NCBI GenBank assembly: GCA_902513495.1
Contig: CABXNH010000001.1
Location: 69,858 to 105,377, forward strand
From: an uncultured Gammaproteobacteria bacterium
Lineage (GTDB): Bacteria > Pseudomonadota > Gammaproteobacteria > PS1 > Pseudothioglobaceae
Length of the DNA: 35,520 bases
Direction of reading: 5' to 3'
Each line of letters opens with the position of its first letter. Position 1 is the first letter of the stretch. A program made the position numbers and the translations under genes. Positions 1 to 35,520 of the stretch are shown here, piece by piece. A model generated the notes under the pieces. The model had not been told where the DNA came from and did not search any database. It saw only the letters and a list, made by a program, of their open reading frames with translations.

Positions 1-453
1 ACTTTAGGTTTAAAGCCCACCTACCTTGAAACCCTAGATGCAGAAGAAGTTACCAACTTTAATGAATGGACGGTGCCATTGGGACGTCGCTTTAGAGCCT
101 TAAAACTATGGTTTGTAATGCGCGCTGAAGGTCTTGATGGATTACAAAATATGATAAGGAATCATGTGGCTTGGGCGCAAAAATTGTCGCATAAGTTTGC
201 TCAAGACTCGAACTATAAAGTCATAACTAATTGTCCATTTGGTTTGTTTACTTTTCAGTATTGCCCCGCTGGTCAGGATGCTAATGAGGCCACTAAAAAT
301 CTGTTAAATGCAATTAATGAGGATGGCCGAACCTATCTCACTCAAACCCTTGTTGACGGGCAATTTGTGATACGCGTTAGTGTAGGCCCTATAGCCTGTA
401 CAGAAGAGGATGTAATGAGTGTTTATAAGACTTGTAAAGAACTACAAAACTAA
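1..453 (+). CDS. PLP-dependent aromatic amino acid decarboxylase family protein, C-terminal fragment (5' end outside window)
   Basis: Reading frame 1 is open from the first base to the stop at 451-453, so only the last 150 residues are visible. The motif VPLGRRFRALKLWFVMRAEG is characteristic of the C-terminal part of group II pyridoxal decarboxylases (aromatic-L-amino-acid/DOPA, tyrosine and related decarboxylases). The end, with RVSVGPIACTEEDV, matches the family's closing beta-strand and helix. The PLP-binding lysine lies upstream of the window, so the substrate cannot be assigned. A GTG at 73 is an internal codon, not the start, because homology continues before it. The gene converges on the VOC gene across about 60 AT-rich bases with no obvious terminator. 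Confidence 0.85.
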   Translation, partial: TLGLKPTYLETLDAEEVTNFNEWTVPLGRRFRALKLWFVMRAEGLDGLQNMIRNHVAWAQKLSHKFAQDSNYKVITNCPFGLFTFQYCPAGQDANEATKNLLNAINEDGRTYLTQTLVDGQFVIRVSVGPIACTEEDVMSVYKTCKELQN

Positions 454-515
454 AAATACAACAACAAAAGCTATTTGAGTTTCAAAATTAAATATTTCCA
501 AAACTTACAAACTAA

Positions 516-929
516 TTATTTACTAAACATTTCTGAGGGGTTTTGGTAAGCTTTAAATTCAAGAGCATTACCAGAAAAATCTTCAAAGAACATCGTTATC
601 TGTTCCCCGGTTAAGCCTTCGAATCGAACTGAAGGATTAATAATGAAATCCATTCCTTTGGACTGAAGTTTCGACGCCAAGTCATGAAAATCACTCCATT
701 CCAATACACAACCAAAGTGAGGTATAGGAACAGAGACATTATCTACAACTGAACTTGTTTTGCTTCTTTTAACAACCTCTCCAACATGCAATGAAAGCTG
801 ATGACCAAAAAAATTAAAGTCAACCCATGTCTCAGTGCTCCTTCCCTCTTTACAACCTAAAAGTTCACCATAGAACTGCCTTGCAGAATCCAAATCACTT
901 ACTGTATATGCTAAATGAAAGATGCTCAT
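516..929 (-). CDS. VOC (glyoxalase/bleomycin-resistance/dioxygenase) superfamily protein
   Basis: This 137-residue protein opens with a typical vicinal-oxygen-chelate start (FHLAYTVSDLDSARQFYGEL), followed by the LGCKEGR turn, and ends with FFEDFSGNALEFKAY, in which the acidic residue near the C-terminus is the usual metal ligand of the second beta-alpha-beta-beta-beta unit. The early His and the late Glu are in place, consistent with a metal-binding VOC fold. The reaction cannot be told from sequence; members include glyoxalases, ring-cleavage dioxygenases and resistance proteins. It is the last gene of a minus-strand run mgtE - DUF2007 - lysE - VOC, starting 13 bases after the lysE stop. 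Confidence 0.85.
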   Translation of the reverse strand: MSIFHLAYTVSDLDSARQFYGELLGCKEGRSTETWVDFNFFGHQLSLHVGEVVKRSKTSSVVDNVSVPIPHFGCVLEWSDFHDLASKLQSKGMDFIINPSVRFEGLTGEQITMFFEDFSGNALEFKAYQNPSEMFSK

Positions 930-942
930 ATAAAATTATTAA

Positions 943-1563
943 TTAAGTAGTGCCCATCACTAATCCAACAAGAATTAATGTTGCGCCAGTAAGTCTATTT
1001 TGCCATAATATTTTTTTTGGATCTGAAAGTAAAGTTTTAGATAACTCCGCAAGAGTTACGTAACCTGTCATTACCATTAAATCTATTATGATTAGTGTTG
1101 AGATAAATATCAAGCATGTAGAAAACTTAAGCGCTGTAAGATCAACAAACAAAGGAATTAAAGCCAGAAAAAAAACGGTTCCCTTTATGTTCGTTAGATT
1201 AACAAAGAAACCTTGCAAAAGTGAATTTAAAGGGCTATACGTGATCTTTAGTTGGTTATTAGATGTAGATATTTGCTCTATTTTTTTGAGCCATTGAATA
1301 AGACCTAGAATAACCAAATAAGCCATACCAAGGATTTTTATCACAATGAAAACTGAAGGGAACTGATCAATCAAAATCCCTAAGCCGAACAACAAAAAAA
1401 CAATCTGACTTATTAAACCAAGCTGTAAACCAACAACTGCAATTAGAGCCCTCTTAAAACCATTTTGTGTTCCTTGGCTAATTGAAAATATAGCTCCAGG
1501 TCCCGGAGATATACTGATAAAAAGTGCCGATGCTAATAAACCAAACCAAACTGATAATTCCAT
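943..1563 (-). CDS. LysE/RhtB family amino-acid exporter
   Basis: A 206-residue integral membrane protein with the LysE/RhtB signature near its N-terminus: SPGPGAIFSISQGTQNGFKR (about residues 19-38), followed by a Gly-rich second helix. About six hydrophobic segments are visible, as expected for the family, and the length is standard. Members export amino acids or homoserine lactone-like compounds through the inner membrane; the substrate is not readable here. It lies 24 bases downstream of the DUF2007 gene and 13 bases upstream of the VOC gene, so it is probably cotranscribed with both. Confidence 0.9.
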   Translation of the reverse strand: MELSVWFGLLASALFISISPGPGAIFSISQGTQNGFKRALIAVVGLQLGLISQIVFLLFGLGILIDQFPSVFIVIKILGMAYLVILGLIQWLKKIEQISTSNNQLKITYSPLNSLLQGFFVNLTNIKGTVFFLALIPLFVDLTALKFSTCLIFISTLIIIDLMVMTGYVTLAELSKTLLSDPKKILWQNRLTGATLILVGLVMGTT

Positions 1564-1587
1564 AACTCTTATACTTTCTCAAATAAA

Positions 1588-1893
1588 TTAATTATTTTCT
1601 GCATGGCACTTCCAACAATAATCAAATGAATCGTCGTTCTCCTCTTTGCAGGATTTGCAATGCCAGATAGCTTGTTTTGTTCCATGAGATATGGACTCAA
1701 TGACTTTTTTAGCGCTATCAAAATCATCATCCTTTAATAACCATACCTCAGGCCAAGTATCAAAAGGAGCTAAACCACCAGATGCACTTGAGGCAAACTC
1801 GTTATTTAGGGAGACATCAAAACCATGATTCATAAGAACATTTCTTATATTAAGAGCCATAATTCGATTTTCGTGCGTGTAAATAAGTCTCAT
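1588..1893 (-). CDS. DUF2007-type small protein with C-terminal zinc ribbon
   Basis: A 101-residue soluble protein. The N-terminal part (MRLIYTHENRIMALNIRNVL and onward to the WPEVWLLKDDDFDSA segment) matches DUF2007, a ferredoxin-fold domain sometimes called a putative signal-transducing protein. The C-terminus carries two Cys pairs, CKSCKEEN and CWKCHAEN (about residues 80-98), which would form a rubredoxin-like zinc ribbon. Function is unknown. It sits between mgtE (16 bases) and lysE (24 bases), so it may be cotranscribed with these transport genes, but nothing in the sequence gives a role. Confidence 0.75.
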   Translation of the reverse strand: MRLIYTHENRIMALNIRNVLMNHGFDVSLNNEFASSASGGLAPFDTWPEVWLLKDDDFDSAKKVIESISHGTKQAIWHCKSCKEENDDSFDYCWKCHAENN

Positions 1894-1909
1894 TTAGATT
1901 GCTAGCTTA

Positions 1910-3265
1910 CTAAATAAATAGTGCAGCGAGCCCTAAAAATGCTACAAAACCTATAACATCGGTGATGGTTGTCAAAATAACACCGCCAGCAAGTGCAGGG
2001 TCAATTTTGAGCTTTGAAAGAAGTAGTGGTAAAAAAGCTCCTGAGAAAGCTGCAACAACTAAATTAGTAATGATTGCAAGAGCGATGATCAGGCTTAATA
2101 GTAAATCAGCAAACCAGTAATAAGTAATCAGAGCAATTACTATAGACCAAATGATTCCATTTAAACCACTGACGGCAACCTCTTTGTTAATTAAGGCCTT
2201 AATATTTGCAGTGGTTACCCTTCCGGTTGCAATACCTCGGGTCACTATGATCAGGGTTTGAGTTCCAGCAATGCCCCCCATACTAGCTACAACGGGCATT
2301 AAAATTGCAAGTGCAATTTTCTGTTGCAATGTTGCCTCAAAAAGACCAATAAAATAAACAGCAATAAATGCAGTAACTAAGTTAACACCAAGCCAAACGC
2401 TTCTTCTTTTTGAACTTTGAATGATTGGTGCAAATACATCCTCATCTTCATCCAAACCGACCATTGACATCACCGAGTGCTCCGCCTGATCAAGAATGAC
2501 ATCAACAACGTCATCAATAGTAATACGGCCAATTAACTGGTTGTTTTCATCAATTACTGGAGCTGAAATTAAATTTCTTTGTTCAAATAAGAGTGCAACT
2601 TCTGCTTCATCAGTATCAGCACTGACTGGCTTGGAAAAATCATTATTGATTAGTGTCTCAACCATTTGTTCAGGTTCTTCAGTTAACAAAGAGGTTATTA
2701 ATAAAGATCCCAGGTAGTTAAAGTCTCGATCAACAACAAAAACCTGATCCGTATCAACGGGCATCTCTTTGAGCAACCTTAAATACCTTATTACTGCTCT
2801 TATTGAAACGTCTGGCCTGACAGTTATAAAGTCAGTATTCATCAAACCGCCTGCTGAATCTTCTGGATAACTAAGAATCTTATTAAGGCGCTCTCGATGC
2901 TTAAAATCAAGCGTCAATAAAAGACTATGGACAGCAGACTCAGGCATGTTAGGAACAATGTCAGCCAGATCATCAGTATCTAATTTCTCAGTAGCTTTTA
3001 CAAGAGAGTCGACAGTCATCTCACTAATTAACTGTGACTGAACATCCTCACTAACCTCTTTTAAAATTTCTCCCTGAATTGAAATTTGAATGCTTGGCCA
3101 AAGAATTGATCGATCTTTAGGCTGTATTGCTTCAAGTAATAGTGCAACTTCTCCCGGATGAAGTTCTTTGATTTGATGTTTGGCCTCATCATAGTCAGAT
3201 GCTTCAAGTGAAATCATCAAATTTTGTAGACTCACTTCGAAACTCGTGAGTTCAACCTCAGCCAT
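1910..3265 (-). CDS. mgtE: Magnesium transporter MgtE
   Basis: Inner-membrane Mg2+ channel/transporter. Order of domains: an N-terminal superhelical MgtE-N domain (first ~130 residues), a CBS pair (about 135-260, with the MNTDFITVRPDVSIRAVIRY start), a connecting helix, then five transmembrane helices carrying ILMPVVASMGGIAGTQT and the pore segment GGVILTTITDVIGF whose Asp is the Mg2+ ligand in this family. I place the start at the ATG at 3263-3265 (451 residues); the open frame continues 11 codons to a TTG at 3298, but family alignment and a GGA-like site favour the ATG. The cytosolic domains act as the Mg2+ sensor, so regulation is likely at protein level. First gene of the run mgtE - DUF2007 - lysE - VOC. 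Confidence 0.93.
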   Translation of the reverse strand: MAEVELTSFEVSLQNLMISLEASDYDEAKHQIKELHPGEVALLLEAIQPKDRSILWPSIQISIQGEILKEVSEDVQSQLISEMTVDSLVKATEKLDTDDLADIVPNMPESAVHSLLLTLDFKHRERLNKILSYPEDSAGGLMNTDFITVRPDVSIRAVIRYLRLLKEMPVDTDQVFVVDRDFNYLGSLLITSLLTEEPEQMVETLINNDFSKPVSADTDEAEVALLFEQRNLISAPVIDENNQLIGRITIDDVVDVILDQAEHSVMSMVGLDEDEDVFAPIIQSSKRRSVWLGVNLVTAFIAVYFIGLFEATLQQKIALAILMPVVASMGGIAGTQTLIIVTRGIATGRVTTANIKALINKEVAVSGLNGIIWSIVIALITYYWFADLLLSLIIALAIITNLVVAAFSGAFLPLLLSKLKIDPALAGGVILTTITDVIGFVAFLGLAALFI

Positions 3266-3345
3266 ACCTAATATCCGTTGTTCTAAGCTGCATAACAATC
3301 AAGAATTGTTATGTAGTAATTACAACATATTATAATTTATATGAG

Positions 3346-3639
3346 CTAAGCTCTGTGGTTATGTAGTTTTTCTTTATGTTTAATTATTTGTGAATCTAAC
3401 TTATTGATTAGCTGATCTATAGAAACATACATGTCGTTACTTTGTGCTTTTGCAAATAAGTCTGCACCACTGACGTGAATCGTCGCTTCTGCGGTCTGGA
3501 CGTCTTTTTGAACTTCTAAAATCATATTGACGTTCATTACGTTGTCAAAGTGATGTTTAATTTTTGAAAGCTTTTCGCTTGTGTGTTGCCTGATGGCAGA
3601 TGTAATATCGAGATGATGACCGGAAAGGTTTAATTGCAT
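3346..3639 (-). CDS. hpf: Ribosome hibernation promoting factor, short form (HPF/YfiA family)
   Basis: A 97-residue protein beginning MQLNLSGHHLDITSAIRQHT and running through the family's characteristic TAEATIHVSGADLFAKAQSN segment to a basic C-terminus (HKEKLHNHRA). It binds the 30S decoding region and promotes inactive 100S ribosomes in stationary phase. It lacks the C-terminal dimerisation domain of long HPF, so it is the gammaproteobacterial short form. The start at 3637-3639 is set by a strong Shine-Dalgarno AAGGAG five bases upstream; the frame stays open to 3696 but that extension has no similarity. It is not next to rpoN, where many gammaproteobacteria keep it, but divergent from argD. 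Confidence 0.92.
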   Translation of the reverse strand: MQLNLSGHHLDITSAIRQHTSEKLSKIKHHFDNVMNVNMILEVQKDVQTAEATIHVSGADLFAKAQSNDMYVSIDQLINKLDSQIIKHKEKLHNHRA

Positions 3640-3772
3640 TTTTACTCCTTTGATTAATGAAATAAAATGGTTTTTCTTGCATATATATTGTGTCATAAAA
3701 TGGAACTACAATTTAACTTTTTTATCTTTTATATTTACAAAATTACAGAAAATATCCCTACTCAATTTAGGT

Positions 3773-3778
3773 TATAAT
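3773..3778 (+). promoter_or_regulatory. Candidate -10 element for the RNA/leader upstream of argD
   Basis: A perfect TATAAT hexamer sits in the divergent gap between hpf and argD and would place a transcription start near 3785, ahead of the structured region that ends at the terminator. No convincing -35 hexamer lies 16-18 bases upstream, so this is a weak, sequence-only call. Confidence 0.35.
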
Positions 3779-3784
3779 ATTTCT

Positions 3785-3942
3785 TTTAAATTTAATGAAA
3801 CTTGAATGCAAACAGTACCTTGCAAAACTAGACGACTCAATACCCGAAGATTTTGTCTTCTGTATTGTTTATTAATGGTGGCTAATTTGTCTTGAAAACA
3901 AAAAAGACCTAGTTTCAAAAGCCCCATTATGGGGCTTTTTTT
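3785..3942 (+). ncRNA. Candidate structured RNA (sRNA or cis-regulatory leader) between hpf and argD
   Basis: Three helices nest neatly. P1 pairs AAACTAG (3825-3831) with CTAGTTT (3909-3915). P2 pairs CAATAC (3838-3843) with GTATTG (3862-3867) and continues as GAAGA (3846-3850) with TCTTC (3856-3860) around a TTTTG loop. P3 pairs GTCTT (3889-3893) with AAGAC (3904-3908) and ends exactly where the P1 3' strand begins, so P1 and P3 could stack. An intrinsic terminator follows directly. Together they look like a three-way-junction RNA of roughly 150 nt. It matches no RNA family I can name. It could be an independent sRNA or an attenuator/riboswitch for argD, which starts 22 bases after the U-tract. 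A 26-codon ORF without Arg codons overlaps P1's 5' strand and P2 (3795-3875) and is an alternative reading. Confidence 0.5.
3917..3942 (+). terminator. Intrinsic (rho-independent) terminator upstream of argD
   Basis: The stem AAAAGCCCC (3917-3925) pairs with GGGGCTTTT (3931-3939) around an ATTAT loop, and the 3' strand runs into a tract of seven T (3936-3942). It points in the + direction although no + strand protein gene ends here (the upstream gene hpf is on the other strand), so it must end a short transcript that starts in the gap. Confidence 0.85.
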
Positions 3943-3964
3943 GTTTAACTAATATTTTATTTCT

Positions 3965-5128
3965 ATGTCCAACTTAATGTCTAACTACTCTCCACTCGAA
4001 GTAACCTTCGTAAAAGGGGATGGTTGCTGGCTAACTGATAACAAAGGAGATCAGTATCTTGATGCTCTTTCTGGGATTGGCGTTGTTAACCTGGGTCATT
4101 GCCATCCAGTTATAACTAAAAACCTCGTCGAACAATCACAGCAGCTTATTCATACTTCTAATGTATATAGAATTGGAAACCAGGAAAGGCTTGCTAAGGA
4201 GCTCTGTGATCTAGCCAAGATGGACAAAGTCTTCTTTTCAAACTCTGGGGCTGAAGCTAATGAAGCAGCAATAAAAATTGCAAGGCTTTATGCTAGAACT
4301 AAAGACATAGAAAAACCAATCATTCTAACTGCCAATCAAGGTTTTCATGGTCGAACAATGGCGACTCTTTCTGCAACGGGACAAAGCAAAGTCCAGGCTG
4401 GATTTTCGCCATTAATGAGTGAGTTTATTCATGTTAATTATGATGACATTGAGACCTTCAATGATTATCAAAATAATTCTAATGTGGTTGCTGTAATGGT
4501 TGAGCCAATTCAGGGTGAAGCTGGCGTTATCATTCCAAAGAATGATTATTTAAATAAAGTTCAAGATGTATGCAAAAAAAATGGCTGGTTGTTGATTCTT
4601 GATGGCGTTCAGTCCTGTATGGGGAGAACTGGTAAACTCTTTGCTCATGAGCATAATGAAATTACTCCAGACATCCTGTGCCTTGCCAAAGGCCTTGGCA
4701 ATGGTGTTCCAATAGGAGCTTGTTTAGCAAAAGGAAAAGCTTCAAAAATGCTCACTCCAGGCACTCATGGATCTACCTTTGGTGGAAACCCGTTAGTAAC
4801 TGCTGCTGCTTTAGGCGTTCTTGAGGTATTTAAAGATAATAAGATACTTGAAAATGTTAATGAAATGAGTAAGTACTTTCTGTCAGAGTTTAATACTAAA
4901 CTTAGAAATAATGTGGCTGTTACAGAAATACGCATAAAAGGACTAATGATTGGCATTGGCCTGGATAGCAATATTGTTGATTGTAGTCAACTTGTTAAAA
5001 AAGCTTTGAAAGATAATCTTCTTATCAATGTCACTGGAACCTCTATAAGAATGTTGCCACCCTTAATAATTACGAAAGAAGAAATTGATATATTAATTGG
5101 CAAACTGATTAAGCTAATTAGTACCTAG
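3965..5128 (+). CDS. argD: Acetylornithine aminotransferase (class III)
   Basis: Cytosolic PLP enzyme of arginine synthesis converting N-acetylglutamate semialdehyde to N-acetylornithine with glutamate as donor; often also acts in lysine synthesis. The 387 residues carry GAEANEAAIKIAR (PLP phosphate loop), FHGRTMATLSATGQ, VEPIQGEAGV and the Schiff-base lysine in CLAKGLGNG (K242). The PLP-pyridine Asp is D213, but the next residue is Gly (DGVQSCMGRTG), where class III enzymes nearly always have Glu. No Shine-Dalgarno precedes the ATG at 3965; an in-frame ATG four codons later is an alternative. It is followed eight bases later by argF, clearly an arginine operon, and preceded by the terminator-ended leader. 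Confidence 0.92.
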   Translation: MSNLMSNYSPLEVTFVKGDGCWLTDNKGDQYLDALSGIGVVNLGHCHPVITKNLVEQSQQLIHTSNVYRIGNQERLAKELCDLAKMDKVFFSNSGAEANEAAIKIARLYARTKDIEKPIILTANQGFHGRTMATLSATGQSKVQAGFSPLMSEFIHVNYDDIETFNDYQNNSNVVAVMVEPIQGEAGVIIPKNDYLNKVQDVCKKNGWLLILDGVQSCMGRTGKLFAHEHNEITPDILCLAKGLGNGVPIGACLAKGKASKMLTPGTHGSTFGGNPLVTAAALGVLEVFKDNKILENVNEMSKYFLSEFNTKLRNNVAVTEIRIKGLMIGIGLDSNIVDCSQLVKKALKDNLLINVTGTSIRMLPPLIITKEEIDILIGKLIKLIST

Positions 5129-5136
5129 GAATAATT

Positions 5137-6039
5137 ATGATAAAAAATTTTATTAACTTTGATGATCTCAGCATAAATGACTTACAGGGAATTATTGATC
5201 GAGCTATATCTCTTAAAGAAGAGCATAAATCTGGTCAAATTAATGACTCTCTTCAAAACAAGACATTGGCTATGATTTTTGATAAATCCTCAACGAGGAC
5301 TAGGGTTTCATTTGAGGCTGGAATGACGCAGCTTGGGGGCCAGTCACTTTTTTTATCTGATAAAGATATTCAGCTAGGAAGGGGCGAACCTATTACTGAT
5401 AGTGCAATCGTTATTAGCTCAATGGTTGATGCAGTTATGCTTAGACTGTCTTCACATGAAGATATTATTGAGTTTTCCAAGCATTCAAGTAAACCTGTCA
5501 TTAATGCTCTTTCAGATGAATCACACCCTTGTCAGATACTCGCTGACCTGATGACTTATCAAGAAATTAAAGGCCCAATTAAAAATAAAAAAATAGCCTG
5601 GGTTGGAGACGGTTGTAATGTCTGTCAAACTTATATGCAGGCTGCAGGCATCTTTGATTTTGATTTATCGATTGCAACGCCCAATGGATACGAGCCTTCC
5701 GAATTATTTATTGGCAAATATAAAAAGAATATTAACTTTTATAGTGATCCGCTTATTGCGTGCAAAGATGCTGACATAATCGTTACTGACGTCTGGACTA
5801 GTATGGGTCAAGAATCAGAGAAAAAACAAAGAGAATTAGACTTTACGGGCTTTCAGGTCAACCAAAATATGATGAATCAAGCCAAAAAAGACGCCATATT
5901 TATGCATTGTCTCCCAGCCTATCGTGAAAAAGAGGTCAGTTCTGAAGTTATAGATGGTAATCAAAGCGTTGTTTGGAGTGAGGCTGAAAATCGTCTGCAC
6001 GTTCAAAAATCATTGCTTTTATATTTGATTGGAAGCTAA
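5137..6039 (+). CDS. argF: Ornithine carbamoyltransferase
   Basis: Joins ornithine and carbamoyl phosphate to citrulline in the cytosol, the step after ornithine is freed in arginine synthesis. The 300-residue protein has the carbamoyl-phosphate site STRTR (52-56), the HPCQ motif (130-133), DVWTSMGQE of the ornithine loop, and the HCLPAYR motif (257-263) whose Cys contacts ornithine. Length is normal for the anabolic enzyme. It starts eight bases after argD, with a GGAATA-like site before the ATG, and its last four bases overlap the 3' end of convergent queH, leaving no room for a terminator. Confidence 0.95.
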
Positions 6040-6728
6040 TCGATCTGTGAGAGTTTAAGCTTAGCCTCTTGATAGAACTTAACGCCCCGCTCAATTTTAT
6101 TGCGTCCTTTGGAAACTCGCCAATTATTGGTATCTCTTAAAGAATAAACACATCCACAATACTCTTGCTGATAAAAGTTTTCTTTTTTGGATAACTCAAG
6201 CATCCTAGAAGATCCACCTTGTTTACGCCAGTTGAAATCCCAGTATGGAATTTTTTGAGGCTCTGCAGATTTTGCACCTGACATATTGATTTGATTCATG
6301 TCTTTCCAGCGAGAAATGCCGAGTGTGGATGAAATAATATCAAATTCATTTTCAGAGGCAAATTTGGCTGTTTTCTGAAACCTCATATCAAAACAAGTCG
6401 TACACCTCTCTCCTCTCTCAGGCTCATTCTCTTGCCCTTTTGTCCTCTCAAACCACTCATCCCGGTCATAATCTGCATCGATAATAGGTATGCCAAGTTT
6501 TTCTGCAAAACGAATATTTTCATTTTTTCTCAGTTCATACTCATCCTTAGGATGGATATTTGGATTGTAAAAATAAATCGTAGTATCGATATCAGATGCT
6601 GCTAACGCTTCCATAATTTCGCCAGCACAGGGAGCGCAACATGAATGCAGCAAAAGTTTTTTCTCACCGTTTGGCGTTTTAAGCTTTGGCCTTTTATACG
6701 ACTTAAGTGAGTAGTCTATTTGAGACAT
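6036..6728 (-). CDS. queH: Epoxyqueuosine reductase QueH
   Basis: Catalyses the last step of queuosine synthesis in tRNA (epoxyqueuosine to queuosine). This is the QueH (former DUF208) type, unrelated to the cobalamin-dependent QueG. In the 230-residue protein, C30/C31 and C34 (HSCCAPC), C109 and C112 (ERCTTC), and C191/C193 (EYCGC) match the family's Cys set for an iron-sulfur cluster, a metal site and a redox pair; the YFYNPNIHP motif (52-60) is also typical. I choose the ATG at 6726-6728 rather than the TTG nine codons upstream. The gene overlaps the holD-like gene by 13 bases and argF by 4, so it is the last member of the ilv-leu run. Confidence 0.92.
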
Positions 6729-7123
6729 TGTTTTACTTTTTTTAAAATCTCCCAAGTTTCGCGTTTGAGATTTGAATCTTTAATAATGTCTCTTGGATGA
6801 TATGTCGAAAAAAAGGTTGGCTTATCTGACTTAAATGTCGAATCCATCACCAAAACAACTTGAGCAGGATTTGCATTAACAATGGCATCAAGATTACTTT
6901 TTTCAATCGACGCCAGATGAACATCATTCAAATCTAGTTCAATCGACGCCAACATCTTGACAAGTAAGTCTCGAGTCTTTCCAGCAACACAAAAAGAATC
7001 CTTTGGATTTAGCTCTATCACCAAGCAATTTAAAGGGACTGAAATTTTGTGAACTGAACCAACTTTAGAATACAAAAAGTCTGGGATTCCAAGAGCTTCG
7101 AGATATTCATTTCTTGACTGCAT
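6716..7123 (-). CDS. holD: Probable DNA polymerase III psi subunit (HolD-like)
   Basis: A 135-residue protein, close in length to E. coli psi (137). Its start, [16 protein letters not shown], parallels the psi start as I remember it (an S-R-x-x-[WY]-x-x-x-L-G-I-x-x-[WF] pattern). Its end, a proline-containing turn followed by [12 protein letters not shown], parallels the psi C-terminal helix. Psi bridges the chi subunit to the clamp loader and has a fold related to uracil-DNA glycosylases; the middle segment [20 protein letters not shown] also recalls that superfamily but lacks its catalytic motifs. A degenerate uracil-DNA glycosylase-like protein is the alternative. It begins two bases after leuA and overlaps queH, so it is translated with them. 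E. coli holD instead precedes rimI. Confidence 0.6.
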
Positions 7124-7125
7124 AT

Positions 7126-8658
7126 TTATATCTGTGGATGTGCTCGTTCTACATTTGCCATAACTTTATTAAGCGCATGGACATAGGCCTTTGCTGAAGA
7201 GGTAATAATATCAGTATCAACACCTTGACCATTAAAGACTTTTCCTTCATGCTCTAAACGAACATTAACTTCGCCCAATGAATCGGTACCTTGAGTTACA
7301 TTTGAAACAGAATATAACTGGAGTTTTGGCTCTATATCAACCAACGATAGTATGGCAGTAAAAGTTGCATCAACCGCACCAGAAGTTGAAGCAGAAGCGC
7401 TATACTCATCACCATTGATTGAAAGTGTTATATTTGCTGTGTTTACTTTTCCAGATTCGGCGGAGACCTTAAGTGAAACTAAACGAATAATTTCAGATGC
7501 CTCTGTTTGGGCCTCTGTAACAAGAGCCTGAAGATCCTCATCGAAAATATCATGCTTCTTATCAGCCAAAGTTTTAAATCTAGAAAATGCATCGTTTAGC
7601 GCATCATCTGAGTCAAACTCAACTCCTAACTCGCTAAGTCTCGATTTAAATGCATTTCGACCAGAATGTTTACCAAGAACTAGGGAGTTATTATTCCAGC
7701 CAACATCTTCTGCCTTCATGATCTCATAGGTCTCTCTGTGCTTAAGAACACCATCCTGGTGAATTCCTGCCTCATGAGCGAACGCATTAGCTCCAACAAT
7801 CGCCTTATTTGGCTGGACTACAAAACCTGTTATTGAAGAAACCAGTCTTGAGGTCGCCAGAATACCAGTAGCATCGATATTAGTATCGCAGCTAAATACA
7901 TCCTGCCTTGTTCGAACAGCCATTACAATCTCCTCTAAAGAGGTATTTCCTGCTCTTTCACCAAGCCCATTAATCGTACACTCTATTTGTCTTGCTCCAT
8001 TTAATACAGCAGAGAGAGAATTTGAAACCGCTAGTCCTAAGTCATTGTGGCAGTGTGCTGAAAAAATGGCTTTATCAGAATTTGGGATTCGCTCTATCAA
8101 CTCTTTCATTGTCTCACCAAACTGGTAAGGAATGCTGTAACCAACCGTATCAGGAATATTAATAGTTGTTGCACCTGCATTAATTGCAGCCTCAATAATT
8201 CTACAAAGAAAATCTGTATCTGAGCGTCCAGCATCTTCAGGACTAAACTCGATGTTATCAGTAAACTTGGTAGCTCTTTTAACTGAACGAACTGCCTGAT
8301 TAACAACCTCATCAGGCGTCATTCCAAGCTTCATTTTCATGTGAATATCTGAGGTAGCGATAAAGGTGTGAATTCGAGACGAGTTCGCATTTTGAATAGA
8401 CTCACCTGCTCGGTCAATATCTTTATCGAGGGCTCTTGCTAGAGAGCATATGGTTGAATCTTTTACCGCTTTAGCTACCGCCTGAACCGCTTCAAAATCA
8501 CCCTGTGAAGCGATCGCAAAACCCGCTTCAATAACATCTACCTTCATTTTTTCTAAACTTTTGGCGATACGAACTTTCTCATCCTTAGTCATGGAGGCGC
8601 CAGGTGATTGCTCACCATCTCTTAAAGTTGTATCAAATATAATTAGTTTTTCGGACAT
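7126..8658 (-). CDS. leuA: 2-isopropylmalate synthase
   Basis: First committed enzyme of leucine synthesis, condensing acetyl-CoA with 2-ketoisovalerate. The 510-residue protein has the HMGL-like TIM-barrel start [15 protein letters not shown] (residues 9-23), the metal motif [10 protein letters not shown], the [14 protein letters not shown] segment and a full C-terminal LeuA regulatory domain (about 390-510) that binds leucine for feedback inhibition. The start is fixed by an AAAAGGAG ribosome site. Upstream is a leucine-rich leader ORF with hairpins (8704-8810), so expression is probably attenuated by leucine. Downstream it abuts the holD-like gene by two bases. The order ilvB-ilvN-ilvC-pssA-leuA is common in proteobacteria. 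Confidence 0.96.
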
Positions 8659-8703
8659 TGATTGCTCCTTTTATTTTTCCGAATTTTATCTTAAGTTGTA
8701 GTG

Positions 8704-8771
8704 ATAGACCTTCGTCTATTATGATTATTATTGCCTTACGGCAATAATCGTAACAAAGCAAAGAGCTTGCT
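8704..8771 (-). promoter_or_regulatory. Leader hairpins of the leuA attenuation region
   Basis: Three hairpins follow one another in the leuA leader transcript. The first, inside the leader ORF, pairs AGCAA with TTGCT (8757-8771). The second pairs ATTATTGCC with GGCAATAAT (8727-8748), holding the last two Leu codons, and the leader stop codon lies in its loop. The third pairs ATAGAC with GTCTAT (8704-8719). No T-tract follows any of them, so a classical intrinsic attenuator is not visible; control could act by Rho or through ribosome access to the leuA start about 45 bases downstream. Confidence 0.6.
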
Positions 8772-8810
8772 CAGTGAAATTGAAGTTAATAAATTAAATA
8801 CTTTGTTCAT
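8736..8810 (-). CDS. leuL: leu leader peptide (24 residues, 8 Leu)
   Basis: This short ORF runs ATG (8808-8810) to TAA (8736-8738), ending 77 bases before leuA. Leucine is at residues 7, 8, 13, 16, 19, 20, 22 and 23, using TTA, TTG, CTG and CTC codons; the pairs at 19-20 and 22-23 lie just before the stop. The stop falls in the loop of a 9-bp hairpin, the usual arrangement for amino-acid leader peptides in which ribosome stalling at uncharged tRNA selects between RNA folds. It differs in sequence from E. coli LeuL. There is no Shine-Dalgarno; the TATAAT at 8819-8824 would start the mRNA only one or two bases before the ATG, so translation may be leaderless. Composition, position and structure agree, but expression is inferred. 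Confidence 0.75.
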   Translation of the reverse strand: MNKVFNLLTSISLSKLFALLRLLP

Positions 8811-8818
8811 ACGCGTAG

Positions 8819-8824
8819 ATTATA
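8819..8824 (-). promoter_or_regulatory. Candidate -10 element of the leuL-leuA transcript
   Basis: A perfect TATAAT on the minus strand lies eight bases before the leader ATG, in the 21-base gap after pssA. It predicts a start at about 8811-8812. The -35 region is poor and lies inside the end of pssA. Read-through from ilvC-pssA is also possible. Confidence 0.45.
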
Positions 8825-8831
8825 AATGAAC

Positions 8832-9590
8832 TTAAGTTCCTTTACTTTGTTTTTTCTCAATTCGCCTTTTATTGAGTCCAGCAACAGTAATATAAGGACC
8901 AGAAAGCAAATACAGAAAAAACCCGGTGAACAATATAATGTTTGGTTTATACGTCAAAATGATTAAACTCATAACGATCAACAAAAGGAATCTAAATGAA
9001 GCTTTTTTTGAGTCGAGTTCTTTAAAACTATAATACCGAACGTTGCTAACCATCAAAAGGCCACACAAGATTGTAATTCCAGCACCTAGATAATAACCCA
9101 AAGATATGACATCAGAATCAAAAGAAGCAAATGTCCAAATCTTTAGCCATATCATGCTAGCAATTACGCCAGCGGCCGCAGGAGAAGGAAGGCCTTGAAA
9201 ATACCTCTTATCAGCTATACCGACTTGAGTATTAAATCTGGCAAGCCTTAAGGCTGCACAAGCTAAATACACAAAGGCTGCGAGCCATCCAAACCTTCCA
9301 AGCTCATATAGCGACCACTCATAAACAAGAAGAGCTGGGGCTAAACCAAATGACACTAAATCCGCAAGAGAGTCATATTCAGCGCCAAATGCACTTTGAG
9401 TATTTGTTAGTCGAGCAACTCGCCCATCAAGAGTATCCCACATCATAGCAATCATGATTGAGATCGCAGCTATCGTGAAATCACCATTTATTGATGAGAT
9501 AATTGAATAGAATCCAGCGAATATGCCAAACGTAGTTAAAACGCTTGGCAATAGGTAAATTCCTCTTTTTCTTGGTAATTTTTCAGTCAT
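8832..9590 (-). CDS. pssA: CDP-diacylglycerol--serine O-phosphatidyltransferase
   Basis: Inner-membrane enzyme that makes phosphatidylserine, precursor of phosphatidylethanolamine. The CDP-alcohol phosphotransferase signature DG-x2-AR-x8-G-x3-D-x3-D is intact in the stretch from DGRVARL through EYDSLADLVSFG (about residues 50-75). About six to eight hydrophobic helices and 252 residues fit the membrane (subclass II) type, not the soluble E. coli PssA. It lies between ilvC (33 bases) and the leuL leader (21 bases). This placement within branched-chain amino acid genes recurs in proteobacteria and implies cotranscription rather than a shared pathway. Confidence 0.93.
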   Translation of the reverse strand: MTEKLPRKRGIYLLPSVLTTFGIFAGFYSIISSINGDFTIAAISIMIAMMWDTLDGRVARLTNTQSAFGAEYDSLADLVSFGLAPALLVYEWSLYELGRFGWLAAFVYLACAALRLARFNTQVGIADKRYFQGLPSPAAAGVIASMIWLKIWTFASFDSDVISLGYYLGAGITILCGLLMVSNVRYYSFKELDSKKASFRFLLLIVMSLIILTYKPNIILFTGFFLYLLSGPYITVAGLNKRRIEKKQSKGT

Positions 9591-9623
9591 AACTTCTTAT
9601 AAAGCTGACATGATCAATTAGAA

Positions 9624-10643
<1,020 letters not shown>

Positions 10644-11129
10644 TTAGATTAGTTTTTTTCCTCTTGAAATCCCAGTAACACCTGTCCTTGAGATTTCAAT
10701 AATATTTGATGGCTCAATTGCATCCAAAAATGCATTAATCTTCTTTGTCTTTCCTGATACCTCTATAGTGTAAATCTTATCTTTTACATCAACCACTTTA
10801 CATCCAAAGATTTCCACCAATTCCTTTAAGTCAACGCCCTCTTTCATGGTTGACGATATCTTAGCAAGCATTAACTCTCTTTCAACATGATCCTGACTCG
10901 TCAAATCACTCACCTTAACAACTTCAATGAGTTTGTTCAGCTGCTTTACAATTTGTTCCAGTACGCGCTCACTTCCAGAGGATACAATTGTCATTCTAGA
11001 AAGAGTTGGATCATTCGTTTGAGCTACAGTAAGTGACTCAATATTAAAACCACGTTGAGTAAAAAGACCTGCAACCCTTGATAGAGCTCCAGCCTCATCT
11101 TCTAAAATTACTGAAATAATATGTCTCAT
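10644..11129 (-). CDS. ilvN: Acetolactate synthase small (regulatory) subunit
   Basis: The 161-residue subunit starts MRHIISVILEDEAGALSRVA, the ACT domain that binds valine, and has the second ALS_ss_C domain from about residue 80 to the end. It activates the large subunit and confers valine feedback inhibition. Its start is three bases after the ilvB stop, so the two subunits are translationally linked. The length and sequence are of the IlvH/IlvN 160-residue type; naming (ilvH versus ilvN) varies between genomes. Confidence 0.95.
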   Translation of the reverse strand: MRHIISVILEDEAGALSRVAGLFTQRGFNIESLTVAQTNDPTLSRMTIVSSGSERVLEQIVKQLNKLIEVVKVSDLTSQDHVERELMLAKISSTMKEGVDLKELVEIFGCKVVDVKDKIYTIEVSGKTKKINAFLDAIEPSNIIEISRTGVTGISRGKKLI

Positions 11130-11132
11130 AAA

Positions 11133-12866
11133 TTATACCGCGTTAAAGTCTGTTTCATCTTTGGATACCATTTCATCTCTACCAGCAAGCAACATATCAC
11201 AATGAGCGCCGCCAGCAGGTATCATCGGAAATACATTTTCTGAAGGGTCTGTCAAAATATCAAGAAAAACAGTACGATCTTTCTGACTAAACGCTTCAAT
11301 TAAGGCAGGCTTTAAATCTTCTTCCTTTTCAATCTTAATTCCCATATGACCATAACTCTCTGAAAGCTTAATAAAGTCTGGGAGAGCATCCATGTAGGAC
11401 ATTGCATAACGTTTTTCATAAAAAAACTCTTGCCACTGTCTTACCATACCTAAATATCCATTATTAAGGTTAATAATCTTAACTGGCGTGTCATATTGAA
11501 GCATCGTTGAGAGTTCTTGCAACATCATTTGAATACTTCCCTCGCCTGTCACGCAGGCTATATCTTTTTCTGGCATAGCAAGTTTAGCACCCATTGCAGC
11601 TGGCAAACCAAAACCCATGGTCCCAAGACCACCAGAGTTGATCCATTGCCTTGGCTCATCAAAAGGGTAATATTGTGCAGCCCACATCTGGTGCTGTCCA
11701 ACATCTGAAGTCACAATAGCCTTACCTTCTGTTACCTCATATAAGGCTTCGATAACGGACTGAGGCTTAATAACCCCTGGAGATTTAGAATAAGCCAGAG
11801 AGTCAACTTTTCTCCAATCCTCAATCTGTTTCCACCACTTGGAAATATTTTCATAATTTTTATCTTCCAACTCATCAATCAACGCTTTCAGAACTTGTTT
11901 AGTTTGTCCAACAATTGGAATATCAGCCACAACATTTTTGGAAATTTGAGATGGATCAATATCAATATGAATGAATTTTGCAGTTGGGCAAAATTTCTCA
12001 AGGTTTCCTGTAATTCTATCATCGAAACGAGCGCCAATTGCTACAACACAGTCAGAACCATGCATAGCCATATTAGCCTCATAAGTTCCATGCATTCCCA
12101 ACATCCCTAATGATTGCTTATCTGTCATAGGATATGCACCTAAACCCATAAGCGTTTGAGTAATTGGGAACTCAAGCATACGCGTAAATTCACGAAGCTT
12201 CTCTGAGGCATTACCTATGACACAACCTCCACCGGCATAAATAATTGGTTTTTTTGATTTTAAAATGAGTTCAGCTGCCTTTCTAATTTGACGGTTACTT
12301 GGTTTTGTAGTCGGCTTATAGGAGCGTATTTCAATAGATTCAGGATATTCTTCCTGCTCCATTTTTTCAATCGTAATATCTTTTGGAATATCAATCACTA
12401 CTGGACCAGGTCTACCCGTCGTCGCAATATGAAAAGCTTTCTTAACTGTGCTTGCAATTTCACTAATATCTCTCACTAGAAAATTGTGTTTTACACACGA
12501 GCGTGTAATGCCTGTAGCATCAACTTCTTGAAAAGCGTCCATGCCAATTAATGGAGAAGGAACTTGACCAGAAATCACAACCATAGGTATTGAATCCATG
12601 TGAGCGGTTGCAATACCTGTAACTGCATTAGTGATTCCTGGACCTGAAGTCACCAAAACAACACCTGGCTTGCCACTAGCTCGTGCATAACCATCTGCTC
12701 CATGTGCAGCACCTTGCTCATGACGCACAAGGACATGTGTAATTTTGTCCTGCGCTTCGATGGCATCATAGATATGAAGGACTGCACCTCCTGGGTACCC
12801 AAAAACGTGATCAACGCCCTCTTTTTGAAGACAATCTATAAGTATTTCAGCGCCATTCAATTCCAT
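11133..12866 (-). CDS. ilvB: Acetolactate synthase large (catalytic) subunit
   Basis: ThDP- and FAD-dependent enzyme joining two pyruvates, or pyruvate and 2-ketobutyrate, at the head of branched-chain amino acid synthesis. The 577 residues show the ThDP glutamate segment VLVRHEQGAAHGADGYARAS (about 46-65), the middle FAD-binding domain (MLGMHGTYEANMAM, GARFDDRITGNL), and the ThDP/Mg2+ motif GEGSIQMMLQELSTM through NNGYLGMVRQWQ. First gene of the ilvB-ilvN-ilvC-pssA-leuA run; its own promoter candidate lies 30 bases upstream. No branched-chain leader peptide is present ahead of it, unlike leuA. No Shine-Dalgarno is obvious. Confidence 0.97.
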   Translation of the reverse strand: MELNGAEILIDCLQKEGVDHVFGYPGGAVLHIYDAIEAQDKITHVLVRHEQGAAHGADGYARASGKPGVVLVTSGPGITNAVTGIATAHMDSIPMVVISGQVPSPLIGMDAFQEVDATGITRSCVKHNFLVRDISEIASTVKKAFHIATTGRPGPVVIDIPKDITIEKMEQEEYPESIEIRSYKPTTKPSNRQIRKAAELILKSKKPIIYAGGGCVIGNASEKLREFTRMLEFPITQTLMGLGAYPMTDKQSLGMLGMHGTYEANMAMHGSDCVVAIGARFDDRITGNLEKFCPTAKFIHIDIDPSQISKNVVADIPIVGQTKQVLKALIDELEDKNYENISKWWKQIEDWRKVDSLAYSKSPGVIKPQSVIEALYEVTEGKAIVTSDVGQHQMWAAQYYPFDEPRQWINSGGLGTMGFGLPAAMGAKLAMPEKDIACVTGEGSIQMMLQELSTMLQYDTPVKIINLNNGYLGMVRQWQEFFYEKRYAMSYMDALPDFIKLSESYGHMGIKIEKEEDLKPALIEAFSQKDRTVFLDILTDPSENVFPMIPAGGAHCDMLLAGRDEMVSKDETDFNAV

Positions 12867-12895
12867 CGCTAATAACGGTAATTTAAAAGTTTTCG

Positions 12896-12901
12896 ATTAT
12901 A
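12896..12901 (-). promoter_or_regulatory. Candidate -10 element upstream of ilvB
   Basis: A TATAAT hexamer on the minus strand lies 29 bases ahead of the ilvB ATG in the 120-base gap after lpxC. A weak TTTATG at a 16-base spacing is the best -35. The gap otherwise holds only AT-rich sequence and a small inverted repeat; the only ORF near it is the two-codon ATG-AGA-TAA, so there is no leader peptide. Confidence 0.4.
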
Positions 12902-12986
12902 CCCAAAGAATTTATCTCATAAAAGACTATGTTGCTAGCTGATTAGCTTTTAAAACAAGGGGAAAGAGAGTAAAGTTATTTAGATA

Positions 12987-13898
12987 TTAAAGGTCGTTTT
13001 GCCAATCTTCAGAATAAAATTGTATTGGAGAGTCAGCCTCCTTAAATGTTTCGATACTAAACGCATCTGGCTGGGAAAGAATTGCAGAAAGCAGCTGGTC
13101 ATTGAGCATATGCCCCGTTCTATAACCTTGATAGTGACCTATCACATTACCCCCTAGAAGAAAAAGATCCCCTACAATATCTAAAATTTTATGTTTTACG
13201 AATTCGTTATGATAACGCATACCATCTTCATTGAGAATGTCGTCATCCGAGAGAGCAATTGCATTATCTTTACTTGCTCCTAATGCAAGATTTTGTTTTT
13301 GAAGCATCTCAACATCTCTCTCATAGCCGAATGTTCTTGCTCGAGATATTTCCTTTAGATAGGACTGCTCAGAAAAATCAATGGTTAATTTTTGGCCACT
13401 CTCTTTTATTTTTTTGTGGTCAAAATCTATCTCTAAAGTCACTTTAAAACCATTATGAGGTGAAACTTGAGCCCATGATTCTCCATTTTCAACCCTTATA
13501 TTATCCTTAATGACAATAAATCTTTTGGGTGCCTCTTGCTCTTCAATGCCTGCAGACTGAACTAAAAAAATAAATGGTGCAGAAGAGCCGTCCATAATCG
13601 GCACTTCAAATGAATCAAGCTCAACTAGCAAGTTATCAACGCCGAGAGCTGAAAGAGCTGACATTAAGTGTTCAATCGTAGATACTTTTACACCTTGATT
13701 TTCAAGACCAGTTGATAAAACAACCTCATTAACGAAAGCACTATGCGCGTGAACCTGCCTTCCTCCCGCATCTAATCTTTTAAAGACAACGCCATGATCT
13801 TCTGCTGCAGGAATTAACGTTAAATTGACGACTTTTCCACTGTGGATACCAACGCCACGAGCTTTAACTATTTTTTTAATTGTTCTTTGTTTAATCAT
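12987..13898 (-). CDS. lpxC: UDP-3-O-acyl-N-acetylglucosamine deacetylase
   Basis: Zinc enzyme for the committed step of lipid A synthesis in the cytosol. The 303-residue protein starts [20 protein letters not shown], typical of LpxC, and contains [17 protein letters not shown] with the first zinc His, the HKILDIVGD motif with the second His and the Asp ligand (near residue 235), and the [13 protein letters not shown] segment with the general catalytic His. Its ATG lies three bases after the ftsA stop. In many Gram-negatives ftsZ sits between these two genes; here it does not. The next gene downstream, ilvB, is 120 bases away. Confidence 0.97.
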
Positions 13899-13901
13899 GA
13901 A

Positions 13902-15119
13902 TTAGAAATTACCTACAAAAGCTTTCTTTAATTTACCCATAACACCATGGCCTCCATTCGAAACTATAAATTTAGCTTTGTTTAGATCACCTTCGTGCAA
14001 AAGAAGGCCAATACTTCCCGCATATTTATAGTCCGTTAGTATAGTTTCTAATCCTGAAATTCTAGATCTTTGAATTTTTCCTTTTTTAACTCTTTTAGAA
14101 AAATAACCTCTAACAAGTTCTTCGATTGACTTCATTTCACAACCTCCTCCACAAAGAACAAAGCCTGATTTGATGATGGTATCTAGATTGTGATGCCTAA
14201 GTTCATTCTTCAGTGCCTGAAAAATCTCTAGATAAGCTTCTTCAATAACTTCAGATAAATCAAGACTTGAGAGCTGATGCTGTTCTTTCGACCCTTGTGT
14301 AAAATCAATAAACTGGTCATCACTTTGAGATATTGATTTAGCATAACCATGGCTTTCTTTAATTCTTTTTGCCTCCTCTAGAGAGGTATCAAAAGCGTAG
14401 GCAATTTCTTGAGTTATCTCATCGCCACCCATTTTAATGATTCCACTATGCACTATGCCCTCCTCTTGGAATACAGAGTAGCTTGTGACTCCGGCACCAA
14501 TATCAAGAAGACATATGCCGCCATTTTTCTCTTCTTGACTCAGAACTGCTTGAGATTTAGCGATTGAGTTGAGTACAATTTTATCAACCTCAAGATTGCT
14601 CTGCTTAAGGCAGTTTTCAACATTTCTTACACTTGAACTTGATACAGTAACAATATGAACTTTAGACTCTAAAACTTGTGCCTCCATATCCATTGGATTA
14701 TCGACAACAACTGACTCGTTAATTGTAAACTTCTTTTTTATGATATGAAGTTTTTCCTTATTAGTTGGCGTTGAGATCGCCATAGCAGACTCAAGAACTG
14801 ATTCCAAATCTTCTGCGCTAACAAATTCATTTACAGGAACTTTACCCTTTCCATCGATACAGGTTAAATGAGTATCGGATATATTGACACGAAACAACGC
14901 CAAATCAACTCCAAAACTTTCTTGGGTTTGTTCTATTAATTTAGTAATTTGTCGAGATAAAGAGTCAATTGAAAAAATAGAGCCTCTCCTAACACCTTTA
15001 GATGGACAAACGTTATGACCAATTATTCTAAGGTGATCGTCATCATCTTTTTCAGCAACTAGCAAAGCAATCTTTTCTGTCCCAATATCGATACTTGCTA
15101 CAAAGTGATTGCCTGCCAT
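13902..15119 (-). CDS. ftsA: Cell division protein FtsA
   Basis: Actin-fold ATPase that tethers FtsZ filaments to the inner membrane and recruits late divisome proteins. The 405 residues show the phosphate-1 motif DIGTEKIALLVAE (11-23), the 1C subdomain after it, phosphate-2 CLLDIGAGVTSYSVF, the adenosine motif FVLCGGGCEMKSIEEL, and a C-terminal amphipathic membrane-targeting helix (GVMGKLKKAFVGNF). It is preceded by dusA (43 bases) instead of ftsQ and followed by lpxC instead of ftsZ, so this is a broken remnant of the division/cell-wall cluster. Confidence 0.96.
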   Translation of the reverse strand: MAGNHFVASIDIGTEKIALLVAEKDDDDHLRIIGHNVCPSKGVRRGSIFSIDSLSRQITKLIEQTQESFGVDLALFRVNISDTHLTCIDGKGKVPVNEFVSAEDLESVLESAMAISTPTNKEKLHIIKKKFTINESVVVDNPMDMEAQVLESKVHIVTVSSSSVRNVENCLKQSNLEVDKIVLNSIAKSQAVLSQEEKNGGICLLDIGAGVTSYSVFQEEGIVHSGIIKMGGDEITQEIAYAFDTSLEEAKRIKESHGYAKSISQSDDQFIDFTQGSKEQHQLSSLDLSEVIEEAYLEIFQALKNELRHHNLDTIIKSGFVLCGGGCEMKSIEELVRGYFSKRVKKGKIQRSRISGLETILTDYKYAGSIGLLLHEGDLNKAKFIVSNGGHGVMGKLKKAFVGNF

Positions 15120-15162
15120 ATTAAATTAGTCAAAAAAGTTATACAAAAATTTTACCAAACTA

Positions 15163-16140
15163 TTAAAAGCTTTTAATCTCAGTTGAACTATTTTTTTTAA
15201 AATCAAGCCAATCATTCAACTGATCCAGACCAACAATTTGTCCACTTAATAATCTTCTGAATAACTTAGCATTATCTTCGCCGTGATATAGTCCCAAAAT
15301 ATGGCGAGTCATTGATCGAATTGGAATCCCATTTTGATTTTGATTTTTTATGTATTCCATATATTGTTTCAATACTTGTTCTCGATCGACAGAATTATTC
15401 TTTTCCTTAAATATTGTTTTTTCGATCTCTCTTAGTAAATATGGATTATGGTAAATTGAACGCCCCATCATAACGCCGTCAACAAACTCAAGGTGCTTTG
15501 TTACATCCTCACAACTTTCAATACCGCCATTAATGGTTATTTGTAAAGAAGGAAAATCTTTCTTTAGTTGATAGACCCATTCATGATTAAGTGGGGGTAT
15601 CGTTCGATTTTCTTTTGGACTCAATCCTTTTAACCAGGCTTTACGTGCATGCACTATAAAGTGATGGCAACCCTTAATGCTGATTTGAAATACAAAGTCA
15701 GAAAGTTCATCATAACTCTCCATGTCGTCAATCCCTATTCTATGTTTTACTGTCACAGGAATTTCACACTTATCTGTCATGCTTTCAACGCATTGGGCGA
15801 CTAGATTAGGCCTCTTCATGAGACAAGCCCCAAAGCTTCCAGATTGAACTCTGTCTGATGGACACCCAACATTGATATTTACTTCGTCATAGCCCCAATT
15901 TTGAGCAATCAGGGTAGATGCAGCCATCTCTTTTGGGTCGCTTCCCCCGAGCTGAAGAACGAGAGGGTTTTCTGAAGCATCAAAGTCTAAAAGTCGACTC
16001 TTATCACCATTGAGGATCGCTTTCGTTGTTATCATTTCAGTATAGAGCTGGACATTTTTACTGATTAGGCGATAAAAGTATCGACAATGTCTATCGGTCC
16101 AATCCATCATAGGAGCAATGGAGACTATTGAAGCGTTCAT
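15163..16140 (-). CDS. dusA: tRNA-dihydrouridine(20/20a) synthase DusA
   Basis: FMN-dependent reductase that converts U20 and U20a of tRNA to dihydrouridine. The 325-residue TIM-barrel protein has APMMDWTDRHCRYFYRLIS (9-27), typical of the DusA subfamily, the NVGCPSDRVQSGSFGACLM motif with C93 and the catalytic-type C106, the KHRIGIDD segment, and INGGI and MMGRSIYHNPYLL for FMN-phosphate binding. Its start overlaps the end of pncC by four bases, so it belongs to the midA-uppP-pepN-pncC-dusA run. Confidence 0.94.
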   Translation of the reverse strand: MNASIVSIAPMMDWTDRHCRYFYRLISKNVQLYTEMITTKAILNGDKSRLLDFDASENPLVLQLGGSDPKEMAASTLIAQNWGYDEVNINVGCPSDRVQSGSFGACLMKRPNLVAQCVESMTDKCEIPVTVKHRIGIDDMESYDELSDFVFQISIKGCHHFIVHARKAWLKGLSPKENRTIPPLNHEWVYQLKKDFPSLQITINGGIESCEDVTKHLEFVDGVMMGRSIYHNPYLLREIEKTIFKEKNNSVDREQVLKQYMEYIKNQNQNGIPIRSMTRHILGLYHGEDNAKLFRRLLSGQIVGLDQLNDWLDFKKNSSTEIKSF

Positions 16141-16610
16141 TCGATTTTTGAAGATAACTCTTCTAATGCAAAGGCAACGCTTTGCGAAACAATGTCTGAA
16201 CGGGCACCAGAGAAAAATTGAGTAGTCGTTTCAATGTTGCCATTAATAAAAAAACCAAAACAGACCATACCCACTGGTTTTTCAGCAGTACCTCCAGATG
16301 GGCCAGCAATTCCTGTAACCGCAATTGCTAGATGACTATTAGATTTTTCACCTGCTCCAAAAGCCATTTCAAAAGCAACTTTTTCACTTACAGCGCCAAA
16401 TAATTCAATTGTCTTTGGATCAACCCCAAGCATGTTGACCTTTGACTCATTACTATAGGATATAAAGCCGCAATTGAAATATGAGGATGCACCAGCAATT
16501 GAGGTTAATGAGCTCGATAAAGAGCCACCTGTACATGACTCAGCTAGCGCGATTGTATATTGCTTTGAAAGCATTAATTCGCTCAAATGCTTTGCTTTTA
16601 AATAGGACAT
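16137..16610 (-). CDS. pncC: Nicotinamide-nucleotide amidohydrolase (CinA C-terminal domain protein)
   Basis: The 157-residue protein corresponds to the CinA C-terminal domain alone. It has ALAESCTGGSLSSSLTSIAG with the nucleophile Ser, the YFNCGFISYSNESKVNMLGV segment and AVTGIAGPSGGTAEKPVG. The enzyme deamidates nicotinamide mononucleotide to nicotinate mononucleotide in the pyridine nucleotide recycling pathway. The N-terminal molybdopterin-binding-like domain of full CinA is absent, as in E. coli PncC. It overlaps the pepN stop by one base and dusA's start by four. Confidence 0.93.
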   Translation of the reverse strand: MSYLKAKHLSELMLSKQYTIALAESCTGGSLSSSLTSIAGASSYFNCGFISYSNESKVNMLGVDPKTIELFGAVSEKVAFEMAFGAGEKSNSHLAIAVTGIAGPSGGTAEKPVGMVCFGFFINGNIETTTQFFSGARSDIVSQSVAFALEELSSKIE

Positions 16611-19123
16611 TAAGTTTTCCCTTTTAATGCAGAATGGATAATCTCATAAACATCCTTTGAAAGTTTATCTCTCTGAATGATTGAGTTAACTTGTTGCTCT
16701 TGAAGCATAGAGTATTGAGTTGTAAACCTTCTCCAATGGTTATAAATTCCAGCAAACCTTGCAGCAATCTGGGGATTTAAATGATCTAGCTCAATAATAA
16801 CCTTTGTTAAGAGCTGATAACCTTCTTGACAATGAAATTGGTTGCTATTTTGACTGAAAGAGCCAATCACAGAACGAATTCTATTTGGATTTTTCATAGA
16901 AAACAATTCATGCTTCATTAAGCCTCTAACATCCTCTACTGATGAGGCCGATGCTATGCACTGTGCACTAAACCATTTATCCATCACCTGAACATCTGAC
17001 TGGTGCTGGTTATAAAAATGAGTAATGACCTCAGCTCTGTAGCGGTTTTCAGAGTCAAGTAGACACTGGAACGCTCCAAACTGATCTGTCATACATTCTG
17101 CATTGATGAATTGTTGATAAGCGATATCATACTCACCTAACTTTGATAAATAGCTTAGACATGTATTTTTGATTGCCCTTTCACCTATCGATTGTGTGGA
17201 TAAATCAAAAGCTTTAGGAGTGTTTAATTGATAGTACAACTCTAAAAGCTCATCTTTAAAAGCATTTGCAACAGAAAGAATCGATTGATTACGCTGATTG
17301 TGGACTTCCTGGACATCAATTTTTCCAACATTTTGATGGAGTATTTGTTCTGACGGAAGACTAATCATTTCGGATAGGAGTGCATAGTCAGATTCATTAT
17401 CAAAAAGATTTTTAATCATTTGAAATAAATCTTTCTCAATGGCTTGCTCTGGATTAAGGATGTACTCTAACCATAAACTTTGAGCGCTATCCCAACGATT
17501 AAATGGGTCGGTGTCAAATGATGCAAGATATATTTTGTTTTGTATTGAAAGATCTGAACTAAATTTAATTGGCGCTGAAAAGCCACGAAACCATGAAGGA
17601 ATTGGTTTACTTTTTATATTCTTAAATGAAATTGTTTTTACAAGTTCATCAATGATAATGAGGCCAGATTCAACTTCCTCTCCACCTTTATCAATCAATC
17701 CAAACTGATTTGGAATCGTATAGGGAGTTTTTTGATTATTTTGCGTAAAGGTGGCGCTATAAGTTTGGCTATTTTCATCATATTCATCCTCAACACTAAC
17801 TACAGGGGTTCCAGCTTGTGAATACCAAAGCATAAAACTTTCAAAATTTTTATCATTTGCATTCGCCATACTCGCAACAAAATCATCTATAGTTACTGCA
17901 TCTCCGTCATGCCTCTCAAAATATAATTTCATCCCCCTTTGAAATCCATCTTCTCCAAGTATCGAATGAATCATGCGAATTAATTCAGCACCTTTTTCAT
18001 AAACTGTTGCCGTGTAAAAATTGTCCATTGCGATATATGACTCTGGCCTTACAGGGTGTGCCATGGGCCCAGAATCTTCAGCAAACTGTCTAGTTTTGAG
18101 TTGGATAACATCTGTAATCCTCTGGATTGCACGAGATCTTAAATCGGAAGAAAACTCCTGATCTCGAAACACGGTTAAGCCCTCCTTTAAACTCAGTTGA
18201 AACCAGTCACGGCAGGTCACTCTGTTGCCAGTCCAGTTATGAAAGTATTCGTGACCAATAATGGATTCAATCCTTATAAAACTTAAATCTGTCGATGATT
18301 CTTGGTTTGCTAAAACACAGTCCGAATTAAAAATATTTAAACCTTTGTTTTCCATGGCACCCATATTAAAGTCGTCTACAGCAACAATCATGTAGACATC
18401 TAGATCATAACTCAGGTTAAACCTTTTCTCATCCCACTCAAATGCTTTTATTAAAGACTCCATTGCAAAGGCAGTTTTGTGCATGTTGTGAGGCTCAACA
18501 TAAACTCTTAGGTCAACTTTTCTCCCTGTTGAAGTGGTATATTCATCCTGAAGAAAGTCTAACTTGCCTGCGACCAAAGCAAACAAGTAGCAGGGCTTTG
18601 GGGCTGGATCATGCCAAGTAGCATGGCTGCTTGTTTCTTCAATTAAGTTGCCATTACTAAGGAGAACGGGGTAGTGCTCTCGATTTGCATTTATCTTGGT
18701 CGTAAAGATGCTCAAAACATCAGGCCTATCAAGGTAATAGGTAATTTGTCTAAAGCCCATTGCTTCGCATTGTGTGCAGAAATTGCCGCTGGATTGATAT
18801 AAACCATTTAAATCTGTTTTGCTTTCTGGATGAATTATTACCTGAACTTCTAGAACGAACTCATCGGGCGGATTTAACAAAAATAATCCATCCTCTTTCA
18901 GTACATAGTTTGCATCCAAGCCATCCACTTTGATTGAAAGCAGCTCTAGTGATTCTCCATTTAAGAAAAGCTCATCAACTGCATTGTTGGCAGCTGGATT
19001 CTTGTAAAAAATTATACGAGACGAAACGATAGTCTCGGTGTCCCTAAGATCAAAGTCAAGGTCCGTTGTTTTAATGAGGTGACTGCTTGGACGATAATCC
19101 TTCCTGAAAATAGGTCCTGGCAT
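16610..19123 (-). CDS. pepN: Aminopeptidase N (M1 family)
   Basis: Zinc exopeptidase that removes N-terminal residues from peptides in the cytosol. The 837-residue protein carries the substrate-N-terminus motif GAMENKG (255-261), the zinc motif HEYFH (291-295) and the third ligand Glu 314 in SLKEG, all with exact M1 spacing. The C-terminal half is the helical arch of the E. coli PepN type (DUF3458 and following). Length is slightly below E. coli (870). The ATG overlaps the uppP stop by one base and its stop overlaps pncC, indicating translational coupling. Confidence 0.96.
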   Translation of the reverse strand: MPGPIFRKDYRPSSHLIKTTDLDFDLRDTETIVSSRIIFYKNPAANNAVDELFLNGESLELLSIKVDGLDANYVLKEDGLFLLNPPDEFVLEVQVIIHPESKTDLNGLYQSSGNFCTQCEAMGFRQITYYLDRPDVLSIFTTKINANREHYPVLLSNGNLIEETSSHATWHDPAPKPCYLFALVAGKLDFLQDEYTTSTGRKVDLRVYVEPHNMHKTAFAMESLIKAFEWDEKRFNLSYDLDVYMIVAVDDFNMGAMENKGLNIFNSDCVLANQESSTDLSFIRIESIIGHEYFHNWTGNRVTCRDWFQLSLKEGLTVFRDQEFSSDLRSRAIQRITDVIQLKTRQFAEDSGPMAHPVRPESYIAMDNFYTATVYEKGAELIRMIHSILGEDGFQRGMKLYFERHDGDAVTIDDFVASMANANDKNFESFMLWYSQAGTPVVSVEDEYDENSQTYSATFTQNNQKTPYTIPNQFGLIDKGGEEVESGLIIIDELVKTISFKNIKSKPIPSWFRGFSAPIKFSSDLSIQNKIYLASFDTDPFNRWDSAQSLWLEYILNPEQAIEKDLFQMIKNLFDNESDYALLSEMISLPSEQILHQNVGKIDVQEVHNQRNQSILSVANAFKDELLELYYQLNTPKAFDLSTQSIGERAIKNTCLSYLSKLGEYDIAYQQFINAECMTDQFGAFQCLLDSENRYRAEVITHFYNQHQSDVQVMDKWFSAQCIASASSVEDVRGLMKHELFSMKNPNRIRSVIGSFSQNSNQFHCQEGYQLLTKVIIELDHLNPQIAARFAGIYNHWRRFTTQYSMLQEQQVNSIIQRDKLSKDVYEIIHSALKGKT

Positions 19124-19917
19124 TAGATTAGAAATAATAGCGCTCCTAAAAGAATTCGATAAACAACAAATGGAAGAAAACCAATTCTTTCTACCAGTCT
19201 AATAAAAAATACAATTGTAAGATAAGAAGTTAAAAATGCAACTGCAAAGCTCACTGAAAGAATCAGCCAGTCAATTTGATTTGAACCTTGGAATAAATCA
19301 ATTGTTTTTAATATTGTTGCAAGGATAATCACTGGGATTGACAAAAGGAATGCAAATTTAATTGATAAGCCCCTGGAGAGACCTATGAAAAGAGCCGCAG
19401 TAATTGTAATTCCTGAGCGTGAGGTACCTGGAATTAATGCTAAAGCCTGGAAGCACCCTATAATTAAAATGTCCATCCCTTGAATCATTTCACGACTTTT
19501 ACCTAGAGACCTGTTAACCCAATCAGACAGACCAAGCATAATGCCAAAAAAAATGGTTGCAAAGGCTACAACCTGAAAACTTCGAAGATGAGCCTCAATA
19601 GCGTCATTAAAAAAAAGACCAATTACTCCAACTGGAATTGTCCCAAGAAGGACGCCCCAAGCAAGCATTGAATCTCCTTGCATTCTCCTATTTGCAATGG
19701 AAGAGAAAAAATCAGCTCTAAGTGAAACTAGAGTGGATCTGTAGTACAAAACAACAGCACACAATGTTGCAAAATGAAGAATGACATCGAAAGCAAGACC
19801 TTGGTCAGGCCAATCCAAAAATTTTGGCAGGATAACCAGGTGTGCAGAAGATGAAACGGGTAAAAATTCGGTAAAACCCTGAATAAAAGCTAGCGTAATT
19901 GCTTGAACAATATCCAT
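19123..19917 (-). CDS. uppP: Undecaprenyl-diphosphatase (BacA family)
   Basis: Inner-membrane phosphatase that regenerates undecaprenyl phosphate for peptidoglycan and surface polysaccharide synthesis; overexpression gives bacitracin resistance. The 264-residue, roughly eight-helix protein shows both signatures: QGFTEFLPVSSSAHLVI (14-30), containing the catalytic Glu/Ser region, and PGTSRSGITITAALF (near 165-180) with the catalytic Arg. It starts eight bases after the midA-like gene and its end overlaps pepN by one base. Confidence 0.96.
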   Translation of the reverse strand: MDIVQAITLAFIQGFTEFLPVSSSAHLVILPKFLDWPDQGLAFDVILHFATLCAVVLYYRSTLVSLRADFFSSIANRRMQGDSMLAWGVLLGTIPVGVIGLFFNDAIEAHLRSFQVVAFATIFFGIMLGLSDWVNRSLGKSREMIQGMDILIIGCFQALALIPGTSRSGITITAALFIGLSRGLSIKFAFLLSIPVIILATILKTIDLFQGSNQIDWLILSVSFAVAFLTSYLTIVFFIRLVERIGFLPFVVYRILLGALLFLI

Positions 19918-19925
19918 ATTAATTT

Positions 19926-21017
19926 TTATAGCCTTTCAGTTAAGTTTTGCTCTTTAAAGCCATCTAATTTTACTGATTGTTTCTTGGTAAGCGCCATAAC
20001 TTTAAAAACCTCACCCATAGCTCCAGGCATCACTAATTGCTTTATCTCTTGAGCAAGTTTAATTTTATTTTCCGTTTTCTCTTCACTAATAAGGAAGTTT
20101 TCAATGCCCAATGAAATTAAAAACATGGATTGGGTTGAAAACCCATCAACCTTAAAGCCAGCATCAATCGAGCTTTTAGCGATGTCTGAAAAATTAACTG
20201 AAGCCGTTATATCTTGATCTCCAAGGTGAATAAAAGGATTATTGTTTGATTTGTGTTTATGAAAACACTTTAAGGTTCCGTCAGTTCGCTGGGGATGAAA
20301 GTATTCAGATTGACTCATCCCATAATCAATTAATAGGACAACTCCTTCGGCCATCAAGTCATATAGCGATTTAAGCCAGCCATCAGATTGAAGACTTATT
20401 TCAGTCGTGTAACCTTCAGGCAAATCATCCCCATAAGAAACTTTAGATTTTAAATAGGGCCGCTCAAATCTTTTCCATTGAAAACAATTGTCAGTATAGT
20501 CAACCCCCAACTCATAAAACTGATTGTTCCAGAATGTGATTCGTTTGACTGGAAATGCATCAAGAACTTCATTAGCAACCACCACTCCCTTAAAATTTCT
20601 AGGAAGCTCAGTTAGCCATTCAACTCGATCATAAATTTCAGGCAAAGCTCTTTTAATAGTCTGCTGCTGTATTTTTTTTAGCTGTGCACTCAATTCAATA
20701 ATGAAGTATTTTTCGGGTAGTGAATTTTGTCTTCCCAATTCAAATAGGATTTGCGCAGCAAGTATTCCACTACCAGCTCCAAATTCTAGGATGTTTCCAT
20801 TATTTAAGACTTGTTTACATTGCCTTGCTAGACAAAAGCCAAAAAGATCGGATGTTTCAGGCGCTGTAATAAAGTCACCTTTATGACCTAATATCATTTT
20901 ATTCGATCGATAATAGCCAAATTGATGATGATACAAAACAAGATTCATAAAGACATCAAAACCAATTGGATTGTTATTGTCTTTAATGGTTTTAGATATA
21001 ATATCTTCGAGATTCAT
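19926..21017 (-). CDS. MidA-type class I SAM-dependent methyltransferase
   Basis: The 363-residue protein matches the COG1565/NDUFAF7 (MidA) family: the opening with YYRSNKMILGHKGDFITAPE, the SAM-binding GNILEFGAGSGILAAQIL, the VVVANEVLDAFPVKRI motif, and VLLIDYGMSQSEYFHPQR. The mitochondrial member methylates an Arg of a complex I subunit; the bacterial substrate is not established. It is the first gene of the tightly packed minus-strand run with uppP and pepN, and is divergent from the folM-like gene across a 73-base gap that must hold both promoters. Confidence 0.88.
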   Translation of the reverse strand: MNLEDIISKTIKDNNNPIGFDVFMNLVLYHHQFGYYRSNKMILGHKGDFITAPETSDLFGFCLARQCKQVLNNGNILEFGAGSGILAAQILFELGRQNSLPEKYFIIELSAQLKKIQQQTIKRALPEIYDRVEWLTELPRNFKGVVVANEVLDAFPVKRITFWNNQFYELGVDYTDNCFQWKRFERPYLKSKVSYGDDLPEGYTTEISLQSDGWLKSLYDLMAEGVVLLIDYGMSQSEYFHPQRTDGTLKCFHKHKSNNNPFIHLGDQDITASVNFSDIAKSSIDAGFKVDGFSTQSMFLISLGIENFLISEEKTENKIKLAQEIKQLVMPGAMGEVFKVMALTKKQSVKLDGFKEQNLTERL

Positions 21018-21090
21018 ATGTAAAAATATTTTATACTGTGATCGCTATCCAAGTTTTATAAAACAACAAATACATTTTTAATTGAATTAA

Positions 21091-21810
21091 ATGAAAACAG
21101 CATTAATTACCGGCGGCGCAGCTCGTATAGGGGCTCAGATTGTCAAAACCCTTCATCATAATCAATTTAACATTATTATCCACTGCAATCATTCAAAAGA
21201 TAAAGCGCAATTACTTTGTACTGAGCTTAATGCAATTCGGGCTAAATCTGTTGAAATAATTTCAGGTAATTTAAGCAATATAGACGAGCTCGATTCTGTA
21301 GTGGACTCAATTAAATCACTAGATTTATTAGTCAATAATGCTTCTATTTTTTATCCAAAATCAGTTAATAGTAGTGAGACGAAGGATTGGGATGATGTAC
21401 TCAATATTAACCTAAGAGCGCCTTTTTTCTTATCTAAGGGACTAAGTAAAACATTATCAAATAATGATGGTTCAATCATCAATATCATTGATATTCATTC
21501 TGATAGGCCTTTAAAAAACCATGCTATTTATAACATTTCAAAAGCAGGTCTAAGAATGCTGACTCAAACCTTAGCTAAAGAGCTTGCACCAAAAATTAGG
21601 GTTAATGGTGTTTCCCCAGGTTTAATCCTTTGGCCACAGGACAGTGCTAAAATCTCAGAAAATGAAAAAAATCTTATGCTACAGAGAATAGCACTTCACA
21701 GGCAAGGTTCTCCTGAGGATATTGCTGATACAGTATTATTTTTAGCTAACTCAAACTATATTACGGGACAAATAATCAATATTGATGGAGGTCGCACCCT
21801 AAACCAGTAA
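21091..21810 (+). CDS. Short-chain dehydrogenase, probable pteridine reductase (FolM-like)
   Basis: A 239-residue SDR with TGGAARIGAQIVKTLH (NADP-binding Gly motif), an NNAS motif, and the catalytic pair in YNISKAG (Tyr and Lys). The TGGAARIG start and the IHCNHSKDKA segment after strand 2, with basic or polar residues in place of an Asp, resemble pteridine reductase/dihydromonapterin reductase FolM, which reduces dihydropterins and dihydrofolate with NADPH. Other SDR reductases cannot be excluded. There is no clear Shine-Dalgarno before the ATG. The following 260-base gap contains the rne leader. Confidence 0.75.
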   Translation: MKTALITGGAARIGAQIVKTLHHNQFNIIIHCNHSKDKAQLLCTELNAIRAKSVEIISGNLSNIDELDSVVDSIKSLDLLVNNASIFYPKSVNSSETKDWDDVLNINLRAPFFLSKGLSKTLSNNDGSIINIIDIHSDRPLKNHAIYNISKAGLRMLTQTLAKELAPKIRVNGVSPGLILWPQDSAKISENEKNLMLQRIALHRQGSPEDIADTVLFLANSNYITGQIINIDGGRTLNQ

Positions 21811-21835
21811 ATAGAATGTGTGGGTCAATATATGG

Positions 21836-21841
21836 TATAAT
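21836..21841 (+). promoter_or_regulatory. Candidate extended -10 promoter upstream of rne
   Basis: TGGTATAAT (21833-21841) is an extended -10 element, which can work without a good -35. It predicts a start near 21848, giving rne a 5' UTR of about 220 bases that begins at the hairpin of 21842-21871. A second TATAAT at 21881-21886 is an alternative. Confidence 0.45.
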
Positions 21842-21871
21842 TTGTTTGTCGAACATTTTTTCGACCAACAA
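21842..21871 (+). other. Hairpin at the start of the rne leader (or folM-like gene terminator)
   Basis: TTGTTTGTCGAA (21842-21853) pairs with TTCGACCAACAA (21860-21871) with one mismatch around a CATTTT loop. A run of seven T (21875-21881) begins three bases after the stem. This could be the terminator of the upstream folM-like gene, or a structured 5' end of rne mRNA; E. coli rne is autoregulated through 5' UTR hairpins. The rest of the 260-base gap (21887-22070) shows nothing else I recognise; rne has an AGGA site at its end. Confidence 0.55.
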
Positions 21872-22070
21872 GAATTTTTTTATAATATTTCAAAAAATAA
21901 ATAAAATCGAGATATTGTAACGAACTATTTTTTTATGGGCTTATTGGTGCCACATACATAACTTATTTTGCAATTGATGAATCTTTCAAATCAAACCTTA
22001 ATTCCTATTCAATACATAAGTATTGGGGATATGTACGTACTCAATAGTCCAGATATAACAGGACTTCATA

Positions 22071-24230
22071 ATGAATCACATTCTCATAAATGCTACCCAC
22101 AAGGAAGAGATCCGGGTTGCAATCGTCAGGAACCAAAAGCTTACTGATCTCAATATAGAAACAAGCCTTAATAGGAAAACAAAAGGCAATATTTACAAAG
22201 CTAAAATTTCACGTGTTGAGCAATCCCTCGAGGCTGCTTTTGTTGACTATGGCAAAGAAAAACATGGCTTCTTGCCTTTTAAAGAGGTTTCTCCTTTTTT
22301 TGCTGAAGGAGTTAAGCCAAAGGGCGACAAACTCACCATAAGCGATGTCCTTAAAGAAGGGCAAGAAATTATCATCCAAGTTGAAAAAGAAGAGCGAGGC
22401 AATAAAGGGGCTGCTCTTAGCACCTATATTAACTTAGCGGGTGCTTACATGATTTTGACGCCAAATAACCCAAAAAGCTCGGGGATTTCGAGGCAAATTA
22501 ACGCTTCAGATCGTCAAGACTTAAAGAATTTATTGCCAAGCCTTAACGTTCCTAAACATTCTGGATTAATTATCAGAACTGAAGGTGCCGGAAGAGGTGT
22601 TAGCGAACTCCAATGGGAGGTTGACCATTTAACTCAGCTATGGAAATCCATCAAAACAGCAACTAAAAATCAGGACGGTCCTTTTTTAATCTATCAGGAA
22701 AGTGACATAACGATTAGAGCTCTGCGTGACTACTTGAGAGAGGATACTGACAGCGTAATCATTGATGACCTAGAAACCTATCAAAAAGCGCGTGATTTTA
22801 CTAATTTTGTAATGCCTCACTATCTAGATAAAATTAAGTTTTTTGATGTAACTGACCACTCTCTTTTTGCTCACATGAGTGTTGAGTCGCAGGTTAAAAA
22901 TGTCTTTAACAGGGAGGTTGCTTTAAGGTCAGGTGCAACAATTGTATTTGACGCTACAGAAGCCCTCACAGCAATTGATATTAACTCGGCAAGGGCAACC
23001 AAAGGCACAAGTATTGAAGACACTGCTTACAAAGCTAACCTAGATGCTGCTGAAGAAATTGCATTACAGCTCCAATTAAGAGATATTGGCGGCCTTATAG
23101 TTATTGACTTTATTGATATGGCATCGGATGCCAATCGAACAGCTATTGAAAAGTTAATGGAAAAAGCAACTGCTAATGACAGGGCTCGTGTTCAGATTGG
23201 AAATATTTCAAGATTTGGCTTATTGGAATTATCACGTCAAAGGCTAATGAATTCAGTTGCAGAATCAACTGGAAAAACTTGTTCAGTATGTAGTGGAAGT
23301 GGAACAAATCCAACCATACCATCATTGTCATTAAGAATTATTCGTCAACTAGAGGATAACCTTAACTCAAACAAAAATAGTGGTGATATAACAATTCAAT
23401 CAAGCGTTGAAGTTATCACCTACTTATTGAATGAAAAGAGGCAGAACATCGTCGAAATGGAAGAGAAGCATGACATTAAAATTACGCTACTTCCAAATCA
23501 GTATATGCACTTCCCTCACTATACTGTGAATAAGCAAAAGGGAGATAAAAGATCTCACCATAAAAGCTTTCAAGGCGTATCCAAGCCTCAGGAAAATCCA
23601 AACGTAATTAATTATATTGATAAACCTGATATTCCAGCCATATCCACCAATCAGCCATCAACCAAAATGCCTGAAAAGAAAGTCTCATTTATGAGCAAGC
23701 TAACTGAAATCTTCTCTTCTGATAAAAAACCTACCCCGAAATCTAAAAGCACAAGAACTCCAAATCGAAATAGAAGTAGGAACCAAAATAGAAACCAAAA
23801 TAGGAACCAGAATAGGAACCAAAGCAAGAGCCAAAATAAGAGTTCACAGGAAAATCAGAATAATGCTCATAATACAAAACCGGCTTCTAATCAACCTAAG
23901 AATGAAGCTCAAAAAAATAAAAGTAATCAAAATAAAAATAGGACTAGGAACAGGAATCAAAAAAATACTACAAATCCTAACCAAAAGCCAGTTGAGGTTG
24001 TTACGAAGCCAGTTGAGGTTGTTACGAAGCCAGTTGAGGTTGTTACGAAGCCAGTTGAGGTTGTTACTAAAAAAAGGAAGAATACTGACTCTAAGGTTTC
24101 AAAGAAAACAACTCGTAAGCCAGCAAAAAAGACAACTTCAAAAGCCAAGCTCAAAACTGAGGATAATTCTGAAAAGTCATCAGAAGATAATGCGAATTCA
24201 ACGACAAAATTAAACCAAAAAGTTTCTTAA
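22071..24230 (+). CDS. rne: Ribonuclease E
   Basis: Endoribonuclease at the core of mRNA decay and rRNA/tRNA processing. The N-terminal catalytic half is complete: an S1 domain (about 35-120, with FVDYGKEKHGFLP), the 5'-sensor and RNase H-like regions, catalytic D303 (TAIDINS) and D346 (VIDFIDM), and the zinc-link cysteines C404 and C407 (TCSVC), all at the same numbers as E. coli. The C-terminal tail from about residue 500 is short, disordered and basic, rich in Asn/Arg/Gln/Lys, with NRNQ-type repeats and four tandem KPVEVVT units. I see no canonical enolase- or RhlB-binding motif. aroE begins six bases downstream. Confidence 0.95.
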   Translation: MNHILINATHKEEIRVAIVRNQKLTDLNIETSLNRKTKGNIYKAKISRVEQSLEAAFVDYGKEKHGFLPFKEVSPFFAEGVKPKGDKLTISDVLKEGQEIIIQVEKEERGNKGAALSTYINLAGAYMILTPNNPKSSGISRQINASDRQDLKNLLPSLNVPKHSGLIIRTEGAGRGVSELQWEVDHLTQLWKSIKTATKNQDGPFLIYQESDITIRALRDYLREDTDSVIIDDLETYQKARDFTNFVMPHYLDKIKFFDVTDHSLFAHMSVESQVKNVFNREVALRSGATIVFDATEALTAIDINSARATKGTSIEDTAYKANLDAAEEIALQLQLRDIGGLIVIDFIDMASDANRTAIEKLMEKATANDRARVQIGNISRFGLLELSRQRLMNSVAESTGKTCSVCSGSGTNPTIPSLSLRIIRQLEDNLNSNKNSGDITIQSSVEVITYLLNEKRQNIVEMEEKHDIKITLLPNQYMHFPHYTVNKQKGDKRSHHKSFQGVSKPQENPNVINYIDKPDIPAISTNQPSTKMPEKKVSFMSKLTEIFSSDKKPTPKSKSTRTPNRNRSRNQNRNQNRNQNRNQSKSQNKSSQENQNNAHNTKPASNQPKNEAQKNKSNQNKNRTRNRNQKNTTNPNQKPVEVVTKPVEVVTKPVEVVTKPVEVVTKKRKNTDSKVSKKTTRKPAKKTTSKAKLKTEDNSEKSSEDNANSTTKLNQKVS
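23985..24068 (+). repeat. Four tandem 21-bp repeats inside rne
   Basis: The unit AAGCCAGTTGAGGTTGTTAC plus one base (21 bp) occurs four times in a row at 23985, 24006, 24027 and 24048; only the final base of the last copy differs (T for G). In frame it encodes KPVEVVT repeated. The near-identity at DNA level points to recent slippage expansion and likely length variation between strains. Confidence 0.95.
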
Positions 24231-24236
24231 GGTTTT

Positions 24237-25052
24237 ATGAATAAATTTGGAGTAATAGGAAATCCTATAGATCATAGCTTGTCACCTATGATTCATCACG
24301 AATTCGCTAAAGAATTTGATATTGAGATATCTTATGAAAAAATTCTCTCGCCAGTTGAAGCATTTAATTTGACGGCAGAAAAATTCATAAGTACTGGTGG
24401 AATTGGATTCAATATTACTCTTCCTTTTAAAATCAATGCCTATAGTTTTTCAAAAGACTTAACTGAAGATGCAAAAGCTGCAGGTGCTGTAAATACCATC
24501 AAAGTTGATAACAATAAAATCTATGGAGAAAATACTGATGGCAAAGGACTTGTTAATGATCTTGAAAAGAATTTAAAACAAACGCTTCAGGATAAAGAAA
24601 TTTTAATTATTGGGGCTGGTGGGGCTACCCGAGGTATTCTTAAACCAATACTAGATAAAAATCCTGAAAAAATTTTAATAGCTAATCGAACTAAAGAAAA
24701 ATCATTGAGATTGGTGAATGAATTTTCAGAGTATGGAAAAGTTTGTGGTTTTGGTATTGATCAAATCAAATCTAAGCCTGTTGATATAGTTATTAATGCA
24801 ACAAGTACTTCCATAGATGGAACTATGCTTAATTTACCTAAAGGACTTTGTGAAGGTGCTGTGTGTTATGACTTAATGTATGGTTCTGTGACGCCATTCA
24901 TGAAATGGGCACTAAAAGATTCTGCACTCGTGGTTAGTGATGGTTTAGGGATGCTAGTTGAACAAGCTGCTCTCTCATTTGAATTTTGGCTTGGTAAAAA
25001 ACCTGTAACTTTGCCTGTAATTAATCTAATTAAGGAGACAGTCGGCTTATAG
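24237..25052 (+). CDS. aroE: Shikimate dehydrogenase (NADP+)
   Basis: Reduces 3-dehydroshikimate to shikimate in aromatic amino acid synthesis. The 271-residue protein has the shikimate-binding [15 protein letters not shown] (8-22), FNITLPFK with the catalytic Lys, NTDGKGL with the Asp partner, the nucleotide loop [12 protein letters not shown], and ANRTKEKS, whose Asn-Arg-Thr binds NADP. Start is six bases after rne, so it is probably cotranscribed. Its last 23 bases overlap the 3' end of the convergent pdxH gene. Confidence 0.96.
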
Positions 25053-25671
25053 TCCATTCATTCTCTTGACGTTCATAAATAAATCGATCGTGAAGTCGAT
25101 TCTCTCTGCCTTGCCAAAACTCAATACTTATGGGTATAACCCTATATCCACCCCAAAATGTAGGCAAAGGAATTTCACCATGAGAAAACTTCTTTTTCAT
25201 TAATGCAAACTGTTCAATAAGTATTGATCTGGATGAGATTCTTGAAGACTGCTCCGAAGCCCAAGCCCCAATCTGAGAGTCTTTTGGCCTTGAAGAGAAA
25301 TACTTGAGAGATTCTAGATTTGAGATTTTTTCAACTTTACCAATAATTTTGACTTGTCTTTCCAAAGCAAGCCATGGAAAAAGAATGGCGGCCTGCGGAT
25401 TGCTTTGAATTTGTTTTGATTTTTTTGATTCATAATTTGTAAAAAAAACAAAGCCTTTTTCATCAAAGTATTTAAGAAGCACAGTTCTTATTCCAATTGA
25501 ATCATCTGATGTTGCAAGACTCATCGCACTTGGCTCAATAATATCAGAATCCATTGCTTGGGAGAGCCATAAAGAAAACTGCTCAATTGGGCTACTTTTA
25601 AGATCTTTTCTGACAATGCCACTTTGAAGATACTCTTTTCTAAGACTACTTAAATCACCATTATTTGCCAT
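25030..25671 (-). CDS. pdxH: Pyridoxamine/pyridoxine 5'-phosphate oxidase
   Basis: FMN enzyme producing pyridoxal 5'-phosphate, the cofactor needed by ArgD and SerC nearby. The 213-residue protein begins with the family's LRKEYLQSG segment, and has [20 protein letters not shown] (FMN contacts), [19 protein letters not shown], and the C-terminal signature [20 protein letters not shown] through HDRF. Size matches E. coli PdxH (218). Ends convergent with aroE, overlapping 23 bases, so no terminator separates them. It starts ten bases after the upstream ubiquinone hydroxylase stop. Confidence 0.96.
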
Positions 25672-25681
25672 GATAGTATTA

Positions 25682-26896
25682 TTAAAAAGGAATTAAATTA
25701 CTTTTTTTTGACTCTGTTAAATGTTTCGTAATTAATGATTTCACTGGAGGAAATCGATTAGCAAACTTCAAGACCAGTTGTCTAATTTTCTTCACCTTTG
25801 CATCATCATTTGTAAATAACGAAACAATACCATTGGTTCCAAAATACATCAGTTTTGATAAATAAATTTGTTTATTTTCGTACTCCCTTAGTAAATTATC
25901 AGAACCAATATCAGCGCCGCTATTAAGTGCTTTATTAATTGAATTAGACAGAATATCTTGACTTCTAAGACCTAGGTTGAATCCATGCGCGGTAACTGGA
26001 TGCATCCCCACCGCTGCGTCGCCAATAAGGGCAAACCGAGTTGCCCTTAATTTTTGAGAAAATACTCCAACTAATGGATAAGAATGCCTATCGCCAATTT
26101 GCTTAATAGCGCCTAATTTATTATTGAAGCCTTCACTAGCAAAGTCACAAAATTTTTCATTATCCATATTAAGTATTTCTTCGCTTTGATCTGTTGATAC
26201 AGTAAGAACAACTGATGATACATTTCCATTTAGAGGTAATAAGGCTAAAGTGTACCCATACTTAAAACATTCTAAGGCAGTTTGATTATGAGAGTTTTCA
26301 TGAGACACTCTTGTGACTATCATCACTTTGGAGAAGTCTTTCATCATTGAAGGAATGCCCATCTTTCTCCTAATCTCGGAAAAACGGCTATCTGCAGCTA
26401 CAATTAACTTGGACTTTATAACCATTCCATTAGATAGCACAATATTTGCATTACTCGGGTTAGTCTTAACATCTACGACTGATATGTCATATTGAATAGT
26501 TACATTTTCAATTTGAGATGCTTTTTTAAATAAAGCCAGCCTAATTAAATAATTTGGAACGAGGTATCCAAGCGCTTCGATTGATGATTTATTGGTATCA
26601 AAACTCAAAAGGGAATCTGACTCCCCATCAAAAACTTTTGCTTCTTTGAGAGGGCTTACCTCAGAATCCTCTATAAAATCCCAGACACCAATTTTTTTTA
26701 AAATCTTTAAAGAGTTATGAGTAAGTGCAATCTCCCTTCCATCAGGACTTGGCTTAGAAATTACCTTAAATGGAGATTTCTCAATAACAAGAACCTTAAG
26801 GTCATTATCAGCCATTGAGCAGGCAAAGCTCAAACCAGCAGGTCCAGCACCAACGACTACAATATCATAAACTTCATTTAGCATTTTCTCGCTCAT
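25682..26896 (-). CDS. ubiM: FAD-dependent ubiquinone hydroxylase (UbiH/COQ6 family, probably UbiM)
   Basis: Flavoprotein monooxygenase of ubiquinone ring hydroxylation. It has the FAD dinucleotide motif [28 protein letters not shown], the second motif [21 protein letters not shown], and [20 protein letters not shown] for the FAD ribityl chain. The last motif and GREIALTH fit the UbiM subfamily best (5-demethoxyubiquinol hydroxylase), by memory; other UbiH/UbiI/UbiF relatives are possible. I use the ATG at 26894-26896 (404 residues) rather than the TTG one codon before; an ATG at 26884 is another choice. Located ten bases upstream of pdxH, probably cotranscribed. Confidence 0.8.
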
Positions 26897-26957
26897 CAAA
26901 CATTTAGATTATTTATAAAATTATCTCAAAAAACATACTACACTACATTGATATAAA

Positions 26958-27587
26958 TCAATTAGCTACTTTTGATTCTTCAATTTTCTTTAGCCAGTAA
27001 TCACTTTTCTCAAGATTTTTTTCTGTCCCAATACCATTTTTGTACATTTCAGAAACTTTGATTTGAGACTCTACATTTCCTTGCCTTGCAGCAAATATGA
27101 AGTTTTTATAGGCTTTCTCATTGCTTTGATCAACACCCTCTCCAAATTCATACATTATTCCTAAGTTATATTTGGCATCTAGGTAGCCTTGTTCAGAAGC
27201 TAAATTTAACCAATAAAAAGCTTTGTTTAGATCTTTTGCAACTCCGGCACCTAGATAATACAAAGCGCCTAAAGTATATTGTGCTTTAGGATCTGATTGA
27301 TCTGCAGCAGTTTTTATGTACTTATAACCTTTTGAATTATCTTGTTTAACACCAATTCCACCAATATGCATCACTCCAAGAGCAGTTAATGCATCCATAC
27401 TACCTGCTTTAGATGCTAGTTCAAAAGCTTTTAATGCCTTTCCATATTCCTTTTGCTCAACCAACTGCTTTCCTCTCTCATAAAGACTATCTTCAGCGAA
27501 AATAGAAGAATGACAAAAAAAAGAAAAAATTATTAAAAATATTAGCTTTAGGAAGATAAGGTTGTGAGATTTAGCGAAATTATTCAT
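26958..27587 (-). CDS. Secreted Sel1-like repeat (TPR) protein
   Basis: The 209-residue protein starts with a hydrophobic signal peptide (LIFLKLIFLIIFSFFCHSSIFA, residues about 10-31), with cleavage plausible after SIFA. The mature part consists of Sel1-type repeats of about 36 residues with the A-x-x-x-L-G-x-x-Y/M-x-x-G-x-G-V pattern (for example ALTALGVMHIGGIGVKQD, YTLGALYYLGAGVAKD, YNLGIMYEFGEGVDQS). Sel1 repeats form alpha-helical solenoids for protein contacts. The partner is unknown; it would act in the periplasm. It stands alone, with 60-base gaps on either side. Confidence 0.85.
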   Translation of the reverse strand: MNNFAKSHNLIFLKLIFLIIFSFFCHSSIFAEDSLYERGKQLVEQKEYGKALKAFELASKAGSMDALTALGVMHIGGIGVKQDNSKGYKYIKTAADQSDPKAQYTLGALYYLGAGVAKDLNKAFYWLNLASEQGYLDAKYNLGIMYEFGEGVDQSNEKAYKNFIFAARQGNVESQIKVSEMYKNGIGTEKNLEKSDYWLKKIEESKVAN

Positions 27588-27591
27588 TGGT

Positions 27592-27639
27592 ATGTAAAGT
27601 ATTCATGATGAAGAAATCTTTAAAAAGAATATTTTACAT
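27592..27639. repeat. 13-bp inverted repeat between the Sel1 and msr genes
   Basis: ATGTAAAGTATTC (27592-27604) is matched by GAATATTTTACAT (27627-27639), complementary at 12 of 13 positions around a 22-base spacer. It fills most of the 63-base gap between the msr fusion and the Sel1 gene. It could be a bipartite operator or an RNA stem; no T-tract follows on the minus strand, so it is not a normal terminator. Confidence 0.5.
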
Positions 27640-27650
27640 TTTTTTAGATC

Positions 27651-28910
27651 TTAAACACCATCACGTGGAATAAACTCTAACACAGTTGCATTAATGCAAT
27701 ATCTAGGAAGACCATTAGGTCCATCATTAAAAACATGTCCTAGGTGGATATTTGTACTTACTGATCGAATCTCAGTTCGCGTCATTCCATAACTATTATC
27801 AACTAATTCATAAACTTCATTATTTACTGGCTGTGTAAAAGAAAGCCAGCCTGATTTTGAATCAAAACGATATGCAGTATCAAAAAGAGGCCTGCCTGAA
27901 AGTTTATCTACAAAAATACCCTCAGGAGTATCTTTAAATATTTCATATTGCACGCAGAACCTCTTATCAGTTCCTTCATTAAATGCTACTTTGTGTGCCT
28001 CAGACCCTATACCTAACTTAAAATCACCAAGAGCCTTATAGAATTCCTCAGAACCCATAATTCCCTGATGAGACCATACTTCCCTGCCATCTTCAATAAA
28101 GATAATAGTTGGAGTTGCCCAAGTTGGAGTTTCAATATCAAAACCTTTTAGGGCTGATGCAGGGGTTGACCTGAGGGGAATTGTACCTTGATATTTTGAG
28201 GTTACCTTTCTTTCAAACTCTAAACAAAATAGGCAAGTTCCCTCTTCCTCTGGGCCAATAACAATTATTTCTTTACCTCCTAATGGCTCTATATCTTGAC
28301 CAAACTGCTCATTTGAAACTAGCTCGCTAAACTTCACGCCAGTAGAATGGTCAGGACAGTATCCGTTTGGGTTTCTTAAAAGGTAATCCTGGTGATAATT
28401 CTCAGCAGGCCAAAAACTCTCTAAAGCAGCCATTTCAGTAACTATCTCACCATAACCTTTAGCATTTAGTAATTTTTGGTAAGTTCTACCTGTTTCAATG
28501 GCGATATTTTTTTGATTTTCATTAATCCAGTAAATAGCAGATCTGTAGTTATTTCCAACATCATTGCCTTGTCTATTTAATTGAGTGGGGTCGTGAATTT
28601 CCCAAAAATTTTTAACTAAGTCCTCAGTAGAAACTTTACTAGTATCATAAACAACTTTAACAGTTTCTGTATGGTTAATTAAACCATCTTTATTTTTAGT
28701 CTTTTCCTCTTCAGAAAGTCCAATATTTTTGAGTACAGATAAAAATCCTTCACTTTGAATTCTTCTGTTTTTTAAGACATCTTCATAGGTTGGATCCTGA
28801 TAGCTACCTCCAGAATATCCAGAAACAACATCAACAACACCTTCAATAGCTTCAAAGTTTTTTTCAACCCCCCAAAAACAACCTGCTGCAAAGAAAATTT
28901 CTAAAATCAC
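27651..28910 (-). CDS. msrAB: Methionine sulfoxide reductase fusion: MsrA - thioredoxin-like - MsrB
   Basis: Repairs oxidised methionine, both S and R sulfoxides. Residues 1-190: MsrA with the nucleophile C11 in AGCFWG and a ~30-residue insertion (about 48-78) before NHTETVKV. Residues 213-300: a thioredoxin-like domain with a CLFC pair (C226, C229) and a cis-Pro strand ATPTIIF. Residues 315-419: MsrB with GWLSFTQP, HLGHVFNDGP and catalytic C405 in RYCINA, plus C319 in RFCVQY; its two zinc CxxC pairs are missing. The start is a GTG at 28908-28910; the frame stays open 16 codons upstream with a hydrophobic stretch but no ATG/GTG/TTG, so an exported form from a rare start is conceivable. No signal peptide is visible from the GTG. 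Confidence 0.9.
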   Translation of the reverse strand: MILEIFFAAGCFWGVEKNFEAIEGVVDVVSGYSGGSYQDPTYEDVLKNRRIQSEGFLSVLKNIGLSEEEKTKNKDGLINHTETVKVVYDTSKVSTEDLVKNFWEIHDPTQLNRQGNDVGNNYRSAIYWINENQKNIAIETGRTYQKLLNAKGYGEIVTEMAALESFWPAENYHQDYLLRNPNGYCPDHSTGVKFSELVSNEQFGQDIEPLGGKEIIVIGPEEEGTCLFCLEFERKVTSKYQGTIPLRSTPASALKGFDIETPTWATPTIIFIEDGREVWSHQGIMGSEEFYKALGDFKLGIGSEAHKVAFNEGTDKRFCVQYEIFKDTPEGIFVDKLSGRPLFDTAYRFDSKSGWLSFTQPVNNEVYELVDNSYGMTRTEIRSVSTNIHLGHVFNDGPNGLPRYCINATVLEFIPRDGV

Positions 28911-29087
28911 AATTAATCCAATATTTAAAAAAGAAAATTGTACACCGTACTTATGAATTTTTTATGTTGAATCGATGAAGAATAAGCAAAAAACAAACAA
29001 AATTCAAGTAAAGTCCTTTGGATCAATTTGAAATTAAATTATGACAAGATCAACTCGATTTTTGTAGATATAATTTTATCTTAAAGT
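28911..29087. other. AT-rich gap between the msr fusion and the lipoprotein gene
   Basis: These 177 bases contain no gene I can support. The first ~50 bases on the minus strand stay in frame with msrAB (see that entry). No convincing promoter pair or terminator hairpin was found. Confidence 0.5.
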
Positions 29088-29807
29088 CTATTTAGCTACT
29101 TTAAGATAGCCCATAAGGTAAGCTTTTGATACTTTAACTTTATTAGATTTCCTTTTAGTATTAAAACGTATTGTAAATCCTTTTTTAACAAAGTCTTCTA
29201 TAAAGTTTTCATTAAAGTTAAGCTCCATTTCCTCTATGAAATTACAACCAGCAGTTGAACAATTTGAAGTTCTAGATGAAATTACAACAAGTTCTTGAGC
29301 AATAGAAGTAGCGCCATCACAACGCATCCACTCATCACATAAATTTGCTGAAAGATAAGTTCTTTTATTGGGTGAATTATGCTCAATGCTCACATTAAGC
29401 TTGTGCTGCAAAACACCATTTTCATTTCTATAACTAGTCAAGAAAGATGTTTGTATCTCAACATCTTCTTCCAGAACGCCTTTTTTAACTTTTTCAATTA
29501 CTTTAGGACCAATAAAATTTGAACCGTTATCAGAAACTATTATCAGTTCTGAGTACTTAGCTGACTCAACTAGTTCTAACTCTTCCTGAATTTTTTCATC
29601 TCGAGCGTTTGTTAATTGCAAAGTAACAACTGAAATCATATGATTACTCTTAAGTTTTTTTGCCTCAATAAGATTTTGCTCATGAGATAGGCCCATAGCA
29701 AGGATTCGCTGAGTTTCTTCTTCTGAAGTTGAAACAGCTTCTACTTCAATGGAAGAACAGCCAAAAATAGTGAGAGAGATTAGTAATACTAGGAAATTAT
29801 TTTTCAT
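29088..29807 (-). CDS. Predicted outer-membrane or periplasmic lipoprotein of unknown function
   Basis: The 239-residue protein starts MKNNFLVLLISLTIFGCSS: a short signal peptide followed by a lipobox IFGC, so Cys17 would be lipidated. The following residues are Ser and Ile, with no Asp at +2, which favours sorting to the outer membrane. The mature part has an N-terminal charged helix and then predicted beta-rich segments with two Cys pairs (around LCDEWMRCDG and NCSTAGCNF) that could form disulfides. I recognise no family. It stands alone on the minus strand downstream of tRNA-Val. Confidence 0.75.
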   Translation of the reverse strand: MKNNFLVLLISLTIFGCSSIEVEAVSTSEEETQRILAMGLSHEQNLIEAKKLKSNHMISVVTLQLTNARDEKIQEELELVESAKYSELIIVSDNGSNFIGPKVIEKVKKGVLEEDVEIQTSFLTSYRNENGVLQHKLNVSIEHNSPNKRTYLSANLCDEWMRCDGATSIAQELVVISSRTSNCSTAGCNFIEEMELNFNENFIEDFVKKGFTIRFNTKRKSNKVKVSKAYLMGYLKVAK

Positions 29808-29917
29808 GGTGTTTTCTTGAAAGATACGTAATGAATTATAACTGATAAAACTGCTAATAAGTATTTCTCTATAAATATGTGTTGAGAAGATCTTAAGGTT
29901 TTATTTATGAAAAAAAG

Positions 29918-29994
29918 TGGTAGTCGCGGGCAGATTCGAACTGCCGACTTCCACCATGTCAAGGTGACACTCTAACCAACTGAGTTACGCGACT
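29918..29994 (-). tRNA. tRNA-Val (anticodon GAC)
   Basis: Full cloverleaf: the acceptor stem AGTCGCG pairs with CGCGACT, D-arm ACTC/GAGT with AGTTGGTTA loop, anticodon stem TCACC/GGTGG with loop TTGACAT (anticodon GAC, reading GUC/GUU), T-arm GGCAG/CTGCC with loop TTCGAAT. Discriminator A and a genomically encoded CCA (plus-strand TGG at 29918-29920). It lies 12 bases downstream of the pyrF stop. Confidence 0.97.
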
Positions 29995-30005
29995 AAAAAA
30001 AAGAA

Positions 30006-30011
30006 ATTATA
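30006..30011 (-). promoter_or_regulatory. Candidate -10 element of tRNA-Val, overlapping the pyrF stop codon
   Basis: The last pyrF codon and stop (GTA TAA) plus the next base give TATAAT on the minus strand, 11 bases before the tRNA 5' end. This would start transcription just ahead of the tRNA. The -35 region, inside pyrF, is poor. Cotranscription with pyrF and processing is the alternative. Confidence 0.45.
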
Positions 30012-30711
30012 CTGATTCAAATGTTTTTTTGATAATCTTTTGGATATTGTTTGCTGCCTTATATCGATTATCAGCATTTTTGATTGGTCGACCTACAACT
30101 ATATAGTCAGAACCGCTAATAAATGCCGTAGCTACATCTACAACACGCTTTTGATCATCGTTGTTTGCAACAGGTCTGATACCAGGAGTTACACAAATTA
30201 ATTTATTATCTACATACTCTCTAATGAATGGAACTTCCAGACCTGATGAGACTATTCCATCACAGCCTGCCTCAAATGCTCTTTTAGCTCTAGAGATTAC
30301 AAGATCCTGAACATCACACGCAAAGCCTAAGTCATCAAGATCACCTCTATCCAGACTTGTAAGAGCTGTAACAGCAAGTACTTTCAAATTATTTTTATTT
30401 TTAGATGCTTTTTCCATTAAAGCTTGATTACCATGAATTGTCGCAAAGGTTGCGCCATAATCACTTAGTCTTGCTATTGTTCTTCCAACAGTTTCAGGTA
30501 CATCAAAAAACTTTAAATCAACAAAAACTTTTTTATCTTTTTTTATTAACCAATCTAATAACTTGAAATACTGCCCTGTCATTAGCATTTCCATACCAAT
30601 TTTATAAAAATTGACACTATCGTCAAGCTCAGAGACAATATCTTTAGCTTTAGAGACTTCTGGGACATCTAGAGCAAAAATTAATCGATCTTCAAGCTTA
30701 ATATCTTTCAT
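30007..30711 (-). CDS. pyrF: Orotidine 5'-phosphate decarboxylase
   Basis: Last step of UMP synthesis. The 234-residue TIM-barrel protein has LIFALDVPEVSKAKDIV (strand 1 with the Asp contact), the catalytic VDLKFFDVPETVGRT with the Asp-x-Lys-x-x-Asp network, GCDGIVSSGLEV, CVTPGIRP and DYIVVGRPI for phosphate binding. Size and motifs match the bacterial short family. It is 51 bases downstream of the SGNH hydrolase gene, with tRNA-Val right after its stop. Confidence 0.96.
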   Translation of the reverse strand: MKDIKLEDRLIFALDVPEVSKAKDIVSELDDSVNFYKIGMEMLMTGQYFKLLDWLIKKDKKVFVDLKFFDVPETVGRTIARLSDYGATFATIHGNQALMEKASKNKNNLKVLAVTALTSLDRGDLDDLGFACDVQDLVISRAKRAFEAGCDGIVSSGLEVPFIREYVDNKLICVTPGIRPVANNDDQKRVVDVATAFISGSDYIVVGRPIKNADNRYKAANNIQKIIKKTFESV

Positions 30712-30762
30712 TGAAATAAGAGTTAAATGGAGATAACTTATTATACATTGAATACATCAAAA

Positions 30763-31611
30763 TTATTTCCTTGACACTGCATTTTTAACTAGTTCAAAAA
30801 CAATATTTGCTGCACGTTCTCCAAAATGAATCTGGTCAAACAATAGCCACTGTCCCTTTGATTTTGCAATCTTATCCCAAGGCTGTTTAAAAATATAATG
30901 GTGCATTATACCCCCATAGATTCTCCTAATTAATGGAATCGAATTTGGATTGTAGTCATTGATAAACGGAAATTCTCTCAAAGCCAAATCACTCCATAAA
31001 TGCTCAGAAACTGGCAACAAAGATACATCTTTTTCTTGCGTTATTTGCTTTAAAAAGTCATTAAATTGATTTACGTGTTGGTTAATTTGTGAGTCTTTAT
31101 TTTCACCAATTGGTGGTAGAGTGCATAAAAAAACCTTTTTGACGCCAATGAGTTTATTTAGTAATTCAGATAATAATTTTTGGTAACTCTGAAATGAAGG
31201 GATATCTGGAAGGTTATTGTTACGTTTATAGCGCTTGCCAGATTTCGAGTTAAAAGAAGCCATGGCATCGTTACTTCCAATCATCAAAATTACGATATCT
31301 GGGTTACATTTTAATATTGGCTTAAGTCTTTGGTGAACCTGCCATACCACATCACCATTGATCCCCTCATTTAAAAAGACATCAGAAGGAAACTCATTTC
31401 TTAATTGATCAACCCAATTCACTCCTATGTTCCCATGTGTTAACGAATCACCAATACAGGCAATAACTCTCTGATTATTTTCTGAATTAATCTTTAAATA
31501 ATCAACAGCTCTGCCTTTAGGTGGCAAGGAAATAATTCGAGAAATATAAAAAAAAGCTGCTGCAAAGGTTATTGCAACAGCTAGTATGACTGATATGACA
31601 ACAAAAGCCAT
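30763..31611 (-). CDS. Membrane-anchored SGNH/GDSL hydrolase
   Basis: The 282-residue protein has one N-terminal hydrophobic segment (AFVVISVILAVAITFAAAFF, residues 2-21) that should anchor it in the inner membrane with the rest outside. Block I is IGDSLTHGNIG with the nucleophile Ser, the block II Gly is in NEGINGDVVW, block III is MIGSNDA, and block V is FDQIHFGE with the Asp-x-x-His pair. All four catalytic residues are therefore present. Substrate (an ester or acetyl group on lipid or glycan) is unknown. It lies between pyrF and the glycine-zipper gene. Confidence 0.88.
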   Translation of the reverse strand: MAFVVISVILAVAITFAAAFFYISRIISLPPKGRAVDYLKINSENNQRVIACIGDSLTHGNIGVNWVDQLRNEFPSDVFLNEGINGDVVWQVHQRLKPILKCNPDIVILMIGSNDAMASFNSKSGKRYKRNNNLPDIPSFQSYQKLLSELLNKLIGVKKVFLCTLPPIGENKDSQINQHVNQFNDFLKQITQEKDVSLLPVSEHLWSDLALREFPFINDYNPNSIPLIRRIYGGIMHHYIFKQPWDKIAKSKGQWLLFDQIHFGERAANIVFELVKNAVSRK

Positions 31612-31637
31612 ATAGATAGAAACAGTTTCTTTAGATG

Positions 31638-32153
31638 TTAATCAAGTCCATCCACAGTAACTTCAACCTTGATAACATCATCGTAAGGCCTTCTTTTGCT
31701 AGAGTATGAAACTTCAGTACCGTTGTAATCAACAGTCACTTTGTAATGGCTTAATCTTTTTTCAATTTTCTGTCTGACTTTATTTTCACATACTTCTTGA
31801 CTAATTACGGTTTGTTTGCCGTTTGCTGCTGCTTTTTCAGCATCATTTGCAATGGATGCACCCATCAGAATACCGGCTAGAGTCATTACATCTTTACCAT
31901 CACCTTTACCGAGTTTATTTCCTATCGCACCGCCAATGACACCACCAATGATTTCGTTAGTAGCACTTCCATCGCCATTGTTTTGAACCGTCTCTTTTAT
32001 ATAACATTCCTGATAAGGCTCTTCAACTCTGACCTGTTTATAAACTTTGTCTACAGAGACAACTGTTGCTGAATCTATAAATGATCCCGCAAAAGACATC
32101 TGGGTAACTGATAAAAAGAAAGCAAATAATGAACTTTTAATAATAATTTTCAT
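31638..32153 (-). CDS. Glycine-zipper (2TM) surface protein with signal peptide
   Basis: The 171-residue protein has a signal peptide (IIIKSSLFAFFLSVTQMSFA, residues 3-22, cleavage after SFA). It then has a tyrosine/charge-rich segment, followed by a glycine zipper, IIGGVIGGAIGNKLGKGDGK (about residues 68-87), with LAGILMGASIAND after it: the two-helix Rick_17kDa_Anti-like fold of outer-membrane-associated proteins. Two Cys flank it (CYIK and CENK). The C-terminus is basic then beta-rich. The role is unknown; relatives are stress-induced envelope proteins. A strong AGGAG ribosome site precedes the ATG. The 175-base gap upstream to tRNA-Arg is AT-rich and holds the tRNA promoter. Confidence 0.82.
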   Translation of the reverse strand: MKIIIKSSLFAFFLSVTQMSFAGSFIDSATVVSVDKVYKQVRVEEPYQECYIKETVQNNGDGSATNEIIGGVIGGAIGNKLGKGDGKDVMTLAGILMGASIANDAEKAAANGKQTVISQEVCENKVRQKIEKRLSHYKVTVDYNGTEVSYSSKRRPYDDVIKVEVTVDGLD

Positions 32154-32290
32154 AATAAACTCCTATAATTTACTTAAAACTTAATTCTACAGAATAAAGT
32201 TATATCAATTGTGTTTAATATGTGAAGATTAGATTAATATCAAAATAATCTTATAAAAAACTATACAGTCATTATAAATTAAATTATTAC

Positions 32291-32319
32291 TTGAAATAGT
32301 AAAGATAAATGGCAATAAT
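32291..32319 (+). promoter_or_regulatory. Promoter of tRNA-Arg
   Basis: TTGAAA (32291-32296) and AATAAT (32314-32319) are separated by exactly 17 bases, each one mismatch from the sigma-70 consensus. Transcription would begin around 32326, three bases ahead of the mature tRNA. Confidence 0.6.
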
Positions 32320-32328
32320 ATGTACCTT

Positions 32329-32405
32329 GCCTTGGTAGCTCAGCTGGATAGAGCACTCGCCTCCTAAGCGAGGGGTCGTAGGTTCAAATCCTGCCCAGGG
32401 CGCCA
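32329..32405 (+). tRNA. tRNA-Arg (anticodon CCU)
   Basis: Cloverleaf: the acceptor stem GCCTTGG pairs with CCAGGGC (one G-T), D-arm GCTC/GAGC with AGCTGGATA loop, anticodon stem CTCGC/GCGAG with loop CTCCTAA (anticodon CCT, reading AGG), T-arm GTAGG/CCTGC with loop TTCAAAT, discriminator G and encoded CCA (32403-32405). The only gene on the plus strand in this part of the window; the sulfotransferase-like gene converges on it nine bases later. Confidence 0.97.
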
Positions 32406-32412
32406 AAATAAT
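32381..32412 (+). repeat. tRNA-Arg 3' end, copy 1 of an imperfect direct repeat
   Basis: The 32 bases from the T-arm through CCA and seven bases beyond (ending GCGCCAAAATAAT) recur imperfectly at 33469-33500. 24 of 32 positions match, including the 3' block CGCCAAAATAAT and the block CTGCCCA. This layout resembles attL/attR of an element inserted at a tRNA. Confidence 0.55.
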
Positions 32413-32413
32413 T

Positions 32414-33283
32414 TTAACCAAATCGCTCTTTAAATTTAATTTGAATTTCTTGAATTAAGGCTTTATTCCTTTTTAAGCGGTAGGACACTAATGAATCAAC
32501 AAGATTTTTGTTATTTTCATGAAATTCTTTATTTGCCTTCATGCCTAAAAAGTTCGCTAAATAACGAAATTCAATTTTTTCATTGGAGTGTCTTTTTCTC
32601 ATTTTTCCAATGCTTTTAGCCTCTTGTCTTAATTTTTCCAAAGATTTATCATTAACTAAATAACTAAAAATCCTTTTTCCTACAAAGTCATCAATAAATT
32701 GATCAAAATTTATAATTGTTAAATTTGGATTGACATTTTTTTTAAAAAATTTAGAAAATTTAGAAATATCAAAAACAAACTTGTAATTGTATTCAGCAGA
32801 GCTTGCACTAAAAAAACCATACTCCAAAATAGAGTTTGCTATTAAACCAAGATCTAAAACCATTTTATATGCAGATTTTTCAGAATAAATAGAAAGCAAA
32901 TAATCTATTTGGCTTCGTTGAATTACAACCCATTCAATATCAGAATATCCTGCAGACTTCGCGAGAATCTCAAATTCATTTGCGAGATGAATATCAACAA
33001 GAAAGTTTTCAAAATCTTCTCCACTAATCAGCGAAACCTTGCAGTGTTTTTTTGAAGTTTGTTCATAGATTGCTTGTAAAAAAACATTTAAACTTTTTAA
33101 GTCTCTCTTCTGAGACATTCTTGCAACAGAACTATGTTGATAATAATCTTGGGGTTTAGGAAATTCAAAATATTCAGGATATAGTATCTTATTATTTATC
33201 AGAATCTCTTGGCTATTTGAACATAACTGCTGGAATGATGTCGAAGCAGTTTTATGTGTACCAACATGAATAATTAATTTAAT
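32414..33283 (-). CDS. Sulfotransferase-like protein with apparent AUU start codon
   Basis: An ATG at 33118 would give only 234 residues and cut off the best-conserved part. The frame continues 55 codons upstream, and that extension encodes KLIIHVGTHKTASTSFQQL (residues 2-20), the P-loop-like PAPS 5'-phosphate site of the sulfotransferase superfamily, followed later by the VVIQRSQIDYLLSIYSE segment (the 3'-phosphate Arg and Ser region). No ATG, GTG or TTG precedes the motif before the TAG at 33287-33289. The only reasonable start is ATT at 33281-33283, six bases after an AGAGGT ribosome site, giving 289 residues. Substrate unknown. Bracketed by the tRNA-Arg gene and a degenerate copy of its 3' end, so possibly acquired. 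Confidence 0.75.
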   Translation of the reverse strand: MKLIIHVGTHKTASTSFQQLCSNSQEILINNKILYPEYFEFPKPQDYYQHSSVARMSQKRDLKSLNVFLQAIYEQTSKKHCKVSLISGEDFENFLVDIHLANEFEILAKSAGYSDIEWVVIQRSQIDYLLSIYSEKSAYKMVLDLGLIANSILEYGFFSASSAEYNYKFVFDISKFSKFFKKNVNPNLTIINFDQFIDDFVGKRIFSYLVNDKSLEKLRQEAKSIGKMRKRHSNEKIEFRYLANFLGMKANKEFHENNKNLVDSLVSYRLKRNKALIQEIQIKFKERFG

Positions 33284-33504
33284 AAACTACCTCTTACTAT
33301 AAATTAAAGATTATTGTAACTAACCCTTATTTTACTCCCTAAAAGAGTTATCCATTTCTATGGTGTTATTCTACCATCCAATATAGAATATAAATAAATA
33401 GATAAGAGCACTATGGTCTATATTAATATAAATTGATAAATGCTTTACTAGATTCAGCTATAGGCTTTAGTTTAAAGTCTGCCCATTACGCCAAAATAAT
33501 GAAT
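33284..33504. other. Gap between serA and the sulfotransferase-like gene
   Basis: These 221 bases are very AT-rich. They hold the ribosome site of the sulfotransferase gene (AGAGGT at 33290-33295, minus strand), a small inverted repeat ATGGT/ACCAT (33360-33377) and the degenerate tRNA 3'-end copy at 33469-33500. A GATAAGAGCACT at 33402-33413 also resembles the tRNA-Arg D-arm region, hinting at a decayed tRNA. No ORF is supported. Confidence 0.5.
33469..33500 (+). repeat. Degenerate copy of the tRNA-Arg 3' end (copy 2)
   Basis: AGTTTAAAGTCTGCCCA followed by TTACGCCAAAATAAT corresponds base for base, without gaps, to the tRNA-Arg T-arm, acceptor 3' strand and downstream flank at 32381-32412 (24 of 32 identical). 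The acceptor strand is altered (TTA for GGG), so it could not form a working tRNA. Confidence 0.55.
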
Positions 33505-34662
33505 TTAGAGTGCTCTTACTTTCAAAATCCCTTCAACTTTTTTTATATTTTCAATAACTGAGTTGGAAATCTCTTCTTCAATATCAATCAAGGTATATGC
33601 AAATTCACCCTTAGATTTATTAAGCATATCAACAATATTAGCCTCTTCTTCAGCTATAGCCTTTGTAATTTGACGAACCATATTTGGTATATTTCTGTGC
33701 GTAATGGCAAGACGCTCACTTCCAGCTCTTGGCATCTTTGCATCGGGAAAATTAACTGAATTAACGATATTTCCGTTTTCTAGATAGTCTTTGATTTGCT
33801 TTGCTATCATCATTGCACAATTCTCTTCTGCCTCTGAGGTAGATGCTCCAAGATGAGGAAGAGCGATGACTTTATCATGATTTTTTTTCTCATCAATAGG
33901 AAAGTCAGTAACGTAGTACTTTATCTTTCCACTGTCAAGAGATTTAACTAATTCTTCTTCATCAACAATACCATCTCTTGACATATTGATTACAACGCAG
34001 CCTTCTGGGAGAAGTGAAATTCTTTTTGCATTTAATAGGTTCTTTGTAGCGTTAACCAATGGGACATGAAACGACACGAAGTCACTCTTTGAAAATAACT
34101 CCTCTAAAGAAAGAGCCTCTTCAACGTCAGAAGATATTTTCCAAGCATTCTTTTTTGAAATTGAAGGATCATAACCAATAACATCCATTCCAAGCATACT
34201 CGCAGCATTCGCAATTTCAACGCCAATAGCGCCAAGACCAACAATTCCTAATGTTTTTCCAGGTAGTTCAGATCCAGAGTACTGCTTTTTACCATCTTCA
34301 ACAGTAGATTTAAGGTTGTCAAGAGGAAGACTATTAACGTAACTCCAACCTTGGCAGATATTTCGACTTGCCAATAGCATTGAAGAAATAACAAGCTCCT
34401 TAACAGCATTTGCATTAGCACCTGGTGTATTAAACACGACGACGCCATTATCACTCATCTTTTGAAGTGGAATATTATTGACACCTGCACCAGCCCTTCC
34501 AACAGCTTTTAGACTCTTTTCAATCTCCATATCATGCATTTTCGCACTTCGAACTAGAATAGCATCTGGATTTTCATTAGAAGTTGATACGTCATAAGTC
34601 TCTTTGGGAAATTTTTCTAAACCAAGGGGTGAAATATTATTAAGTACCTGTATTTTTTGCAT
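33505..34662 (-). CDS. serA: D-3-phosphoglycerate dehydrogenase
   Basis: First enzyme of serine synthesis, oxidising 3-phosphoglycerate with NAD+. The 385-residue protein has the substrate segment VGRAGAGVNNIPL, the dinucleotide loop GLGAIGVEIANAASMLGMDV, NMSRDGIVDEEEL with the catalytic-site Arg, and the His of LPHLGASTSEAEENCA. A C-terminal ACT domain (about 315-385, from HRNIPNMVRQITKAIAEEEA) suggests serine feedback. It lacks the long intervening domain of 500-residue enzymes. Its ATG overlaps the serC stop by one base (TAATG), so the two are translationally coupled. Confidence 0.95.
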   Translation of the reverse strand: MQKIQVLNNISPLGLEKFPKETYDVSTSNENPDAILVRSAKMHDMEIEKSLKAVGRAGAGVNNIPLQKMSDNGVVVFNTPGANANAVKELVISSMLLASRNICQGWSYVNSLPLDNLKSTVEDGKKQYSGSELPGKTLGIVGLGAIGVEIANAASMLGMDVIGYDPSISKKNAWKISSDVEEALSLEELFSKSDFVSFHVPLVNATKNLLNAKRISLLPEGCVVINMSRDGIVDEEELVKSLDSGKIKYYVTDFPIDEKKNHDKVIALPHLGASTSEAEENCAMMIAKQIKDYLENGNIVNSVNFPDAKMPRAGSERLAITHRNIPNMVRQITKAIAEEEANIVDMLNKSKGEFAYTLIDIEEEISNSVIENIKKVEGILKVRAL

Positions 34663-35520
34663 TAGCCAAAATCCTTTTCAAAATCGTTCATAAAGCTCAC
34701 AAGAGCATCAACACCCTCTTGCGGCATCGCGTTATAAATACTCGCTCTCATTCCGCCGACACTACGATGACCCTTAAGTGCAAGCAAATTTGCATCTTTT
34801 GAGCGCTCTAAGAACACACTATTAAGCTTCTCATCTGCAAGTAAAAAAGGTACATTCATCCATGAACGATATTTTACTGAAACCGGATTAGAATAAAAAT
34901 CTGAGCTATCAATTGCACTATAGAGTGTCTCAGCTTTAGCCTTATTAATTTTTTGCATAGCAGAAAGACCTCCCTGCTCTTTTAACCATTCAAATACCAA
35001 TCCAGCTGCATACCATGGGAACGTCGCAGGGGTATTAAACATAGAGTCATTATTGGCTTGAGTGGCATAATCAAAAAGCTTTGGCTGACCATTAACAACA
35101 TGACCTATCAAATCCTCTCTGACAATCACAATTGTGAGGCCTGATGGTCCAATATTTTTTTGTGCACCTGCATAAATAATGCCATATTTAGAGACATCTA
35201 TCTCACGCGATAGTATAGTTGAAGACATATCTGCAGCAATCGGCATAGAGACATCTGGGATGTAATCAAACTCTAATCCAGCAATCGTTTCATTCGGAGT
35301 GTAATGAAAATAAGAAGCATCTTCATCAACTTTCCAATCTTGAAAATCCTCAATGTCAGTAAAGTTATTACCTGAACTATCAGTACATATATTCACATCG
35401 CAGTATCGTTTTGCCTCAGCAATAGCCTTAACTGACCAATGCCCTGTATTCGCGTAATTTGCCTTAGAGCCACCCCTTAAAAGGTTAATCGGTACCATAG
35501 AAAATTGAGCCGATGCACCG
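34662..35520 (-). CDS. serC: Phosphoserine aminotransferase, C-terminal part (5' end outside window)
   Basis: PLP enzyme converting 3-phosphohydroxypyruvate to phosphoserine. The frame is open through the window edge; the residues before the ATG at 35498 read GASAQFS, the conserved SerC N-terminal segment, so that ATG is internal. Visible motifs include LRGGSKANYANTGHWS, the VSMPIAADMSSTILSR region with the PLP Asp, and the Schiff-base Lys in YAGAQKNIGPSGL, followed by FNTPATFPWYAAGL and GGMRASIYNAMPQEGV at the end. It is upstream of serA in a serC-serA operon. Confidence 0.97.
   Translation of the reverse strand, partial: GASAQFSMVPINLLRGGSKANYANTGHWSVKAIAEAKRYCDVNICTDSSGNNFTDIEDFQDWKVDEDASYFHYTPNETIAGLEFDYIPDVSMPIAADMSSTILSREIDVSKYGIIYAGAQKNIGPSGLTIVIVREDLIGHVVNGQPKLFDYATQANNDSMFNTPATFPWYAAGLVFEWLKEQGGLSAMQKINKAKAETLYSAIDSSDFYSNPVSVKYRSWMNVPFLLADEKLNSVFLERSKDANLLALKGHRSVGGMRASIYNAMPQEGVDALVSFMNDFEKDFG

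Follow-up and report, generated by a model that had tools for sequence, protein, structure and literature searches.

In Escherichia coli, leuA is preceded by leuL (Leu_leader in Rfam), a terminator-type attenuator that encodes a Leu-rich leader peptide and senses Leu-tRNA. In translational attenuators of the erm type (ermB/ermC), a ribosome stalled in the leader exposes the Shine-Dalgarno (SD) sequence of the next gene. Terminator-type attenuators with antiterminator and terminator stems also precede leuA in Shewanella (PMC2659441), and leader peptide mRNAs that are leaderless, or treated as such, are found for S. meliloti trpL (PMC7298713) and C. glutamicum ilvBNC (PMC11857589). The nearest published idea to the system described here is the LEU element of Actinobacteria, in which leuA follows a short ORF containing Leu codons and for which a base stem between the run of Leu codons and the leuA SD box, plus a pseudoknot, have been predicted (PMC1262725). 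In the same paper, a leader-peptide mechanism was doubted from Streptomyces mutant data and a protein-binding element was proposed (Seliverstov et al. 2005; PMC1262725).

The locus studied here lies on the minus strand of a window of 35,520 nucleotides (the whole stretch of DNA analysed). The presumed target, leuA (7126..8658), encodes 2-isopropylmalate synthase according to its match to the NCBIfam equivalog model NF002087 (866 bits, for a cut-off of 729), and is preceded in the same direction by ilvB, ilvH, ilvC and pssA. An earlier note, made from the sequence, had placed a probable amino-acid attenuator unlike leuL between pssA and leuA, and its description of the parts proved accurate. 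An ORF of 24 codons (8736..8810), eight of which are Leu, encodes MNKVFNLLTSISLSKLFALLRLLP followed by a stop; its C-terminal end reads LL-R-LL-P-stop, with pairs of Leu codons before the stop, and it is separated from leuA by a spacer of 77 nt (bases 8735-8659). A TATAAT box (8819..8824), the predicted leader promoter, stands 8 nt before the leader ATG. The stop codon UAA sits in the GUAA tetraloop of a 9-bp hairpin, P2 (8727..8748, AUUAUUGCC-GUAA-GGCAAUAAU), which is followed by a second hairpin of 6 bp, P3 (8704..8719, AUAGAC-GAAG-GUCUAU; the loop is GAAA in most relatives). A T-tract terminator had been reported missing, and indeed no terminator-like site was found at the leader on the minus strand. 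Absent from the earlier note was a third hairpin, P1 (8756..8772, GAGCAA-GCUCU-UUGCUU), which is located within the ORF. The putative anti-SD is GCUCUUU (8760..8766), a segment in and beside the P1 loop with complementarity to AAGGAGC (8664..8670), the SD region of leuA.

Like leuL in E. coli and Shewanella, this locus combines a Leu-rich leader ahead of leuA with a hairpin formed by leader-coding sequence. However, leuL relies on antiterminator and terminator stems, whereas the present leader has no terminator, is predicted to be leaderless and has no Rfam match (none on the window at gathering or relaxed thresholds, and none at the gathering threshold on 20 related loci). No second copy of the leader-end motif was detected elsewhere in the genome with at most one mismatch, no Leu-rich leader was seen by eye in the gap upstream of ilvB (12867-12986), and no similar DNA was found in plasmids. 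Two further observations concern the window itself. A perfect palindrome, GAACTTAAGTTC (8828-8839), overlaps the pssA stop, immediately before the -10 box. In locus L004 this palindrome is lengthened to GGAACTTAAGTTCC; it is not strictly kept in other genera, and could be an operator or a chance occurrence. A second open frame (23863-24213, plus strand) covers the repeat-rich C-terminal part of the gene at 22071-24230 and is most likely a shadow of its KPVEVVT repeats.

Taken alone, the 182-nt leader of the window folds just mildly better than expected by chance (z = -2.0), and the case for a regulator rests on its relatives. Close relatives are labelled Candidatus Thioglobus, PS1 clade or SUP05 cluster, and together form a family which we take to be the Thioglobaceae; leuA is present in 76 of its 83 genomes, and our sample comprises 75 leuA upstream regions from Thioglobaceae species. 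The leader ends with LLP-stop, nearly always RLLP-stop, in 67 of these 75 regions. An automatic hairpin-energy filter retained 65 of the 67, the two others (L136 and L149) having weak stop hairpins. Remnants of this ending can still be recognised in the remaining family leaders. In L123 and L140 the P2 hairpin is kept and the stop codon lost, the Pro codon has changed in L151 and L155, and the leader is interrupted by an early stop in L144, L146, L148 and L154. The latter four belong to genomes of about 1.0 Mb which look like those of host-restricted symbionts, as one relative of this genome type is labelled Vesicomyosocius, and leader decay in symbiont-like genomes would fit. In L021, a Thioglobus relative, a long insertion in a leader of 44 codons has removed P1, and the RLLP-stop hairpin is retained. 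The upstream part of the leader peptide is very variable among relatives, and the spacer to leuA is A-rich and 73-104 nt long. Intrinsic terminators appear to be essentially absent from the family, terminator-like sites being detected in 3 of the 75 members, all weak and none with a real T-tract.

The promoter box is equally well kept. Each of the 66 Thioglobaceae leaders that could be tested has an exact TATAAT ending 6-11 nt ahead of its ATG. Among 88 leaders of other gammaproteobacteria, a box matching the -10 consensus at five or more of six positions is found 4-7 nt before the ATG in 39% and 8-11 nt before it in 28%, as compared with 1-11% in the remaining 4-nt bins. Because of this position of the -10 box, the leader mRNA is predicted, as it had been in the earlier note, to be leaderless or to have a 5' end of 1-2 nt. 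The predicted coincidence of 5' end and start codon is a likeness to S. meliloti trpL and C. glutamicum ilvBNC, which, unlike the present system as we read it, are transcription attenuators and belong to other taxa.

We evaluated the three stems in 27 dereplicated sequences, each scored singly against shuffles. All three are more stable than shuffles, with family mean z values of -1.8 for P1, -3.1 for P2 and -1.7 for P3. The covariation score of P1 and P2 taken together reaches 0.210 in alignment A1, as opposed to 0.148 in shuffles (0/500) and to at most 0.077 when the stems are slid. Two pairs of P2 have changed on both sides, from GC to AU in 16 sequences and from UA to CG in 10, and P1 shows a compensatory change from AU to GC in 10 sequences. 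RNAalifold run on a MAFFT alignment recovers P2 only, P1 and P3 being missed because their registers shift between genera. Relatives thus retain a Leu-rich ORF, a hairpin at its stop and the TATAAT box in the pssA-leuA gap, with stems that covary, contrary to the lack of conservation by which the earlier note would have been refuted. A conserved leucine leader-peptide regulator is almost certainly encoded ahead of leuA, judging from this comparison of sequences, and the attenuator proposed in the earlier note is well supported. The two hairpins which the note had named are real, but they are not on their own the switch, whose likely effector is the anti-SD loop within the leader.

Complementarity between the P1 loop and the SD extends well beyond the window. 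When the loop and 2 nt on each side were compared with the SD region, 21 of the 27 diverged relatives had a complementary run of at least 5 nt; in the other six (L026, L029, L031, L118, L120 and L141) it reached at most 4 nt. The mean run is 5.59 nt for the actual loops, versus 4.31 nt (sd 0.18) for shuffled loops (0/2000). Swap tests based on contiguous helices were not significant inside Thioglobaceae (z from -1.1 to -1.4), where they are powerless because nearly all SDs are AGGAG. RNAduplex with internal loops proved too noisy for locating the pairing.

Leaders of this kind are also widespread outside the family. We sampled leuA across the GTDB class; of 99 loci, 47 have a Leu-Pro-stop ORF according to a mechanical filter, and nearly all of these 47 ORFs have a hairpin at the stop. 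As Leu-Pro-stop was the search criterion for these 47 loci, codon -2 is Leu by selection; the share of Leu among class-wide leaders, further examples of which were drawn from an earlier locus collection besides the 99, is 80% at codon -3 and 36-60% at codons -4 to -10. In 59 dereplicated leaders outside Methylococcales, we compared the best Watson-Crick helix between each leader and its own SD with those obtained for swapped partners. Helices with the own SD have a mean stacking energy of -11.0 kcal/mol, versus -9.7 kcal/mol when swapped (z = -5.2, 0/50,000), and the effect persists after strict dereplication (z = -4.4, n = 31). Control windows gave z values mostly between -0.9 and -2.5, with one at +0.4; as they are weakly positive, shared base composition explains part, not the whole, of the class-wide signal. 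Leader-SD helices of 8-11 bp occur at loci whose SD sequences differ: UGCUAUUCCUG/CAGGAAUAGCA in L245, UUCUCUCCUG/CAGGAGAGAG in L229, CUACUCCUG/CAGGAGUAG in L166 and CUCUCCUA/UAGGAGAG in L027. The leader is therefore complementary to the SD in a species-specific manner.

Swap tests gave no clear SD pairing for Methylococcales-type leaders. The leaders L062-L108 of this group likewise end with LLP-stop, despite the unclear SD pairing. In several Methylococcales leaders a segment, which in Methylomonas reads GUUCGGC, could pair with GCCGAAC close to leuA, and at several loci the SD lies inside a small GAAC-GGA-GUUC hairpin. The results suggest that Methylococcales leaders are wired differently. 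At the Methylophaga-like loci L069, L081, L158 and L223, CAGACUU past the stop hairpin matches AAGUCUG ahead of the SD, and this match seems to go together with a CCUGCU/AGCAGG helix between leader and SD. In other classes of Pseudomonadota, none of 19 readable leuA loci (20 fetched) had a Leu-Pro-stop leader of this layout, a single Leu-Pro-stop triplet being found 197 nt away. In some non-gammaproteobacterial relatives (L273, L275, L277 and L278), leuA is preceded by a GC-rich hairpin with a T-run behind it, in appearance an ordinary attenuator of the terminator type.

Our preferred reading, which we hold to be probable, is an attenuator in which the translating ribosome senses leucine and the initiation of leuA translation is controlled through sequestration of the SD. 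A dedicated promoter would start the mRNA at the leader ATG, or within about 2 nt of it, and the leader would be read as a leaderless message. When charged tRNA-Leu is ample, the ribosome would get to the stop codon and depart, and P1, P2 and P3 would fold. In the ribosome-free leader, the anti-SD GCUCUUU would then pair with the SD AAGGAGC in a pseudoknot, with P2 and P3 reducing the distance that separates them, and leuA would be off. When leucine is scarce, the ribosome would halt on Leu codons, mask the anti-SD and block P1, so that the SD would be free and leuA translated. As in the erm type, a ribosome stalled in the leader ORF is proposed to free a downstream SD, but the signal would be leucine starvation instead of a macrolide, and here it is the leader loop that would pair with the SD.

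If the ribosome footprint is taken to start about 15 nt on the 5' side of the P site, A-site stalls from L16 to L22 place the footprint over all or most of the anti-SD (8766-8760), and a ribosome at the stop leaves the anti-SD uncovered in the window genome. Some other species have an anti-SD that shares bases with the last Leu codons, and there the ribosome would have to leave first. We also computed SD accessibility by nested folding with a masked ribosome footprint, a model that does not include pseudoknots. Mean accessibility rises from 0.30 to about 0.4 in Thioglobaceae, and from 0.23 to about 0.3 in other gammaproteobacteria, when the A site is at codons -12 to -2, and drops back in both groups when the ribosome is at Pro or stop or is missing. 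For the window leader, accessibility is 0.76 without a ribosome and about 0.8 for most ribosome positions; it is 0.07 when the ribosome is at Pro and 0.69 when it is at the stop. This leader does not show the average footprint effect because its predicted pseudoknot lies outside nested folding. As its SD is mostly open in the nested fold, the mechanism needs the predicted pseudoknot in the window genome, whose own nested fold is the weakest link of the proposal.

Several other explanations have to be weighed against SD sequestration. The earlier note had raised Rho-dependent and translational control side by side. Under Rho-dependent attenuation, the bare spacer and early leuA would be open to Rho after the leader stop, transcription would be ended by Rho, and stalling would prevent this, for instance by opening leuA to ribosomes. 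The family has hardly any site resembling an intrinsic terminator, and a Rho gene is present in the window genome (TIGR00767, above its cut-off), as this explanation would require. However, Rho alone does not predict species-specific complementarity between leader and SD, which makes translational control the better supported of the two, and the spacer is both short and A-rich. We therefore consider Rho-dependent attenuation improbable as the main mechanism; Rho may add polarity and could act downstream of a translational switch. Because the Leu-Pro-stop end is nearly invariant, it could alternatively reflect slow or ligand-controlled termination, as in TnaC, with the parked ribosome setting the fold. 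Pro before a stop slows termination, and this end recurs both in the 67 Thioglobaceae leaders and, as a search criterion, at the 47 loci of other gammaproteobacteria. Yet the Pro codon also provides GC pairs of P2, so that RNA structure could account for it, and it has changed in two relatives (L151 and L155), while P2 is kept in two others in which the stop has changed (L123 and L140). As the upstream peptide is in addition very variable, an arrest of this kind seems to us slightly more doubtful still.

It is very improbable that the locus is a classical transcription attenuator like leuL of E. coli whose terminator is so weak that our scan missed it. Such an attenuator would share with the present locus a Leu-rich leader and a stop codon in a hairpin loop, as also found in the 1:2 pause hairpins of classical attenuators, but the T-tract terminator is missing here, the matches in the family are few and weak, no alternative partner for the P2 arms was seen, and Rfam models match neither the window nor the related loci. 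A broader scenario, which goes beyond SD sequestration at this locus and which we put forward as a rather unlikely speculation, is that the leaderless Leu-Pro-stop leaders of Gammaproteobacteria are both a starvation sensor and a termination-pause device, in which a slow Pro-stop would time refolding. Their RNA would co-evolve as an anti-SD of leuA, and they would replace the enteric terminator-type leuL in many non-enteric lineages.

The LEU element resembles the leaders described here in that a Leu-codon leader is complementary to the leuA SD, a likeness that is analogous and does not imply homology. It belongs to another phylum, and the anti-SD hairpin loop, the stop-in-loop hairpin and the Leu-Pro-stop end are features of the present system; the pseudoknot proposed here, between the P1 loop and the SD, also differs from the published one. 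No description of an SD-sequestering leucine leader in Gammaproteobacteria was found in the openly readable literature, and novelty is thus provisional. If the proposed mechanism is true, leucine synthesis would be controlled at the level of translation in many gammaproteobacteria outside the enterics, among them the SUP05-type bacteria, which are uncultured, abundant in the sea and small in genome, through a leuA switch that terminator-based surveys would overlook. These leaders would also provide a concrete case, in Gammaproteobacteria, of leader peptides read from leaderless mRNAs and of an SD sequestered by the RNA that encodes the leader, and would suggest that the enteric terminator-type leuL is just one among several ways of regulating leuA.
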